NCBI GenBank assembly: GCA_018396675.1
Contig: JAGTQX010000003.1
Span: forward strand, 186,001-250,000
DNA from: Candidatus Bathyarchaeota archaeon
GTDB lineage: Archaea > Thermoproteota > Bathyarchaeia > Bathyarchaeales > Bathycorpusculaceae
Length of the DNA: 64,000 bases
Direction of reading: 5' to 3'
Below are positions 1-64,000 of this stretch, piece after piece. Within the stretch, counting starts at the first letter, position 1. Each line of letters opens with the position of its first letter. The notes below the pieces were generated by a model. That model searched no databases, was not told the DNA's origin, and saw only the letters and a program-made list of their open reading frames with translations. The position numbers and the translations under genes are program-made.

Positions 1-52
1 ACTAACCCTTAAATGGCGCCGCTTAAGTGCTTCTTTCGTTTTGGGATTCGCT

Positions 53-62
53 AAAAATATAT
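53..62 (+). promoter_or_regulatory. TATA-like promoter of the FAD oxidoreductase gene
   Basis: An AT-only decamer stands about 50 bases before the TTG start of the first gene. A start of transcription roughly 26 bases further on would leave a short leader containing the AGAGGTAA ribosome binding site at 93-100. The first 50 bases of the window show no recognisable gene end. Confidence 0.4.
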
Positions 63-106
63 GCTGGTTGTTACATCTAGTTTTGGGCTTCAAGAGGTAA
101 ACGGCT

Positions 107-1507
107 TTGAAGTATGACGTAATAATAGTTGGAGCTGGTCCTGCGGGAATTTTTTCAGCCCTTGAAATAGTCGGCAAAGCAAACCTCAACATATTGATGC
201 TTGATAAAGGTCCAAGCCTAGAACAGAGAAAATGTCCAGCAAGCCGCGGCTTCGGATGCGTAAGCTGTGAACCATGCGGGCTTTTATGTGGTTGGGGTGG
301 AGCCGGCGCCTTCAGTGACGGAAAACTCACTTTATCAACAGATGTGGGCGGCTGGCTTAACCAGTACGTTTCTGAAAAAGAACTAAACGAACTGATAGAT
401 TACGTGGACAAAATCTACATAAAATTCGGCGCTCCGGACCGCATATACGGCGGCGATATAGAAAAAGTGGAGGAAATCGAAAGGAAAGCTTCACTAGCAG
501 GGTTAAAACTTGTGCAACAAAAGATTAGGCACATGGGAACAGAACGCTGCGCCCAGACGCTTCGGAAAATGCGACAAGAACTGGAAAACAAAATTGAAAT
601 TAAAATGAGGAAAGACGTTAAGGGACTAATCGTAAAAAACAATGTTGTGGAAGGCGTCGAAACAGTTGATGGAGAAAAATTCTTTGGTAAATACGTCATC
701 GTCGCACCTGGAAGAAGCGGCGCGGAATGGCTTCAAACAGAAGCCCAAGCATTAGGTTTAAAAACGCTTAACAATCCGGTTGATGTCGGAGTTAGGGTTG
801 AAGTTATCGCCACAGTTATGGAAGAGTTAACGAATGTTCTTTACGAACCGAAGTTCATTTATTACTCCAAGTTTTTCGACGACCAGGTTAGGACTTTCTG
901 CGTGGCGCCTTACGGAGAAGTAATATCTGAATCCTACAATGGCGTATTAACAGTCAACGGACAAAGCTACGCGGAGCGAAAAACAGAGAACACGAACTTT
1001 GCGATTCTGGTTAGAACATCCTTCACTGAACCATTCAAGGAACCAATAGCCTATGGAAAATACGTGGCGCGGCTTTCAAATCTTCTCAGCGGCGGCATAC
1101 TTGTGCAGCGTTTAGGCGACCTAGAAGCTGGCAGACGCTCAACACCCGACAGAATCGCCAGAAGCGTAGTGACGCCAACTTTGAAAAACGCTACTCCAGG
1201 CGACTTAAGCTTTGTATTGCCGTACCGTTACCTTGCAAACATAAGGGAAATGCTTGAGGCCCTTGACAAGATAGCGCCGGGAATCCACTCGCGGGATACT
1301 CTTCTATATGGAGTGGAAGTGAAATTTTACTCTTCACGGTTAGAGTTAAGCAACTCGCTTGAAACAAGAATACGCAATCTATACACTATAGGAGACGGCG
1401 CCGGAGTAACAAGGGGACTTATCCAAGCATCAGCTTCAGGAGTCATTGTTGCAAAGGAAATTTTGAGGCGCGAAAAGCAGAAGGCTGCAGAAAATGTCAA
1501 TAGTTAA
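107..1507 (+). CDS. FAD-dependent oxidoreductase (COG2509-like)
   Basis: Predicted flavoprotein dehydrogenase of about 466 residues with an N-terminal Rossmann dinucleotide motif GAGPAG at residues 9-14 and a C-terminal FAD-closing segment with GDGAG near residue 430. A block of five cysteines (43, 51, 54, 57, 61) lies beside a GWGGAGAFSDGK segment; this cysteine block is characteristic of a family of uncharacterised FAD-dependent dehydrogenases found in anaerobes and could hold a metal or redox disulfides (inference). The start is TTG, chosen because AGAGGTAA precedes it by six bases. It overlaps the following zinc-ribbon gene by 14 bases, so the two are probably cotranslated. The substrate cannot be told from sequence. 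Confidence 0.8.
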   Translation: MKYDVIIVGAGPAGIFSALEIVGKANLNILMLDKGPSLEQRKCPASRGFGCVSCEPCGLLCGWGGAGAFSDGKLTLSTDVGGWLNQYVSEKELNELIDYVDKIYIKFGAPDRIYGGDIEKVEEIERKASLAGLKLVQQKIRHMGTERCAQTLRKMRQELENKIEIKMRKDVKGLIVKNNVVEGVETVDGEKFFGKYVIVAPGRSGAEWLQTEAQALGLKTLNNPVDVGVRVEVIATVMEELTNVLYEPKFIYYSKFFDDQVRTFCVAPYGEVISESYNGVLTVNGQSYAERKTENTNFAILVRTSFTEPFKEPIAYGKYVARLSNLLSGGILVQRLGDLEAGRRSTPDRIARSVVTPTLKNATPGDLSFVLPYRYLANIREMLEALDKIAPGIHSRDTLLYGVEVKFYSSRLELSNSLETRIRNLYTIGDGAGVTRGLIQASASGVIVAKEILRREKQKAAENVNS

Positions 1508-2246
1508 GGAGTTAAGCTGCTCTTACTGCGGCGCGCCAATCCCTTTTAAGCCAGGCGATATGATAGCAACATGCAGATACTGCGGCTACACAGTAGTAAT
1601 TGAAACTGGAAAAGCCTTCGTATTCGAGCATTCAATGTTACTAAACAAGTATGATCCAGCACGAATTGAAGAGTTGGCAAAAAGTTGGATGAGTTCAGGC
1701 TTTTTAAAACCGCCAGACTTGGCTAAAAAATCAAAAATCTTGGAGAAAACATTAATTTATTTGCCTTTCTGGGTTGTGTCCGTCGAGGCTGAAAGCTTTT
1801 ACAAGGGCGTTTTTGAGCGTTTAAGCCCGCCAGTCGTTAAGGAAGGAAAAATAGTTAAAAAATATGATTGGCTTGTTCTTGCAAGGAAAGCCTCCGAGTT
1901 TCCAACAAAAGAGTACAATGTTCCTTTGGATGGAAAGATCCCGTATGATTTCAGAAGAGTTGAAGATTTCGCCAAAGTATTGAACAGTGAAATTGACAGA
2001 GATGAAGCCGTGGAAATAGCGAAGCAGGAAATTGTGGAGCACCACCATTTTTTGGTTCAGCAAGACATTGACCGCGTGATAGAAATTAAAAACGAGATAA
2101 AAATCAATCAAGCAGTTTACCTTCACGCGCCAGTATGGTTTATTAAATACGAGTATAAAGGTGGAAACTACAGCTTGTGGCTGGACGGTGCAACCGGAAC
2201 AGTTATAAAAGGAGACATACCTCCAGCAAAATTCGGAATCTTTTAA
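1494..2246 (+). CDS. Zinc-ribbon protein of unknown function
   Basis: A 250-residue protein beginning with a treble-cysteine ribbon, CxxC at residues 9-12 and CxxC at 27-30, of the CSYCG/CRYCG type. The remainder has no membrane segment; its C-terminal third (HAPVWFIKYEYKGGNYSLWLDGATG) looks like a small beta-rich module resembling PepSY-type repeats, a weak resemblance only. It starts inside the end of the FAD oxidoreductase, which suggests a functional pair. The reading frame is well supported by the ATG overlap and by the clean transition to the next gene. No catalytic residues were recognised, and no function is proposed. Confidence 0.7.
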   Translation: MSIVKELSCSYCGAPIPFKPGDMIATCRYCGYTVVIETGKAFVFEHSMLLNKYDPARIEELAKSWMSSGFLKPPDLAKKSKILEKTLIYLPFWVVSVEAESFYKGVFERLSPPVVKEGKIVKKYDWLVLARKASEFPTKEYNVPLDGKIPYDFRRVEDFAKVLNSEIDRDEAVEIAKQEIVEHHHFLVQQDIDRVIEIKNEIKINQAVYLHAPVWFIKYEYKGGNYSLWLDGATGTVIKGDIPPAKFGIF

Positions 2247-2289
2247 GCGTGCAACCGCAGAATTATTGTTAGAAGTTTGGAGGCACGCG

Positions 2290-3894
2290 ATGAGTGAAGA
2301 AATAATTGGACGCGGCACATGGTACGACAAAATGGCTCTGGAAATCATTGAGAGAGAACGGAAGCTTGGAAGAAGCCTAGACATGATAAGAACAGAAATG
2401 GGTCTGGGCGCATCAGGTTTTCCACACATCGGAAGTCTAGGCGACGCTGCACGCTCATATGCGGTGACACTTGCTTTGAGGGAGCAAGGCTACCGTTCAG
2501 AGCTTATAGCCTTCTGCGACGATAAAGACGGTTTACGCAAGGTTCCAGCGGGACTTCCCAAAGAACTAGAGAAATATTTAGGTTTTCCAGTTACAAGCAT
2601 TCCAGACCCGTTTAAGTGCCACGATAGTTTTGGCAGACACATGAGTTCACTTCTGCTTGAAGCTTTAGACAAATGCGGCATAGAGTATCGTTACATGTCA
2701 GCAAAAGACACCTACGAGAAGGGAACATTAAACAAGGAGATACAAACGATACTTTTAAACGCGAAAAAAGTCGGCGAAATCGTCAAAGAAGAGGTTGGAC
2801 AAGAACGGTACACTGAAGTTTTGCCTTACTTCCCAGTATGCGGAAACTGTGGAAGAATATACACCACTAAAGCTTTAGAGTATCTGCCAGACGAGAATAA
2901 GGTGCTTTACGTCTGCGAAGGAATGGAGATTAAGGGCAGATGGATTGAAGGATGCGGTCACAAAGGCGAAGTTGACGTGACAAAAGGCGAAGGCAAACTA
3001 AGCTGGAAAGGCGAATTCGCAGCAAGATGGAAAGCCCTCGACATAAGATTTGAGGCTTACGGAAAAGACATAGCGGACTCCGTCCGTGTCAACGACAGAA
3101 TCAGCCGCGAAGTGCTGGGTTACGAGCCGCCGTCACACGCAAGATACGAAATGTTCCTTGATAAAAGCGGGAGAAAAATTTCAAAATCCACAGGAAATGT
3201 TTTCACGCCACAAGTCTGGTTCAAATACGGTTCACCGCAGTCGTTGCTTTTGCTTATGCTTAAAAGGTTCGTTGGAACCCGCACGTTAGACATCACAGAC
3301 ATACCGTCATACATGAACGAAATGGACTACTTGGAAGACTTGTATTTTGGAAAGAAGACAATTCCGGACAAAAAGGAACTTGCAAAGCTTAAAGGCTTAT
3401 ACGAGTATTGTTGGGTTCTGAAACCGCCGCAAAAACCAAGCATCCATGTGCCATACAACATGCTCACTTTCTTAGCTAAAATCGCGCCGAAAGACAAAGA
3501 AACAGAATTTATAACCGAAAAACTGCAAAGCTACGGCTACCTAACGAAAGGTCAACAGCCAGACGAAGACCTTAAAAGGCGAATAGAATACGCGTTAAAC
3601 TGGGTTAGAGACTTCGAAGAAATCCGAGAAACGGCAATAACCTTAAAAACAGAAGAAAAAAACGCCACGGAAGAACTTGTCCAAACACTAAAAACCGAAG
3701 AAGAACCTGAAAAAATACAAAACGCAATATTCAACATAGCCAAAAAACACGGATTACAACCAGCAGAATTCTTTAAAAAATTATACACGATACTCATAGG
3801 AGCACCACAAGGTCCAAGACTAGGACCATACATAGCAGCCATGGGCAAACAAAACGTCATAGACGCACTACAAAGAACACTAAACCAGAATTAA
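2290..3894 (+). CDS. lysS: Lysyl-tRNA synthetase, class I
   Basis: Charges tRNA-Lys with lysine in the cytoplasm. This is the class I (Rossmann-fold) form found in most archaea, not the class II form of eukaryotes. The HIGH-equivalent is PHIG at residues 45-48 and the KMSKS-equivalent is KISKS at 296-300. A zinc-binding-like segment with CGNCG and a later CEG...CGH pair lies between them. The 534-residue length is normal. The ATG is preferred over an in-frame TTG eight codons upstream because GGAGG ends seven bases before the ATG. It follows the zinc-ribbon gene closely and may share its transcript. Confidence 0.95.
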   Translation: MSEEIIGRGTWYDKMALEIIERERKLGRSLDMIRTEMGLGASGFPHIGSLGDAARSYAVTLALREQGYRSELIAFCDDKDGLRKVPAGLPKELEKYLGFPVTSIPDPFKCHDSFGRHMSSLLLEALDKCGIEYRYMSAKDTYEKGTLNKEIQTILLNAKKVGEIVKEEVGQERYTEVLPYFPVCGNCGRIYTTKALEYLPDENKVLYVCEGMEIKGRWIEGCGHKGEVDVTKGEGKLSWKGEFAARWKALDIRFEAYGKDIADSVRVNDRISREVLGYEPPSHARYEMFLDKSGRKISKSTGNVFTPQVWFKYGSPQSLLLLMLKRFVGTRTLDITDIPSYMNEMDYLEDLYFGKKTIPDKKELAKLKGLYEYCWVLKPPQKPSIHVPYNMLTFLAKIAPKDKETEFITEKLQSYGYLTKGQQPDEDLKRRIEYALNWVRDFEEIRETAITLKTEEKNATEELVQTLKTEEEPEKIQNAIFNIAKKHGLQPAEFFKKLYTILIGAPQGPRLGPYIAAMGKQNVIDALQRTLNQN

Positions 3895-3949
3895 AAACAT
3901 CCAAAATACAGTAAAACCCTTTTATCTGCAACTCATTTATCACTGATAC

Positions 3950-4028
3950 GGGCCCGTAGTCTAGGATGGATTAGGACGCTGGCCTGCGGAGCCGGAGATC
4001 CTGGGTTCAAATCCCAGCGGGCCCGCCA
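3950..4028 (+). tRNA. tRNA-Arg (anticodon GCG)
   Basis: The sequence folds as a full cloverleaf: acceptor GGGCCCG pairs with CGGGCCC, the D stem is GTCT/GGAC, the anticodon stem is CTGGC/GCCGG, and the T arm is CTGGG-TTCAAAT-CCCAG. The seven-base loop CTGCGGA has U33 followed by GCG, reading CGC/CGU arginine codons. The discriminator is G and the terminal CCA is encoded, unlike the other two tRNA genes here. No intron is visible. It lies between lysS and a convergent membrane-protein gene. Confidence 0.95.
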
Positions 4029-4063
4029 TAATAGTCTGTCGCTTCTAAGGTTTGGAGCTTCTG

Positions 4064-4648
4064 TTAAGATTTTTCGATTAGACTTCCGGCGAAGCCTATG
4101 GCCCATAATAGTGTTGGGTAGGCTATCATTCGTTCCATTCCGCCACGATCTAAACCAAGGTAGATGCCCGCTCCAAAGAGAACAAGCGCTATAAGTGACA
4201 TTAAACCCAAAATTACTGCAAAATGTGAGAGTGGAGGTTTTTGGATTTTGTATGACGTGATGGCGGATAGTGCGCCGAAAAGAAAAGTGATGAGGGAGAC
4301 TATTGTGTGGATGATGCCGTATGTTTCTGGGAATATTCCCACGCCCATTGCACCGATTCCGCATAAAATCAAAAATGTCAAAAGCAGTTTGTATGGATAC
4401 GTCTGCATTAGAAAGTAGACGCTGGCCACTATTGTCAAGCCGAGAATGAAGACTGAAGAGTTGAAGATTATGGCAACATCACCGACGCCCAAGTCGCTTA
4501 TGAAGTTCCCTGAAACACTGTATCCCGGGTAAAGTGCTTCTGCAATCACCATGCAGATAATAAATTGGGTTGCACCTATGAATATTAATGCCCCAGCCGC
4601 TTTGCTTTTTAACTGCGTCATAGTTCCAAAATATGCTGTTGGCTTCAT
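4064..4648 (-). CDS. DUF998-like integral membrane protein
   Basis: A 194-residue, very hydrophobic protein with about six membrane spans. The signature YPGYSVSGNFISDLG after the first span, and FPE...H before the middle spans, match the DUF998 family, whose biochemical role is not established. No soluble domain is present. Two starts are possible: the ATG used here, or an in-frame ATG nine codons downstream; a TATA-like TTTTAT lies only about 15 bases before the upstream ATG, which would favour the inner one at 4621. It is convergent with tRNA-Arg and tandem with the deacetylase gene. Confidence 0.7.
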   Translation of the reverse strand: MKPTAYFGTMTQLKSKAAGALIFIGATQFIICMVIAEALYPGYSVSGNFISDLGVGDVAIIFNSSVFILGLTIVASVYFLMQTYPYKLLLTFLILCGIGAMGVGIFPETYGIIHTIVSLITFLFGALSAITSYKIQKPPLSHFAVILGLMSLIALVLFGAGIYLGLDRGGMERMIAYPTLLWAIGFAGSLIEKS

Positions 4649-4674
4649 AAAAATTTTTGCACATAAAAGTGTGG

Positions 4675-5514
4675 TTATTGGAAGTTTTTGAGCAGTTCAT
4701 CCACTGCTTTTCCAATGTTTTCGCCTATGTATCCGCCTTCAAGAACAAAAAACGTTGGCTTTTGGAATGCTGCCAAAATTTTCCCTATCTTTGCATAAGT
4801 ATCTTCAGTAAGCCCAAGAGAGGCTAGGTCTCCAGCGTAAGCGTCAAAACCAGCTGAAACTGCTATAACCTCGATTTTTTCCATGTCAACTTTTTTAAGT
4901 GCTTCTTCAAGGGTTTTAAGGTAAACCGCCTCTCCGCAGTCAGGCGCAAGTGGAAAGTTTAAGCAGTTAGCTTCAGAATAATAGCCTGTTCCCGGATAGT
5001 GCGGATGCCGATGCAACGAGACGTAAACGATTTTTGGGTCGCCGAGAAAGATTTCCTGTGTTCCGTTTCCATGATGCCCATCAATGTCAAGAATAAGCGT
5101 TGGCTTGTCTAGGCGTTTAACGGCTACTGCAATGTTGTTTATGTAACAGAAACCTTTTGTGTAAGCGCCAAGCGCCACGCCGCATTTGCCCGCATGATGC
5201 CCCGGAGGACGCATTAACGAGAAACCGTTAGTTTTTGCTGCTAGTATTGCGCCTCCAGCGGAAAGCCTCGCATACTCGTAAATGTTCTCGTAAGCCGGAG
5301 TGTCAACGTCCTCTATAACACCGTCTTTAAGCATTTGCAGGTATGTTACATCATGAACTTTAAGAAGATCTTCTTCGGTTGCAGGTTGTGGCTCGAGAAA
5401 CTCGTAGCCCTTCTCCTTTAGAATTTCATAGGCTTTTTTAACTCTCTGCGGGTTCTCAATGTGCCACGCGCCGTATTCTAAACATTTTTTGGAGAACACT
5501 ATTTGCGGCTTCAT
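4675..5514 (-). CDS. Histone deacetylase-family amidohydrolase (AcuC/acetylpolyamine type)
   Basis: Zinc hydrolase of the arginase/deacetylase fold, about 279 residues. Visible family motifs in order are PPGHH (residues 103-107), DIDGHHGNGT (143-152), HPHYPGTG, AGFDAYAGDLASLGLT and the C-terminal LEGGY; these supply the zinc-binding Asp/His/Asp set and the charge-relay histidines. Family members deacetylate lysine side chains or acetylated polyamines; the substrate here is unknown. The ATG is preferred over a TTG three codons upstream because a GAAGG element is then well spaced. It is divergent from argS. Confidence 0.88.
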   Translation of the reverse strand: MKPQIVFSKKCLEYGAWHIENPQRVKKAYEILKEKGYEFLEPQPATEEDLLKVHDVTYLQMLKDGVIEDVDTPAYENIYEYARLSAGGAILAAKTNGFSLMRPPGHHAGKCGVALGAYTKGFCYINNIAVAVKRLDKPTLILDIDGHHGNGTQEIFLGDPKIVYVSLHRHPHYPGTGYYSEANCLNFPLAPDCGEAVYLKTLEEALKKVDMEKIEVIAVSAGFDAYAGDLASLGLTEDTYAKIGKILAAFQKPTFFVLEGGYIGENIGKAVDELLKNFQ

Positions 5515-5629
5515 AAAGTTCAAGCCTTCAAACGTTTAAAGAGCGCCATTTTAACGCTTAATTGCTATGCTATACTTACATATATTAGTGTTCACATTTA
5601 CTGTTAGTTACATGAAAGGTTGAGAACTA

Positions 5630-7579
5630 ATGATTTCGGCTGCTCCATTAACAGAACTCAAAAAAGAATGTGAAATACTGCTAAGAGAAGCTATTAAGAA
5701 AATTTCGCCAGAAACAATGCTCGAAACACTGGTTCTCGAGAAACCACCAGTCTGGGATTTTGGACAAATAGCCTCCTCAGCATGTTTTGAACTGGCTAAA
5801 AAACTCGGTGAAAAACCGCTTGCATTGGCGGAACGCGTAACTGAGGCGGTGGATAAGTCAAAGTTTTCTCTAGTTCAAAACGTGGTTGCCGCTGGTGGGG
5901 GATATATAAACTTTCATGTGAACTTCACCAATTTCTCGGCCCTCACAATAGATTCTGTTAGGCGAATGGATACTGCATACGGGCTTGTTAAGACGGATAA
6001 ATCATTAGAAGTTATTGTCGAGCACACAAGCGTGAACCCGCTTCACCCAATCCATATAGGACAAGCAAGAAACCCCATGCTTGGAGACTCCATTGCCCGC
6101 CTACTCGCGGGAAGAGGACACAGTGTCTCGCGGCATTATTATGTGGATGATGTCGGCAGACAAACTGCAGTAATAGCCTACGGTTACGAGAAGCTTGGCA
6201 AGCCGAGACCAATAGAAAAACCAGACCACTTTATTGGAAAAATTTACACGATAACAAGCTGCATTGTTGAAATAAATAGGCTGAAAAAGGAGCTTGAGCT
6301 TGCGAAGCTTGTTTCGGCAGAAGAAGAAATCGCAAAAATAAATAGGGAACTTGATGATTGGACGGCAATCGCGTTTGAACTGAAAGAAAAATATCCAGAG
6401 CTGTTTGAGAAACTTCTCCAGAAAATAGGCGAAGACGAAAACCCAGAAAGCAGCATAAACGCGTTAAACAGGGCGTATGAGGCTGGAGATGAAAAGGCAA
6501 GACTTCTCATACGGGAAGTCAGCGAACTCTGTTTGGAAGGGTTTAAGGAAACGTTAAGCCGTATTGGAGTCTCATATGATTCGTGGGATTGGGAAAGCGA
6601 TTTAGTCTGGAGTGGACTAGTTATAGAAGTTTTACAGAAACTGAAACAGACAAGGTACATTTCAGCGGTAGGCGGTGTTCTCGAGTTTGAAGCGGGAAAA
6701 GTTGTTGAAGACTTGGGTTTGAGGGAAAAGTTTGGATTAAGAAAAGATTACGAGGTTCCCTCTTTGACGCTTGTCAGAGCTGACGGCACAACGCTCTACA
6801 CGACGAGAGATATAGCCTACACGCTATGGAAGTTCAGAAAGGCTAACCGATGCATAAACGTCATAGGAATGGAACAGTCACTGGCACAGACACAGTTGAA
6901 AATAGCTCTCTATGCTTTGGGTTACAGTGAACAAGCAGAAAACCTGACGCATTTTGCCTACAACCTTGTGACTTTGCCTGGTTATAAAATGTCAAGTAGA
7001 AGAGGACGCTACATAACTTTAGACGAAGTCATGAACGAAGCGGTGGAAAGAGCTTATCAAGAAGTTTCTAGGCGTTCGCCGCAGCTGGAAGAGGAGGAAA
7101 AACGCAAAGTCGCCGAGTTTGTGGGCATAGGCGCGGTTCGCTACGCACTCGTTGAAGTTGACCCGTTAAAACCAGTCGAATTCAACTGGGACCGCGTACT
7201 CAACTTCGAGAAAAACAGTGCACCATACATTCAGTATACGCATGCGAGAGCTTGCAGCATACTGCGGAAGGCTTCCAGAAAACCCGAAAAGGTTTCCTAC
7301 GACTTGTTGAAAGCGAAACTTGAAAACGAAATCGTGTTTGCCTTGGCGGAGTTTCCAGAAGTTTTCGTTGAGGCTGCAGAGTTTCTGAAGCCTAACCTGA
7401 TAGCGGATTACGCCAATAATTTAGCAGATAAGTTTAACACATTTTATAACGCGTTTCCAGTGTTGAAAGCCGAACCGCAAGAACTAAGTGACGCGAGGCT
7501 TGCTTTGGTTGACGCTGTTAGAACCGTTTTGAGGAACGCTTTAAACCTCATCGGTGTTTTTGCTCCTGAAAAAATGTAG
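5630..7579 (+). CDS. argS: Arginyl-tRNA synthetase
   Basis: Class I synthetase that charges tRNA-Arg. It has the N-terminal Add1-type domain, the HIG motif at residues 142-144 within NPLHPIHIGQARN, an inserted helical region (about residues 205-305) usual in archaeal forms, and the KMSKS-equivalent KMSSRRG at 453-459. The C-terminal helical anticodon-binding domain is complete. At 649 residues it is long, owing to the insertion. ATG is preceded by AAAGGTTGAG. Upstream is an AT-rich divergent promoter region shared with the deacetylase. Two tRNA-Arg genes flank it in this window. Confidence 0.95.
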   Translation: MISAAPLTELKKECEILLREAIKKISPETMLETLVLEKPPVWDFGQIASSACFELAKKLGEKPLALAERVTEAVDKSKFSLVQNVVAAGGGYINFHVNFTNFSALTIDSVRRMDTAYGLVKTDKSLEVIVEHTSVNPLHPIHIGQARNPMLGDSIARLLAGRGHSVSRHYYVDDVGRQTAVIAYGYEKLGKPRPIEKPDHFIGKIYTITSCIVEINRLKKELELAKLVSAEEEIAKINRELDDWTAIAFELKEKYPELFEKLLQKIGEDENPESSINALNRAYEAGDEKARLLIREVSELCLEGFKETLSRIGVSYDSWDWESDLVWSGLVIEVLQKLKQTRYISAVGGVLEFEAGKVVEDLGLREKFGLRKDYEVPSLTLVRADGTTLYTTRDIAYTLWKFRKANRCINVIGMEQSLAQTQLKIALYALGYSEQAENLTHFAYNLVTLPGYKMSSRRGRYITLDEVMNEAVERAYQEVSRRSPQLEEEEKRKVAEFVGIGAVRYALVEVDPLKPVEFNWDRVLNFEKNSAPYIQYTHARACSILRKASRKPEKVSYDLLKAKLENEIVFALAEFPEVFVEAAEFLKPNLIADYANNLADKFNTFYNAFPVLKAEPQELSDARLALVDAVRTVLRNALNLIGVFAPEKM

Positions 7580-7585
7580 CCTTTT

Positions 7586-8260
7586 TTAAGGCGCACTTCG
7601 CACTATCGCGGCCGCTGTGCTTGTTCCAATGCGGTTTGCTCCAGCTTTTATCATGGCTACTGCGTCATTGTAGGTTCTTATGCCTCCTGCAGCTTTGACA
7701 CCCATGAATTTTCCGACGGTTCGCCGCATAAGCTGAACATCTTCGACTGTTGCTCCGACGCCGAACAATCCTGTTGATGTCTTAACGAAGTCTGCTCCAG
7801 CATCTTTGACGATTTTGCAAGCAGTTATTTTCTCTTCGGTTGTTAAAAGCGGGGTTTCAATGATCACTTTAACGATTATGTCTTTGGATATGCGTTTAAC
7901 GTCAACAACAGCCGCTACATCAAGTTTGAAAAGTTCAAGGTCTCCAGATTTTAATGCGCCAAGATTGGCCACCATATCAAGTTCGCTTGCGCCGTCTTCA
8001 ACCGCCTTAACTGCTTCCAAAGCTTTTATTTCCGGAAGCGCCACTCCGAAAGGAAAACCCACGGTTGAGCAGACTTTAACGCTTGTGCCTTTCACTAATG
8101 ACGTTGCCAGTCCTACATATGTAGGGTTTACAACAACGCATCCAAACCCGAGTTGAACAGCCTCCAAACAAAGCCGTTTCACCTCATCTTTAGTTGCAGT
8201 TGCCTTAACAAGAGTGGAATCCAAAATTTTAGCCAGCTCTTCCTTTGAAACAGCCAACAA
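7586..8260 (-). CDS. deoC: Deoxyribose-phosphate aldolase
   Basis: Cleaves 2-deoxyribose 5-phosphate to glyceraldehyde 3-phosphate and acetaldehyde, linking nucleoside breakdown to central metabolism; in archaea it may also serve pentose metabolism. The TIM-barrel class I aldolase signature is intact: Schiff-base lysine K160 in VKTSTG, acid/base partners D95 (in SELDMVANLG) and K189 (in VKAAGGIR). The length of 224 residues is typical. The start is TTG, five bases after GAGGGT; a second in-frame TTG follows at once. Convergent with argS, six bases apart. Confidence 0.93.
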   Translation of the reverse strand: MLAVSKEELAKILDSTLVKATATKDEVKRLCLEAVQLGFGCVVVNPTYVGLATSLVKGTSVKVCSTVGFPFGVALPEIKALEAVKAVEDGASELDMVANLGALKSGDLELFKLDVAAVVDVKRISKDIIVKVIIETPLLTTEEKITACKIVKDAGADFVKTSTGLFGVGATVEDVQLMRRTVGKFMGVKAAGGIRTYNDAVAMIKAGANRIGTSTAAAIVRSAP

Positions 8261-8437
8261 CCGTAACCCTCATCTACCAAACTGCTACACTACACATTTA
8301 TCAGTTTCTAACCAAAAAAATAACAAACCCAAACAAGGATAGCTCAAAATTCTGAAACAGTTCAAATGTCGTTGGAATTAAGATATTTTGGGACGACAAC
8401 ATTTAAACAATTTTAGAAGGTAGCAGAATTTTATTGA

Positions 8438-8513
8438 CGGGCCCTGTGGGATTTAAACCCACGTTCTCCGGCTCCGAAGGCCGGCGCCTTGATCCGTACT
8501 GGGCTACGGGCCC
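8438..8513 (-). tRNA. tRNA-Arg (anticodon TCG), with unusual features
   Basis: Cloverleaf with acceptor GGGCCC/GGGCCC, anticodon stem CCGGC/GCCGG and loop CTTCGGA, giving anticodon TCG for CGA-family arginine codons. CCA is not encoded. Three departures from the norm are seen: G7 faces A66, C13 faces A22, and the T loop is TTTAAAT so position 56 is U instead of the near-universal C that pairs with G19. A TATA-like GATATTATG lies about 22 bases upstream on the minus strand, so it is probably transcribed. Confidence 0.85.
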
Positions 8514-8581
8514 TTTTTGTTAGGTGAACATAATATCGTGAATGGTTAAAAGTGTTCTGAAAACCTTAAAAATAATGATTG

Positions 8582-8591
8582 TTTTATAACA
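8582..8591 (+). promoter_or_regulatory. TATA-like promoter of tRNA-Ile
   Basis: TTTTATAACA centred about 24 bases before the first base of tRNA-Ile, the expected archaeal spacing. Confidence 0.5.
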
Positions 8592-8609
8592 GTTTATTGG
8601 GCTGTTGTT

Positions 8610-8684
8610 GGGCCGGTAGCTCAGCTTGGTTGGAGCGTTCGGCTGATAACCGAAAGGTCGCCGGTTCAAATCCGGCCCGGCCCA
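8610..8684 (+). tRNA. tRNA-Ile (anticodon GAT)
   Basis: Complete cloverleaf: acceptor GGGCCGG/CCGGCCC, anticodon stem TTCGG/CCGAA around loop CTGATAA (U33 then GAT), T arm GCCGG-TTCAAAT-CCGGC, discriminator A. CCA is not encoded. The last 12 bases plus three flanking bases recur 2.3 kb downstream, so this gene may be an integration site. Confidence 0.95.
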
Positions 8685-8687
8685 TTA
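8673..8687 (+). repeat. Direct repeat, tRNA-proximal copy (putative attL)
   Basis: CGGCCCGGCCCATTA spans the 3' part of the T arm, the acceptor strand and the discriminator of tRNA-Ile plus three bases. An identical 15-mer lies at 10973-10987 in the same orientation, with looser similarity (GG..TTTTG.TT) continuing after both copies. tRNA 3' ends are the classic archaeal integration target. Confidence 0.7.
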
Positions 8688-8748
8688 CGGTTTTGCTTGT
8701 TACTGGTAGAAAAGTGATTTATTATTAAACCCCAAAGATACAACTCTT

Positions 8749-8910
8749 TTAAGTTTGTGTCGCTCTCTCTTGTATCAGTATAATTATGCCAACAATAGCC
8801 ATAAGTGCAAACAGAACTAGACCTAATGTTCTTTGGAATATTAGGTTTATCAACGCTCCAGAAACACCGAGGGCAATCATAGATAAAGCAAGTCCTTTTG
8901 ACTTCCGCAT
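8749..8910 (-). CDS. Small two-span membrane protein, 53 residues
   Basis: An open frame starts with MRKSKGLALSMIALGVSGAL and continues through two hydrophobic segments (about residues 6-24 and 28-47) separated by NLIFQRTLG, ending in the polar tail QERATQT. It is the last gene of the three-gene operon inside the putative island, 47 bases after the preceding stop. A weak GTGA element lies upstream of the ATG. The alternating hydrophobic pattern and positive-inside N-terminus support a real gene. A role as an immunity or accessory peptide to the cysteine-rich protein is a guess from position only. Confidence 0.5.
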   Translation of the reverse strand: MRKSKGLALSMIALGVSGALINLIFQRTLGLVLFALMAIVGIIILIQERATQT

Positions 8911-8957
8911 CCGTTGTTCACTTCATACTTTTTCTATTCTACTTATTTACAAATCTT

Positions 8958-9410
8958 CTAATGGTTCTTGAATGGAGGATGGAAATTTTTTCTTTTACCA
9001 ATTAGGTATCCGATGAATCCACCTATAGTTGGTGCTATGATTAGGTTGAAGATTATTGCTGGCCATGTTCCAATAAGGTTCGGTAATGATTCTAGCCCTA
9101 AAGCTTTGGTTGTGAGGCCTATGCAAAAAAGGGAAACGACTATGCCTAAACATGCTCCTAGTAGTACATATGCTATTTTGTTTAGTGTTAATCGACCCTT
9201 TTCTGAGAGTACTTCTGTTCTTATGTGCTGTAGCATGTAACAAAAACCTATTATGAGAAAAATAGTGATAGTGTTGCGAAGCAGAGCGTAAAAGTTGATG
9301 TAGCCAAGAAAGTATAGCATGCAATTTACCGCGCTGAGAATTACAAAACCTATGGCCATCTCAATCCAGAAGCGTCGCCACCACTCTGGCTTTCTACCTT
9401 TAGCAAACAT
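8958..9410 (-). CDS. Four-span membrane protein of unknown function
   Basis: About 150 residues with a polar, aromatic N-terminus (KPEWWRRFW) and four predicted spans, two tight pairs; the second pair ends in PTIGGFIGYLIGKRKNF and a basic tail. No family was recognised. The ATG is chosen over a GTG three codons upstream because GAGGAG then sits eight bases away. It lies 51 bases after the rhodanese/cysteine-rich gene and before the 53-residue membrane protein, on the same strand. By analogy with bacteriocin loci it could confer immunity or export (inference). Confidence 0.6.
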   Translation of the reverse strand: MFAKGRKPEWWRRFWIEMAIGFVILSAVNCMLYFLGYINFYALLRNTITIFLIIGFCYMLQHIRTEVLSEKGRLTLNKIAYVLLGACLGIVVSLFCIGLTTKALGLESLPNLIGTWPAIIFNLIIAPTIGGFIGYLIGKRKNFHPPFKNH

Positions 9411-9461
9411 TGTTTCCACTCCTCTTTACTTGATAAAAGAGTTCGCGGTTTATTATAATTG

Positions 9462-10811
9462 TCACGGACACCATCCGAGATATTCACAAACAGCAGCACA
9501 GCCAAGCGTCATGATGGGATCTGAATACGTCAATAGGTAAAGACAGATTGAACAAGCCAAGCCTACGGTGAAAAAGCATACAGCGATACAACCACCTCCT
9601 ATAGCGGCGGTACATCCAAGTTGACATGCAAAGCAGCTCCAGAAGTCATCCATTAAAACTGCGAAAATTCGCAACGCTTCTGTGTCGTAGTCCTGTAATT
9701 GGTCTTTGACGAGTTTAGATAAGTGCTTAGCTTCTTTTTCCATAGTGTAGTAGCCTTCTGTAAGTTGTATCAGCATTTCATCTCCGCTTTTCTCGTAGGT
9801 TTTACCTACTTTTTTGGCGATTTTGCCTAGGATGGCGTATTGCTGCGATAAAGTAATGGAAGAATTGAACTCAACAAACTCCAGTGATACGAGTTCAGAT
9901 TTGCCCGCAGGTGCATAATTCATGATCGTGAAGGAACTGTTGTAAGTTTCTGCGTCTTGAGGCGTGAGCGTTGTGTGTATGGTTAAGTTGTATTTCTCAT
10001 GTTGAACAATGTAGCTTAGGCTGTAGAATTGTAAGGATATGTCTTCCACCGCTATTTCTGTTGAGATGAACTTAGCCGTTCTGTTGGTTTTAGTGCTTGC
10101 CTCGTTATAATTCCACAGCAAAGTTTGGGTGACGAGCACCTCATAAGCTGTATCATTGGCTTCGTATGTTACAAGCGTTACCGTGCGTACTTCATCCTGC
10201 TCAAGCGTTGTAACCGCAATGTTTAAGGGTGTATTAGTGCTCGGAGGTTCTTGGTCTTGAGAACAGGATTGACAAACACAAGATGAGCCACTGGTTTGAT
10301 ATAGAAGTATGGGCTCTATGTTTGCCGATATATGTTTGCCAACAACGTTCACCGTAACATAGTGATAAGTCGTGTATATCGGGTGGCCTGCTTCTATCCA
10401 TGCGGTTATTCCGCCGAGCATGTTGTAGACTTTTGTGAAGCCGTTGCTGGCGAGAATTTGGCATGCTATCTGGCTTCTTGAACCAGCCTTACAGTAAACT
10501 ATTATTGGATCGTTCATATGCTCTTGCAGTTCGCCTATTCTATCCTCAAGCTCGTAAACGGGTATAAGAACAGCACTATATAAATGCCCGAGATTGTATT
10601 CGCTCTGGTTTCTAACATCCAAAACAAGGCTTACAGTGCCTTTCTTTATCATTTTGTAAGCTGCATCAACGCTTATGTCCTCGTAAGCTCCAGCCCCAGG
10701 CGCTTCAGCAAAAGCTACAGGCACTGCAACAAAAGCAAGCAACAACACAGCCACAAGACCAACAGCAATCAACCTCTGGCCACGCATCTCCAAAACAGAA
10801 CAGGCCTCCAC
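9462..10811 (-). CDS. Secreted rhodanese-domain protein with ten-cysteine halocin C8-like tail
   Basis: A 449-residue protein. Residues about 12-36 are a signal peptide or anchor ending in AFA. Residues 45-145 are a single rhodanese domain with active-site loop CKAGSR (C107-R112). C178, C180 and C183 form a CxCxxC motif. Residues about 190-390 are an N-glycosylation-rich, beta-strand then helical region with no recognised family. The last 57 residues hold ten cysteines (393, 396, 400, 408, 412, 420, 423, 438, 442, 448) set among Gly/Ala and hydrophobic residues, ending CEYLGWC. Halocin C8, a haloarchaeal bacteriocin, also has ten cysteines and is cut from the C-terminus of a larger precursor whose upstream part is its immunity protein. 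GTG start with GGGAGGTG five bases upstream. Head gene of the island operon. Confidence 0.65.
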   Translation of the reverse strand: MEACSVLEMRGQRLIAVGLVAVLLLAFVAVPVAFAEAPGAGAYEDISVDAAYKMIKKGTVSLVLDVRNQSEYNLGHLYSAVLIPVYELEDRIGELQEHMNDPIIVYCKAGSRSQIACQILASNGFTKVYNMLGGITAWIEAGHPIYTTYHYVTVNVVGKHISANIEPILLYQTSGSSCVCQSCSQDQEPPSTNTPLNIAVTTLEQDEVRTVTLVTYEANDTAYEVLVTQTLLWNYNEASTKTNRTAKFISTEIAVEDISLQFYSLSYIVQHEKYNLTIHTTLTPQDAETYNSSFTIMNYAPAGKSELVSLEFVEFNSSITLSQQYAILGKIAKKVGKTYEKSGDEMLIQLTEGYYTMEKEAKHLSKLVKDQLQDYDTEALRIFAVLMDDFWSCFACQLGCTAAIGGGCIAVCFFTVGLACSICLYLLTYSDPIMTLGCAAVCEYLGWCP

Positions 10812-10873
10812 CCATACACCTCCCTTTCAACTATAGAGGTGCAACCTTTGGTCCTAAAATTCTGTTTTTTTTC

Positions 10874-10886
10874 CGTATATAAAACT
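10874..10886 (-). promoter_or_regulatory. Strong TATA promoter of the island operon
   Basis: On the minus strand GTTTTATATACG is a near-ideal archaeal TATA box. Transcription about 26 bases on would give a leader of roughly 40 bases containing the GGGAGGTG ribosome binding site. It lies inside the putative island, so the operon carries its own promoter. Confidence 0.6.
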
Positions 10887-10972
10887 TTTGTAACCAAAAA
10901 TTAAACAAAACAACCTATTCACGTTCTAGCATAATTTTTTGGATTGGATTCACTTAATTTTTTAATTGCATA

Positions 10973-10987
10973 CGGCCCGGCCCATTA
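10973..10987 (+). repeat. Direct repeat, distal copy of tRNA-Ile 3' end (putative attR)
   Basis: An exact 15-base copy of CGGCCCGGCCCATTA from tRNA-Ile, lying in AT-rich DNA with no rest of a tRNA around it. The bases before it (AATTGCATA) do not match the tRNA, so similarity begins within the T arm and extends past the discriminator, as at integrase-generated junctions. Confidence 0.7.
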
Positions 10988-11056
10988 TGGTGGTTTTGTT
11001 TTTGTGTTGTACGTTTATACGGAAAGGTTTATTAAATATTAAGATTCGGAATATGA

Positions 11057-11446
11057 ATGGAGCTGCAGAACATGTCAAACAACATAACATCAGCAAGATA
11101 CGGTGGAGAACAATATCTTATAAAAGAGAAGCATGATAGTTTAACGTGTGACGAGTGTGGAGAAACTTTTGCGAAGCCCGTTTTAGCTACCGTGTCATCT
11201 GGCGGTTCCTCAAAAACTTATTATGCTTGCCCACGTTGCCTTTCAAAAGTTGGAGACGTTAAAACTGCGAAAAGTGAGGAAAAAGAAGAAGCGTCTGTGG
11301 CGATTACGCGTAGAATAAATGAAAATGTGTCGGAAAAAGTAAAATGTGAACATTTCTTGGGGTATTTGCGGAAGCGTCCGAAAAACACGCCGATACCTGA
11401 CGAGTGCTTGACATGTGACAGAATGATTGAGTGTTTAACCCAGTGA
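11057..11446 (+). CDS. Zinc-ribbon protein with a C-terminal four-cysteine module
   Basis: A 129-residue soluble protein with two metal-binding-like parts: CDEC then CPRC (about residues 31-57), and a C-terminal block CEHFLGYL...PDECLTCDRMIEC. The centre is charged and low in complexity (KSEEKEEAS). No membrane segment. No established function is known to me. The ATG used suits a leaderless transcript, since TTTATTAAAT lies about 26 bases upstream; an inner ATG at 11072 with GGAG nine bases before it is the alternative. It is the first gene beyond the distal tRNA repeat. Confidence 0.65.
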   Translation: MELQNMSNNITSARYGGEQYLIKEKHDSLTCDECGETFAKPVLATVSSGGSSKTYYACPRCLSKVGDVKTAKSEEKEEASVAITRRINENVSEKVKCEHFLGYLRKRPKNTPIPDECLTCDRMIECLTQ

Positions 11447-11532
11447 AGATGCTTTAATGCGGCTTTAGGTTTTTGGCGGGTAAGGTTAAAGTATTCGAGA
11501 GTTACATATGGCAGACTGAATGAGGTTGCCAC

Positions 11533-12222
11533 TTGCTTCCGCTGAAGGATTTGAACCGTCCATGGAGAAAACCGCACGTAAACCGTATGCTGCTAATCAT
11601 AAACATTGTTGTTTTTGCGGTTTATTGGTTGTCTGCGAATGGAATCTTGTTTTCGCAAAGGATTGCGGCGGTAATTGAGGATAGGTTTACGATGTTTCCT
11701 TTGTACGTCGTTCATGGGCAGAGGCTTTACACGTTGGTGACTTCAATGTTTATGCATGCAAGCTGGCTTCACCTTTTGGGAAACATGCTTTATCTTTACA
11801 TTTTTGGCGATAATGTTGAGGATGTTTTTGGCCATTTGGGTTATCTTGTTTTTTACATTTTTTGCGGTTTAGCTGCAGCTTTCACACATATATTAAGCAT
11901 ATATTGGGGGCTGACGTTTCCAGCGGATTTAAGCGTCGGCGTTGTTGGTGCTTCTGGAGCAATTTCCGGTGTTTTGGGGGCATATTTTGTGCTTTACCCG
12001 AAAGCAAAAATTTTGACGCTTGTTACGTATTTTATATTGCCGATACCCGCGGTTATTCTTTTAGGCTTTTGGTTTTTGATGCAGTGGCTTTACGGGTTTT
12101 TTGATGTTTACAGTGGAGTTGCTTACTGGGCGCATATTGGCGGTTTCATAGCTGGAATGATTTTGGCATTAGCGTTTGGGCTTCAGAGAAAGAAGATGCG
12201 GGAAACACGGCTTCGCTTTTAA
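11533..12222 (+). CDS. Rhomboid-family intramembrane serine protease
   Basis: Cleaves transmembrane substrates within the lipid bilayer. The catalytic serine S141 lies in GASGAISG and the partner histidine H201 in AHIGGF; the HASWLHLLGNMLYL segment (H75, H80, N84) is the conserved oxyanion-side helix. At 229 residues with six or seven spans it is a minimal rhomboid. The start is TTG with GAGGT six bases upstream. No substrate is obvious, though many single-span surface proteins are encoded in this window. Confidence 0.9.
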   Translation: MLPLKDLNRPWRKPHVNRMLLIINIVVFAVYWLSANGILFSQRIAAVIEDRFTMFPLYVVHGQRLYTLVTSMFMHASWLHLLGNMLYLYIFGDNVEDVFGHLGYLVFYIFCGLAAAFTHILSIYWGLTFPADLSVGVVGASGAISGVLGAYFVLYPKAKILTLVTYFILPIPAVILLGFWFLMQWLYGFFDVYSGVAYWAHIGGFIAGMILALAFGLQRKKMRETRLRF

Positions 12223-12226
12223 AAAA
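12221..12226 (-). terminator. Oligo-T terminator of the C/D sRNA
   Basis: Six consecutive T residues on the minus strand, beginning three bases after the sRNA terminal stem. Archaeal RNA polymerase commonly stops at such runs. It overlaps the rhomboid stop codon on the other strand. Confidence 0.45.
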
Positions 12227-12229
12227 CTT

Positions 12230-12292
12230 GGGGTCTGTCCGTCATGAGTTCCTCATCCGCATAATCAGACTGGGACGGCTACATCATCCCCC
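12230..12292 (-). ncRNA. Candidate C/D box sRNA guiding 23S rRNA P-loop methylation
   Basis: Reading the minus strand: stem GGGGG, box C ATGATGT, a 12-base guide, box D' CTGA, spacer TTATG, box C' CGGATGA, a 15-base second guide, box D CAGA (one base from CTGA), then CCCC closing the stem. The first guide, AGCCGTCCCAGT, pairs over 11 contiguous bases (two G-U) with the 23S P-loop element ACUGGGGCGGU; the base facing the fifth guide position before D' would be the second G of that run, equivalent to E. coli G2251, a known 2'-O-methyl site in bacteria. Promoter and oligo-T flank it. The second guide's target is unknown and the D box is non-canonical. Confidence 0.62.
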
Positions 12293-12313
12293 GCTAACAT
12301 AACAGCGTCTCCA

Positions 12314-12327
12314 ACAAATAAAGTTTT
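12314..12327 (-). promoter_or_regulatory. BRE/TATA promoter of the C/D sRNA
   Basis: GAAAACTTTATTTG on the minus strand gives a purine-rich BRE followed by a TATA-like box centred about 26 bases before the sRNA's 5' stem, as expected for an independently transcribed archaeal RNA. Confidence 0.5.
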
Positions 12328-12461
12328 CAAACTCTCTGTTTTATGAAAAATAGACTATACCATTTTATCAACGATGTGACAACCAGCCTAAAACCTATAA
12401 TGAAGAACCGATTTGATAATTCGCTAATAGCTGTAAAAGACTGACTTTAATGCTTTCAATT

Positions 12462-12797
12462 TTACTGTCCGCTGGAAACCTGTTTGACTTTTTTGTTTAG
12501 AGCTTTTATCGTGCCTGAAACTTTCAGGACGTGAACTGCGGCTGGTTTGGAGGCTATTTCTGTTATGGACGCCAACGCTGCTCTGACTTTTTCGGTTTCT
12601 GTGTGTGCCACGCGGATTATTGCAAGCCCACTCTGCTCATTATAGTCAATCAGTTTTAGACCTGATTTGCTTGCGCCGTATTCCCCGTAAAGCTGCATGA
12701 TTGAACACCAAACTGCTTCCAAAAACTCCCTCGTGTCAAAAGTCTCGCTGGACTCGACCCTTAATGCCAGATAACGGCGTTTAGACTTTTTTAACAA
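12462..12797 (-). CDS. RNase P protein component Pop5
   Basis: A 111-residue archaeal Pop5-type subunit of ribonuclease P, which with Rpp30 binds the catalytic RNA and helps remove 5' leaders from precursor tRNA. It begins KSKRRYLALRVES and contains the family's ferredoxin-like pattern with LKLIDYNEQSGLAIIRV followed by the basic C-terminus. TTG start overlapping the end of Rpp30 by seven bases, so translation is coupled. The Rpp30-Pop5 gene pair matches the physical partnership known for the two proteins in archaea. Confidence 0.85.
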   Translation of the reverse strand: MLKKSKRRYLALRVESSETFDTREFLEAVWCSIMQLYGEYGASKSGLKLIDYNEQSGLAIIRVAHTETEKVRAALASITEIASKPAAVHVLKVSGTIKALNKKVKQVSSGQ

Positions 12798-13525
12798 TCC
12801 TTACCACTTCTGATTACGCGAATTCCAGGCGCAACAAATTTTGAATCAAGTTTTTCCCTATTCCGTTTAACTATGCCTAATGGATTTTTGGAAACAGCCT
12901 CTATGGCTGAAGACTTGTCCAAATCGAAAAGAGAGGCAAAAGCAGCCATTTCTAAAGGTTTCCGCATGAGCATCTCATTCGCGGCACCACTTGAAATAAC
13001 TAGCGGCACACGATAAGCCTTCGCCATGATTGTTTCAGCACGCAAAGCTGACAAAAGCCGAACCTTGTCCGGCCCTTTCAACGTTATTAACGGTTTAGCG
13101 TCAATTTCTAAAGCTGCTAGGCTGCTTGAAGCTAATTCAGATTCTGCCCTGTCAAAAAATCTTTTGCGAAAATCCGCTGAAGGAAAATTCAATAAGTCTA
13201 CCCGCCGGTCTTTGGCTGCTTGCCGCGCAACATTTTTGGAATCGCATATTACGGCAATTATTTCAAACTTTCTTCTAAACTTTCTCAACATGCTGGTCAG
13301 TTCATCAGGCGTCTTGGGCTTCAAATCCAAGCGGGAGGCAAAGTCTACGGTTGCTTCATGGCAAAAATCCCGTAAACGTCGAATATAATCCTCATTTACG
13401 TTATATGGCAACGGCACTGCTATTAGGCTGTAGCCAAGCGCCGCAGCTTTCTTTACCATACGTCTTGTGTGTTCAACATCGCAGAGGTTTGGTTGAAGGT
13501 GAAGGTCTGCAAATTTTCTTTTCAT
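12791..13525 (-). CDS. RNase P protein component Rpp30
   Basis: A 244-residue TIM-barrel protein of the Rpp30 family, partner of Pop5 in archaeal and eukaryotic RNase P. Typical features are the N-terminal KFADLHLQPN, the ALGYSLIAVPLPYN strand, an IIAVICDSKNVARQAAKDRRVDLLNFP segment, and LVISSGAANEMLMRKPLE near residue 200, where family members carry the conserved I-SSGA. It overlaps the upstream exosome-associated gene by four bases (ATGA-type junction) and the downstream Pop5 gene by seven, indicating one operon. Confidence 0.9.
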   Translation of the reverse strand: MKRKFADLHLQPNLCDVEHTRRMVKKAAALGYSLIAVPLPYNVNEDYIRRLRDFCHEATVDFASRLDLKPKTPDELTSMLRKFRRKFEIIAVICDSKNVARQAAKDRRVDLLNFPSADFRKRFFDRAESELASSSLAALEIDAKPLITLKGPDKVRLLSALRAETIMAKAYRVPLVISSGAANEMLMRKPLEMAAFASLFDLDKSSAIEAVSKNPLGIVKRNREKLDSKFVAPGIRVIRSGKDC

Positions 13526-13968
13526 GGGATTATCCCAAGGTTTCTGCAGGCTTCCCTTATCTCTTCGGGTTTTGACTTCTTAAAGTGGACGCGTAAATGT
13601 ATCGGGTCGGCGGTGCAAAGCCTGAACTTGTTTAGGTATGCAGACTGCTTATCAAGTCTTATGTAAAAGCAGCCCTTTTCAATATGCTGTTCAATTTCGC
13701 TGCCCAAAATTTCTTTGTCTAGACTGCTCAGGTTCGAAGCCAACTTTTCAAAAAACTCTTTTATGCACTCTTTATCTTTGATTTTCGCTTCAAAGAGGAT
13801 TATTGGATTTCCATGATGCCCAGTCAAGTTTGACTTCTGGAAAACGACGGTTTCAGAAACTTTGGCTGGCATAATATTGCGCACTGCAGACAGAACTTTC
13901 TCTTCGTCTTCAGTTGCATGGGCAAACACTCTCACATCTATGTGTGTTACTGGAATTTTAGAGGACAA
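13522..13968 (-). CDS. RNA-binding protein, exosome-associated (COG1325-like)
   Basis: A 148-residue protein of the archaeal family annotated as predicted exosome subunit/RNA-binding protein. It opens with IPVTHIDVRVFAHATEDEEKVLSAVRNIMP and has the family's GHHGNPIILFEAKI centre and the LRVHFKK C-terminus. Family members are small alpha/beta proteins related in fold to ribosomal L5-type domains; enzymatic activity is not expected. Its place between eL13 and Rpp30 is a recurring archaeal gene order, linking ribosome, RNA processing and RNA decay. Confidence 0.75.
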   Translation of the reverse strand: MSSKIPVTHIDVRVFAHATEDEEKVLSAVRNIMPAKVSETVVFQKSNLTGHHGNPIILFEAKIKDKECIKEFFEKLASNLSSLDKEILGSEIEQHIEKGCFYIRLDKQSAYLNKFRLCTADPIHLRVHFKKSKPEEIREACRNLGIIP

Positions 13969-13989
13969 AACGGCATCATCACGGGTATA

Positions 13990-14259
13990 TCATTGTTTCT
14001 TTTCGCTTTTAGGTTTTCTTGTCTTCGCCTTAGATTTCGGAGGCTCTTTTGCAGCCGTTTTTGCTGCTTCTGCTAAAAACTCGTTCAAAGCTTTAACATT
14101 CTCGTCGTGAACGGTGCGCCTTCTAGGGTCTACTGAAACGCCAAGTTTAAGGGCTTTTTTTAAACTTAACTTGGCTGCCTTTAACTCTCCCATGCTGAAG
14201 CCTTTTCCAAAACGTTGTTTTCCGCCTTTTTTGATAACGAGTGGTTTCAGAGTGCTCAT
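13990..14259 (-). CDS. rpl13e: Large-subunit ribosomal protein eL13
   Basis: An 89-residue eL13 protein with the basic N-terminus KPLVIKKGGKQRFGKGFSMGEL, the segment LGVSVDPRRRTVHDENVKAL, and a lysine-rich C-terminal tail. In archaea eL13 is largely confined to the TACK and Asgard groups, so it is useful for placing the organism. It follows eL15 by four bases and is certainly cotranscribed with it. Confidence 0.92.
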   Translation of the reverse strand: MSTLKPLVIKKGGKQRFGKGFSMGELKAAKLSLKKALKLGVSVDPRRRTVHDENVKALNEFLAEAAKTAAKEPPKSKAKTRKPKSEKKQ

Positions 14260-14263
14260 GGCT

Positions 14264-14839
14264 TTACTCTCCTGTCGCTGCTTTTCTGCTTGGTCTTGCT
14301 TTTTCTGCTCCGCGTCCTTTATTTCTCAAGCTTCTTACTTTTTTGCCTGCGCTGGTTAAGCCTCTGAAGACTCTTCTCTTGTGCTGTTTTTGGCATATCC
14401 AGTTTACGTCCTTGTCAGACTTTATTGCAGGATGATTTTTGTCAACCATCAAGACTTCGAACCATTTGAAACGTCCATCCTCGCCGACCCAGTAAGAGTT
14501 CAAAACTTCAAGATTTGGATACTTTTTGGCGGCGCGCTCTTCAGCAATTAGCCTAATGCTTTTCGCAGGCTTGTACTTTTTAACGCCCATACGCTTTGGT
14601 CTTCTTCCAGCTTTCGGCCGCTGTTTTCTTAATCCGCCGCGTCTAACGCGTACACGAACAACTATAAAGCCTTGTTTCGCTTTATAGCCAAGCTTTCTCG
14701 CCCGGTCCAAGCGCGTTGGCTTTTCAACACGTATTATCGCCGGCTGCTTGCGCCATTCTATTAGTCTTTGGCGCATTAACTCGTCTACGAAGGATTCTTC
14801 AGGTTTTTTCCAAGCTTCAGCAATATACTTGTACGCCAT
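14264..14839 (-). CDS. rpl15e: Large-subunit ribosomal protein eL15
   Basis: A 191-residue eL15 protein, near full family length. Family hallmarks are [16 protein letters not shown] at the N-terminus, [27 protein letters not shown] in the centre, and the C-terminal [15 protein letters not shown]. It heads the minus-strand operon eL15-eL13-exosome protein-Rpp30-Pop5. A good GTGAGGTGAAAAT leader precedes the ATG. Confidence 0.95.
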
Positions 14840-14930
14840 ATTTTCACCTCACTTCTAGTTTACGGTTCAACCATACGGTTACATCCCAGCGGATTCATCC
14901 GCCTTCGGCTTTCAATGATTGCGCCAGCCA
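14840..14930 (-). promoter_or_regulatory. Long structured leader of the eL15 operon
   Basis: A TATA-like AGTTTATTTTG at about 14935 would start transcription near the 14910s, leaving an untranslated leader of roughly 70 bases or more, unusual in a genome where many genes look leaderless. Within it, 14889-14902 form an inverted repeat (GCGGAT/ATCCGC), and AACCGT occurs twice further on. Ribosomal operons are often autoregulated through such leaders; that role is inference. Confidence 0.3.
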
Positions 14931-14963
14931 ACAAAATAAACTTTTCCAAAAAGCGCGAGCCCT

Positions 14964-15641
14964 TCACATTGGCTTTTCCTCAAGCATCGCCTTCTTAACA
15001 ATAAAATAGCCGCTTTGCCCTTTCCAAACTGTTTCGGCGTCAACTATTTTCAGTTTTTTTCTGAAAAACGGAGCGTCAACAACCAATGTTTCGTATTCGC
15101 CTCCTTCACCAACTAGCGAAACGCCAAACCGTTTATTCAACTCAACCAAAGCCTTAACAGCAGCATCGTCAATTTTTCGTCCAAGCCAGTCTCTCGAAAA
15201 ACCATACGCGTAAACTCCAGCCACGATAACCTCAAATTTAAGGTTTAAAATTTCCTCAAGAATTTTTGCAGGGTTTTCTCCCCAAAGCGGAGACAAACAT
15301 CTTAGGTTCAGCTGCTTGCAGATTTGCTCAATTCTCATCTTCTGATAGTTGGAGGCTATCGCCCCCGAAACCAAACCTTCAACATCAAGCTTTGCAATTA
15401 AGTGTTTCAAGTCCTCAACTTCGGCTTCCTTATCTCCGAAAGTTTCACCTTTCACAAGCGGGATTCCAACGGCGTCGGCGAACAAATCCATCAAGTGCAT
15501 GTTGGGGTAGTGAAACATCCAACTGTCTTCTCGCACAGGAACCATGCTCACAAGATATTTCACAGTGCAACCCATTTTTAGTACTCTGTGAAGCGCGAGT
15601 GTGGAGTCTTTTCCGCCTGTAGCTAAAACTGCAACTTGCAT
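14964..15641 (-). CDS. Diphthine--ammonia ligase-like PP-loop ATPase (Dph6 family)
   Basis: Predicted to catalyse the last step of diphthamide formation on elongation factor aEF2, amidating diphthine with ATP. The N-type PP-loop is ATGGKDST (residues 7-14), and the family signature GEGGEYETLVVD lies near residue 177, with DAPFF following. At 225 residues it is the single-domain archaeal form. It lies immediately after the geranylgeranyl reductase gene (five-base gap) and upstream of the ribosomal operon on the same strand. Confidence 0.87.
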   Translation of the reverse strand: MQVAVLATGGKDSTLALHRVLKMGCTVKYLVSMVPVREDSWMFHYPNMHLMDLFADAVGIPLVKGETFGDKEAEVEDLKHLIAKLDVEGLVSGAIASNYQKMRIEQICKQLNLRCLSPLWGENPAKILEEILNLKFEVIVAGVYAYGFSRDWLGRKIDDAAVKALVELNKRFGVSLVGEGGEYETLVVDAPFFRKKLKIVDAETVWKGQSGYFIVKKAMLEEKPM

Positions 15642-15646
15642 AAAAC

Positions 15647-17005
15647 CTACTCTACGAGTTTTGACCTTGCCTCCTCAAAAAGAGACACTGTCTCTAAACG
15701 CCAATTTTCGAATTTTTCCGGAGTTTTCGGATAATTCCCGTAATGCGCCTTAACTTCCCTCATCAAGTTGACTGTGATTCTCAGCCTGTTTAGGAATCGA
15801 ATTCGTTTTAATCCTCTGAAAACGCGTTTGGCAGTCTCTGTAATGTTTAAGTGAAATTCCTCTCCTAAGCCAGCCTTTAAAACATCCTCTTCAGTTAATA
15901 GCTGGTACTTCATTCCATAGTTTAGGTCTTCATCCCTGCATGTTAAAAGCAGCATCCTAAAAACGTCAAGTCCAGCCTGCTTAGTCCCATAATCAGCCAT
16001 ATACCGCACATTGTAAGGCCATAACGCTTCCTTGCTTAAGTCGCCCTTTTCTAGCGCTTCAGCGATTGTTTTTCCAGCTAAATAGCCGCTAAGCATTGAA
16101 GGACCTATGCCGCCGCCGTGGATTGGATTAACCAAGCAAGCAGCGTCTCCGGTGATTATTACGCCGTTTCCGACCATGTTGTCCAATGGTCTACGTGTTG
16201 GGTCGTACCATGCGCCACCATCCAGCAACAGTGAACCGTCAAAAAGTGGATTAGTTAAAACGTGCCGATAGAACTGGTTTTTGGGATTTGGGAATTCGCC
16301 GTGCATACAAACGCCTAAACCAGCGTTAACTTTGGCGCTGCCCTTGTAGAAAAGCCAAGTGTATCCGCCGGGAGTCACTTTCTGGTTTAGGTAGATTTCG
16401 CAGTAATTCTTGCCCTTGACCTCTTGTTTAAGCTGTCTTATTTCTCTGTAGCAAGCCTCAACATCCTCGTTTGAAACTTCGTTTTCTATGCCCATTGCCT
16501 TTGGAAGTTTCCGCCTGACCACAGCCACAAAACCGCTTGCATCAACCACAGTTTTTCCTTCAAAGCGAATTTTCTCGCCTGTTCTCATGTTTTTTGCAGA
16601 AACCCCAGCTACGAAACCATTTTCGATTATTGGCTCCAAGCACTGAGTTAAATCATACAATACTGCACCTCTGTCAAGAGCCAACTTCAAAAGCCACTGT
16701 CCAAACAAACGCCTATTTAGCAAGTAACCAGAAAAATCCTCATGCTTAATTGTGAAAACCGTTTCCAAGTCTGGCGAGTAAATTTTAACTCCTTCAATTC
16801 TCGTTTCCAACTCGCCATGTTGAGGCGCGCCTAACCCAAGAGTTTTCAAATGATGCTCGCCTAAAGCGTCACCGCAAATTTTTTCACCTATTTCTTTCTG
16901 GCTTTTCCTTTCGATTAGGCAAACTTTCAAGCCAGCTTCAGCAGCGGTTTTTGCAGCTAGGCAACCGGCTGTTCCAGCACCAACAACGACTACGTCGTAC
17001 TTCAT
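15647..17005 (-). CDS. Geranylgeranyl reductase-family flavoprotein
   Basis: A 452-residue FAD enzyme with the Rossmann motif GAGTAG (residues 9-14), the ICGDALGEHH segment and the C-terminal GDAACLVNPIHGGGIGPSMLSG that closes the FAD site. In archaea this family saturates the geranylgeranyl chains of membrane ether lipids (digeranylgeranylglycerophospholipid reductase); related enzymes act on quinones and menaquinone. Which substrate applies is not decided by sequence. A strong AT-rich promoter region with TTTATAAA lies upstream. Confidence 0.82.
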   Translation of the reverse strand: MKYDVVVVGAGTAGCLAAKTAAEAGLKVCLIERKSQKEIGEKICGDALGEHHLKTLGLGAPQHGELETRIEGVKIYSPDLETVFTIKHEDFSGYLLNRRLFGQWLLKLALDRGAVLYDLTQCLEPIIENGFVAGVSAKNMRTGEKIRFEGKTVVDASGFVAVVRRKLPKAMGIENEVSNEDVEACYREIRQLKQEVKGKNYCEIYLNQKVTPGGYTWLFYKGSAKVNAGLGVCMHGEFPNPKNQFYRHVLTNPLFDGSLLLDGGAWYDPTRRPLDNMVGNGVIITGDAACLVNPIHGGGIGPSMLSGYLAGKTIAEALEKGDLSKEALWPYNVRYMADYGTKQAGLDVFRMLLLTCRDEDLNYGMKYQLLTEEDVLKAGLGEEFHLNITETAKRVFRGLKRIRFLNRLRITVNLMREVKAHYGNYPKTPEKFENWRLETVSLFEEARSKLVE

Positions 17006-17098
17006 TTAGCCTCACCTTGATTCAGTACATTCCAGCATTGTCGTATAAGTGAATTTTTACTTTATAAACGTTGAAGCAAGCGTGTTTGCAACTCCTCA

Positions 17099-17602
17099 TT
17101 AATGAAGGTGTTTCAGTGGCAACGGAATCGCAGTTGTTTCTTTGGGCGTGCCAAAAACCATGCAGGTCAAAGTTTTTTCTATGCCCTTAACGGTTCGCAG
17201 TTTGTCCACCACGAACTTTCCGATGGCATCCACATCCCTATCTTTGACTTTAATTAGGATGTCCCAGTCTCCAGATATTATGTGGACTTCTTGAACTTCT
17301 GGAAACTTGGATATCTGTTCGGCTATTACTCTCTGCGATAGTGAAGTTTCTTCATTTTTGTTGCGGGTTCCATAGGATACGGATGCCAAAATGAAGGCGG
17401 TGACTCCGAAACCCAATTTTTTGTGATCTAAAATGGCGCGGTATTCCTTTATTATTTCTTGCTGTTCCATCCGTTTTATTTTTGCGAAAACTGTTGTTAC
17501 TGGCGAGTTGATTTTTTTGGCTATTTCTTTGGCGGTCATTCTACAGTTTTTCTGCAGCAGATTCAGTATCGCCAAATCTTTTTCGTCAAGTTTGGAGTCC
17601 AT
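17099..17602 (-). CDS. Lrp/AsnC-family transcription regulator
   Basis: A 167-residue regulator with an N-terminal helix-turn-helix (about residues 4-50, LDEKDLAILNLLQKNCRMTAKEIAKKI) and a C-terminal RAM ligand-binding domain containing VQEVHIISGDWDILIKVK. It should bind DNA as dimers or octamers and respond to an amino acid. An ATG five codons upstream is also in frame, but a TATA box AAATATTTAA centred near 17632 would place transcription at about 17606, favouring this start. Divergent from asparagine synthetase, which suggests it senses asparagine and controls that gene and itself. Confidence 0.9.
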   Translation of the reverse strand: MDSKLDEKDLAILNLLQKNCRMTAKEIAKKINSPVTTVFAKIKRMEQQEIIKEYRAILDHKKLGFGVTAFILASVSYGTRNKNEETSLSQRVIAEQISKFPEVQEVHIISGDWDILIKVKDRDVDAIGKFVVDKLRTVKGIEKTLTCMVFGTPKETTAIPLPLKHLH

Positions 17603-17706
17603 GTGTAAAAAATACATAAAATCACGCTTAAATATTTATCTATTTGATAAAAATACGAAAAATTCAATAAAAAATTTAATAACATCGCACTGCACTTTAG
17701 ATTCCC
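17603..17706. promoter_or_regulatory. Divergent promoter region of the Lrp regulator and asparagine synthetase
   Basis: An AT-rich intergenic region holding two back-to-back TATA elements: AAATATTTAA toward the regulator and AAAATTTAAT (17671-17680) toward the synthetase. Each lies about 26-30 bases before its start codon, so both transcripts are probably leaderless or nearly so. Repeated A/T blocks such as TTTATCTATTTGATAAA form an inverted repeat (17636-17652) that could be an Lrp operator. Confidence 0.5.
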
Positions 17707-18687
17707 ATGAGCAGCGAACTCCTCGAAAACCTAAAGAAAAGATACTTGACCATAAGAAACAACGGGTTAACCAATGTTTTAAAAATTCAGGATGAGACGA
17801 TATCCGCCATCAGAACTTTCTTGAAAAAAGAGGGGTTCATCGAAATTCTAGCGCCAATAATCGGCCCAGCGACGGACCCAGGAATTAGAGGCGCCAAACA
17901 AGTTACAATTAATTATTATGGTGTTCCTTTCAAGCTTATGAGCAGTATGATACTTTACAAGCAGATGATTATCACTTCAATTCCAAAAGTTTTTGCGCTT
18001 TCACCAAATATCAGACTGGAACCATTAGAAACAGCGAAAACACGCCGCCACTTAACAGAGTTTAGGCAGATAGACCTCGAAGTAGCCCACGCGACATGCA
18101 AAGAAGTCATGGAACTCGGCGAAAGAATGCTCTGTCACGTGATAGACGAAGTGAAAAGCCGATGTCAAATGGAGCTTGGAGAGCGGCTCAAAAGCTTAAA
18201 AACTCCGCAGAGACCGTTCAAAAGATACACGTACGATGAAGCAATTGAAATTCTGAAAAACAAAGGCATAACCATCGAGCGTGATGGAGAAATCCCTTGG
18301 GACGCAGAAGAAGCCCTCTCAAGAGCCCACAGCGAACCGTTCTGGATAACAAACTACCCAATGACCGCAAGAGGCTTTTACTATATGGAAAAAGAGGACA
18401 ACCCAGCCTTTCTGGAAGATTTCGACCTAATTTATCCAGAAGGTTTCGGGGAGGCAATTTCCGGAGGTCAAAGGGAGCACCGTTATGTTAAGCTTGTTGA
18501 AAGAATGAAAAAGAATGGAGAAAACATTTCAGAATATGGGTGGTACTTGGACATGGTACGGATGGGTATCCCGCCTTCCGCAGGATTTGGGATAGGTGTT
18601 GAAAGGCTCACGAGGTTTATTTGTGGATTGGAGAACATATGGGATGCTGTTCCATTTCCAAAAATCGCAGGGATACCATCGCCATAA
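17707..18687 (+). CDS. Archaeal asparagine synthetase (AsnRS-related)
   Basis: A 326-residue class II synthetase core lacking the N-terminal anticodon-binding OB domain. Motif 2 reads HLTEFRQIDLE and motif 3 GFGIGVERLTRFI, closest in style to AsnRS/AspRS. In Pyrococcus abyssi such a truncated AsnRS paralogue makes asparagine from aspartate, ammonia and ATP, and that is the likely function here. It could instead be an uncharacterised AsnRS-like ligase. It is divergent from an Lrp/AsnC regulator. Confidence 0.85.
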   Translation: MSSELLENLKKRYLTIRNNGLTNVLKIQDETISAIRTFLKKEGFIEILAPIIGPATDPGIRGAKQVTINYYGVPFKLMSSMILYKQMIITSIPKVFALSPNIRLEPLETAKTRRHLTEFRQIDLEVAHATCKEVMELGERMLCHVIDEVKSRCQMELGERLKSLKTPQRPFKRYTYDEAIEILKNKGITIERDGEIPWDAEEALSRAHSEPFWITNYPMTARGFYYMEKEDNPAFLEDFDLIYPEGFGEAISGGQREHRYVKLVERMKKNGENISEYGWYLDMVRMGIPPSAGFGIGVERLTRFICGLENIWDAVPFPKIAGIPSP

Positions 18688-18852
18688 ATTTATCAGCTTG
18701 TCGTCATTTTATCAAAAGAAGAAATTAGGGCGAGCGTAAAAGTGCATCAACCTTAAAAGCTGAACGCTTAATATTGATTGAGGATTCATAATTGTTAATT
18801 ATATTTAAGGCAGACTTTGGAAAACGTTTAGAATTAAAGAAGGCGTAAATGA

Positions 18853-19101
18853 ATGATGAAAAAAGCTGCGGTTAAAAAAAGTGCGATGTACACTGTTGAT
18901 TTAACGAAAATCGATGGTGATGGAGCTTTCCCATGCCCAAAATGCGGGGTTATAATCTCTCCAGACGATGAAACAGAGGAAGTCTACCAAATAATCGAGA
19001 CGAAAGTTAAGGGAGACGACTTGGCAGAACTGATGATTTTGTGCAACAAATGCGGAAGTACGATAAAGCTTACAGGTTTTCTGCAGCAATCTGAAGGCTA
19101 A
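18853..19101 (+). CDS. Small zinc-binding protein
   Basis: An 82-residue protein with CPKCG near residue 28 and CNKCG near residue 64, a split zinc ribbon separated by an acidic stretch (SPDDETEEVYQIIETKVKGDD). The N-terminus is basic. Expressed from its own TATA element (TATATTTAAGG, about 45 bases upstream) with a GAAGGCG ribosome site. No family function is known to me; nucleic-acid binding is possible. Confidence 0.7.
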   Translation: MMKKAAVKKSAMYTVDLTKIDGDGAFPCPKCGVIISPDDETEEVYQIIETKVKGDDLAELMILCNKCGSTIKLTGFLQQSEG

Positions 19102-19120
19102 AAGATAAAGACAAGCCAGC

Positions 19121-19345
19121 TCACTTTTCTTCTTCAAATCTCTTACTTATAACTACAAAAACCAACCATAAGGTTATACCATAGAAAACTCCGTTGAAAA
19201 CGGCACTTAAAATATAAGCATACTCGCTTGCAGATTTTCCGATCATCGCGCAGAATAGGTTCCCAGGAAATATTGGCGATGGGATAAGCAGCGACGCTAC
19301 CAAAAAGATTGAAAAGAACACTATTAGGATGGATACGCCTTTCAT
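19121..19345 (-). CDS. Small two-span membrane protein
   Basis: A 74-residue protein with two hydrophobic segments (about residues 4-27 and 44-66) joined by a loop with FCAMIGKSASEYA and ending in the charged tail KRFEEEK. Convergent with the small zinc-binding protein. The clear span-loop-span pattern argues that it is real; no function is known. Confidence 0.55.
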   Translation of the reverse strand: MKGVSILIVFFSIFLVASLLIPSPIFPGNLFCAMIGKSASEYAYILSAVFNGVFYGITLWLVFVVISKRFEEEK

Positions 19346-19441
19346 TTTATACGCCTAGGCTTCATCGTCAAGGCATCTAGAATAGCAATATTTAATAAAC
19401 TTTTCTGTACGCCAGTTCAACAAAAATACACAACGCTCAGC

Positions 19442-20533
19442 CTAAAACAACGGAAACGACAAAACAAAAACCACAACCAAAGCCGCCGCCAAAAGCTTAC
19501 GTCCAAACGATAGAGTTGACACGTCATCCAATGGTCCAGGATGCCTCTGCATTGATAAAAGGAGAATAAACACAGCCATCAACCAAAAGCCGCCTACAAT
19601 AAGCAACAGAATAGATATCATAGCTAAAATTGTTCTGACTTTATCTCCCACTATGGCCCTAGCGATATGTCCCCCGTCAAGCATAGCCACAGGCAAGAGA
19701 TTAAGCGCAGTCACCAGCAATCCAACCCATCCTGCAAATTCAACTGGATGCATGTACAGCTGTCCTGAAGAAGGAATTTGAATAAGCCCTACATTTAGGA
19801 ATAACCGCCAAATGAGAATCGCGATTAAAGGCGTCGGCAAGCTTGTGGCACCTTCAACAAGCGGCGCATTCACAGCCATTGTAGAGCCTATAGCAGTTGC
19901 AATAACTGCCATTATGAAACTTACTATTGGACCGCTTAATCCTATGTCAAATAAAACGTCTTTGTTAGGCGGAAGAGATTTTTGCAAAATAACCGCTCCG
20001 AATGTACCGAATCCGCCGAGATTTATTGGTGGTCCTGGAATGAAGTATGGTGGCGTAGCGTCTATACCGCTTTTGTTCGCGGTAAGTTTGTGTCCCATTT
20101 CGTGTAAGCCGAGAATCGCCATTATGGCTATAGTGAACATGAAACCTCCGATGATGGGGTCTATTGCTCCGCCTATACTTGCTAAGCCTTCTGCCAGCAG
20201 ATAGCCAGTTGCAAAAGTTGTTCCAATTGTCGCAAAAAACAAAAGCCAGTTTATACGAGTGTTGCTTGGTTTAGATGGCGGTTTTGGAAAAATTTTAAGC
20301 ACTAGTTTCCCATCAGACTTGCGTAGAAACGCTATAAAACCCATCGTCTCCAACTGTCTAAGCAATTTTAGAAAAGCTTGTTTTGTTTCTTGTGGTTGTT
20401 TCAAATAGAATGTTGGAACATCATGCTCTATTAGTGCATCGTCAAGTTGGAAGTGTTCCGAAACTAGCATTTTAAACTTTTCAAAGTCGGTTTGGCTTGG
20501 TTGTAGAAAGTTCTCGTTTGGCGTTTCGCTCAT
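19442..20533 (-). CDS. Site-2 protease-family zinc metalloprotease (M50)
   Basis: Intramembrane metalloprotease of 363 residues. The zinc site is HEMGH (residues 144-148) in one membrane helix and LDGGH (285-289, aspartate 286) in a later one, preceded by NLLPVAM. An N-terminal soluble part of about 90 residues, rich in short helices, is an archaeal addition resembling those of uncharacterised M50 proteins. It contains FIPGPPINLGGFGTFG, the usual substrate-channel strand. It probably processes membrane-bound regulators; no partner is adjacent. Confidence 0.9.
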   Translation of the reverse strand: MSETPNENFLQPSQTDFEKFKMLVSEHFQLDDALIEHDVPTFYLKQPQETKQAFLKLLRQLETMGFIAFLRKSDGKLVLKIFPKPPSKPSNTRINWLLFFATIGTTFATGYLLAEGLASIGGAIDPIIGGFMFTIAIMAILGLHEMGHKLTANKSGIDATPPYFIPGPPINLGGFGTFGAVILQKSLPPNKDVLFDIGLSGPIVSFIMAVIATAIGSTMAVNAPLVEGATSLPTPLIAILIWRLFLNVGLIQIPSSGQLYMHPVEFAGWVGLLVTALNLLPVAMLDGGHIARAIVGDKVRTILAMISILLLIVGGFWLMAVFILLLSMQRHPGPLDDVSTLSFGRKLLAAALVVVFVLSFPLF

Positions 20534-20712
20534 GGGTTTTGAATCATCTCATGTTAGGTTTGTTTTATTAAACGAGTGCTGGTAGAAAAGCTTATTGGAA
20601 TTTCTTTTATTCGTGTTCGGATTCTGAACCTCTAAAAACTTTTTAATAATGGTCCAGAGACAAACGCTCCCAGAAAGAAAAAAATACAACTCCAGCAAAA
20701 GGCGATTCAAAG

Positions 20713-21489
20713 GTGAAAACACACGCTCCAGAAAACACGGATTCTTCCACAGCTATTCTGTTACCAACTTACTGTGAAGCAGAAAACATTGAAAAAATAA
20801 TTAGCGTAATCGAAAAACTAGAGATAAAAACGAGAATAATTGTCATAGACGATTCCAGTCCTGATGGAACGGGAAGAATAGTAAAAGCACTGCAGCGAAA
20901 ACATAAAAACATCACACTATTAACGAGATCGCTTAAATCAGGACTTGGAACAGCAATAACTTACGGTTTCCGCTATGTTGTGTCAAGTAAAAATCCTCCA
21001 GAGTACATAATCACGATGGATGCAGACTGTTCACATGACCCAAACGATATACCGAGACTATTACAGCATGCAAAAAGCGGTTATGATGTGGTTATTGGAA
21101 GCAGATACTGCCAAGGAGGAACAGTAAAAGGATGGCCGCTAACACGATTAGCGATAAGTAAAATCGCCAATAAATTAACGGCGAAACTTGTCTCTCTGCC
21201 AATAAGTGATTTTACAAGCGGTTTCAGATGTTATTCAAGAAGGTACATTGAGAGAATCTTGCCGAATCTTCACAGTCAAACATACGAAATACAAATCGAA
21301 ACTCTTAGACAAGCACACATAAACAAGGCGAAAGTTGCTGAAACACCCATAACATTTACAAACCGAAAAAAGGGAAAATCAAAGCTTACAAAAACTGAGA
21401 TAATGAGCTTCATTTTTTACGTGTTAAGAACAGCCATACGGAATTTCAGAATTGGCCATTTTAACTGCGCCTTTTTCGATGGTGAGTGA
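20713..21489 (+). CDS. GT2 glycosyltransferase, dolichol-phosphate sugar synthase type
   Basis: A 258-residue cytoplasmic GT-A transferase: LPTYCEAENI at the nucleotide site, IDDSSPDGTG, then DADCSHDPNDIP (DxD metal motif) and SDFTSGFRCYSR. This pattern is that of dolichol-phosphate mannose/glucose synthases that load a sugar onto a polyprenyl phosphate for surface glycosylation. No C-terminal membrane domain. GTG start after AAAGGCGA. Its TGA abuts the ATG of the next glycosyltransferase. Confidence 0.87.
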   Translation: MKTHAPENTDSSTAILLPTYCEAENIEKIISVIEKLEIKTRIIVIDDSSPDGTGRIVKALQRKHKNITLLTRSLKSGLGTAITYGFRYVVSSKNPPEYIITMDADCSHDPNDIPRLLQHAKSGYDVVIGSRYCQGGTVKGWPLTRLAISKIANKLTAKLVSLPISDFTSGFRCYSRRYIERILPNLHSQTYEIQIETLRQAHINKAKVAETPITFTNRKKGKSKLTKTEIMSFIFYVLRTAIRNFRIGHFNCAFFDGE

Positions 21490-22587
21490 ATGGATTTTGC
21501 TTTAGCATGCGACACAATGTTTGATGCTGAAGGATGCATAAGACCAGCGTTGTTTTTGGCTGAAACTTTAACAGTGGAAGGCTATAAGGTCTCGATAATC
21601 TCGCCGAACATGTCTGAAAACGTTGAACAATACTTGAAATCCATTGGGATAAAGCCCGTGAACTTGCGAGTAAAACTTTTCAGCAGAAACTTTGGACTTT
21701 CCATTTTGTGGCTTGAAACTTGGGCTCGTGAAGCCTTTTTAAAGCTGAATTCAAGACGAGCGGGTAACGCCTCATGCGTTTCAATTAATTTTTCGCATAC
21801 GCTTAACGTGCCTTCTAAATTCTGGTATCTTCAAGGGCCCACTTTCGCGGCTTTAAAAGATATGGAACATGAGTTAACAAATGGATACAGGTACATCTAC
21901 AAGGTTCTTAAGCCGTTTATAGAGCAGGCTGACCGTAGATTAGTTAGGAAGTTGGGTACAAACTCGTTTCGTGCAGTTGCTAACTCAAAATTCTGCGCTT
22001 CATTATATAATGAAATGGGAATAAAAGTTGAAGATGTAATTTATCCTCCAATAGATTGCAAAGTGTTCCGCCCGTCAACATCTAACCCTTCAGACGATTA
22101 TGTTCTCACGTATTTTGGAAAAGAAACCATGTTCTCGGTTATTAAGGCAGTTGCGGATAAAGGGGTTAAAATTAAGGCTTTTGGGTCAAAGATACCTTTT
22201 ATACCGAAAAGTGTTGTTAATCATCCGAATATCGAGTTTCTCGGCAGAATTTCTACGGAGCAGCTTGTTGACGCTTATTCAAACGCTTTGTTCACTTTAT
22301 TCGTTTTTACACATGAACCTTTCGGGTATATACCAGTTGAAAGCATGGCTTGCGGCACACCAACCCTCACGTATGCATTTCAGGGACCAAGTGAATCTGT
22401 TGTGGACGGTTTTAATGGGTGGCTTGCAAAGGACAACAATGAAATAATAAGCAAAGCTGTAGAGCTTTGGAAAAAAGGGGTACCAAATCACATGAGATTG
22501 AACTGTTTAAGAACAGCTTCAGACTTTGATAGGAACACTTATGCTAGAAAGTGGTTTGAAATTTTGCAGAAACTAGAAACAGTTTAG
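21490..22587 (+). CDS. GT4-type glycosyltransferase
   Basis: A 365-residue GT-B enzyme. The C-terminal nucleotide-sugar domain is evident from PNIEFLGRISTEQLVDAYSNALFTLF and the FGYIPVESMACGTPTLTYAFQGPSE signature, with the ExxxxG/E-type catalytic pattern of family 4. The N-terminal acceptor domain is divergent. It starts directly at the stop of the polyprenyl-phosphate transferase, so the two act in one surface-glycan pathway. Acceptor and sugar are unknown. It is convergent with a second GT4 gene, sharing four bases at the stops. Confidence 0.82.
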   Translation: MDFALACDTMFDAEGCIRPALFLAETLTVEGYKVSIISPNMSENVEQYLKSIGIKPVNLRVKLFSRNFGLSILWLETWAREAFLKLNSRRAGNASCVSINFSHTLNVPSKFWYLQGPTFAALKDMEHELTNGYRYIYKVLKPFIEQADRRLVRKLGTNSFRAVANSKFCASLYNEMGIKVEDVIYPPIDCKVFRPSTSNPSDDYVLTYFGKETMFSVIKAVADKGVKIKAFGSKIPFIPKSVVNHPNIEFLGRISTEQLVDAYSNALFTLFVFTHEPFGYIPVESMACGTPTLTYAFQGPSESVVDGFNGWLAKDNNEIISKAVELWKKGVPNHMRLNCLRTASDFDRNTYARKWFEILQKLETV

Positions 22588-23702
22588 TCTGTTTTCTTCA
22601 AAATTTTGTAAACTTCTTCAACTTCTTTGGCAACATCGCTCCATGAAAAACGTAGGGATTGCCTTGCGTTGTTGCTTAGTTGACGCCACAGTTCCAGATT
22701 TTGGTATAGTTTTTCAAAAGCTTTGCATATGGCCTCTGGCTTGCCATGGTCTACTATTAGACCGTTATAGTTGTGGCTTACAATTTCTTTTGTTGCTGCA
22801 TTGTAAGGCGCGTTCGTCAATATTGCAGGTAGACCCATGCTTAAAGCTTCGGCTATGGATAACCCGTAAGACTCAAACTCGCTGGCCGAAACGAAAACCC
22901 AAGCATTTTTCAAATACGATATCAACTGTCTTCTCTCTTTTTGCGGAACTGGCTTGTGAATGTATATTCCGCCAGTTTTTTCTGACTCGTTTATTAAACG
23001 CGTGTAGAGTGGGCCGAAGCCGATAATGTGGAGTTCGGCATTGTTAACTTTTTTCTTGAAAAGTTTAAAAGCAGCCAACAACAGGTCTAATCTTTTTTGG
23101 GGCTCGAGGCGTCCAACATAGACTATTCGCCCAAATTGCGGTTCAAGTTTCGCCTCTAGGAACTCTTTGTCTATTCCGTTTGGGATCACGCGGATTTTCT
23201 CCTTTGAGATTTTGAACTTTTCTTGCAAGATTTTTTTTGCAAAATTTGAAACAGCTACGTGGTAATTGCCAATCTTTGAAACAGGATAAGCCAAAGCTTC
23301 ACAAATTCTGCTTACTATTTTATTGTACGCGAAAGGCCACACGCTGTTCCATGAAACCACTACTGGAACTTCAGGCTTTGCTGCCTTGACAGCAAAAAAT
23401 GGAATGAAAGGCCAAACGTCAACATCTATGATGTCGTATGAACGGGAAAAGAGCTTGAGGAAGACTGAAGAGCTGAAAAACGTTACTCTGTTCAGTTTGT
23501 TAAGCGGTGAAGGCAAAATGCGTGTGTCTGAATTGAATCTGTAAACGTTGAAACCGCATTTCTCATAATTATCAGACGGCTTTCCAAGCGTGAAAACGTC
23601 TATGGCGTGCTTTTTTGATAAATGTTCAGCTATTTTGTAATATCTTGTTCCGGAACCGCCAATATCAGGTGGGAAACGTTCAACTACAATGGCTATTCTC
23701 AA
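22584..23702 (-). CDS. GT4 glycosyltransferase
   Basis: A 372-residue GT-B transferase with the N-terminal glycine-rich start PPDIGGSGTRYYKIAEHL, a central IPNGIDKEFL, YVGRLEPQKRLDLLLAAF and the C-terminal FVSASEFESYGLSIAEALSMGLPAI with the EX7E motif. Probably adds mannose- or glucose-type sugars to a lipid-linked or surface glycan. TTG start placed directly after the stop of the DUF2079 gene, giving a tight operon with it. Confidence 0.87.
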   Translation of the reverse strand: MRIAIVVERFPPDIGGSGTRYYKIAEHLSKKHAIDVFTLGKPSDNYEKCGFNVYRFNSDTRILPSPLNKLNRVTFFSSSVFLKLFSRSYDIIDVDVWPFIPFFAVKAAKPEVPVVVSWNSVWPFAYNKIVSRICEALAYPVSKIGNYHVAVSNFAKKILQEKFKISKEKIRVIPNGIDKEFLEAKLEPQFGRIVYVGRLEPQKRLDLLLAAFKLFKKKVNNAELHIIGFGPLYTRLINESEKTGGIYIHKPVPQKERRQLISYLKNAWVFVSASEFESYGLSIAEALSMGLPAILTNAPYNAATKEIVSHNYNGLIVDHGKPEAICKAFEKLYQNLELWRQLSNNARQSLRFSWSDVAKEVEEVYKILKKTD

Positions 23703-25694
23703 TCAAGGTCCCAGTTGTGTGACTTCAATATAGTCAAGTGCAACGCTCATATTTTCCGTTTCGCACATTCCTCTGAATTCGAGCCTCTTTAAAGTGTCTA
23801 TTTGAAAGTTGAGAGCGAACTCTTTCCATTGTCCTAGAGACCCAAAATCGCTGAAATTCAGTGTTTCAAAGTTTAGTGTTCCAGATGACCAAGTGTTTGT
23901 TACAGAGTTAAACTCTGAAAAAAACACGTCCAAGGTAACGTTTACGTTTTCTGACGCTGTTTTCATCTTGAAAGTTACATTGTAATTTCCAGCGTAGAGC
24001 CATACGTAAGGCCCATACCATATGATTCCAGGTTTGTGATCTGCGTTGTGGACGAGCACGTTGCCAGACTCGCTTGTTCCATCGAATCTAACGTAGGAGG
24101 TTGATGGCAACGTATACAGATCCTCGTATGTAAAGCGCTTATTGTATGGTTTGAAAATTTCATATATGCCACTGTATCCTTTTTCAAGCAGCAAAATCCC
24201 ATCCGCGCAAACTTTAACTCCATATTTTCCAGTTTGCAGCACAATGCATAAAGCTTCAATTGGCGAGGTTGCCGTTGGTGTTGGACCATAAAAAACATGT
24301 GACGATTTCAAGTCTAACAGTATAAAATCAACTTCTGTTTCCATTGGCCATCCAAGGATGAATATTTTTTCTCTTTGGGCAAGGTGGGGTAGTATGTCGT
24401 TTTGTGTGGCAACAGAAGCGGTGGAAGGAATTAGGGCAAGTGCTTCATGTAGGGTTTTTGTGTGGTCTGTCATTTCAACTTTTCTTCTTGTTAATGCTGG
24501 GAGACCTATGGGGCTTACGGCAATTGATGACGCTAAACTTATGATAAGTATGATAGCCATGAGTTTCTTTTCAATCCCTAGATGGTTTTGGCATGTTGTG
24601 CTCTTTTTGAGCAGAGTTTTAGTTCCATATATTGCTGAGAGAAAGATTTGTCCGGCAATGAACCCAAAATATTGAAAGTATGGTTCATAGTAAGGAGAAT
24701 ATTCGGATATTAACGCAGCGAAAATCCATGGAAAAGCCAGTGAAAGTTCTAGCGGCGCCAGTATAGAGAGAAAGACCACCGGAGCAAAAATTAAGAAAAC
24801 ATAATATGCCTTCTCTATAGGGTTGACTATTGTTCCCAAGGTTTTGATGGGGTTTTTAACTATATTGTAAATAACTTCGGTCATGCTTGTTCCCCATTTA
24901 TCCCAGTTTCCAGGAAGCCCGACAGCTTTCAATGGGTTGATGCTATGAAGTAGACTGAACGCAAAGAAAAGCCATAAAACGCTGATAATAATCAAAGAGG
25001 TAGGGAAAATTATCCTTTTTTCGATTTTGCGCTGTTTGTTTATGGCTTTTATGATGAAGTAGGCTCCGAGAAAAGCGGTTAGTATAGGTGCAAATTCTAT
25101 TGTTGAGAGAACCAGTATTGAAAATATAAAGCCTCTAAACCAGTCGCCCTTATCGAAGTAATAGAAAGCCATCAAGAAGAAAACTGGAATAAATGCTTCA
25201 ACATGAAAGTCGAAGCAGTTCATACCATGAAGGGCGGGATGTAAAAGAAAAGCTACTGCAAAGGTTAAACCCCAAAGTTTACTGTAGAGTTTGTCTTTTG
25301 CAATCCAATAAATTGGGAGCGCAGCCACGCCGATTACGAATGATTGCAGCACAAGAAGCGTTATGGGAGACTGATAGATGGCGTAAACTGGCACAACCAG
25401 TAAGAGCACTGGAGAAAAATGGGCGCCGAGGAAATTCAAGCTTGGATTTCTGATAGACTCGATTGTGTAGTAGAATGGTTTTCCAAGGTTGACGGTTGAC
25501 CACAGTGCTTGAGTGAAAACGCCTAGATCCCAAGCGTAGGTTTTGAAGGCGTAATGCATGTAAATGGTGAAACCGGAGAAAATAAGCGTGTAAACACCTA
25601 TTAAAACGAATATTAGCTTGTCAGCTTTGGTTTCTGCAAATGTTACAAAGTTTTTAAGCGTTGCGCCTAGAGTGTTCCACGTTTTCCTCAGCAT
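23703..25694 (-). CDS. DUF2079-type polytopic membrane protein
   Basis: About 663 residues with ten or so spans in the first 430 and an extracytoplasmic C-terminal part that ends in a beta-rich module (about residues 500-663, with YAGNYNVTFKMKTASENVNVTL) resembling a carbohydrate-binding jelly roll. The N-terminal WDLGVFTQALWSTVNLGKPFYYT segment is typical of DUF2079, a GT-C-like family thought to transfer sugars from lipid carriers. ATG chosen because GAGGG lies seven bases upstream; a longer in-frame reading would run into the surface-layer gene. Likely part of protein or lipid glycosylation. Confidence 0.75.
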   Translation of the reverse strand: MLRKTWNTLGATLKNFVTFAETKADKLIFVLIGVYTLIFSGFTIYMHYAFKTYAWDLGVFTQALWSTVNLGKPFYYTIESIRNPSLNFLGAHFSPVLLLVVPVYAIYQSPITLLVLQSFVIGVAALPIYWIAKDKLYSKLWGLTFAVAFLLHPALHGMNCFDFHVEAFIPVFFLMAFYYFDKGDWFRGFIFSILVLSTIEFAPILTAFLGAYFIIKAINKQRKIEKRIIFPTSLIIISVLWLFFAFSLLHSINPLKAVGLPGNWDKWGTSMTEVIYNIVKNPIKTLGTIVNPIEKAYYVFLIFAPVVFLSILAPLELSLAFPWIFAALISEYSPYYEPYFQYFGFIAGQIFLSAIYGTKTLLKKSTTCQNHLGIEKKLMAIILIISLASSIAVSPIGLPALTRRKVEMTDHTKTLHEALALIPSTASVATQNDILPHLAQREKIFILGWPMETEVDFILLDLKSSHVFYGPTPTATSPIEALCIVLQTGKYGVKVCADGILLLEKGYSGIYEIFKPYNKRFTYEDLYTLPSTSYVRFDGTSESGNVLVHNADHKPGIIWYGPYVWLYAGNYNVTFKMKTASENVNVTLDVFFSEFNSVTNTWSSGTLNFETLNFSDFGSLGQWKEFALNFQIDTLKRLEFRGMCETENMSVALDYIEVTQLGP

Positions 25695-25794
25695 TGCCCA
25701 GCCCTCTTTTTTGGGTTTATCCGCGTGTTCTTTGTTAATGCTGGCGTTTTTGTAAAAAGGGGAGATAAAAAGAGAAGGGATGTTGCGGGCGGTT

Positions 25795-28700
25795 TTACGG
25801 GTCGTGAATTCCGCCTTTATATTCACCGTTGTGTATCCAGAGTGTTTCGCTTATGGTGCCCAAACATTCGACTACACTGTAGTCGGTTGGTTTGTAGCCT
25901 TCATCGGTGCTTTCGTAGTCTATCTTCAGTATTATGCTTGTTAAGCCGTCTGGAGCTTCTTGCAGTTGGAATACGCCTTCTTCGTGGAACCATTTGCTTG
26001 CATAGAATGTGTCTCTTCCCCAGTGGCCCCATACGAGGAAGATCACTGTGCCGTTGATGTCCTTGTACGTGGATATCACAGCGTAGCCTGTTTCATTGCT
26101 GGAGCTGTACGCTTGCGTCTTTGCTATGTTCCAGCATGTCAGCGGGATTATGGCTTCTTCCCAGTACGAGTAGTCTGTGAACTCGTTTAGTCCAAATATT
26201 GCTTGTGCGAAGTCGTTTCCGTAGTAGGCTAGCAGGTTAGCTAATGGTCCGCCGACTCCGATCATGTTGCTGCTGGAGATTGGCCATTCGTCACCGGAAA
26301 CTGTGCCTGCATAGCACCAGTCGTCTCTTAAAGCTGTGCGGTAGTCTGTTCCGCCATAGTAATAGTCTGCCCGAGCGTTACCTACACCTATTTTGCTTAT
26401 TACATAGGGCATTTGGTTGTATGGCAATGGGTCGTACATGTCTGCGCCAGCCAAGCCTATTTCAACCTGCTTATTCTTAAAAGCAGCAGTTACGAGCGCC
26501 GCGCCGACAGAGTCAACGCTTGCCGCGTCCCTGCCTACCACTGTCCATTCATAGCGTCCTGGAATGTGCTCCAAATACAGATAGTCGTTTCCTGGATACG
26601 GCTCTAAAGTTATTTCAAGCGTTACATTGCATGTCTCTGTTTCTGAATCATAGGTTACTGTGACTGCGAACGTTATCCACGCGTCCGCATAGTCTATGTG
26701 AAGGTCTAGGTTATCTGGGCCCTCTACACGCCAAGACAAATCAACGCTGGAAAGAGTGATGCTTAAAGTGCCGTCGAATTCTTCCGGACCGAAGTCCAGA
26801 TTCCATGTTCCCAAATGAGCTATGTCTTCTTTGAAAACTTTCACGTCGTAAACGAATGGGTTGAAGCTAAAGGTTCCTGTCCACTCGCCATCAGTGAGTT
26901 CACTGGTGTTTTGAATTGTTAAAGAACCATCCTCAAATCTAATTGTGTGGTTGGCGCCAAGCCAATCTTCGAATTCATAACCATTGTCTAAAGGCTCGTC
27001 TTCCAATATGTAGCTGTCTTCTGGCGCAACATTTGTCCAGCTGGCTATTTCGAAGTTTATCGTTCCATTGTATCCATAAACGGTGTCTGTGGAGTAGAGT
27101 ATCTTGTAATGATGCGTGCTAATTAAGCCTGTTATGTGAGCGTAACCATCTTCGTCAACATAGAATGTGTAGTCATCTCTGGTTAGCACGGTGCCTGCAG
27201 TTAGGTCTTCAACTCTTTCAGAGAATGTGCAGTAGTCATCCCATTCTTCGTCACTTACGTCTATGACTGGTTTGTAGCTGGAAGTCCATGAAGTTGAACC
27301 ATAATGATATTCTACCCACCTTGTAGTGTCCTTGTGTACTGCATCGTTCAAGTCCCACGGGTTAAAGATCTCATCAAGCTGGTACAAGACTTCCGTATCA
27401 AGAACATTTGTGTGTCCAGCGCCCATGCCGGCATCGTCACCGTTGTTGAGATCGGTTACTCCGTATACGCTGACTCCTCTGAATTGGTTATAATAGTAAA
27501 CTCCACTGGTTTCGTTGGAGCCGCTTGAAGATGAAAGAACAAAATCCCATTCTCCAACAACAAGCGGAGATCTGAACGGTTCATAACTATAGGAGTCAAC
27601 GTAGTGTGGATCATCTGCTGCAATTGCCCTGTACCATGTGGTGGTTGTTCCTCTTGCAGCGTCAATTGACCAGTCGCTTAGGCTAGGCCAGAAAGCATGC
27701 CAACCAACATAAGCCGCATCGTTTGAAATTATTTGGGCGACATCATATGTTCCGCTTGAGCCCGGTTCAGACCCGTGAGCGTTAACGGTCACACCATCGT
27801 AGACCACCCCTCTTGGAAGCGTTGGAAGACCTGTCCAAGCATCATCGTAGGCTGTGCTTTGTCCCTCGCTGACGGTATCTATGCTTCCAGCCGTTCCAGC
27901 TGTATAGAAGTGCGCGTAGCTGCTGTAGTCCACTGTTCCAGAAACACCAGTGGTGCCTAAGTCCCATTCTTCACGGTTGCTGAATTGAACCAGCAGTCCG
28001 TCGGGAATAATCACTTCGTCACCGCCGACATTTATTGTCAGGTCCGCGAGAATGAATTTGGCTTGTTCAATGAATTTGACATCTTTTAGCACAATTACCT
28101 CTTTCTTAACTTTGTTGAACATTATTGTTAAGACGACATCAACCAAGTGTAAGTTTTCGTCGAGATCTTCGTTCCAATCGTAAATGTGAGTCACAGAAGT
28201 GGCAACAAATAAGCGTGGGCCGTCGTATAGCACTTGTATTGGATCGGTTATGGCTGTTCCGTTGGTTTTTCTTCCACCGTTGACTAAACCTTCTATCGGA
28301 GTAAATCCGTTGAGTTCTTTGCCTTTATCATCAAAAGTTTCCTGATATTCGTATTGTGGTTGATATGGCGGATAAGTGTAGTCGTTGTCGACTCTTATCC
28401 AGTTCTTGCCATAGTCCGTTTTATCGGCGAAGAGTGCACCAGCCCAAACACACCGTTTACCCCAGTCCTGGTGCACATATCTGATGTCAATGTACCAACC
28501 GTTTATCCAAACTTTCTTCGGCAAAGCTGACACGATTGTTGAGCCGGCAACTGGCGCGAATGGATCGCGTGCACCGGCATATTCTAGGCCAACATTTGTG
28601 TTACTGTTTATTAGTTCGCCGAATTGTGAGAAGCCGAGTTTGATATTTTTTTGCTCGTATGGATATAACGCGTAAGTGTCAGTGGCGAGGACGCCGTTGG

Positions 28701-28824
28701 CGCCCATGTACCAGTCTGTTGGGTCTGCGGCTGCTACAGTTTTTACGAATAGTATTGGGGTGATTGTTGCTATTGCGATTATTGCGGTTGTTAGTAATAC
28801 GAGTATTGTTTTCTTTTTCTCCAT
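25795..28824 (-). CDS. Large secreted surface protein, S-layer candidate
   Basis: A 1009-residue protein with a signal peptide (KKKTILVLLTTAIIAIATI, cleavage near residue 33 after VAAAD) and no C-terminal membrane anchor. The mature part is rich in Asp, Tyr, Trp, Gly and Ser, with several N-x-S/T sequons and beta-strand periodicity throughout, as in archaeal S-layer proteins. It has its own strong TATA box and AAGAGG ribosome site, suggesting high expression. Next to it are DUF2079 and glycosyltransferase genes that could glycosylate it. Sequence resemblance to a named S-layer family was not recognised; the assignment rests on architecture and context. Confidence 0.6.
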   Translation of the reverse strand: MEKKKTILVLLTTAIIAIATITPILFVKTVAAADPTDWYMGANGVLATDTYALYPYEQKNIKLGFSQFGELINSNTNVGLEYAGARDPFAPVAGSTIVSALPKKVWINGWYIDIRYVHQDWGKRCVWAGALFADKTDYGKNWIRVDNDYTYPPYQPQYEYQETFDDKGKELNGFTPIEGLVNGGRKTNGTAITDPIQVLYDGPRLFVATSVTHIYDWNEDLDENLHLVDVVLTIMFNKVKKEVIVLKDVKFIEQAKFILADLTINVGGDEVIIPDGLLVQFSNREEWDLGTTGVSGTVDYSSYAHFYTAGTAGSIDTVSEGQSTAYDDAWTGLPTLPRGVVYDGVTVNAHGSEPGSSGTYDVAQIISNDAAYVGWHAFWPSLSDWSIDAARGTTTTWYRAIAADDPHYVDSYSYEPFRSPLVVGEWDFVLSSSSGSNETSGVYYYNQFRGVSVYGVTDLNNGDDAGMGAGHTNVLDTEVLYQLDEIFNPWDLNDAVHKDTTRWVEYHYGSTSWTSSYKPVIDVSDEEWDDYCTFSERVEDLTAGTVLTRDDYTFYVDEDGYAHITGLISTHHYKILYSTDTVYGYNGTINFEIASWTNVAPEDSYILEDEPLDNGYEFEDWLGANHTIRFEDGSLTIQNTSELTDGEWTGTFSFNPFVYDVKVFKEDIAHLGTWNLDFGPEEFDGTLSITLSSVDLSWRVEGPDNLDLHIDYADAWITFAVTVTYDSETETCNVTLEITLEPYPGNDYLYLEHIPGRYEWTVVGRDAASVDSVGAALVTAAFKNKQVEIGLAGADMYDPLPYNQMPYVISKIGVGNARADYYYGGTDYRTALRDDWCYAGTVSGDEWPISSSNMIGVGGPLANLLAYYGNDFAQAIFGLNEFTDYSYWEEAIIPLTCWNIAKTQAYSSSNETGYAVISTYKDINGTVIFLVWGHWGRDTFYASKWFHEEGVFQLQEAPDGLTSIILKIDYESTDEGYKPTDYSVVECLGTISETLWIHNGEYKGGIHDP

Positions 28825-28865
28825 TTTTCATTCCTCTTTCGAGTCACGTATGGGATGGTTGGCAC

Positions 28866-28880
28866 GTTTATTAAAAATTT
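28866..28880 (-). promoter_or_regulatory. TATA promoter of the S-layer candidate
   Basis: ATTTTTAATAAACG on the minus strand, about 48 bases before the ATG, predicts a leader of some 23 bases with GAGG nine bases from the start codon. Confidence 0.5.
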
Positions 28881-28955
28881 TTTAGAGGTTCTGAATCAGA
28901 ATTAGAACAACAACCAAAAAACGTTTCAGACAAAACATCCGTAAAACAAAAACCA

Positions 28956-29180
28956 TCATTTCTTAAAAGAATCCAAACGCTGAGAAGCCCCGTTCTTACC
29001 GCCTAAAACAAAAACCTCGAAAAGCTCGAAACTTGCACCGCAATTTTTGCATTGGACATAAGCGCGGTCGCGTCTTACCCCTAACCAAAACCCTTCTTTA
29101 GAGCTGCATTTGGGACATACCCTAAATTTGCTTGCTGCCGTCTCAATCTCTTCTAAACGCAAAGAGTCTCCAATCTCCAA
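28956..29180 (-). CDS. Small zinc-ribbon protein
   Basis: A 74-residue protein with CPKCSS near residue 22 and CKNCG near residue 44, around the strand GFWLGVRRDRAYVQ, the layout of a rubredoxin-like or TFIIS-like ribbon. The C-terminus is short and basic. It is divergent from the MBL hydrolase. Function unknown; nucleic-acid binding is possible from fold alone. Confidence 0.65.
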   Translation of the reverse strand: MEIGDSLRLEEIETAASKFRVCPKCSSKEGFWLGVRRDRAYVQCKNCGASFELFEVFVLGGKNGASQRLDSFKK

Positions 29181-29288
29181 AAAGATAAGCTCATTCCAAC
29201 AATTTATGAATTACTGTTTAAACCGCAATATTCTTTTACACGACTCTGACAAGCTTTAATGTACCACAAACCTAAAAGGCGGAACATA

Positions 29289-29933
29289 ATGATTACGCAA
29301 ATGTTCACAGTAGGCAAACTTTTCACAAACTGTTACGTGGTGGCATGCCAAGAAACAAAAGAAACCATAATCATTGACCCAGGCTTCGACAAAGCCAACG
29401 AAGCAGAAAAAATAGTCAAATTCATTACAGAAAACTCGCTGAAACTAAAATTTGTCGTAAACACCCACGGCCATCCAGACCACGTCTGCGGAAACGGAAT
29501 TATAAAGGAGAACTTCAAAACGCCTATACTTATTCACGAAAAAGACGCTTTCATGCTTGGAAAACTAGGCAAAGTTCTCGCGAAACTTTTCGGATTCAAC
29601 ACCACCTCTCCGCCAGCCAATATCCTGCTCAAAGACGAGGACACAATAAAATTTGGAAAAATAACATTGACAGTAATGCATACTCCGGGACACAGTCCAG
29701 GAAGCATATGCCTTACTGGAGAAAATGAGGTCTTCACCGGCGACACGCTTTTCGCCGGTTCCATCGGGAGAACAGACTTGCCGCAAAGCTCGGAAAAAGA
29801 CATGAAAAACTCGTTAGAGAAACTAAAGTGTCTCCCAAATCACTTTAAGGTTTATCCTGGACATGGGCCGACAACAACGGTTAGGGAGGAAAAAGAGAAC
29901 AACCCGTTTCTAAACTTGGAATGGTTGTCATAA
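29289..29933 (+). CDS. Metallo-beta-lactamase-fold hydrolase (glyoxalase II-like)
   Basis: A 214-residue soluble MBL-fold enzyme with HGHPDH at residues 60-65, GHSPGS near 136, TGDTLF near 152 and GHGP near 196, giving the full di-metal ligand set. The size and the IGRTDLP element fit the hydroxyacylglutathione hydrolase-like group, which in archaea acts on unknown thioesters. The inner ATG is chosen over one ten codons upstream because AAAGGCGG precedes it. Its end overlaps the convergent cofE-like gene by six bases. Confidence 0.88.
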   Translation: MITQMFTVGKLFTNCYVVACQETKETIIIDPGFDKANEAEKIVKFITENSLKLKFVVNTHGHPDHVCGNGIIKENFKTPILIHEKDAFMLGKLGKVLAKLFGFNTTSPPANILLKDEDTIKFGKITLTVMHTPGHSPGSICLTGENEVFTGDTLFAGSIGRTDLPQSSEKDMKNSLEKLKCLPNHFKVYPGHGPTTTVREEKENNPFLNLEWLS

Positions 29934-30701
29934 GGCGTTTCGGAACAAGTCTTCCTCTTTTGTTATGCTCAGCTCTTTTATGCTTGATTCTTCACAGAGG
30001 CTCACGACATTTTTTAATCCTTTAAATATGACCACTGGCGTTGCTTCCGTGGCTTGTCCCATAAGCAGTTCCGCCGCTGCAGCGATTTCATCGACAACCG
30101 CCACATTTTTAACCTTTAAAACGTACCCGAAGAGGTCTTTCATTCCTCTGTAATCTTTTAGCGGCTTGATACCTGAAACGCCTATGGCAAAGTTCACCTG
30201 TCCACGCCTAAAGGGGCGGCTGTAAGTATCACACATTATTAAAGCCACGTTTTTTCCAGTCAATCGCTTTATTTCCATGCAGCATTTCTGTGCTGAATCG
30301 TCGGGATTTTCAGGCAGTAAAGCAAGCGCATCGGAACCTTCAATGTTTGACTTATCTATTCCAGCGTTGATGCATACCAAGCCACGTATATCCTCCACAA
30401 GAAGAACTTCACGAGAAGCTTTCAAAATGTTGTTGGTTTCTCTTAAAACAAGTTCAACAACTTTTGGATTTTTCCCAGTTTCTTTCGCAATTTCTCTCGC
30501 TTTCTTGGAAGGAACAATATCCTTAAGCCTTACGATGCGTCCTTCAGCTTTTGAAAAAATTTTCTGGGCTGCAACAATTATGTCGCCATCTTCGATTTTT
30601 AAACCATTTTTCTCAGCGGTTTCGACGATAATTTTTGCTATATTATCTCCTGGCTTAATTAGTGGAAAGTTTTCAAGCGCTATCGCACTAAATCCTTTCA
30701 A
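29928..30701 (-). CDS. CofE-family F420:glutamyl ligase, first paralogue
   Basis: A 257-residue member of the family that adds glutamates to coenzyme F420-0 with GTP. Conserved features are the N-terminal LIKPGDNIAKII, GLVCINAGIDKSN, ALLPENPD, and the metal/phosphate segment CDTYSRPFRRGQVNFAIG; the second paralogue at 48.7 kb has SDTHGRPLREGEINVAVG. The Gly-to-Ser change in this loop and its distance from other F420 genes leave open whether it is a true F420 ligase or a ligase for another substrate. TTG start with AAGGAG about ten bases upstream. Confidence 0.78.
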   Translation of the reverse strand: MKGFSAIALENFPLIKPGDNIAKIIVETAEKNGLKIEDGDIIVAAQKIFSKAEGRIVRLKDIVPSKKAREIAKETGKNPKVVELVLRETNNILKASREVLLVEDIRGLVCINAGIDKSNIEGSDALALLPENPDDSAQKCCMEIKRLTGKNVALIMCDTYSRPFRRGQVNFAIGVSGIKPLKDYRGMKDLFGYVLKVKNVAVVDEIAAAAELLMGQATEATPVVIFKGLKNVVSLCEESSIKELSITKEEDLFRNAL

Positions 30702-30888
30702 TCAATTACGCTCCTTGCTTGATGTTTCTTAAGTGATGTGCGTTTTCTTTGTTAAAACTATTGCTTTAGGCTCTCGATAATGGTGATTTTCAGGATGTAT
30801 TTTCAAGTTTTATTTCGAATTCATAATGCTTAAACAAACCGTGGCGAAAGGATACTTTACGCGAACAAAATAAAACGGATGCATCCAC

Positions 30889-33837
30889 ATGAAAAGAAAG
30901 ATTAAACTTTCAATCATATTGCTTACTCTAATTTTCAGCATTATATATTTCCCACTATACAGTATGTTTCCAACCGTTAAGGCAACCTATGTTGAAGGGC
31001 CAATCGACATTGACACTGTCTGGACTCTTGTGGACAGCCCGTTCGTTATTTCGGGGAACGTTACCATAAACGAAAATGTCACTTTAACGGTAGAGCCTGG
31101 AGTTGAAGTTAGATTCGGTGGAAAATTTTCAATAATAGTTAACGGCAGGCTCATAGCGAACGGAACGGAGAAAAAACCGATAACCTTCACATCAAACAAA
31201 GAGTCGCTTGAAATTGGAGATTGGGAAACCATTCTATTTAATGGAACAGGCCAACCTAAATCATGGCTAACTCACTGCGTAGTAGAATACGGAACATATG
31301 GCGTAACAACAATGGCGGGCAGTTCGCTGACGGTTTACAATAGTGTGTTACGTCTAAACAGCGAAAGCGGCATCCGCATATATGGAGACAGCGACGTAAC
31401 AATGCAAAACAACACTATAACTCTAAACAAAGACGGCGTAACATTAGAGGGAACGTTCACATCACCAAGCGTAAAAATAGACAACAACCACATTACCTTA
31501 AACTGGCACAGCGGAATATTGTTAATGATGGATGAAGGCAATGCAGTTATATTAAACAACACGGTTTACGAAAATTACTGCGGATTCTATGTCGCAGCGA
31601 ACGCAAGCACGCTGATAACACGTAACTACATCATCAGCAACAATATAGGGGTACTCTACGACTCCGATGCGGGAGACCATGAGGCGCACTTTAACAACAT
31701 TGTAAACAACACGGTAGGCATGGATGTCACGAAGGACATCACCGAATACACTGTTGTAAACGCAACATACAATTATTGGGGACATGAAAGCGGCCCATAC
31801 CACGAATCTTTGAACCCGCATGGAAAAGGCAACCCTGTGGACTGCAACGGGGTTGACATTAAATTCGTTTTCTTCTTATCCAAGCCTATAGACTACAATA
31901 ATAGTTTGCCTACAGCGGTTCTGTGGGCTGATAAAACGTTAGTTGCGCCAGGTCAAACTGTAACTTTTGTCGGCTCAGACTCACAAGATGACGGGCGCGT
32001 GGACTGGTACTTCTACGACTTCGGCAATGGACATAACAGTAGTTGGACGACATTGACGCTTTTCTTTTATCATTACGACTCTGTGGGAGATTACACGGCA
32101 CGTTTGATGGTGAAGGACGACTTCGGCAGTGCAAGCGACTATGCCTCGATGCCTGTGCATGTTCAAGACCTAACGCCTTTGGATGTCAGGTTGACTCTTA
32201 GCAACTCCACGGTTGATTACAATGAGGAAATCAAGATTACGGCTTATGTTTCGTTAGGCGGAAGTCCAGTTGAGAACGCGAATGTCACGTTGTTCTCTGT
32301 GAAAGGCGGAGTGTTTACACCCTCGTGGAATTTAACGGATTCTTCCGGCTATTTTGAGGCCGTATTCAAGGCGCCGAACGTCACAGAAGTGACTGACGTT
32401 AGAATCATGGCAAGAGCATCAAAAAGCGGTTACGCGGATGGGTCTGATTATCAATATGTTAAGGTTCTTCCACCACTAAACGTTCACATAGATGCCGATT
32501 ATCAATCAATTCTTTCAGAGGACACAGCAAAGTTAACAGTTACTGTTACGGACGCTTTCGAAGCACCTGTGGAAAATGTTTCACTTAAATTGTCAACAAC
32601 GTATGGTGACTTGTCTGAAACTGAAGCATTCACGGATCAAAATGGAACTGCAATATTAGAGTTCTATGCTCCAATGACACTGGAGAATTTAACAGCCACA
32701 ATCAGCGTTGAAGCATGGAAGGAGGAATACGCGAAGGGTTACTGCGAATTTGCAATCAACATAAGGCCCAGAATACTTGTTATGGAAATCAGCGCTGAAC
32801 CTATTACGGTATTGTCTGAAGAAACCGTACAAATAAAGGTGAACGTTTACTGCGAAGATGTCCCAGTTTCTGGCGTATTGGTTAGCGTTTCATCGGATAA
32901 TGGTGGAAATTTCAGCGAGACAGAAAAAATAACAGGCTCAACGGGTGAGGCACTCTTTGTATTTGGTGCTCCTTTGGCAATCGAAGAGAAGACTGTGACG
33001 GTTAGTGTAAGCGCGACAAAAGAGGGGTATGTAAGCGTTGGTGGACAAATTGAAATAACAGTAATGCCCAAAGTGCTGGTTGTTCAAGTAACAGCTGAAA
33101 GAAACGCCACAATTTCGGAGGATGAGATAAGCGTCACTGTTCACGTAGAGTACGATGGCAAGCCAGTTCAGGAAGCGAACGTCACACTTTCAGCTGATGC
33201 TGGAGAATTTTCGGCCACGACAGCATACACGGATGCTTTTGGAAACGCAACCTTAATTTTTAAAGCGCCTCCAGTTGAAAACGAAACGCTGATTGTTATC
33301 ATTGCGACGGCTTCGAAATATGGCTATGCCAGCAACAGCAGTTCATTACTGGTTACTGTTACGCCTGGAAACTTGACGGTTGACATTGCTGCAACATGGT
33401 ACGCGGTGAGGCCGGAGAAATCTTCTGAAATCATGGTCTACGTGAAGTGTAATGATAAGCCAGTTGCAAATGCGGCTGTTGCAGTTAGTGTGAGTATTAG
33501 TCCGGAAGGCGCATATGTGATGTATCTTAATGCTACTTCAGCGTTGACGGATTCGGATGGTTATTGTGCATTTAATCTTTCAGCGCCAGCAACATCAAGA
33601 GTATTGAGTCTCACGGTTAGTGTGGAAGCGACAAAATATGGCTACGTTAGTGCGAGCAAGAGCTTAACGATAGAGGTTCTGCCAGAAGAAGGCGGGGGAA
33701 TACCTTTGATGACTATTGTTTTGATACTTATTCCAGTGCTGTTGGCGGTTGTGTTCGTGGTGTTGGTCAAATTGGGTGTGATTTCGATTTCGATGGGTGA
33801 AGAGGAAAGTAGTGGTGGTAGTGGTAGCGTTTCGTAA
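30889..33837 (+). CDS. Membrane-anchored surface protein: beta-helix, PKD and Ig-like repeats
   Basis: A 982-residue exported protein. A signal peptide covers residues 1-33. About 40-310 form a right-handed parallel beta-helix of the NosD/carbohydrate-binding type (repeating NNTI.LN..G patterns). About 335-425 are a PKD-like domain (FYDFGNGHNSSWTT...YHYDSVGDYTARL). About 425-925 are five Ig-like repeats of some 100 residues, each with 'V.NA.VTL....G.FS' and 'T...GYA' ends. A membrane span at about 933-957 and a short Gly/Ser cytoplasmic tail close it. Such stalk-like proteins act in adhesion or cell-surface binding. It lies just before the pilus locus but seems a separate transcript. Confidence 0.75.
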   Translation: MKRKIKLSIILLTLIFSIIYFPLYSMFPTVKATYVEGPIDIDTVWTLVDSPFVISGNVTINENVTLTVEPGVEVRFGGKFSIIVNGRLIANGTEKKPITFTSNKESLEIGDWETILFNGTGQPKSWLTHCVVEYGTYGVTTMAGSSLTVYNSVLRLNSESGIRIYGDSDVTMQNNTITLNKDGVTLEGTFTSPSVKIDNNHITLNWHSGILLMMDEGNAVILNNTVYENYCGFYVAANASTLITRNYIISNNIGVLYDSDAGDHEAHFNNIVNNTVGMDVTKDITEYTVVNATYNYWGHESGPYHESLNPHGKGNPVDCNGVDIKFVFFLSKPIDYNNSLPTAVLWADKTLVAPGQTVTFVGSDSQDDGRVDWYFYDFGNGHNSSWTTLTLFFYHYDSVGDYTARLMVKDDFGSASDYASMPVHVQDLTPLDVRLTLSNSTVDYNEEIKITAYVSLGGSPVENANVTLFSVKGGVFTPSWNLTDSSGYFEAVFKAPNVTEVTDVRIMARASKSGYADGSDYQYVKVLPPLNVHIDADYQSILSEDTAKLTVTVTDAFEAPVENVSLKLSTTYGDLSETEAFTDQNGTAILEFYAPMTLENLTATISVEAWKEEYAKGYCEFAINIRPRILVMEISAEPITVLSEETVQIKVNVYCEDVPVSGVLVSVSSDNGGNFSETEKITGSTGEALFVFGAPLAIEEKTVTVSVSATKEGYVSVGGQIEITVMPKVLVVQVTAERNATISEDEISVTVHVEYDGKPVQEANVTLSADAGEFSATTAYTDAFGNATLIFKAPPVENETLIVIIATASKYGYASNSSSLLVTVTPGNLTVDIAATWYAVRPEKSSEIMVYVKCNDKPVANAAVAVSVSISPEGAYVMYLNATSALTDSDGYCAFNLSAPATSRVLSLTVSVEATKYGYVSASKSLTIEVLPEEGGGIPLMTIVLILIPVLLAVVFVVLVKLGVISISMGEEESSGGSGSVS

Positions 33838-33898
33838 GACGTAATATTTAATAACCAAAGTGTATAGATATATAACACAAGTACAGGAGAAAAACGCA

Positions 33899-35527
33899 AT
33901 GGCGAAACTGCAGCTCAGACAGGAACTAGCCAAAATCAAAAAAATACGAATAAAACTTAACATTGGAAAACCCAAAAAACTTGCCATCCCACCACCTCCA
34001 CCAAAACCAATACCAAAAGGCTTCAGAGTAGTTGACAGGTACCCACTTTATGAACCGTTCGCACACGTCGCCATAGTACAAAACCCAAAAACAGGCGAAT
34101 ACAAATATATACTTGACGAGCTACAACTTGACCCACTTGAAAGAGGCGTTTACAACCGTATTTTAGAGATTCTCCTCGCAGAAATAGAATCACCGAAAGA
34201 TGAAATACTTGATCCCAGAAAATTCTTCGCAGAAGAAGCTAAAAAAATTGTTGACAAGTATAGGATAAGCCTAGGCTGGCTTCCAGACGTTTCATGGTAC
34301 AAGATTCTTTATCACGCCGAAAGAGACCTCGTAGGCTTCGGCAGAATAGATCCCTTAATGCGAGACCCAAACATTGAAGATATTTCATGCGACGGAGTCA
34401 ACAAACCAGTTTATATCTGGCACAGAAACTACGAAAGCATCGAAACAAACCTCGAATTCGAAAACGACGAAGAACTCGACAACATGGTCGTCAAACTTGT
34501 CCACATGGCTGGAAAACACGTAAGCTCAGCCTTCCCAATAGTTGACGCTTCTCTCCCAGGCAAACACAGACTTGCAGTCTGCTATAGACGAGAAGTTACA
34601 CCTTTCGGCACGGCTTTCACGATTAGAAAGTTCAGAGAAGACCCATACTCGATAATAGACTTAATAAACATGGGAACATTTTCCGAGGAGATGGCAGCGT
34701 ACTTCTGGATGTGTCTCGAAAACAGAGCGTCAGTCATGGTTCTCGGTGGAACCGCCGCTGGAAAAACAACAGCGCTAAACGCGTTGGCATGTCTAATTAA
34801 GCCAGGAAGCAAAATAATCACGATAGAGGAAACGGCGGAACTTAACCTTCCTCACGAAAACTGGGTCTCTTTGATTGCAAGGCAAAGTTATGGACTTGGC
34901 GGAAGCAGCGTCGGCGAAGTAACCCTTTTCGACCTTGTGAAAACGTCGATGAGACACCGTCCAGACATTCTGATAGTAGGTGAGGTTAGAGGACAAGAAG
35001 CCTACGTGCTCTTCCAGGCGCTGGCAACAGGACACGGTGGCATGTGCACCATGCACGCTGAAAACCTCGACTCTGCAATAAAACGTCTAACACAGAAGCC
35101 TATGGAAATAGCACCAGCATACATTCCACTAATGAACATTGTGCTGTCAGTCCAAAGGGTACACTTGATGAAGTCTGGAGAGAAAAAAGCCTACAGACGT
35201 GTAATGAACGTCAACGAAATCGCTGATTACGAGGATTATAGAGCTATTTTCAAATGGCACCCAGCGAAAGACGAGCATCTTCCATCACTTAACAAAAGCG
35301 TGATGCTTTCAGGAATTTCCGAACGGTTAGGCGTCAGCAAAAAAGACTTGACTGAAGAAATAGAAAGACGCAAACAGATTCTACAATGGATGCGTGGACG
35401 AAACATAAGAAGCTACAAGGATGTGGCTGCAATCATCGCCGAATACTACGCAAGGCCCAAACAGATTTATGAAAAAGTCATTGCAGGGGAGGAGGTTAAG
35501 GCGATTGCCGCTACTCAAGGTCCTTGA
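33899..35527 (+). CDS. Type IV pilus assembly ATPase (TadA/FlaI/VirB11 family)
   Basis: Cytoplasmic secretion ATPase of about 542 residues that powers pilus assembly. Walker A is GGTAAGKT at residues 283-290; IEETAELNLPHENW and ILIVGEVRGQEAYVLFQALATGHGGMCTMHAE supply the Asp box, Walker B and His box. An N-terminal domain of some 200 residues precedes the core, after a proline run PPPPPKP. The ATG is chosen for AGGAGA eight bases upstream; TATAGATATATA upstream is the likely locus promoter. The membrane-platform gene starts 23 bases before its end. Confidence 0.93.
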   Translation: MAKLQLRQELAKIKKIRIKLNIGKPKKLAIPPPPPKPIPKGFRVVDRYPLYEPFAHVAIVQNPKTGEYKYILDELQLDPLERGVYNRILEILLAEIESPKDEILDPRKFFAEEAKKIVDKYRISLGWLPDVSWYKILYHAERDLVGFGRIDPLMRDPNIEDISCDGVNKPVYIWHRNYESIETNLEFENDEELDNMVVKLVHMAGKHVSSAFPIVDASLPGKHRLAVCYRREVTPFGTAFTIRKFREDPYSIIDLINMGTFSEEMAAYFWMCLENRASVMVLGGTAAGKTTALNALACLIKPGSKIITIEETAELNLPHENWVSLIARQSYGLGGSSVGEVTLFDLVKTSMRHRPDILIVGEVRGQEAYVLFQALATGHGGMCTMHAENLDSAIKRLTQKPMEIAPAYIPLMNIVLSVQRVHLMKSGEKKAYRRVMNVNEIADYEDYRAIFKWHPAKDEHLPSLNKSVMLSGISERLGVSKKDLTEEIERRKQILQWMRGRNIRSYKDVAAIIAEYYARPKQIYEKVIAGEEVKAIAATQGP

Positions 35528-37208
35528 AGCGTGGTCCTTCCGTCTTTTCGGAAAACTAGCACCCTCCTTCCTAAAACACGTCTTTGAATTCAAAGACTAT
35601 TTAGAGAGGGCTAAAATCAAAATCTATCCTGAAACGTACGTTTCGCTAATGTTTTTCCTCGCACTTTTAACAGCACCGATTCCGATAATAGCCATCATAA
35701 TCGTCTACTTTTACGGGTTCATCCCAATAATCTTCCTTGTGCCTATGCCTGTCTACATCATGATAGGTTTTCTCTTAATACCATTGTCTAGGGCAAGCGA
35801 GAGAGCGGCAAACTTGGAAAGAGAAATGCCGTTCGCAGCCGCCTACATTAGCGTTATGGCTTCCGGCGGAATAGCGCCATACACGAGTTTTAAGCGATTA
35901 GCGGAAGTCGAGCTGATGCCATCAATGCGAAGCGAAGCAAGAGAAATTCTAAAAGATGTGGAAATATTTGGAATAGACCCGTTAACGGCTATAGAAAACG
36001 CCGCAAAGAAAAACCCGCTTGACATTTTCAAAGATTTCTTGGCTGGTTACGCTTCAACAGTGATAATAGGCGGAGACATTGGACACTTCCTTGAAAGAAA
36101 AGCGGAGGACATTTTCAAAACAAGAGCCATGCGTGTGAAAGCTGCAGCGGAAAGGCTTGGCATGTTATTGGAAACTTTCATAATTGTGATGGTTCTAATG
36201 TCGCTGTGCTTCTACATCCTCTTCAGCGTAGAATCCTTATACAGCGTCGGAGGCATTTCAATGTATTCGGGCATAATACTCTACACTTACCTGTTCACTC
36301 CAATGCTATCCTTGATGTTCATTTACTTAGCACATAGCATGCAGCCGAAAACCCCAGTTGTGGAAATGCGACCATACAAAGTTTTCGGAGTGTGTAGCAT
36401 AATTGGCATATTCGTGTTGCTGTTGTTAACAAACTTTTTCGGTTACATGCAAATTCCATTCTTCAGCCAGCTTCAAACAGTAATAGACTTGCCAGTAGCC
36501 ATAGCAATAGCCCTATTCATCGCAACAGCGCCAGCGGCCATAGTGTATCAAAGGTTAAACAGCAAGAAAACCAGCATGGAACAGGGAATAAACAGTTTCC
36601 TAAGAGACTTAACAGAAGTAAGGAAGACAGGCTTATCTCCGGAAAAATGCATTGAAAGCCTATCTAAACGTGATTACGGCGAGTTCAGCAAAGAACTGCG
36701 CAAGATAAGCTCCGAAATTTCATGGGGAGTGCCAATAAGCAAAGTGATTATGGACTTTGTGAAGCGAACAAAAAGCTGGATGGCTCAACTCATCATGTTC
36801 CTCCTCGTTGAAACAATAGATGTTGGTGGAGGAACAATAGCCATGATTGAATCACTTGCCAGATTCAACAATTTGACACAGGAGGTGGAAAAAGAGAAGA
36901 AGATGTCCGTTCGCCCATACATAATGATGCCATACTTCGCCGCCATTCTTCTCGTCGCAACAACAACTATGATGATAGGGTTCACGTCCGGCACGTTAGG
37001 CGTTGCTGGAACCGGCCAGCAAAAAGACTTGGGGCCCATGGTTACAACGTTCGTCACGTCAGCAATTTTTCACAGCTATTTGATAGGTGTAGTGGCGGGC
37101 AAAATAAGCGAGGAATCTGTGGCAGCCGGCTTTAAACATGCTTCGATACTGGTGGTGGTCGCTGCTTTAGCTGCTAAACTTGTGCCAATGTTCATCAAAT
37201 TTGGATAG
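35505..37208 (+). CDS. Type IV pilus membrane platform protein (TadC/FlaJ, T2SF domains)
   Basis: About 567 residues with two T2SF-type cytoplasmic domains (around residues 80-190 and 365-470) flanked by eight or nine membrane spans, the archaeal FlaJ/TadB-C fusion layout. EREMPFAAAYISVMASGGIAPYTSFKRL is the first signature. It anchors the ATPase and the growing pilus. TTG start preferred because GGAGG sits seven bases before it and it overlaps the ATPase gene; a longer reading from an ATG at 35421 would add residues translated from an out-of-frame ATPase segment. Confidence 0.9.
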   Translation: MPLLKVLEAWSFRLFGKLAPSFLKHVFEFKDYLERAKIKIYPETYVSLMFFLALLTAPIPIIAIIIVYFYGFIPIIFLVPMPVYIMIGFLLIPLSRASERAANLEREMPFAAAYISVMASGGIAPYTSFKRLAEVELMPSMRSEAREILKDVEIFGIDPLTAIENAAKKNPLDIFKDFLAGYASTVIIGGDIGHFLERKAEDIFKTRAMRVKAAAERLGMLLETFIIVMVLMSLCFYILFSVESLYSVGGISMYSGIILYTYLFTPMLSLMFIYLAHSMQPKTPVVEMRPYKVFGVCSIIGIFVLLLLTNFFGYMQIPFFSQLQTVIDLPVAIAIALFIATAPAAIVYQRLNSKKTSMEQGINSFLRDLTEVRKTGLSPEKCIESLSKRDYGEFSKELRKISSEISWGVPISKVIMDFVKRTKSWMAQLIMFLLVETIDVGGGTIAMIESLARFNNLTQEVEKEKKMSVRPYIMMPYFAAILLVATTTMMIGFTSGTLGVAGTGQQKDLGPMVTTFVTSAIFHSYLIGVVAGKISEESVAAGFKHASILVVVAALAAKLVPMFIKFG

Positions 37209-37224
37209 AGAGGGAGGCGAGGAC

Positions 37225-38082
37225 GTGAAAATTAAGGTTATAATTCACACTAAGTTGCGAGGGAATAAGAAAGCTATTAGTCCAGCGGTTTCGACAGTCA
37301 TACTAACGAGCGCTATTGTTGTGCTTCTGCTTGTTACGGTCGTGTTTGCAAATAATTTCTTAAACGCTAGGATGGCGGAGAACGAGTTTAGCGCCATGGA
37401 GCAGTTTATGCAAAGTGTTGGGCTTCAACTGGACGACGTGGCTTGGACTGCTGGACGTGTTCAGACTTTTCGTTACGCAAGCAGATTTGGTCAAATGGCA
37501 TTCGAAAACAAATCTTTAACTTACAATGTTTACATCAATGGAGCTTTGTGGCAGAATTTTACGACGGGCATAATCATGTTTAAAATGCCTGTAGAATGGT
37601 ATTCTCTTGGGAATAATCATTACAAAAGCATCTATCCACAGGATGGGAGGTTTATTCACTGGTCCGCTTCCGCACCGGTAGGCTATGTGTATGCAGTTGA
37701 AAGGTTGCCGATGGCTGATGGCGGTTTCATAAGAGTTGTCCTGGTACCTACGATTCGAGTGTTAAATTCAACCATGACTATTGGCAGTAACACATACACT
37801 TATCTCAGGTTTTATTTGCCGCAACTTTTCTCCAATGGCACACACAACTATCTTTCACAGTCGATAACATTCACTGGTGAACGCGTTTTGGTTAAAACTG
37901 CAACAAATGTTAACACGGTTAGAATAACTGTTTCTTTCCCGAACAGCACCAGACAAGGTGAACCCTATCTTAATGGGGGATTCTTCAATTTCGCCAAAGA
38001 AGAAGAAACTTTCAGCGTACAAGGCTCTATTATCGAGTTTTACACTGGTGAGGTGAAGGTTTCGTTAGGATTGCATGCTTAG
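37225..38082 (+). CDS. Pilin-like protein with class III signal peptide
   Basis: A 285-residue secreted subunit. The N-terminus has a basic leader ending NKKA followed by ISPAVSTVILTSAIVVLLL, the archaeal pilin cleavage and assembly motif (cut expected before ISP). The large extracytoplasmic part is beta-rich with several N-x-S/T sites and no recognised domain. GTG start with GGGAGGCGAGG upstream. It is the first structural gene after the platform protein; it may be a minor pilin or tip subunit. Confidence 0.78.
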   Translation: MKIKVIIHTKLRGNKKAISPAVSTVILTSAIVVLLLVTVVFANNFLNARMAENEFSAMEQFMQSVGLQLDDVAWTAGRVQTFRYASRFGQMAFENKSLTYNVYINGALWQNFTTGIIMFKMPVEWYSLGNNHYKSIYPQDGRFIHWSASAPVGYVYAVERLPMADGGFIRVVLVPTIRVLNSTMTIGSNTYTYLRFYLPQLFSNGTHNYLSQSITFTGERVLVKTATNVNTVRITVSFPNSTRQGEPYLNGGFFNFAKEEETFSVQGSIIEFYTGEVKVSLGLHA

Positions 38083-38095
38083 GAGGATGCCGTAA

Positions 38096-38581
38096 ATGCC
38101 GAACATAACTATTGAATATGTCATCTTGCTTCCGATTTTGATTCTTCAGATTATGCTTTTCCCGTTTGCAGTGAACATGCTTATGAACATTTGGGTTGAT
38201 TCACGGAGAACACTGGCGCTTCAAGAAGTGGTTAGTCACATTGGAAGTTGTCTACAACAAATGTATTTCACCCTAAACCACAATTCGGTACCTACAGGAA
38301 AACTAACACAAACAGTGGATGTCCCACCGTTCATAGAAGGCTACCACTATGTAGGAAACGCAACGTTGAGACCGGTTTTGGATCCGGAGTTGGGTTCAAG
38401 CAAAGTTTTGCGGATGATGTTTAGGCTGGTTGGCACTGGAACAGTTGTGGAGACTTCGGTTATTCTTGGTCCAAGCGTAGAATGGAGAGAGTCAACTTTT
38501 GTGAGCAATTCAACAAGCGTGTGCATAACAGCTGAGAAATTTGCTAATGAAACCATCCTTTTGGCTTTTGGAGGAGGTTAA
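38096..38581 (+). CDS. TadE/minor-pilin-like protein
   Basis: A 161-residue protein whose N-terminus (PNITIEYVILLPILILQIML) has a glutamate five residues into the hydrophobic helix, as in type IV pilins and TadE pseudopilins, followed by an extracytoplasmic domain of about 120 residues. No lysine-rich leader is present, so processing by the peptidase is uncertain. AGGAGG precedes the ATG. It fits between two other pilin-like genes in one operon. Confidence 0.65.
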   Translation: MPNITIEYVILLPILILQIMLFPFAVNMLMNIWVDSRRTLALQEVVSHIGSCLQQMYFTLNHNSVPTGKLTQTVDVPPFIEGYHYVGNATLRPVLDPELGSSKVLRMMFRLVGTGTVVETSVILGPSVEWRESTFVSNSTSVCITAEKFANETILLAFGGG

Positions 38582-38588
38582 ACCCCGA

Positions 38589-39800
38589 ATGGCAGGCTCA
38601 ACCATAGACCATTTAATCTCTTTGACGGTTTTTCTAGCGGCGCTGCTGCTGTTCATAAGCTTATTCAATAACATGCTTCAGACGGCAATACTATATCAGC
38701 GCCACAAGTATCTTGCAACAAAATGCAGCGACTTGCTGGATAACATGCTGTTAACGCCGGGAATTCCAGCGAACTGGAGCAAACTAAACGTTAACCCTGT
38801 TGGTTTTGGATTGCAAGATCCAGAATTCACGCAGTACCAGCTTAGTCCCTTTTCATTAATGCGATTGCAGTACTCTCCTGGAGAACCGATTTATTATCGT
38901 GGGACTAATCAATGGTATAGTAACATTACTTTGGAATTTGGCGATTTTCTTTTGGTGTCTTCTGCGAAAGCCTTGAATTATTCATATGTCGCAAAGCTTC
39001 TGGGGATAAACAATACTTACGGATTTCAACTAACATTAACTCCTATAGTAGATGTTAAAATAACGGAAACGCGTGCTGGCGAACCTTTAACCATTGATGT
39101 AATGGTGACCGGTAAGAGTTTTCCGCTTGCCAATGCTGAGGTAAGCTACTGTTTTTTGAAGGTTATTACACAAGGTTCACAGAGCCCACCTGCCTATCAA
39201 ATTAGTTACGGGTCAGCTTACACTAATGAAAATGGCGTGGCAACATTGTCGTTTAGCGGTGTAAACTCTGGAGATGCTTACACACTAATAGCCTGTGCGC
39301 GTTTAAGTGGGCTAGTAGGAGTGGGGTTTCACCAACGGGTAACAGGATACCAAAATTATGTCATTCCTTTTGTTGAAAGCATTGAAGATGGACGAGTAAT
39401 ACTTGCTCATAGTTACGACGTGCACAACTTTGATTCACCGGAATCAGCAGTTTTCTTTAATGCGACATTCATCCACATGAGTGAAGATTTCACTTTTCAC
39501 ATAATGGAAAATTATCAGGAAATAGCGGGCAATGTTAACTATAGCAAATCTCAATATGCGAATATCACGCTTCCACTCGAACCAGGAATTCTTGTAGTCA
39601 CATATCAGAGCAACAACGAGTACGGTGTTGTTCTTATGCCTTGGGGATTAAGCTCCATGGCTTTTCCAGTGATTTTCGGCGGTAATCCAGCGAACCAGGA
39701 ATGGGTTGCCACCGACACTCGCCAAGTTCTTGTTGATAAAATTGCGTACGAGGCGAAGTTGGCCCTGTGGAGTTTGGAGGGTTATGGGGTGATTGGCTAG
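38589..39800 (+). CDS. Pilus-locus secreted protein with N-terminal pilin-like helix
   Basis: A 403-residue protein with one N-terminal hydrophobic helix (STIDHLISLTVFLAALLLFISLFNNML) and a large outer part that includes an Ig-like segment near residues 170-270 (VDVKITETRAGEPLTIDVMVTG...TNENGVATLSF). It may be a minor pilin or adhesin of the pilus. The ATG is preferred to one 16 codons upstream since GGAGGAGG precedes it and the upstream reading overlaps the previous gene. Its stop abuts the next start. Confidence 0.65.
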   Translation: MAGSTIDHLISLTVFLAALLLFISLFNNMLQTAILYQRHKYLATKCSDLLDNMLLTPGIPANWSKLNVNPVGFGLQDPEFTQYQLSPFSLMRLQYSPGEPIYYRGTNQWYSNITLEFGDFLLVSSAKALNYSYVAKLLGINNTYGFQLTLTPIVDVKITETRAGEPLTIDVMVTGKSFPLANAEVSYCFLKVITQGSQSPPAYQISYGSAYTNENGVATLSFSGVNSGDAYTLIACARLSGLVGVGFHQRVTGYQNYVIPFVESIEDGRVILAHSYDVHNFDSPESAVFFNATFIHMSEDFTFHIMENYQEIAGNVNYSKSQYANITLPLEPGILVVTYQSNNEYGVVLMPWGLSSMAFPVIFGGNPANQEWVATDTRQVLVDKIAYEAKLALWSLEGYGVIG

Positions 39801-40649
39801 ATGATGCGTACAATCGAAGTTATGCTTGTAATAATCATATTGTTTGGAGCTTTTTTGATCGCCTCCTTTTTTGCTGTTTTGCCTTCGCCGCGTGAAGTTT
39901 CGCCAGTAAACCTTAGGAGGTTGGCGTTGACGACGCTTCAGGTTTTGGATGTTAACTATAGCTTGAGTGAAATCGCGTTTGACGAAGAAAACGATGCTGC
40001 GTGGGGCGAGTTGCAGATTGCACTTTCTGCCTGTTTGCCGCCGAGCGTGGTTTACAATTTGACGGTTTACGAGGTTTCAAGCGGAGCTTCTTCGGAAGTT
40101 TACCGTTTTATAAGGTCGATTTCGAATGCTGAAAGTTTAGGCGTAGCTTCAGACGCTGCTTCGTATATGGTTGCTTCTTCGAATGTGACTTTTAGGTTTA
40201 TTCCGGAAAAGATTGGTGAACACGGCGTAGGCGGAACACTATATATATTGAATTGCAGCGACGCTAGGGGATGGTGGATAACCGGCTACTCAGCCCACAC
40301 TCTAGCCCAAGACTTGTACAACATGCTATCCAAATACTTTATAAAAACAGTAATGGTGCAAAACACAACACAACTTAAAACAATACTTGACGGCACAGCC
40401 CTAGAAGGCGAAACACTGCAAGGCGCAGTAGTGATAAACACTTTCGGAGAAGCCGTGCCCATTCCATCAAGCTACGCAACCAGCTACTACAAGGATTCGT
40501 ATGCAGAATATTTCTACCAGTTAGGCAGACGCGTTAACCAGTATAACTGGACTTGGGTGAGCATCGTTGGCTGGCCATTCTATTACGTGACAAACACGGG
40601 ATACTTCACCGTTCGTCTGACCATAACGGTTGGGGAATTTATGGAATGA
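39801..40649 (+). CDS. Pilus-locus exported protein (possible 5' part of a frameshifted gene)
   Basis: A 282-residue protein with an N-terminal pilin-like helix (RTIEVMLVIIILFGAFLIASFF) and an outer alpha/beta domain containing LYILNCSDARGWWITGY and GAVVINTFGEAVPIP...YFYQLGRRVNQYNWTWVSIVGWPFYYV, reminiscent of class I amidotransferase-like folds. The last dozen residues (TVRLTITVGEFME) look unlike the rest, whereas the overlapping frame reads SDHNGWGIYGMKMV and continues a plausible protein. Either a single-base deletion, a -1 frameshift, or two coupled genes. Confidence 0.6.
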   Translation: MMRTIEVMLVIIILFGAFLIASFFAVLPSPREVSPVNLRRLALTTLQVLDVNYSLSEIAFDEENDAAWGELQIALSACLPPSVVYNLTVYEVSSGASSEVYRFIRSISNAESLGVASDAASYMVASSNVTFRFIPEKIGEHGVGGTLYILNCSDARGWWITGYSAHTLAQDLYNMLSKYFIKTVMVQNTTQLKTILDGTALEGETLQGAVVINTFGEAVPIPSSYATSYYKDSYAEYFYQLGRRVNQYNWTWVSIVGWPFYYVTNTGYFTVRLTITVGEFME

Positions 40650-41128
40650 AAATGGTTGCTGCAAAGGGGCTCACAGCGTTTCTTCGTGGATTGGATTACC
40701 CGCAATTTTCAACTTATACGACTCCGAGTGACAGCCAAACAGGTAATCCGGGAATTGTTTATTTAAGTCAGACTGCCTTGTATTACTGTAACTATTATGG
40801 TATTTATCCGTCGCCGTATCAAACTTCAACCAGAGCCTTATCGTCCTCAATATTGACGACGTATAACCTACCTGAATCACGTGTAATCTACATCCTTGAC
40901 AAATTCGGCAGCTGGATACCAGGAGCAGTTTACAGACATGTTGCCGCAGGCGATAACAAGGTTACAGGCTCATTTTTTGCCTTAGGCTTAACAAGGACAA
41001 CGGACATTAGGCTTACTGCTTTGGGTCTTCTATGCGCGTTTAAGCCTAGACTCTTTCCCATGGAGTATACGGCTACTAACGCTACGAGGCTTGTTGTTTT
41101 GCAGTTGGGACTGGTGGGAGGCGCATAG
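40646..41128 (+). CDS. Continuation of the preceding pilus-locus protein, or a coupled gene
   Basis: About 160 residues from an ATG that overlaps the previous stop as ATGA. It has no signal peptide or N-terminal helix of its own, yet its content (GNPGIVYLSQTALYYCNYYG, PGAVYRHVAAGDNKVTGSFFALGL, then LGLLCAFKPRLF) looks like the second half of the exported domain before it; a cytoplasmic stand-alone product would make little sense. The open frame continues upstream of this ATG to 40553, inside the previous gene. I favour one split gene, but GGGGA nine bases before the ATG keeps coupled translation possible. Confidence 0.5.
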   Translation: MKMVAAKGLTAFLRGLDYPQFSTYTTPSDSQTGNPGIVYLSQTALYYCNYYGIYPSPYQTSTRALSSSILTTYNLPESRVIYILDKFGSWIPGAVYRHVAAGDNKVTGSFFALGLTRTTDIRLTALGLLCAFKPRLFPMEYTATNATRLVVLQLGLVGGA

Positions 41129-41131
41129 CAA

Positions 41132-43960
41132 GTGAACAGGAAAGGTCAATACTCGATTATTGCGGCTTTGCTTGTTGCTGTTATTCTCATAGCTACTGTA
41201 ATAATGACTTATTCTGTTATACGCACCAGCACAGTGCAAGTTCAGCCGCAAGTGTTGAGCACTATAGATGAAACAAATTTTGCATTAAAGAAAATTTTAG
41301 GCTTCACAGTTGGCTATTACGCTTCAGCGTTACAGGTTACTGGGAACTCCACTTATGCAAAGGAAATAGCCATGAACTACACGCGCAGCGGTTTAGAGAG
41401 CATAGCCAAGATGCATCCGGAATTGGGAGCCTCATTCGAACTGGAAACAGTTGATTTAAGCGCGTACTGGTATTCAAAATACAGTTGGAGCACAGGAAGA
41501 CTTGCCGTAAAATACAATTTAACGGGATTTGGACTGTCAGGAATGGAATACGAAACTTCATGCTCGTTAAAAGTTAACGTAACAAGCGTTTCAGAAACTC
41601 AAGCGCAGTTTAAAGTGACCGTAGACAATGACGATATACCGCTTCTTAATCTTGGGAAACAAAACTTCAAATTTTACCGATACATTGACAGCAACTCGTC
41701 ATGGATAACTGCCAGCCCAAGCTATAGCACGAACATACAGGTTTCTTCGGACGGCATATACACGATTGACATGACGGATCCAGCTTTGTCTGAAATAGAC
41801 CCATACTCGTACATTGTCCAAGTGGAAGACAACAGAGGCTTGATAGCCGTTGCTGCATCATTCAGCAGATACACGTGCGCATTAACATGGAACCCAAACG
41901 CAACTCTAATCGACCAAGAATCCTTCGAAGGCAGCTGGCCGCCAACTGGGTGGACGGCAACTGGAAACTGGAACAAAGAAGACAACCAAAAATATAATGG
42001 AAGTTATTCAGCGGATTTTGACGGCGCAGGTTCAGGCGCATCCGGAGACTTGACAACCAGCGACCTCAATTGCACAGATGCAGCTTCAGTTTACGTGGAT
42101 TTCTGGTATATGGATGATGGATGCAGCGCGGGCGAATTTCTGCTTCAATATTATAATGGAACCGCTTGGATAACAGTTGCTGATTTGGGGTCAACCCTTC
42201 CTATAAACGAAAAACAGTGGCTTCACTATCAAGAAAGAGTCACGGACAGCCAATATTTCATATCGAACTTCAAAATTCGATGGGCCGCCGTCGGAATTGA
42301 CAACCAAGAACACGCGTACGTGGATTATGTGACTGTTAAAAAAGAGCTTAACCTGTCAACACATAACGCAACGATAGTAATTGAACTGTTACAAAATGGT
42401 ACAATGCGGTGGCTTGGACAAAGCCTTCAGTTGACAACACAAGCTAAACCTATACCGCCAATACCGGTAAGGTCGATACGCGTAAACCAGACCATAAACG
42501 GTGTAGACCAAGAAGTGCCTTTCCAAGTTGAGGATTGGGCTTCGGATTACATGATTCCGTTGGGCTTGGCTAACAAAGAAAGCATTTTCAGTGGCCGAAA
42601 CATGCTGGTATTCCTTGCAAACCCGAACGTGACGAAAGTTACAATATGGTGGAACGGAAGCGACTCGGCAACCCAAACATCATGGGCATACACAAACCGC
42701 TACTTTAATGATGACACCAACACCAGAACTTTCAGCAATGGACTGCTCACAATTCAACTATCATCAACAGGTTTCACAATTACATCAACAACAGGAGACT
42801 TGACAACTACTGCAAATTTGCTACGCATAAATGGTAGGTATGATACTACAGACCCAGAGTGGTCTTACGCTATATACAACGGCGTAGTTCGAGACGTTAT
42901 ACACGGCGAATCAGAATATTCTGGCGGAGTCACTGGTTGCCCGAACTTTTACACGCATATAGTTTTAACCTTGCCAGCAAACGCCACATACTACACTTAT
43001 CAGCAACGCCTAATATTTCTGGACTCAACAGGCAGACAGAGAACCATCACTGACATTTGCCCAGTAAGCGCAACCACTTCTATGACTGGAATTTTCGGTT
43101 ATAACACCGCAGGCTCAAGTTACGTTAGCGTTAGCCAAAATTACATGTACGGCAGCCTCTTCACTTCCCCGTTATCCCCAGTGATTGCGAATAGCATATC
43201 TTTCCGCGGCAGAAGCGACTCGGGAACGGTTAATGTTAAATGTTTGATTGTAAGGCACAGCGACATGAAGATTATAGCAACGACAAGCGCCATATCTGTA
43301 AGTTCAACTGCTCAATGGTGGACAGCAACCTTCACGTCGTCACCAACATTGTCCCCGAATACAGAATACGTCCTAATGATAATACCAAGCGGCACAGTTA
43401 GGTTTTACTACGCTACTGGCTCAACTAATCAAGGACACTATACGTCGAACAGTTATTCTTCGCCGACGGATCCCACATACTCTGTGCATAACAATTACAG
43501 GTTCAGCATTTATTGCAGCTACACTTATGCTGTCACGGCGTTAACGGAAAACGGAACAGCAGACAACTACCCAATAGTTTCAACAAGTGAGGGCTTATTC
43601 TACAACATGTCCGGCGTCTGGCAACACCATTGGACACAAATTAACTTTACGGCAGACAAAGGGTTCGGAATAATATTCACAACCGAGGCAAACCAAATGC
43701 TTTACCGCTTTGACCAGATAGCTGGAAAACCCACTGGCGCCTTAAGCGTTTATGCTTCTGGAACATTTGAACTGCTTCCGATTGCCGAGGATCTTAACGC
43801 TCCAGTCAGTTTTACATACGCGTTGGATGTGTGCTGGTACGGTGCAGTGGTAAACTTCGGCACAACGCCAATTTACACAACGTCCGATAAAGGCATTCCG
43901 ACTGGCTTATGGGTTGTCGTTGAGTATCCACCAGTGATAACTGTGAGCTCGGAGAGTTAA
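41132..43960 (+). CDS. Giant pilin-like surface protein, 942 residues
   Basis: The N-terminus NRKG-QYSIIAALLVAVILIATVIM is a class III signal peptide with a cleavage site after glycine, but the mature protein is many times larger than usual pilins. It contains a segment (about residues 255-405, SFEGSWPPTGWTATGNW...DADFDGAG..., YVDFWYMDDG) resembling MAM/jelly-roll carbohydrate-binding modules, and beta-rich C-terminal parts with many Thr, Ser, Asn and Tyr and numerous N-glycosylation sequons. A possible pilus-tip adhesin. GTG start with GGGAGG ten bases upstream; it ends the main operon. Confidence 0.72.
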   Translation: MNRKGQYSIIAALLVAVILIATVIMTYSVIRTSTVQVQPQVLSTIDETNFALKKILGFTVGYYASALQVTGNSTYAKEIAMNYTRSGLESIAKMHPELGASFELETVDLSAYWYSKYSWSTGRLAVKYNLTGFGLSGMEYETSCSLKVNVTSVSETQAQFKVTVDNDDIPLLNLGKQNFKFYRYIDSNSSWITASPSYSTNIQVSSDGIYTIDMTDPALSEIDPYSYIVQVEDNRGLIAVAASFSRYTCALTWNPNATLIDQESFEGSWPPTGWTATGNWNKEDNQKYNGSYSADFDGAGSGASGDLTTSDLNCTDAASVYVDFWYMDDGCSAGEFLLQYYNGTAWITVADLGSTLPINEKQWLHYQERVTDSQYFISNFKIRWAAVGIDNQEHAYVDYVTVKKELNLSTHNATIVIELLQNGTMRWLGQSLQLTTQAKPIPPIPVRSIRVNQTINGVDQEVPFQVEDWASDYMIPLGLANKESIFSGRNMLVFLANPNVTKVTIWWNGSDSATQTSWAYTNRYFNDDTNTRTFSNGLLTIQLSSTGFTITSTTGDLTTTANLLRINGRYDTTDPEWSYAIYNGVVRDVIHGESEYSGGVTGCPNFYTHIVLTLPANATYYTYQQRLIFLDSTGRQRTITDICPVSATTSMTGIFGYNTAGSSYVSVSQNYMYGSLFTSPLSPVIANSISFRGRSDSGTVNVKCLIVRHSDMKIIATTSAISVSSTAQWWTATFTSSPTLSPNTEYVLMIIPSGTVRFYYATGSTNQGHYTSNSYSSPTDPTYSVHNNYRFSIYCSYTYAVTALTENGTADNYPIVSTSEGLFYNMSGVWQHHWTQINFTADKGFGIIFTTEANQMLYRFDQIAGKPTGALSVYASGTFELLPIAEDLNAPVSFTYALDVCWYGAVVNFGTTPIYTTSDKGIPTGLWVVVEYPPVITVSSES

Positions 43961-44058
43961 AGCGTGTGCATGAGAGTTTATTTGGAATGTGGATTTGGAG
44001 TTCATACAAGTTAAATAAGTAATCTTCAGATTTCATACACTAGTAAAAGGGTGACGCT

Positions 44059-44502
44059 ATGAACGCCAAAACCGTGTTAAAATCTAGAAAGGGTATATCT
44101 CCCATACTCGCTACACTCTTGCTGATCGTAATCGCCGTAGCCGCCATAGTTGTAACATACGCGTGGATAATGACTTACATGAGCAGCGCTGGACAAAGCG
44201 CAGGTGTAATGCTTTACGACGCAAACGTGAGATTTTATGATGACAACGGAACTAAAAAGATAGATATTGACGTTGGAAACTCTGGAACAACCGACACGGA
44301 ACTGCTCAAAATCTACGTGGGAACATCAACAGCAAACCTTCAAGACATGACAACAACGGCGCTTCAAATACCGCTTCCAGCAGGCGAAGTTAAAAGCCTA
44401 ACATTAACATACAACTGGGAAAATGGAACAACATACTACTTCAAAATAGTTCCAAAAACCGGAACCGCAATAGAGTTTAACAAAAAGGCGCCTACTAGCT
44501 AA
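44059..44502 (+). CDS. Archaeal type IV pilin, major subunit candidate
   Basis: A 147-residue pilin with leader MNAKTVLKSRKG and assembly helix ISPILATLLLIVIAVAAIVVTYAW, the typical archaeal pilin N-terminal domain, then a compact beta-sandwich of about 105 residues. It has its own promoter (GTTAAATAAG about 45 bases upstream) and ribosome site GGGTGA, separate from the operon before it, which suits high expression of the main subunit. Contains several glycosylation sequons. Confidence 0.87.
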   Translation: MNAKTVLKSRKGISPILATLLLIVIAVAAIVVTYAWIMTYMSSAGQSAGVMLYDANVRFYDDNGTKKIDIDVGNSGTTDTELLKIYVGTSTANLQDMTTTALQIPLPAGEVKSLTLTYNWENGTTYYFKIVPKTGTAIEFNKKAPTS

Positions 44503-44641
44503 TCTCCAACATTCTCCAATTCATCAAGCACATCAACTTTTGAGCTTTGAACCAATCAGCGTCTTGCCCGCATTTTTCAATTAGTGTTAAAAGCAGAGAA
44601 TCGCCATAAGATACGCCATAAACGAAACGGTGATTTCAAGC

Positions 44642-45457
44642 ATGCAGGAAACACAAGCGCTCATCGAGGCTGCAAAAGTGTGTTTGACGCTTATTTTCTT
44701 TATTTATGCTTCTTGGAGCGACCATAAAACCCGCGAGGTAAGCAACAACGTTTGGGTTCTTTTCGCGCCGCCAGCTTTCGCATTAACTTTCGCCGAGCTT
44801 TTCCTATTCGATTTTTCCGCCTTGCCATTTTTTGGCTTATGCTTCGGCTTAACTGCAGCCTTCGCGGTGATACTCTTTTATGCAGGAGGGTTTGGAGGCG
44901 CAGACGCAAAAGCGTTAATGTGCTTGGCTTTGGCGCTTCCATTTTACCCGCAAGAGCTTTTGGCGCCGCTTTCCAGTCAAGCTTCGCCGATAATGAATGT
45001 TTTTTTCCCATTAACAGTTTTCAGCAATTCTGTCTTGCTCGCGGCTTTAACCGCCATCTACCTTTTAATTCGTAACTTAACGTGGCGACGGAGAACAGGC
45101 AGAGCGCTTTTTGAAGGAGAACAGAACACAGAGGCGTTCAGCAAGAAACTGATTGTTCTAGTTACAGGGTACAAGGTTTCAGTAAAAAGGCTTAAGGAGA
45201 AATGGCACCTTTACCCGCTTGAAGACTTGGAGAAGAAAGAAAACGTCACTAAAAGAAAACTCGTATTAATGCCCAAAGACGAGGGCAGAAACGCCATAGT
45301 TGAAAGATTAGAGAATGCAGTGGAGAAAGGCGAAATCCAAGACTTGGTTTGGGCCACGCCGGGCTTGCCAATGCTCATATTCATGACTGCTGGGCTTGTC
45401 ATCGCGTTGATTTACGGCGACGTTATATGGGCACTAATAAGTTTTCTAATGGGATAA
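44642..45457 (+). CDS. Prepilin peptidase (A24 aspartic protease)
   Basis: A 271-residue polytopic protease that removes the class III signal peptides of the pilins in this locus. The two catalytic aspartates are D27 in SDHKTREVSN and D88 in GGADAK (the GxGD-type motif, here GGAD, as in many archaeal enzymes). A soluble insertion of about 100 residues (WRRRTGRALFEGEQ... to VWATPGLP) precedes the last span. The inner ATG is chosen because GGTGA lies eight bases before it; a GTG four codons upstream is possible. Confidence 0.88.
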   Translation: MQETQALIEAAKVCLTLIFFIYASWSDHKTREVSNNVWVLFAPPAFALTFAELFLFDFSALPFFGLCFGLTAAFAVILFYAGGFGGADAKALMCLALALPFYPQELLAPLSSQASPIMNVFFPLTVFSNSVLLAALTAIYLLIRNLTWRRRTGRALFEGEQNTEAFSKKLIVLVTGYKVSVKRLKEKWHLYPLEDLEKKENVTKRKLVLMPKDEGRNAIVERLENAVEKGEIQDLVWATPGLPMLIFMTAGLVIALIYGDVIWALISFLMG

Positions 45458-45526
45458 TGCAAAACCGCCAAAAAAGGTTAATTCTCGCTTGGGCGTAAGA
45501 AATAAGTGTTTGGACGAGTGTAAAGA

Positions 45527-46645
45527 TTGCTTGAAGCGCATCTTGAAGAAGTTAAAGAGTTTTTGAGAAGCAGCAATGAGGACGTTAACATCGTGGTAAT
45601 GCCAGACTTTTTCCTTGACAGATTCATAAGTCTAAACTGTAATCCAAGCGTCTTCTCAAGAATGGTTGCTGAAGTGGCCGAAAGAAAAGGCGGAAGCATC
45701 GACGGCATATCCCAAACAGATTTTAGAGGTGGAAATGCTGTGAACACTGCTTCAGCACTGGCAAGTCTAGACGCAAAAGTCACCATAATAGCATGCACAG
45801 ACAGGCTTGGAGTAAAACTGCTTAAACTCTACGTGAAGTCACCGAAAATCAATCTTTCCCACGTGAAAATTCTGCAAAAGCCGTCAATAACAACAGCCTT
45901 GGAATTTAATACAAAAAATGGGAAAACCAACATCATGCTGAGAGATGTAGGCTCTTTATCAGATTTTGGGCCAGAAAACTTAAACAGCGCAGACTTTGAA
46001 GTCATCGAAAAAGCTGATTGTGTATGCGTTTTCAACTGGGCCGGAACAAGAAGATTCGGAACAGAACTAGCTCAAACAGTCTTTCACCACGCAAAAATGA
46101 AGGGAAAAGGCAAAACATACTATGACACGGCTGACCCAACCCCTAATAGGGAAAAAGCTACAAAGCTGATGCAGAAAGTCCTACAAGATAAAATAGTTGA
46201 CATTTTAAGCCTAAACGAGAACGAGGCAGTGTTTTACGCTTCGCTTTTAGACGACGAAATTGGAAAAACTAAACAAAAACGAGGATTTGAGAATTTAGCA
46301 AGGCATTCCGCGAAACTTTTAGCTTCACGTTTATCAGCCAGAATTGACTTGCATACGACAAGCTTTTCGGCAACCTTCACAAAAAACAGTGAAACCATTG
46401 TTCCAGCCTTTCAAGTTCAAGCTTTAAGGGCGACTGGTGCAGGTGACTCTTGGAACGCAGGAAACATTTTGGGAAGTCTTTACAAACTGTCAGACGAGGC
46501 TAGGCTTACTTTGGCAAACGCCGTTGCCGCTTACTACATCTCAAACCCTGAAGGAAAACACCCCACAAGAAAAGAGCTTATCAGATTCTGTAACAAAATG
46601 AAAAAGAAACAGACAACCAAAACAGATAAAAATCAGATTAATTAA
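45527..46645 (+). CDS. PfkB/ribokinase-family sugar kinase
   Basis: A 372-residue kinase with the N-terminal glycine-rich FRGGNAVNTASALASL and the C-terminal anion-hole motif GAGDSWNAG near residue 306, aspartate being the catalytic base. The family phosphorylates sugars or nucleosides such as ribose, fructose 6-phosphate or adenosine; the substrate is undetermined. The middle is somewhat divergent and the C-terminus is very lysine-rich. TTG start with a weak ribosome site. It is followed closely by eL38. Confidence 0.82.
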   Translation: MLEAHLEEVKEFLRSSNEDVNIVVMPDFFLDRFISLNCNPSVFSRMVAEVAERKGGSIDGISQTDFRGGNAVNTASALASLDAKVTIIACTDRLGVKLLKLYVKSPKINLSHVKILQKPSITTALEFNTKNGKTNIMLRDVGSLSDFGPENLNSADFEVIEKADCVCVFNWAGTRRFGTELAQTVFHHAKMKGKGKTYYDTADPTPNREKATKLMQKVLQDKIVDILSLNENEAVFYASLLDDEIGKTKQKRGFENLARHSAKLLASRLSARIDLHTTSFSATFTKNSETIVPAFQVQALRATGAGDSWNAGNILGSLYKLSDEARLTLANAVAAYYISNPEGKHPTRKELIRFCNKMKKKQTTKTDKNQIN

Positions 46646-46670
46646 GAAGCATCTGTTCGGAGATGCAATT

Positions 46671-46865
46671 GTGCCATCGGAAATATTTGACGTAGATAAA
46701 TTCGTTGAAATCAGCGAAAGAGCAGACTACTGTGCAGTGAAAAGGTTGAAAGATGCAGTTAAGCTGAAGCTTCGAACTTCGAGAAAACTTTACACTTTAA
46801 AAGTTGAGCCCGCAAAGGCCGAAGAAATCATAAAGAAACTACACTGTGAAATCCGCGAAATCTAA
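46671..46865 (+). CDS. rpl38e: Large-subunit ribosomal protein eL38
   Basis: A 64-residue protein matching eL38: PSEIFDVDKFVEISERA, then VKRLKDAVKLKLRTSRKLYTLKVEPAKAEEIIKKL. In archaea eL38 occurs mainly in TACK and Asgard lineages, supporting the placement of this genome. GTG start with CGGAG nine bases upstream. The gene is short and could be missed by automatic calling. Confidence 0.87.
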   Translation: MPSEIFDVDKFVEISERADYCAVKRLKDAVKLKLRTSRKLYTLKVEPAKAEEIIKKLHCEIREI

Positions 46866-46875
46866 ATTACAAAAA

Positions 46876-47805
46876 CTATTCTGCATCCACGACAATTTTT
46901 GCCAAGCGCACCGAATCATCTAGGTTTCGCATAACAGTGTTTGCCACTGTAACCTTCACTCCAAGCGCTTCTATGCGCTTCTTCTGCTCTTTGTCAACTT
47001 CATCAATTATAAAGCGTTTAAGCATGTTCCCGTAAAACTTTGCCACACCATACGCTGACGACTCAAAACCTAGACTAGTCATAACTCTGTCAGCTGGTCC
47101 TTTAAGCGCTTTTCCTCCAACTATTGGGCTTACACCGATTATTGGCGCATCAACAGTTTCCAAGGTGTTCCTGATTTTTTTAATTGCAAGTATTGGCGCT
47201 ATGCTCAAAATAGGGTTGCTTGGGCAAATGATGACACGTTCAGCTTGCCTTATTTCTTCGATTACGCCGTTTGTAGGTTCAGCCTTATCCGCTCCTTCGA
47301 AAATCACGCTAGCAACAGTGTCCATTGTTCCGCGTTTAACGAAATATTCCTGAAAATCTAAAAACAAGCCTTCTGCTGTTTGAATTTTTGTTTGCACCGG
47401 ATTGTCGCTCATCGGCAAAACTTTAGTTTTAATCCCAAACATTCTGCAAAGCCGTTGTGTTGCCTGAGAAAGCTTCATGCCTTCTTTCAGCATTTTGGTT
47501 CGCGCAATGTGCACTGCCAAGTCTCTGTCGCCGATTTTAAACCAAGTTTCAAATCCAAGTTTCCCAAGCGTTTCAAGGCAGTTAAAAGTGTCATCTGCAA
47601 TACCCCAGCCTTTCGTTTCGTCTACGACGCCAGCCAAAGTGTACATTATTATGTCGAGGTCAGGGCTTATGTGAAGCCCATAGAGGTCTATGTCGTCGCC
47701 AACATTGACAATTACCGTGAGGTTTTCTGATGGCAAAACTTTTGCTAGGCCACGTACAAGTTTTGCCGCGCCGACGCCGCCTCCAAGAGCAACAATTTTC
47801 TTCAT
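46876..47805 (-). CDS. cofD: 2-phospho-L-lactate transferase (F420 biosynthesis)
   Basis: Transfers a phospholactate (or phosphoenolpyruvate-derived) group to the deazaflavin Fo, forming F420-0. The N-terminal KIVALGGGVGAAKLVRGL Rossmann start, VNVGDDIDLYGLHISPDLDIIMY, GWGIADDTF and ICPSNPILSIAPIL are all characteristic. About 309 residues. The ATG chosen is leaderless: TTATAATC lies about 26-30 bases upstream; a TTG six codons earlier is in frame. Next to it are the MTHFR-like gene and, across the divergent gap, cofE. Confidence 0.93.
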   Translation of the reverse strand: MKKIVALGGGVGAAKLVRGLAKVLPSENLTVIVNVGDDIDLYGLHISPDLDIIMYTLAGVVDETKGWGIADDTFNCLETLGKLGFETWFKIGDRDLAVHIARTKMLKEGMKLSQATQRLCRMFGIKTKVLPMSDNPVQTKIQTAEGLFLDFQEYFVKRGTMDTVASVIFEGADKAEPTNGVIEEIRQAERVIICPSNPILSIAPILAIKKIRNTLETVDAPIIGVSPIVGGKALKGPADRVMTSLGFESSAYGVAKFYGNMLKRFIIDEVDKEQKKRIEALGVKVTVANTVMRNLDDSVRLAKIVVDAE

Positions 47806-47851
47806 AAGCTTACACGTAGCCAAACAGATTATAAGCGTTGAAGTTTCATCA

Positions 47852-48574
47852 TTATCTAAATTTTTGAAGTCTTTTCAGCATTTCCTTGTCGCCTTCATAA
47901 TCTCCAGCGCAAGTTGCAATTACACCGTCAACAAGCCCATCAAGCGTCGCCACGACTGATTCCACACGGTTCATAGTCGCCGCAATCGGCCAACCGATCA
48001 TTTTTATCATCTCCGCGTTTTTGGATGTCCCAACAAGGAAATATGTATAGAGTGGCTTGTTTAAACGTCTGCATTCCTTGGCCAACTGCTCAAGTTTTGG
48101 GAAAGACTCATCTTCAAGTCTCATGAAGAACACGAAGTCCCACGGGTCTCTTGCACGTTTCGTTAGCTCTTCAATTGGACGGCGCGCTGTAAGCAAACAT
48201 CCCAGTTTAAGGTTTTTCAAGCGTATCACTGTTCGCAGAAAATCCCGCGCTTCTTCCGAGGAGTTCAGCATTTTTATTGGTTCACCATATTTTGGCATGT
48301 CACCCATGGTTAACACAAGGCCGTCAAGGCCTACAGCATCTGCAGCTAAAGCTAAGCCTCCAGCTTCAACTGAGCTTTTATAATTGAGTACAAATATTGG
48401 TATGACTGTCTTATCGGGATATTTGGTTTTTAGCACGCAACCAACAGCTGTGCCGCTTGGCGCGGGTATTCCAGCGGCACTGTCGGTTATGTTCCACCCG
48501 TCGACAAGGTCTTCGACTGCTTCGGCGAATTTTAGAAACTTGCGTGTAGGAACAAACTCGTGCAGTATTTTCAT
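47852..48574 (-). CDS. Methylenetetrahydrofolate reductase-superfamily protein (MetF-like)
   Basis: A 240-residue TIM-barrel-like protein. HEFVPTRKF at the start, WNITDSAAGIPAPSG, and LDGLVLTMGDMPKYGEPIKML (compare the ALRGD.P segment of MetF) point to the MTHFR superfamily, and the shape is like the small archaeal/acetogen MetF proteins. It could reduce methylene-tetrahydropterin to the methyl form that feeds CdhDE, or be a related FAD-linked enzyme. ATG preferred over TTG five codons upstream. It lies between cofD and cofE. Confidence 0.6.
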   Translation of the reverse strand: MKILHEFVPTRKFLKFAEAVEDLVDGWNITDSAAGIPAPSGTAVGCVLKTKYPDKTVIPIFVLNYKSSVEAGGLALAADAVGLDGLVLTMGDMPKYGEPIKMLNSSEEARDFLRTVIRLKNLKLGCLLTARRPIEELTKRARDPWDFVFFMRLEDESFPKLEQLAKECRRLNKPLYTYFLVGTSKNAEMIKMIGWPIAATMNRVESVVATLDGLVDGVIATCAGDYEGDKEMLKRLQKFR

Positions 48575-48711
48575 CGTATCATCTTGCACTAGTTATGGCG
48601 TGTTGGAGATTAAAATTTTGCATTTCGAAAAATTTTTGAATTTGCTTAACGGTGAAAAAACGAAATTATAAAGAGGCGCCTATCATATAACGCGTTTATG
48701 GTGCAACTTTA

Positions 48712-49470
48712 ATGAGCATAATTCAGATAATTGGAGTCGAAGGCTTGCCAATCATAAAAGCTGGAGATAACCTAGCTGAATTCATATGCAAAGCCGCAGA
48801 AAAACAGGGAACGCCGATTCAGGATGGCGACGTGATAGTGGTTACGCATGTTGTTGTTTCCCGCGCTGAAGGGCGCATCGTGAACCTTGATGAAGTCACG
48901 CCGTCTCAATTCGCTAAAACAGTGGCGGAACTTTACGATAAAGACCCAGCGATGGTTGAAGTCGTCTTAAGAGAGGCAAAAAGCATTCGGCGCATGGCTG
49001 AAGGCAAGATAATCACGGAGACAAAGCATGGTTTTGTTTGTGCAAACTCTGGAGTTGACAAGTCAAACGTGCCTGGAGAAAGGATTGTGGCTTTGCTTCC
49101 TGAAAACCCTGATGTTTCCGCCGAGAAAATTAGGCTTGAAATAAAACGGTTGACAGGCTGTGACGTGGCAGTTATAATTTCTGACACGCACGGTCGCCCT
49201 TTGAGGGAAGGCGAAATAAACGTTGCCGTTGGAGTTTCAGGCATTAAACCGATTAGAGACCGTAGAGGCGAAAAGGACTTGTTTGGGTATGTTTTGCGTG
49301 TTAAGCAAACAGCCGTTGCGGATGAACTTTCTTCAGCGGCTGAACTTGTAATAGGACAAGCGGATGAGGGTGTTCCAGCAGCCATAATTCGAGGTTATAA
49401 GTTCATAAAGTCTGACGAGGCAAGAGCAACCGAGCTTGTAAGGCCAAGAGAAAAAGACTTGTTTCTCTAG
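48712..49470 (+). CDS. cofE: Coenzyme F420-0:L-glutamate ligase, second paralogue
   Basis: A 252-residue GTP-dependent ligase that adds glutamate to F420-0. Canonical sequence blocks: LPIIKAGDNLAEFI, GFVCANSGVDKSNVPG, ALLPENPDVSAEKIRLEIKR, ISDTHGRPLREGEINVAVGVSGIKPI and GEKDLFGYVLRVKQTAVADELSSAAELVIGQADEGVP. Proximity to cofD argues that this copy is the true F420 enzyme. No bacterial-type C-terminal nitroreductase domain is fused. Confidence 0.92.
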   Translation: MSIIQIIGVEGLPIIKAGDNLAEFICKAAEKQGTPIQDGDVIVVTHVVVSRAEGRIVNLDEVTPSQFAKTVAELYDKDPAMVEVVLREAKSIRRMAEGKIITETKHGFVCANSGVDKSNVPGERIVALLPENPDVSAEKIRLEIKRLTGCDVAVIISDTHGRPLREGEINVAVGVSGIKPIRDRRGEKDLFGYVLRVKQTAVADELSSAAELVIGQADEGVPAAIIRGYKFIKSDEARATELVRPREKDLFL

Positions 49471-49646
49471 AGGAAACCTAAAAATGACTGTGCTGGTTGG
49501 ATAGGTGCCTTTGCAATTGCAGTAGCGATGCCGAAAACTTTTGTTTGGAACAGTGTATGAGACCTTTACACTTTTAGCGAAAAACTAAAAATTTAAAAGT
49601 GAGCTTTCGAAAAATAAACACTCTAAAATGTGGAGTTGAAAAATCG

Positions 49647-50693
49647 GTGATAAGGGAGAAAAGACAAACTCCGTTCTTTAAAGAGAAGCTTGAGCCGATA
49701 GAAGTTAGCGTTCCAAAAAAAATCTCGGAATTACTCGCAGAAATGGCTAAAACAGGTTTTCAAGGCAGAAAACTTGGCGAAATCGTCGAAGTCTGGGAAG
49801 AAATGCTTAAAGACGACGTTGTGGTGTTTTTTGGGTACGCCGGTTCAATGAGCACGACGGGACAGTGGAAAATTGTTAACTGGCTTATTGAACACCGTTT
49901 CATAGACGCCATAGTCTCAACTGGCGCAAATATTTCTGAAGACATTTTGGAGGCTATGGGAGGCACTTACTGGCAAGGACACCACATGGTTGATGATTAC
50001 GCACTTTTGGAGCACAAAATAGACAGGTTCTACGATGTTTTCGCAGACGAGCTTGAGTATAGGCAGATGGAAAGTCTCATTGCAAGTTTCATGAAAAAGC
50101 TGAATCCAAACCGTAAATATTCTTCGGCGGATTTTCTGCACCTTTTTGGAAAAGAACTTTCGCAAATGGGAATAAAAAGCATAACAGCCACAGCCTACGA
50201 GAACAAGGTACCAGTTTTTTGCCCAGCTATAGTTGACAGCGGTTACGGCATCGCCTATCTATTGAACAGGAAACTTGACGCTAATTTTGACATAACCATC
50301 GACCAAATGAAAGATTTCGAGCAACTTGTGGACATAAAGGCTAAAGCAGCACCAAACAGTGCAGTGGTATATATAGGCGGTGGAGTGCCGAAAGACTTCA
50401 TCCAGCTAACGTCTGTGGGCAGAAGTCTTACCGAGTCAAGGAAATACGAAAGATTTTACCCGCATAAATATGCCATTCAAATTACGGCAGACGCGCCTCA
50501 TTGGGGTGGACTTTCAGGATGCACTTTTGAGGAAGCCATAAGCTGGGGTAAAGAGTCAAAAGAAGGAAGAAACGTTCAGTGTTACTGCGACGCCACAATA
50601 GCCCTACCCATAGTTGTCCATGCTTTAGCGGAGAAAATTGACAAAAGAGAGAAAATCCCAGACTTGTCTTGGATGTTTAAGGGTTTAGAATAG
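49647..50693 (+). CDS. Deoxyhypusine synthase-family protein, first paralogue
   Basis: A 348-residue NAD-binding DHS-fold protein: GYAGSMSTTGQWKIV and IVSTGANISEDILEAMGG, followed by HHMVDDYALLEHKIDRFYDVF. The active-site lysine region is CTFEEAISWGKES, so the catalytic lysine is kept but the surroundings differ from classic DHS. Members of this branch act as DHS-like or homospermidine-synthase-like aminobutyl or agmatine transferases; the exact role here is unknown. GTG start chosen because ATTTAAAA would be its TATA box and GGAG precedes it; another GTG lies 16 codons upstream. Confidence 0.78.
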   Translation: MIREKRQTPFFKEKLEPIEVSVPKKISELLAEMAKTGFQGRKLGEIVEVWEEMLKDDVVVFFGYAGSMSTTGQWKIVNWLIEHRFIDAIVSTGANISEDILEAMGGTYWQGHHMVDDYALLEHKIDRFYDVFADELEYRQMESLIASFMKKLNPNRKYSSADFLHLFGKELSQMGIKSITATAYENKVPVFCPAIVDSGYGIAYLLNRKLDANFDITIDQMKDFEQLVDIKAKAAPNSAVVYIGGGVPKDFIQLTSVGRSLTESRKYERFYPHKYAIQITADAPHWGGLSGCTFEEAISWGKESKEGRNVQCYCDATIALPIVVHALAEKIDKREKIPDLSWMFKGLE

Positions 50694-50708
50694 GCTTCGG
50701 CGTATGTT

Positions 50709-51632
50709 ATGGAAAAAGTGAAAGACTTCGAAATTAAGAAGGGCAAAACCGCAGATGAAATCGTAAAGCAAATGAGGGAAAGCGGAGGGTTCACAGCCAA
50801 AAACCTCTCCGTCGGCGTTGACATACTCGAAGCGATGCTGAAGGACAAAGAAGCGCTCAAATTCCTCTCTTTTCCTGCATGCATCATCGCCACGGGAACA
50901 AGAGGCATAATAAGGGAAATGCTGAAACGAAAATGGTTCAGCCTAGTTGTTACAACATGCGGCACTTTAGACCATGATTTGGCAAGATGCTACCGCGATT
51001 ATTACCAAGGCGACTTTTTCATGGACGACAGCCAACTGCACAAAAAAGGCATAAGCAGAATTGGAAACATCCTGGTGCCAAACGAGTCATACGGAGAAAT
51101 CATCGAAGAAAAAATGATTCAGTTCTTGAACGAAATTTACTCTGAAGGAAAACGGGAGCTGGCAACTTATGAGCTTTGCTGGGAGATTGGAAAAAGACTG
51201 AACGAAAACTCCTTATTATATTGGTGTTGGAAAAACGGCATACCCGTAATCGTGCCTGGCATAACAGACGGTGCTGTCGGCTATCAACTGTGGCAGTTCA
51301 GCCAAGACCACGATTTGAAAGTGAACGTGTTAAAAGATGAGAAACTGTTAAGCGACACGGTTTGGTCGGCGAAAAAGTCCGGAGCTCTTATAGTTGGCGG
51401 AGGCATATCAAAACATCACGTTTTATGGTGGAATCTTTTCAAACGTGGACTGGATTATGCGGTTTACGTGACCACAGCTGTTGAGTATGACGGCAGCCTG
51501 TCAGGCGCAAGGCCTAGAGAAGCTGTTTCATGGGGGAAAATAAGGGAAAAAGCCAAGATGACGACGATAGAGGCAGACGCCACTGTCGTTTTGCCGTTAA
51601 TTTTTGCTGCGCTTTTAGAGAGGGTAGGATAA
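50709..51632 (+). CDS. Deoxyhypusine synthase, second paralogue
   Basis: A 307-residue enzyme predicted to transfer the aminobutyl (or agmatine-derived) group onto the conserved lysine of initiation factor aIF5A. Close to the classic pattern: VVTTCGTLDHDLARCY, GITDGAVGYQLWQFSQDHDLKVNV, GGGISKHHVLWWN and the active-site block LSGARPREAVSWGKIREKA with the catalytic lysine. It begins 16 bases after its paralogue and ends 12 bases before cdhD, so all appear to be one operon. Confidence 0.87.
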   Translation: MEKVKDFEIKKGKTADEIVKQMRESGGFTAKNLSVGVDILEAMLKDKEALKFLSFPACIIATGTRGIIREMLKRKWFSLVVTTCGTLDHDLARCYRDYYQGDFFMDDSQLHKKGISRIGNILVPNESYGEIIEEKMIQFLNEIYSEGKRELATYELCWEIGKRLNENSLLYWCWKNGIPVIVPGITDGAVGYQLWQFSQDHDLKVNVLKDEKLLSDTVWSAKKSGALIVGGGISKHHVLWWNLFKRGLDYAVYVTTAVEYDGSLSGARPREAVSWGKIREKAKMTTIEADATVVLPLIFAALLERVG

Positions 51633-51644
51633 GGGAAAATCGGT

Positions 51645-52673
51645 TTGCCAGAATTTGTTCCGCCAGTTGAAGCCTATCCGGGCAAGGTTGTTGAAGTTAA
51701 GCTTGGAGCAACAAAAAGCGAGGGCGGAACCCGCGGGAAAACCGTGATTATCGGCGGAGAAAAAACCCCGGCTTTTTACACTTTTGAAGGCGCCACGCCT
51801 CATCCGCCAGTTGTAGCCATCGACGTTTTTGACATGGAGGTTCCTCTTCCGAAAGCAGTTAAAATGCACGTCAAAGAGGTTATGGGCGACCCCGCGGCTT
51901 GGGCTAAACTGGCGGTTGAAAAATTCAGCGCGGACATTGTAACGGTTCACCTAATCAGCGTTGACCCACTCATAAAAGACGCTACGCCGAAAGAAGCGGT
52001 TAAAACCGTTGAGGAAGTCGCACAAGCAGTAAAAGTGCCATTAATAATTGGAGGATGCGGCGACCCTGTTAAGGACATGAATGTTTTTCAAGCGGTCGCT
52101 GAAGCCTTTGCCGGTGAAAGGTTCCTGATAAGCTCTATAACGCGTGATATGGATGTTGAAAGATGCGCGAAGTTCATCAAAAAGAATGGACATGTTGCCT
52201 TGTCTTTTACACCTATGGATTTGAATATGGCGAGGGAACTTAACCGCAGACTCTACAATCACTTGCCAAGAGAAGATATTGTTATGGACTTGACGACGGC
52301 GGCGCTTGGCTATGGTCTGGAATACGCTTTTACAACCATGGAGAGGGCGCGGCTAGAAGCCTTAACTGGTGACTTGGAACTGGCGCATCCGATGTCGTCT
52401 GGAACAACAAACGCTTGGGCAGCCAGAGAAGCATGGATGAAAATGGCTCCAGAATGGGAACCACGCGAGCTTCGTGGTCCACTATGGGAGGTTGTTACGG
52501 CTTTGACGCTTCTGTTGGCGGGCGTAGACTTGTTTATGATGATGCACCCTGCCGCAGTAAAGGCGGTGAATGATGTTGTACGCCAGTTAACGAAAACCAG
52601 CGTTGTGAACGTGAACGCTGAAAGGATTGCTGAATGGGTTTCCATGAAAGTTTATGGCGAAGACGGAGGCTAA
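51645..52673 (+). CDS. cdhD: Acetyl-CoA decarbonylase/synthase delta subunit (corrinoid protein)
   Basis: A 342-residue TIM-barrel subunit which, with CdhE, forms the corrinoid iron-sulfur protein carrying the methyl group to acetyl-CoA synthase. The sequence has ATPHPPVVAIDVFDMEVPLPKAV, GDPAAWAKLAVEKFSADIVTVHLISVDP, IIGGCGDPVKDM and DLTTAALGYGLEYAFTTMERARLEAL, all typical of CdhD. TTG start close behind the DHS gene. CdhE follows after six bases. The alpha, beta and epsilon subunits are not in this window. Confidence 0.93.
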   Translation: MPEFVPPVEAYPGKVVEVKLGATKSEGGTRGKTVIIGGEKTPAFYTFEGATPHPPVVAIDVFDMEVPLPKAVKMHVKEVMGDPAAWAKLAVEKFSADIVTVHLISVDPLIKDATPKEAVKTVEEVAQAVKVPLIIGGCGDPVKDMNVFQAVAEAFAGERFLISSITRDMDVERCAKFIKKNGHVALSFTPMDLNMARELNRRLYNHLPREDIVMDLTTAALGYGLEYAFTTMERARLEALTGDLELAHPMSSGTTNAWAAREAWMKMAPEWEPRELRGPLWEVVTALTLLLAGVDLFMMMHPAAVKAVNDVVRQLTKTSVVNVNAERIAEWVSMKVYGEDGG

Positions 52674-52679
52674 ACTAGG

Positions 52680-54083
52680 GTGAAAGAGTTAAGCCCTTTG
52701 GATGTCTACGGGCTTTTGCCTAAAACTAACTGTGGAGAATGCGGCGAAAGAAACTGCATGGCTTTCGCAGTTAAAGTGGTTAACCGTGAAGCCTCAATAG
52801 AAAAGTGCATGCCGCTTTCAAGCAGCGAATTCGCAGAAGCGTATAAACGTTTGAAGAAGATGCTTAAACCCGCCGTGAAAGAGGTTGTTATAGGCGTCGG
52901 AGAGAACGCGGTGAAAGTCGGCGGAAAACTTGTGATGTACCGCCACGAGCTTGCATACTTTAACCCGACAGCCATAGCAGTAGATGTAACCGACGAAATG
53001 CCAAAAAACATTGTTATAGAAAGGATAAAGAAAACAGAAGAGCTTCACTTTTGGTATATCGGACAAGTTCTGAAGCTTGACATGATTGCAGTCCGCTCCA
53101 CATCAAATAACCCAGAAAAGTTCGCGACAACAACAAAAATGGTCGCTGAAAACACCAATTTGCCGCTGATACTCTGCTCGTTTAACCCGAAAGTCTTGGA
53201 GGCAGGCTTAAAGGCGGCATCAACAGCGAAGCCTCTAGTGTATGCCGCGACGAAAGACAATTGGGAGACAACAGCGAAGCTTGCAAAACGTTATGACTGC
53301 CCGCTTGCAGTCTTCGCGCCGAACAACTTAAAACTTTTAAGAAATCTAGTTGAAAGCCTTCTCAAAAACGACGTTGAAGACATCTTGCTGGACCCAGGAA
53401 CAGTTCCAGGCGATGGGTTAGCTGATACGCTTAACAATTTTGCTATAATTCGAAGATGCGCATGCAAAAGAGGCGACGAGCTTTTTGGTTTTCCATTAAT
53501 CGGCGTGCCTATGACTGTTTGGTTTGACAGCGCGGGAACAGCAGAGGAAATTGTGAAGTGGCGAGAGGCTTATTTAGCAGCTATGCTTATCGTGCGCTTC
53601 GCAGACATTCTCATAATGCATAGCCTAGACGGGTGGACGCTTCTGCCAAACATGATACTTCGGCAGAACATTTATACAGACCCGCGGAAGCCATCCGCCG
53701 TCCAGCCGGGTTTGAAGACCTTTGGCGCTCCAGACGAAAACTCACCCGTGATGTTCACGGCAAACTTTGCATTAACCTACTACACAGTAGCTTCAGACAT
53801 TGAGTCCGCAAAAATAAACGCCTATTTGCTTGTGGTGGACACGACAGGAATAGCTGTGGACAGCGCGGTTGCTGGGAGAAAATTGACTGCTGAAAAAGTG
53901 GCTGAAGCATTAAAGAAGTCTGGAATAGAAAGCAGAGTGAAGCATAGAAAGTTGATAATCCCTGGGAAAGCGGCACGTTTAAGCCGCGAAATAGAAGAAC
54001 TAACCAGATGGCAAGTCCTCATCGGACCGAAAGACTCGTCTGACATACCAAAATTCCTACAAGAAAAATGGCATACAAACTGA
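52680..54083 (+). CDS. cdhE: Acetyl-CoA decarbonylase/synthase gamma subunit (corrinoid Fe-S protein)
   Basis: A 467-residue protein with the N-terminal [4Fe-4S] motif (C18, C21, C26, C43), a central TIM barrel and a C-terminal corrinoid-binding domain (LLVVDTTGIAVDSAVAGRKLTAEKVAEALKK). It accepts the methyl group from methyl-tetrahydropterin in the Wood-Ljungdahl pathway. GTG start with GGAGG ten bases upstream. Immediately after cdhD, in the operon that starts with the DHS paralogues. Confidence 0.95.
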   Translation: MKELSPLDVYGLLPKTNCGECGERNCMAFAVKVVNREASIEKCMPLSSSEFAEAYKRLKKMLKPAVKEVVIGVGENAVKVGGKLVMYRHELAYFNPTAIAVDVTDEMPKNIVIERIKKTEELHFWYIGQVLKLDMIAVRSTSNNPEKFATTTKMVAENTNLPLILCSFNPKVLEAGLKAASTAKPLVYAATKDNWETTAKLAKRYDCPLAVFAPNNLKLLRNLVESLLKNDVEDILLDPGTVPGDGLADTLNNFAIIRRCACKRGDELFGFPLIGVPMTVWFDSAGTAEEIVKWREAYLAAMLIVRFADILIMHSLDGWTLLPNMILRQNIYTDPRKPSAVQPGLKTFGAPDENSPVMFTANFALTYYTVASDIESAKINAYLLVVDTTGIAVDSAVAGRKLTAEKVAEALKKSGIESRVKHRKLIIPGKAARLSREIEELTRWQVLIGPKDSSDIPKFLQEKWHTN

Positions 54084-54098
54084 AAAGTTTATGGTCAC

Positions 54099-54527
54099 TT
54101 ACATCTTCAGTATCCGTTCCAGCGTCGGAAATGCTGCCTTAACTCTTTCGTGACGTTTTTTGGCGCTTATGCTGTGCGCCAGCATTATGAAAGCTTTAGG
54201 CTTGCTGAACGTCTCTGTTTCGCCATTCTCCCTTTTACGCACTACAATTATGCAGTTGTCAACTATGCAGTTCAAAACACATGCACCGCAGTAAACGCAA
54301 AGCTCTTCAACTATGCCAACTTCGCCTGTTCGCCAGAAAAGCGCGTTTGTCGGGCACGCCTTTATGCAGAGTTTGCATTCAACGCCTTTGCATGTTCGTT
54401 TGTCAATGGTTATATTGCCTTCAACGAAAAACTCTCTAACGCCAAATGACGCGAGAAGTTCATCCCTCTGTTTTTTCTTTATTTTCGAGGTAGTTGTAAC
54501 CATGCTCTGCTTCTTTGGTTTCGGCAT
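54099..54527 (-). CDS. Two-cluster [4Fe-4S] ferredoxin-like protein
   Basis: A 142-residue protein: a basic N-terminus of about 40 residues, then cysteines 46, 51, 54, 58 (CKGVECKLCIKACP) and 77, 80, 83, 87 (CVYCGACVLNC), binding two [4Fe-4S] clusters, and a helical C-terminal extension of some 45 residues. The first motif has one extra residue in its first spacing. It likely carries electrons for the neighbouring C1 enzymes, with which it is convergent; partner unproven. Confidence 0.85.
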   Translation of the reverse strand: MPKPKKQSMVTTTSKIKKKQRDELLASFGVREFFVEGNITIDKRTCKGVECKLCIKACPTNALFWRTGEVGIVEELCVYCGACVLNCIVDNCIIVVRKRENGETETFSKPKAFIMLAHSISAKKRHERVKAAFPTLERILKM

Positions 54528-54609
54528 ACCTTTTCCATCTTCGCCCCATACGCATAAGGACGCTGCCTTGTCAAAAATCGTATAACATCAACAAATTATA
54601 ACTGTGTTT

Positions 54610-55437
54610 CTAAATGGTCAACCAGTAAACGAGAAAACCTAAACCCAAACCCAAAAATGTTGGAAAAGGAAGCCCGGGAAAAATTCCGCCACGTTCAAGC
54701 ATTCTAAACGCCAAGAAACACCCCAACAAGACGCCGATAACAGAGGCAAAACAAGCGAAAACGCCAAAGTTCAAGAACATGTGCCCCGCGAGCATGGAAT
54801 AAAACGTTAAATCGCCTAAACCCATTTGAATATCACGGAAAGAGAAGCTTAAACCGCGAAACTTGTCAAGACCAACACGCGCGATTTTGCCAACTGGACC
54901 ACGATAAACGGCAAAAGCATCGTAAACGGCCAAAAAACACAAAATTAGAACCGTGCTTAAAGTTGGGATAGACGCGCCTAGAAACGTGCCTAAGCCGCCT
55001 CCAACCAAGAGAACCACAAAGTCGGCAGCTTTGTTTCGTGTTTTAAAAATCGTGTATACGGCTAAAATGGTTAGCGCAGCCGACAACGTAATCAGTAGTT
55101 CTAGCGATTGCAGGTTAACAAGCATAAAAACTGCAAACAAGTAGATAAGCGAAAGCATAAAAACAGCGGTAGTCAAAGCAAAGCCAGTTACAAAAACAAT
55201 GAGCTTAAGACTCCGCTTTTTCAAAAGAAAAAACAACAGGAAAGCGCCAGCGCCGACTAAAACGACAAAATAAAACGCGTTGCCAACCGAACCGACTGGT
55301 TCTTCAGGAAAAGGTGTGACACGATAAAGCTCTATCGGCGATATTGCTAAAAGAAACGCGCAGACAATGCCGAAAACTAGACTGGCTAATACTGGCGCAA
55401 GATGGATAAGCTCTGCCTTGAAATGTTGATTCAACAT
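54610..55437 (-). CDS. Presenilin/SPP-type intramembrane aspartyl protease
   Basis: A 275-residue protein with nine predicted spans. The catalytic aspartates are D173 in VYDAF and D209 in GLGD, and the third motif appears as FPGLPFP near residue 258 (PAL-equivalent). These are the hallmarks of the A22 family, known in archaea as presenilin/signal peptide peptidase homologues. It overlaps the archaemetzincin gene by seven bases, so the two proteases are translated together. Confidence 0.85.
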   Translation of the reverse strand: MLNQHFKAELIHLAPVLASLVFGIVCAFLLAISPIELYRVTPFPEEPVGSVGNAFYFVVLVGAGAFLLFFLLKKRSLKLIVFVTGFALTTAVFMLSLIYLFAVFMLVNLQSLELLITLSAALTILAVYTIFKTRNKAADFVVLLVGGGLGTFLGASIPTLSTVLILCFLAVYDAFAVYRGPVGKIARVGLDKFRGLSFSFRDIQMGLGDLTFYSMLAGHMFLNFGVFACFASVIGVLLGCFLAFRMLERGGIFPGLPFPTFLGLGLGFLVYWLTI

Positions 55438-55991
55438 TTTTCACCAAAGGCTTCCATAAACGTCTGAACCTTCACATAGCACTTGTTACAGAATAAACTT
55501 TTCTTCCTGTCAGTTTCGAAAATGGAATTGGAAAAATACATAACACAGAACGGGTTAACGCAATGCTCCAAACCCAAAGTGTGCCCAAGCTCATGCACAG
55601 CCTCTTTCGTGCTTCTATCCACAAAAACTTCCATGTTGCAAGGCAAACCATAAAACTCGGGTTTAAGCCTCCATAAAGATATTAAAGCAGCCTTACCTGG
55701 ACAATCTGCTTCTCCGAAAACAAAGTTTAAGCCGGGAACAAAAATGTCAACGTCAACGACGCCTAAAACACGGTTTAGAGTTCTCGCCTTTTCTGCATAG
55801 CTACGTATGGCATTCAAGAGAATGTCTGAGCAGTATTGGCTCCGCAGTTTGTCAAACGCTTCTTCAGGCACAGCTAACCGTTTTGGCGTCAGGTTGAATT
55901 CAGCCTCTGGAAAAGTTATCCTCAAATTTTCGCAAACCCTTTCCAGCACGTTTGAATCCACTTTTCCAACGCGTAAAATTCCAACTTTCAT
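55431..55991 (-). CDS. amzA: Archaemetzincin, zinc metalloprotease
   Basis: A 186-residue soluble metalloprotease. The metzincin helix HELGHTLGLEH (residues 133-143) binds the catalytic zinc, followed at once by C144, and C149, then C168 and C171, the four cysteines of the structural zinc typical of archaemetzincin; the Met-turn is CVMYF. The substrate is unknown in any archaeon to my knowledge. Coupled to the presenilin-like gene by overlap. Confidence 0.95.
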   Translation of the reverse strand: MKVGILRVGKVDSNVLERVCENLRITFPEAEFNLTPKRLAVPEEAFDKLRSQYCSDILLNAIRSYAEKARTLNRVLGVVDVDIFVPGLNFVFGEADCPGKAALISLWRLKPEFYGLPCNMEVFVDRSTKEAVHELGHTLGLEHCVNPFCVMYFSNSIFETDRKKSLFCNKCYVKVQTFMEAFGEKC

Positions 55992-56000
55992 TCTGCTACA

Positions 56001-57266
56001 CTAAACCTTAAACGTGTCTCCCGGCTTCGGAGCAGCCGCCTCCAACCCAGCCTCTTCTTTCACCCATTTTGCAAGAAGGTCACAGTTTCCCTCGGCGCCG
56101 TGAACCACGTATACCTTTGCTTTGCCATCAATCTTTCTGACGGCCTCCTTAAGCTCTTTAGCGCCGCAATGCGAGGAAAAGTCGAAATGTTTAACGTTTG
56201 CCTTAATCTTACGCATTTTCCCATCAATAACACACATGCCCTTCTCCAAAAGCTCCCGTCCCGGCGTGCCCGGAATCTGATAACTGACAAGGAAAACAGC
56301 GTTGTTCGCTTTTTTCCCAACCTTTGAAATGTAGAACATGGCTGGTCCACCTTTAAGCATTCCAGCCGGCGACACTATAACGCACGGCATTTTAGTCGCT
56401 TTTCTGCGGTCCCGCCAGCCTTCAACCCAATTAACAGAATGCACGGCGTCCATGAAAAGTTTCGGGTCTCTCAAAAACCGTGCATAGTTCATCATCACTC
56501 GGCTTGCTTCCCGCGCCATTCCGTCAAGATACACTGGATGCTCAAAGTGGTGAGCTGCAAGAATGCAAATGATTTCTTGAGATCGCCCAATGCTGAAGGC
56601 GGGCACAAGCACAGTGCCTCCTTTTTCCACTACGTCAGTAACATCCTCCACGAAGCGTTTTTCGAGTTCCATACGTTCTGGATGGTCTTCGTTGGCGTAA
56701 GTGCTTTCAATTATCACGGCATCCAAGTCGCCGTAATCCATTTTTGCGCCTTCCAGAAGTCTCGTGTCCAGAATGTTGAAGTCTCCAGTGTAAAGGATTC
56801 TTCGCCCATCAGCCTCAATAAGCACTTGGGCGCTTCCTGGAATGTGTCCAGCATTGTGAAGTTCAAGCGTCATGTCGCCTATTGTTTCTTTAACTCCAAA
56901 ATCCACGTGTTTAACGCTTCGCATCATGGCGCGCAGTTCAAGATACTCGTATGGAAGATAATAGCTTGAAAGGTGAATAAAGTCTGAAATTAGGAGTTGG
57001 CTTAATTCCGCTGTCAGCTTGTTTGCGTAAACTGGCTTTTTTCCTTGAATAAAGAACACTGGAACTGCTCCTGAATGGTCAAGGTGGCTGTGTCCTAAAA
57101 TTATGGCATCAACATCTTTTGGGGGAACATGCATCGGAAAACCTGGCTCATGGTTCAGCATCACACCATAGTCTAACAAAACCTGCGTCTTTTCAGTTTT
57201 AACAGCTATTGCGGCTCTGCCAACTTCACGGGTTGCGCCCAGAAATTTTATCTCGAGTGAACTCAT
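56001..57266 (-). CDS. Beta-CASP ribonuclease (aCPSF2-like)
   Basis: A 421-residue MBL/beta-CASP nuclease for RNA processing or decay. Motif 2 is HSHLDH at residues 59-64; GDFNILDTRLL, IIESTYA and the beta-CASP motifs VPAFSIGRSQEI, IVSPAGMLKGGPA and FSSHCGAKEL follow. No N-terminal KH domains, so it is the short archaeal type rather than aCPSF1. No long RNase J C-terminal region. Cytoplasmic. Confidence 0.9.
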   Translation of the reverse strand: MSSLEIKFLGATREVGRAAIAVKTEKTQVLLDYGVMLNHEPGFPMHVPPKDVDAIILGHSHLDHSGAVPVFFIQGKKPVYANKLTAELSQLLISDFIHLSSYYLPYEYLELRAMMRSVKHVDFGVKETIGDMTLELHNAGHIPGSAQVLIEADGRRILYTGDFNILDTRLLEGAKMDYGDLDAVIIESTYANEDHPERMELEKRFVEDVTDVVEKGGTVLVPAFSIGRSQEIICILAAHHFEHPVYLDGMAREASRVMMNYARFLRDPKLFMDAVHSVNWVEGWRDRRKATKMPCVIVSPAGMLKGGPAMFYISKVGKKANNAVFLVSYQIPGTPGRELLEKGMCVIDGKMRKIKANVKHFDFSSHCGAKELKEAVRKIDGKAKVYVVHGAEGNCDLLAKWVKEEAGLEAAAPKPGDTFKV

Positions 57267-57308
57267 CTCTTTTCAACCATTAACGCAGTAAACATTCGCT
57301 CAGCTCTT

Positions 57309-57914
57309 TTAAAAATGTATTGACGTTTCCGAACGGACAACCCTCAAACGACCACCTTTAATCGCTTTTAAAACATCATCTAAATCAGCCGAGGCTTGAA
57401 CCTCATTGTAAACTGTCAAAAGTTCATCAACTCTGTGAGCGTCACTTCCAGCCACACCCGGTAAACCTAACGTTTTAGCCAGCTTTTCAGCTAAAGCATT
57501 AATCTGACGGGAGCAGCTGCCGTTCAAAACTTCAACAGCGTCAACAGGGTATTTACCCACCAAGTCGCCTAAACCGAACTCTCTATAGGGATGCGCGGCA
57601 ACGACCAAACCGCCCCTTTCCCGTGCAAAATCAATAACACTTTCAACAGTCCAAGGCTGCGGTGGAACCTCCACAACACCTAGAAGAACAATATCACCAT
57701 TAACCGTTCCAACTTCAACACCTGGAATAACTAGAATATCCGGGTACACGTGGGCTAATTCCCGCACTTTGTAATAGCCCTTAACTGTGTTGTGATCGGT
57801 TACTGCAGCAGCCTTTACGCGTAAATCAGAATGAAGCCTATCAACTAGAACCTTGGGTTGTATAGAAGAATCAAGCGAATATGTTGTGTGAACATGCAAA
57901 TCAACGTAGATCAA
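57309..57914 (-). CDS. PHP-domain phosphoesterase
   Basis: A 201-residue metal-dependent hydrolase of the polymerase/histidinol-phosphatase superfamily. Metal ligands are visible in DLHVHTTYS (residues 5-13), TDHNT, IPGVEV, AAHPYRE and GSDAHR. Single-domain PHP proteins in archaea are thought to hydrolyse phosphate esters, with no settled substrate. TTG start after GGCGG. It is 14 bases downstream of tgtA on the same strand. Confidence 0.87.
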   Translation of the reverse strand: MIYVDLHVHTTYSLDSSIQPKVLVDRLHSDLRVKAAAVTDHNTVKGYYKVRELAHVYPDILVIPGVEVGTVNGDIVLLGVVEVPPQPWTVESVIDFARERGGLVVAAHPYREFGLGDLVGKYPVDAVEVLNGSCSRQINALAEKLAKTLGLPGVAGSDAHRVDELLTVYNEVQASADLDDVLKAIKGGRLRVVRSETSIHF

Positions 57915-57928
57915 CGCAACCGCCTAAC

Positions 57929-59545
57929 CTAGCCATTCTGCAGCTTTTTTACTAAAAACCTTTGCAACTCCTCAATTAACTCTTCATTTGAGTTGAAATA
58001 TTTGAACATAACGCCTTTAATTTTACAAGCCGTTCTACAAGCGTTTCGAACGCTTGTACCCCAATTTTCAACATCGCCGACAAGTAAGACAAGCTTGTAA
58101 TTGTTCCTGTTTATGTATTCCGCTACTTGAGTAGCCACATAATCTGCGGTTTCCCTGTCCGGTGGAAGAACAGTTTCATGTTGAGAAAGAGGATAAACTT
58201 CATCAAGCTCTATTGGGACTATGCCAAAGGGCGCCTCATAAAAGCAAAAATGAATTCGGCACTGATGCTCTACAGAAAAGCTTCGAATAATTTTAATCAG
58301 CTTTTTATATTCACCAGACCTGTGAAAAGGTTTTGCGCTGGTTTGCGGAAGCAGAACGAGAACATCCACTTCTTTTGGAGGCACGTATCTTTCATTCAAC
58401 CTAATCCTATGTCGAACAACTTCTGGGCGGCATAAGCCGACAGAGTTAAAGAAAAAGAGGCCGCTGCGTTTCACAGCTGGGCTGTGTTTTTCAATGAAAG
58501 CTGCATACTTTTCCAGTTTTTTTAAAGCTTGTAAAAGGGTGGGATGCCCATGTGCACGCAGTTCCAGATGCTCCCAAAGTCTGCCATCCCTTATTGCTTG
58601 TTTTATTCGCTTGATTTCTGAAAGACAAACATAGAGGTTATGTTCTGCCAGGAACACTTGTCTTTCTTTTTGCGGCATTTCCGTAACTTCTTTCGGAGTT
58701 TTGTTTGAACATTTTGGACATGAACATGGAAAATAGTTAAGCTCTTCAAGTCTCGCGGTTCCAGTTTCGGTCATGTAACGATTTTCACGTGCATAAAGCG
58801 CGTAGGCAGCAGAATCGAAAAGGTCGCATCCAAGTGCCACGGCCAAAGAAAACATGAACGGATGGCCAGCCCCGAAAAGGTGGAATGGACGTTCAATTGG
58901 AAGGTTCATTTTTGCGGCGAAAATCATGTCCACTAAAACGTCGAAACGGTAGTTTTCCATAACTTCTGTTGGGCTGCCTAGCGCGTGTATGTCAAATGGA
59001 AGTTTACCCATTTCGGATGCGGATTTAGCCACAAGTTCCAGATAGCGCCCGCCTTGAACAGGTCCAACCCAGAGGATGTCTTCACGCTTTTTTATTTTGA
59101 ACAGTTTCTTGGCTCTTTTCAGCGTTTCTTTAACCGTTTTTTCTGCGTATTCATTTGAGCATTTCCATCCAGTCGGCCAATCAAGTATTGTGGCTATGTC
59201 CGTGTCTATCTGCTCTTGGTAATCCACAATTTCTTCGGGAGTGACTTCGACGTCACCATATACGAGTATTTGGTATGCACCAGAATCAGTCATTATAGCT
59301 CCTTTAAAGTCAAGAAAACCATGTAAACCTTTTTCCTTCGGCAAATCTTTAAAGCGTTTCTTAAGTATGTAAGCATTCGTTATCAGCGCCTCGAAGCCAA
59401 AATCCTCTAGGATTTTTTTAGGCGGAATCGGCTGCACGGCTGGGTTTATAACTGGAAAAAGAAGCGGTGTCTCCACTGTGCCGCTTTTTGTTCGCAGCTT
59501 CCCAATTCGCGCAAGCAAGTCTTTATCTTTAACCTCGAAGTTCAT
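57929..59545 (-). CDS. tgtA: tRNA-guanine transglycosylase, archaeosine pathway
   Basis: Exchanges guanine 15 of tRNAs for preQ0, the first step of archaeosine formation. Catalytic core: MTDSGAYQ, VGPVQGG, HLFGAGHPFMFSLAVALGCDLFDSAAYALYAR; zinc site CSCPKC with a later histidine. A C-terminal extension of some 190 residues carries the archaeal DUF5591-type domain and no PUA domain is visible, so full-length archaeal TgtA with PUA is split or shortened (538 residues). ATG is chosen because TTTTATAAATG lies about 32 bases upstream; the longer TTG start would be too near that TATA box. Confidence 0.92.
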   Translation of the reverse strand: MNFEVKDKDLLARIGKLRTKSGTVETPLLFPVINPAVQPIPPKKILEDFGFEALITNAYILKKRFKDLPKEKGLHGFLDFKGAIMTDSGAYQILVYGDVEVTPEEIVDYQEQIDTDIATILDWPTGWKCSNEYAEKTVKETLKRAKKLFKIKKREDILWVGPVQGGRYLELVAKSASEMGKLPFDIHALGSPTEVMENYRFDVLVDMIFAAKMNLPIERPFHLFGAGHPFMFSLAVALGCDLFDSAAYALYARENRYMTETGTARLEELNYFPCSCPKCSNKTPKEVTEMPQKERQVFLAEHNLYVCLSEIKRIKQAIRDGRLWEHLELRAHGHPTLLQALKKLEKYAAFIEKHSPAVKRSGLFFFNSVGLCRPEVVRHRIRLNERYVPPKEVDVLVLLPQTSAKPFHRSGEYKKLIKIIRSFSVEHQCRIHFCFYEAPFGIVPIELDEVYPLSQHETVLPPDRETADYVATQVAEYINRNNYKLVLLVGDVENWGTSVRNACRTACKIKGVMFKYFNSNEELIEELQRFLVKKLQNG

Positions 59546-59662
59546 CAAAGTTCTAAACAAAATCAGTTAAACACATTTATAAAATGTAAAGTCCAAAAAA
59601 GGCAAGCTGCAAGCTTATTATTAACACTTGCATTTTTTATTACTGCGCAAGAGGAGAAACCG

Positions 59663-60412
59663 ATGGCGCTAACGATTCAGATTGAAGAAAAACCAAAACT
59701 CAATAATCCAGTTCTAATTGAGGGATTACCAGGAATAGGTTTCGTGGCAAACATAGTGGCTTTGCACTTAATCCACGAGTTAGAGGCGAAACCCTTCGCC
59801 AAAATTTTCTCGAACTCGTTTCAAGACCTAGCGGTAACAACAGAAAACGGTGGAACCCGCTCACCAATAAACGAGTTGTACTACTACAAAGGCAAAGGCG
59901 GAAGTCGAGACTTAATTATATGGTACGGCAACACTCAAGCCTTAACAACCTTTGGGCAATACGAATTGTGCGGACGCGTATTGGACATTGTTGAAGAACT
60001 CGAATGCCGCTTCCTCATAACCGTCGGAGGATTTAAACAGGAAGAGGTTAAAGATGTTCCGGGAATCTATTGCGCGGCTTCAGACACGGAAACCCTTAAA
60101 GAAGCATTGAATCTCGGCGCAAAAGTAATGGTTGGCAACATTTTCGGCGTTGCCGGAATCCTAATAGGGCTTGGAAGTCTCAGAGGGTTCAAGGGCTTTT
60201 CGCTGCTTGTTGAAACGCTGGGAACTTATCCAGACGCGAACGCGGCGCGTTACGCGATGACGACGCTGAATAAACATTTGAACCTCAATGTTGACTTGTC
60301 AAGGCTTGATGTTGCGGCTGAAAAAACCACGAAGATTTTAGAGTCATTCGGATGGATTAGAGCAGCTAAAGAAGAAAAGAAAAGGGAAGAACAGTTCCGC
60401 TGGTTTGTTTAG
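59663..60412 (+). CDS. PAC2-family protein (proteasome assembly chaperone-like)
   Basis: A 249-residue archaeal member of the PAC2/PbaB family. IEGLPGIGFVANIVALHLI at the start, ITVGGFKQEEVKDVPGIYCAASD in the middle and GSLRGFKGFSLLVETLGTYPDANAARYAMTTLNKHL near the end match archaeal PbaB/PAC2 homologues, ATP-independent chaperones related to proteasome assembly. The C-terminal tail EKKREEQFRWFV ends in a hydrophobic-aromatic motif that could dock into the proteasome alpha ring (inference). Divergent from tgtA. Confidence 0.85.
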   Translation: MALTIQIEEKPKLNNPVLIEGLPGIGFVANIVALHLIHELEAKPFAKIFSNSFQDLAVTTENGGTRSPINELYYYKGKGGSRDLIIWYGNTQALTTFGQYELCGRVLDIVEELECRFLITVGGFKQEEVKDVPGIYCAASDTETLKEALNLGAKVMVGNIFGVAGILIGLGSLRGFKGFSLLVETLGTYPDANAARYAMTTLNKHLNLNVDLSRLDVAAEKTTKILESFGWIRAAKEEKKREEQFRWFV

Positions 60413-60831
60413 CCCTTAATTTCGCTAACAAATTGTTCGTAAACTTTTTGGACTCTTTCAGCAGCTGGACCGGAGCCTTCAACAACACCTTTTTCGGTTA
60501 CTTTAACTTTGTCCATAACCCAGATGAAACCTTTATCTTCATACAATTTAACCATGGTTGGGAAAACTCTTTCAAGTCGGTCGGCTAACGCTTTCAAATC
60601 GAAGGGTTTCTCCACGCTTAATATTTGGGCAACCACGTTTCCGTTTAGAAAAACTCTGTGAAGTTTTTTGCCTTCTTCGTTTTTTGCGTCTGCCAAACAT
60701 ATGCTTAAATTGTCTGGGTTAATGCCTACCAGAGTCCCACTGTAAGTTTTGCCTGCGGTAGTCATTACAATAACCGTTTTGTCAACCAGAGCTGAAACCT
60801 CTGTGAAGAATTTCCTCTGCGCTACTGACAA
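60409..60831 (-). CDS. Sm-like RNA-binding protein with C-terminal domain (SmAP3-type)
   Basis: A 140-residue protein with an N-terminal Sm1/Sm2 fold (about residues 8-80; VDKTVIVMTTAGKTYSGTLVGINPDNLSICLADAKN..., HRVFLNGNVVAQIL) and an added alpha/beta C-terminal domain of about 60 residues, as in the SmAP3 group known in crenarchaea. Sm rings bind U-rich RNA; SmAP3's RNA is unknown. TTG start with GAGGAGG about eight bases upstream. Its stop overlaps the PAC2 stop by four bases. Confidence 0.82.
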   Translation of the reverse strand: MSVAQRKFFTEVSALVDKTVIVMTTAGKTYSGTLVGINPDNLSICLADAKNEEGKKLHRVFLNGNVVAQILSVEKPFDLKALADRLERVFPTMVKLYEDKGFIWVMDKVKVTEKGVVEGSGPAAERVQKVYEQFVSEIKG

Positions 60832-60939
60832 TGCTTCATCCTCCTCTGGAATACATCATTATGTGAACAGATATTTTAGGATTTAAACTGCACAAGCGTT
60901 ATTAAGCGTATGCTCTTGAATACTTTTGGATGATTGTGA

Positions 60940-62001
60940 ATGGCGCAGGTTGACAGAGAGCGGGATGCACTATACGCGAGGCTTCGCGCCATAGAATCCG
61001 ACCTTGCAAGCGCTTCCTCAGCAATAAGCGAAGTGGAAAACAAGTTAGCCTACATTGACAGCGCCATGGCTTCGCTTCCAAGCAGGCTTGCAACTGTCCG
61101 CGGTCGCGGTTACGCGGCGATGGGACATCTTGAAAAAAGCATAGAGATTCTAAATAAAAAATGGATGGAGGCTTCTCCAGCAATCAAACAAAGTTTCTAC
61201 AGCAACGTTCAACCTTTAACGGCGCAGATTCGCTCGCTTCAATCTGAAGCCCAAAGGCTTAGAGCGGGAACGGGAATAGGCATCGGGGGTGTTGGTCTCG
61301 GATGGGCTTCGGCGGGTAGGCTTGCAGCGGAAGCCTCAACTCTAAGGGCGCGAGTTGCTTCTGAAACATCCAGAATTGGTGCTTCGCTGAATGAATTTTT
61401 GGGAAGCATAAACGCCATAGATAGAGATTTGAAAATTGCCGAGAAAACAGTGGAACTTTTCTCTTTCGCGTGTTTTCCGCTGAAGCCTGAAGAAAGCCCA
61501 GTTCTCGCCATCGAAGGAAAAATCATGACGAAGGACAAATGCGAAGGGACATTATACTTTACAAACCAAAGGTTCATTTTTGAAGGGAAAAAGGAAGTTG
61601 TTCTCGAAAAAAAGCTTTTCATAGCGACGAAAAAGAAGACAGAACGCACTGTGCTAATAGAACAGCCCATAGGTGCTTTACAGGAAATCTCGAAAGGAAG
61701 AGTTGGGTTAATCGCTTGGACAGGCGTTTACATACGTTTTAAACCAGAACGCAGACTTGAGGAAACACCCTTCGATGTTAAAGACTGGGAAGCCGACGTG
61801 ATAACAAGATTTTTCCAATATATTATAGGCGGAGAAGCCGACAGAGACATAGCGGCGATAAAAGGCACAACAGTGAAAGAGGCCCCAACAATACAGGTTG
61901 TCCGCTGTCCACACTGTGGAGCACCCTACACAAAAGAAATCTACAAGGGACAAACATCAGTGCAGTGCGAATACTGCGGAACATCAATAATAATAAAATA
62001 A
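60940..62001 (+). CDS. Coiled-coil protein with PH/GRAM-like domain and C-terminal zinc ribbon
   Basis: A 353-residue soluble protein: residues 1-175 are Ala/Ser/Leu-rich helices likely to form a coiled coil, broken by a glycine hinge (GTGIGIGGVGLGWASAG); about 195-300 are beta strands of PH/GRAM type (GTLYFTNQRFIFEGKKEVV...KGRVGLIAWTGVYIRF); the end has a zinc ribbon CPHCG...CEYCG. Such layouts suggest a membrane- or protein-binding scaffold. No catalytic motif. The ribbon resembles that of the 1.5-kb zinc-ribbon protein. Confidence 0.7.
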   Translation: MAQVDRERDALYARLRAIESDLASASSAISEVENKLAYIDSAMASLPSRLATVRGRGYAAMGHLEKSIEILNKKWMEASPAIKQSFYSNVQPLTAQIRSLQSEAQRLRAGTGIGIGGVGLGWASAGRLAAEASTLRARVASETSRIGASLNEFLGSINAIDRDLKIAEKTVELFSFACFPLKPEESPVLAIEGKIMTKDKCEGTLYFTNQRFIFEGKKEVVLEKKLFIATKKKTERTVLIEQPIGALQEISKGRVGLIAWTGVYIRFKPERRLEETPFDVKDWEADVITRFFQYIIGGEADRDIAAIKGTTVKEAPTIQVVRCPHCGAPYTKEIYKGQTSVQCEYCGTSIIIK

Positions 62002-62013
62002 CCAAAAAATAAA

Positions 62014-63291
62014 CTAGCCCAGTTTTCTTTCTTCCAAGCTCTGTTTCAGGAACACTGCGGTGTCGGACGGCAAATCACGGTGAACAACAACATTTGGCCC
62101 AATCCAACAGTTGTTTCCAATTTTTACGCCCGGCATAAAAAGCGCGTTTATCCCTGTTTTAACGTTGTCGCCTAAAATTGCACCAAGTTTTCTTCTGCCA
62201 CTGTCAACAAGCTTACCTTTAACCATCACCTTCACTGTTCCAGCGTCAAAACGGTAATTAGCCGTTATAGTTCCAGCACCAAGATTGCAGTTTTCGCCGA
62301 TTATGCTGTCGCCAACATAGGACAAATGCCCAACATGCACGCCGTCCATGAGTATGCTGTTTTTTATTTCACACGCGTTTCCAACGCGCACTTTTCTGCC
62401 GATGCTCGTGAATGGGCGTATATAACAGTTAGGCCCTACGTCACTGTTCTCACCTATGTATGCAGGCCCTTCAATGTAGGCTCCGGAGCGTATACGCGCG
62501 GTCTCAGCAACCGTTACAGGCCCAATTATATGCGCGCCTTCTTCTATCCAGCCAAGCGTTTTATGTTCCATCCGAGCCAGCATCCAACTGTTTGCTTCAA
62601 GCAAATCCCAAGGTTTACCAACATCAAACCAGTCGCTTTGTGAAATTTCAACGGCGAAAACAGGTTTTCCTTCTTCAGCCAAAAGAGTAATAGCGTCTGT
62701 GATTTCCCATTCGCCTCTCGAAGAAGCAATTATCTTTTTTGCCTTCTCGAAAATTTCTGTTGAAAAAACATAAAGTCCCGCATTAGCCAAGTTTGTAGGT
62801 GCTTCTCCGCGACTTGGCTTTTCAACAATCCGCCTTAAGCGTCCTTCAGCATCAAGCTCCACTATGCCATAGTTTTCTGGATAATCAACGGGAACAACAG
62901 CCATAGAAGCCGCTGGCTTCTTTGCGAAATGCAAGTCTAAAACTTTTTTTAGGGCTTCGGGCGTGAAGAGTAAATCTCCGTAAACAAGCAAGAAATCCTC
63001 GCCCACATAGGGCTCAACAACGCTAACTGCGTTTCCAGTTCCTAAAACGGACGGTTGCGTTACGTACTCTATTTTTAGCCCAAGCTTTTCTCCAGAGCCT
63101 AAAAATTTGCGGATAGAATCAGCCATATAATGAACTACGATTATAACATCGCTTATTCCACATGTTTTAACGGTTTCTAAACAGTGCTCGAGTATCGGTT
63201 TTCCGCCGACGCTTAACAAATGTTTAGGCCGAGTTGAAGTTAATGGTTGAAGTCTAATGCCTTCTCCAGCAGCCAAAACCACAGCTTTCAT
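62014..63291 (-). CDS. Bifunctional sugar-1-phosphate nucleotidylyltransferase/acetyltransferase (GlmU-like)
   Basis: A 425-residue enzyme with an N-terminal nucleotidylyltransferase domain (LAAGEGIRLQPLTSTRPKHLL, YGDLL, NLANAGLYVF, DWFDVGKPWDLLEAN) and a C-terminal left-handed beta-helix of hexapeptide repeats from about residue 250, with the GlmU-type ILMDGVHVGHLSYVGDSIIGENCNLGAGTITANYRFD active-site part. Archaeal members such as Sulfolobus ST0452 make UDP-GlcNAc and other activated sugars. It overlaps the glmM-like stop by four bases; the pair likely supplies the surface glycans. Confidence 0.9.
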   Translation of the reverse strand: MKAVVLAAGEGIRLQPLTSTRPKHLLSVGGKPILEHCLETVKTCGISDVIIVVHYMADSIRKFLGSGEKLGLKIEYVTQPSVLGTGNAVSVVEPYVGEDFLLVYGDLLFTPEALKKVLDLHFAKKPAASMAVVPVDYPENYGIVELDAEGRLRRIVEKPSRGEAPTNLANAGLYVFSTEIFEKAKKIIASSRGEWEITDAITLLAEEGKPVFAVEISQSDWFDVGKPWDLLEANSWMLARMEHKTLGWIEEGAHIIGPVTVAETARIRSGAYIEGPAYIGENSDVGPNCYIRPFTSIGRKVRVGNACEIKNSILMDGVHVGHLSYVGDSIIGENCNLGAGTITANYRFDAGTVKVMVKGKLVDSGRRKLGAILGDNVKTGINALFMPGVKIGNNCWIGPNVVVHRDLPSDTAVFLKQSLEERKLG

Positions 63292-64000
63292 TTCACATAA
63301 CCCTCCACAACCTTCTCCACCAAGCTTGCAGCCTTTTCCATTATTTTGTTGGCAACTTTTAAAGATTCACCCTCCACTGTTAAACGGATAAGCGGTTCAG
63401 TGCCTGAAGCCCTAACCAAAACCCACCCATCATCAAGAACCAAACGCGCGCCATCAACCTCAGAAAACTCTTTATATTTAGGAAAAGAGGCTTGCAAAAG
63501 CTTCCCAGCTTTTTTGACAACCGCATGTTTCTCTATGCTTTTGCATGGAACATTTTTTCTAACAACATTGTAAGCGGGAACTTCTGCGATAAATTCTGAA
63601 AGACTTCTGTTTTCGTCTTCTAACGCCTTCAGCAAAAGCGCCGACGAGAGCATCCCATCTGGACAATAATGATGCTGCGGATGTATCCATGCTCCGCAAG
63701 GTTCTCCGCCAAAAACAGCGTCAAATTTTTTAACTGCTTCAGCAACGTAAACGTCTCCGACTCTTGTTCTAACAACTTTACCACCGTAAGACTCCACCAT
63801 TTTCTCAATGCACATCGAAGCCTCAACATTTGTAACAACAGTTTCGCCACGCTTCTTCCTCATAATATACGCAGCATAAGCGGCTAAAACCCTGTCAAAA
63901 TCCACAAAACCGCCTTTCTCATCGATAAAAGCAGCTCTGTCACCGTCGCCATCATAGGCTATTCCAACATCCGCCTTCAAAGCTTTCACAATTCTGGCCA
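63288..64000 (-). CDS. Phosphoglucosamine/phosphohexo mutase, C-terminal part (cut by window edge)
   Basis: At least 237 codons of an alpha-D-phosphohexomutase, open beyond the end of the window. The metal-binding loop DGDGDR is near the visible N-terminal side, GGEPCGAWI is the sugar-binding motif and RASGTEPLIRLTVE the phosphate-binding motif, so domains 2 (partly), 3 and 4 are seen; the phosphoserine loop lies outside. Together with the GlmU-like enzyme it suggests GlmM, glucosamine 6-phosphate to 1-phosphate, though phosphomannomutase is possible. Confidence 0.87.
   Translation of the reverse strand, partial: ARIVKALKADVGIAYDGDGDRAAFIDEKGGFVDFDRVLAAYAAYIMRKKRGETVVTNVEASMCIEKMVESYGGKVVRTRVGDVYVAEAVKKFDAVFGGEPCGAWIHPQHHYCPDGMLSSALLLKALEDENRSLSEFIAEVPAYNVVRKNVPCKSIEKHAVVKKAGKLLQASFPKYKEFSEVDGARLVLDDGWVLVRASGTEPLIRLTVEGESLKVANKIMEKAASLVEKVVEGYVK

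Follow-up and report, generated by a model that had tools for sequence, protein, structure and literature searches.

A rhodanese-bearing precursor with an exchangeable cysteine-rich tail, a candidate peptide antimicrobial of Bathyarchaeia

In the window analyzed here (64,000 nucleotides of a bathyarchaeon, from an archaeal assembly of 1.3 Mb), the minus-strand gene at 9462..10811 encodes a 449-aa protein that is probably a secreted bacteriocin-like antimicrobial precursor, in which the tail would act as the toxin and the membrane protein encoded downstream would provide immunity. The domain layout, the modular tails, the conserved cysteines and the linkage to the membrane gene are computed properties of this precursor. 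An initial annotation had likewise read the gene as a C-terminal peptide-antimicrobial precursor; tail swapping, conservation of cysteines only and the downstream membrane gene speak for that part of the proposal, whereas the halocin C8 kinship attached to it was not established. To our knowledge, few archaeal antimicrobials have been described, and almost none come from uncultured Thermoproteota such as Bathyarchaeia.

Layout of the precursor gene and its rhodanese module

The precursor gene, whose extent agrees with relatives of the same architecture, begins with GTG, and a ribosome-binding site GGGAGGTG (10817..10824, minus strand) lies 5 nt before this start; translation could alternatively begin at the in-frame ATG at 10787. 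Upstream of GGGAGGTG there is a candidate TATA-like promoter element, the TTTTATATACGG region (10874..10887, minus strand). The export signal of the initial annotation corresponds to a predicted Sec-type signal peptide at aa 1-36 (10704..10811, minus strand), with a hydrophobic stretch at aa ~15-30 followed by AFA|EA, and residues 4-33 are helical in the structure model. The DNA of the promoter, leader and signal peptide recurs at a second site of the same genome (L093 5426-5585, G000:C12:285425-285584), where it is 84% conserved over 162 bp, and after the copied leader comes another reading frame, which is broken (L093 6091-6468) and finishes in a hydrophobic stretch rich in Gly and Ala. This duplicate leader suggests that cassettes are exchanged at the signal-peptide end as well. 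Upstream of the precursor and divergent from it, the window also carries a rhomboid-like membrane protease gene (11533-12222); we looked for such a gene beside the other family loci and found no general link to the precursors.

The rhodanese domain occupies aa 48-140 (10392..10670, minus strand) and matches PF00581 with E 1.3e-18 (67.7 bits against a cut-off of 22.2), with Foldseek rhodanese matches of E down to 8.6e-10. It is the single rhodanese domain of the precursor, and its active-site loop CKAGSR at aa 107-112 (10476..10493, minus strand; CKAGSRS at aa 107-113) is intact, as had been claimed. Next comes the middle domain, a putative pro-domain delimited with the A1 profile at aa 147-389 (9645..10373, minus strand); at ~243 aa it agrees with the "about 200 residues" of the initial annotation, and the CxCxxC motif noted there is found as CVCQSC at aa 178-183 (10263..10280, minus strand), in a flexible loop of the modeled domain. 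The CxxC is present in most members having a full-length middle domain. In the AlphaFold2 models, which were built on shallow alignments, the rhodanese and middle domains mostly reach pLDDT 80-98 and the CxxC loop is disordered; the middle domain is composed of antiparallel β strands and a helical hairpin. It has no family match in Pfam or NCBIfam and no match among PDB sequences, and the Foldseek search of the PDB with middle domain and tail gave no match with E <= 0.001; to judge from the model, the middle domain may be a new fold. A single match in a viral fold library (TM 0.19) was rejected, no relatives of the family turned up in the viral contigs searched, and PADLOC and PHROGs gave no matches.

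The rhodanese module at the N terminus is optional. It is missing from most family members outside Bathyarchaeia, and the active-site cysteine is retained in every rhodanese-bearing member scored except L109, where serine replaces it (IVYSKSGYRS). In the same archaeal order, many genomes also encode exported rhodaneses with an intact cysteine loop that are joined to secreted NosD/beta-helix proteins; such fusions were recorded at L012-L020 and L031, the first of which combines PF05048 (NosD) with PF13229. Since the module is optional, lacks its catalytic cysteine in L109 and also precedes unrelated beta-helix proteins, the idea that it aids maturation gained no support beyond the presence of the domain, and a redox or persulfide role is one that we only infer. 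At the rhodanese-less loci L078 and L079, the divergent upstream neighbor has many membrane spans and a thioredoxin-like FFYxPSGCxxCDxAKP region, whose Pfam match stays below the cut-off; perhaps this neighbor takes the place of the rhodanese.

Cysteine-rich tails on a patchily distributed carrier

The tail, a type A candidate toxin peptide judged from its sequence and relatives, covers aa 390-449 (9465..9644, minus strand). In its 60 aa it holds the ten cysteines given by the initial annotation, but its terminus reads CEYLGWCP, one proline beyond the CEYLGWC stated there. Ten cysteines within 58 aa are the densest among the 58 ORFs of at least 150 aa in the window (mean Cys content 1.4%). Both L072 and L074 keep all ten with nearly unchanged spacing at a tail identity of just 39-46%, and the cysteine pattern is therefore not a matter of chance. 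Aligning the eight type A tails (window, L072, L074, L077, L080, L082, L084 and L088) leaves five invariant columns, every one a cysteine.

Other members carry other tails: type B in L073, L076a and L110; type C in L083, L112, L116, L150 and, more remotely, L111, on strongly diverged carriers; type D in L076b and L117; and type E in L115, L118, L147 and L156. The tails are about 80-90% hydrophobic and have no obvious metal-site histidines. Cys-poor, Gly/Ala-rich hydrophobic tails occur in L114 (5325-6191), L119 (4433-5617), L120 (4394-5440) and L125 (3970-5151), and a link of these four to sulfolobicins is possible. In L082, L084, L085, L087, L090 and L091 a beta-rich domain without a Pfam match lies beyond the Cys-rich tail, which means that the tail is not always terminal; in L081 the Cys-rich segment is placed after such a domain.

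Structure prediction of the tail, for which five disulfides had been anticipated, returned a helical model of low confidence (AlphaFold2, pLDDT below about 67); with a model this poor, the disulfides and the fold of the tail are putative. A disulfide pairing deduced from the joint loss of C3 and C8 in L080, L082 and L084 was dropped because L088 lacks C1 and C8 instead. A RING-like zinc-finger match to the tail alone (E 0.0076, 16.4 bits, cut-off 27), of the metal-binding kind that the initial annotation had named as refuting, was rejected as an effect of composition. No cleavage motif was identified.

The identities of tails and middle domains do not run together. Tail identity is 62% and middle-domain identity 24% between L076b and L117, 51% and 24% between L083 and L112, and 49% and 28% between L083 and L150; conversely, the middle domains of L071 and L073 are 66% identical (A1) and their tails unrelated. 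This speaks for an exchange of the tail as a unit. The family pairs a conserved carrier with an exchangeable C-terminal part, a trait of polymorphic toxins.

A search with the whole protein in 101 related genomes gave two kinds of match, namely those sharing the architecture and those sharing the exported rhodanese alone. Rhodanese, middle domain and Cys-rich tail occur together in L003-L010 and L029, which are the homologs that the initial annotation had suggested looking for; L011 and L030 have middle domain and tail without rhodanese. The A1 profile of the middle domain is positive in 17 of the 257 genomes of the class and also detects members in further families within the phylum; the broader profile A5 is positive in 25 of the 398 genomes of the phylum. 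Altogether, the middle domain with a Cys-rich tail behind it was seen at more than 25 loci across Thermoproteota, in a patchy distribution. The named contigs carrying family members belong to Candidatus Bathyarchaeota; among them, JARYLR010000046.1 encodes the same family protein as contig G002:C40. Several family genes are interrupted, L073 (5837-7191) by a frame change after an A7 run and L110 (4052-5380) by one in-frame TAA, and split copies exist in other assemblies (L086, L089, L092); decay, sequencing error and phase variation are possible causes of the interruptions. In the literature covered, we found no description of the family, part of which may already be known.

The downstream membrane gene

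Directly downstream of the precursor (8958..9410, minus strand) lies the gene of a candidate immunity protein of 150 aa, predicted to cross the membrane about four times; its ATG at 9410 is preceded by an AGAGGAG site. A second small ORF with two spans follows further downstream (8749..8910, minus strand) and is a doubtful member. We counted as a neighbor any gene on the same strand within a gap of <= 120 bp that encodes <= 235 aa with >= 2 spans by hydropathy. By this rule, 24 of the 37 family genes are followed by a small multi-span neighbor, as are 18 of the 245 other genes in these stretches (Fisher p 1.3e-14, for loci that are related and thus incompletely independent); the first count becomes 23 of 36 once a duplicate is removed, because the window gene and L071 are one and the same. 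None of the five testable rhodanese-beta-helix genes, which served as controls, has such a neighbor, and a downstream membrane gene follows four of the five halocin C8-domain genes of Sulfolobales.

The family of the window's 150-aa protein (A2) is found directly downstream of the type A precursors L071, L072, L074, L077 and L080, and near some other precursors it is fused to an HTH domain. Its best matches in the 101 related genomes are the genes adjoining these precursors. The downstream families differ by tail type; beyond relatedness, however, the co-segregation of tail and downstream gene is weak (partial rank Mantel 0.14, p 0.02; converse 0.20, p 0.02). By analogy, bacteriocins and polymorphic toxins are arranged with their immunity genes in the way that the precursor is with the small membrane gene. 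One genome (G393) has two precursor copies (L115, L156), and behind each copy lie several small membrane genes, all from a single family, which are candidate paralogous immunity genes.

Proposed mode of action, rival readings and known systems

What we infer for the precursor, from export and disulfides to cleavage, killing, immunity and the part played by the rhodanese, is as follows. The signal peptide would direct the export of the precursor, with the middle domain serving as a conserved carrier or pro-domain; outside the cell, the Cys-rich and strongly hydrophobic tail would fold around its disulfides and would then be released, probably by cleavage just before DDFWSC. The freed tail would be a membrane-active toxin against competitors, and the small membrane protein encoded downstream would be the immunity protein of the producer. 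Tails would be swapped among precursors as warheads, in the manner of polymorphic toxins, and Bathyarchaeia would have added an exported rhodanese at the N terminus, which perhaps handles thiols or persulfides during disulfide formation. An extended version of this reading, which we hold only tentatively and consider more doubtful than likely, takes the family for an unrecognized, phylum-wide class of Thermoproteota antimicrobials with an undescribed pro-domain, several structurally unrelated disulfide-rich peptides that are exchanged horizontally, a small membrane immunity protein for each of them and, in Bathyarchaeia, an exported rhodanese assisting the peptide's thiol or persulfide chemistry. 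The middle-domain profiles A1 and A5 can be used to collect disulfide-rich archaeal peptides together with candidate immunity proteins, which the sequence similarity of the tails alone does not allow. If the rhodanese does contribute to maturation, the precursor would, unusually, carry its own redox helper.

The precursor might instead descend from the halocin C8 system, with a tail remotely homologous to halocin C8, a middle domain that is the fused immunity region and the rhodanese as an extra module. The ten cysteines and the closing C-x5-C, both as in halocin C8, fit this view, and a ten-cysteine hydrophobic C-terminal peptide on a predicted exported precursor, conserved in relatives, is a halocin C8-type trait that the family does have. 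The mature halocin C8 sequence that we used matches the halocin C8-like domain TIGR04449 of NCBIfam at 61.5 bits, and the curated cut-off of this model is 24 bits. The last 60 residues of the window protein, which the initial annotation had expected to match, gave no hit at E <= 1, and no sequence exceeds the cut-off among the genomes of the order or among the family members. Below the cut-off, the best match in the family is the alignment of the whole model to the L091 tail (19.4 bits with E 0.0031 in one search, E 0.032 in another), and L117 aligns weakly (E 0.91). A profile of eight halocin-domain sequences scores the window tail at 17.9 bits, above 997 of 1000 Cys-preserving shuffles (3 of 1000 reach that score), but with the four haloarchaeal sequences only, 139 of 1000 shuffles reach the score of the window tail and the signal is gone; tails of types B, C and E do no better than shuffles. 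When all tails were compared with the eight sequences by HHalign, the result was not significant (at best 5% probability, over the last 17 columns only), and for the HalI regions HHalign gave E 0.52 against A1 and 0.044 against A5, with a probability of up to 1.2%, so no relation of the middle domain to HalI is detectable. With signals that are only weak and model dependent, we do not claim membership in the halocin C8 family; we consider the shared descent unlikely, and it is plausible that the precursor works like the halocin C8 precursor.

Three further readings do without a toxin. The protein could be an extracellular handler of thiols or sulfur, in which rhodanese, CxxC and tail form a surface persulfide or metal relay. 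The rhodanese loop, intact in most members, and the CxxC of the middle domain would suit such a relay, as would the thioredoxin-like membrane protein (Pfam match below cut-off) beside two rhodanese-less loci. However, most members outside Bathyarchaeia have no rhodanese, L109 has no catalytic cysteine, and the wholesale differences between the tails of close relatives are incompatible with a conserved catalytic relay, nor does such a relay fit tails that are about 80-90% hydrophobic and lack obvious metal-site histidines; we regard it as quite unlikely. A surface protein whose tail is embedded in the membrane or covers it, as an anchor or in the manner of a hydrophobin, with the membrane protein as its partner and with tail diversity as evasion of viruses or predators, seems an improbable reading too: the strong hydrophobicity, the mostly helical tail models, the membrane partner gene and the extra extracellular beta-rich domains of several members agree with it, but an anchor needs no conserved cysteines, which are yet the sole invariant residues of the type A tails, and near-identical tails sit on diverged carriers in distant families. 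Finally, tail and membrane protein could be a ligand and its own receptor in contact-dependent recognition or signaling rather than toxin and immunity protein. A variable ligand adjoining a membrane protein would be expected of such a pair, and the HTH domain on a nearby membrane protein in L076, L082, L084 and L088 suggests sensing; most adjacent proteins, however, lack HTH and, being small with several spans, resemble the immunity proteins of bacteriocins, and we think this reading very unlikely.

Taken as an antimicrobial precursor, the protein can be set beside several known systems. The precursor of halocin C8 (halC8) is similar in being exported, in its hydrophobic ten-Cys C-terminal peptide with a C-x5-C end and in its larger conserved N-terminal part, and the halocin C8-domain proteins of Sulfolobales resemble it in their downstream membrane gene. 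It differs from halocin C8 in that its tail is not detected by TIGR04449 and has another cysteine spacing, in its N-terminal rhodanese and in a middle domain unrelated to HalI by HHalign. Immunity for halocin C8 is reported to reside within the same gene (Sun 2005, as cited in PMC8628083), whereas here a separate gene is the candidate. The secreted rhodanese-beta-helix (NosD-like) proteins of the same order share the type of exported N-terminal rhodanese with its intact loop, but they end in a PF05048/PF13229 beta-helix and, in the testable cases, have no small downstream membrane gene.

SSV9 B310 and other fusellovirus toxins are alike in having a signal peptide, a length of about 300-450 aa, variable alleles and a small multi-span gene directly downstream. 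For SSV9 B310, a proven toxin, the downstream transmembrane gene lies on the same transcript and its type follows the toxin allele (PMC8628083); in the SSV system, protection came from the toxin itself and the downstream gene gave none (PMC8628083, PMC13431529). The toxins SSV1 a291, SSV9 B310 and SSV10 ORF 299 have a beta-glucanase-like hydrolase fold (PMC13431529), whereas middle domain and tail have no PDB match with E <= 0.001 here and the variable part of our family is the Cys-rich tail. Unlike bacterial polymorphic toxins, the family carries a short disulfide-type peptide in place of an enzyme domain and comes without a known secretion apparatus or pre-toxin domain, Pfam finding the rhodanese alone; what it has in common with them is the conserved carrier, the exchangeable C-terminal part and the downstream immunity candidate.
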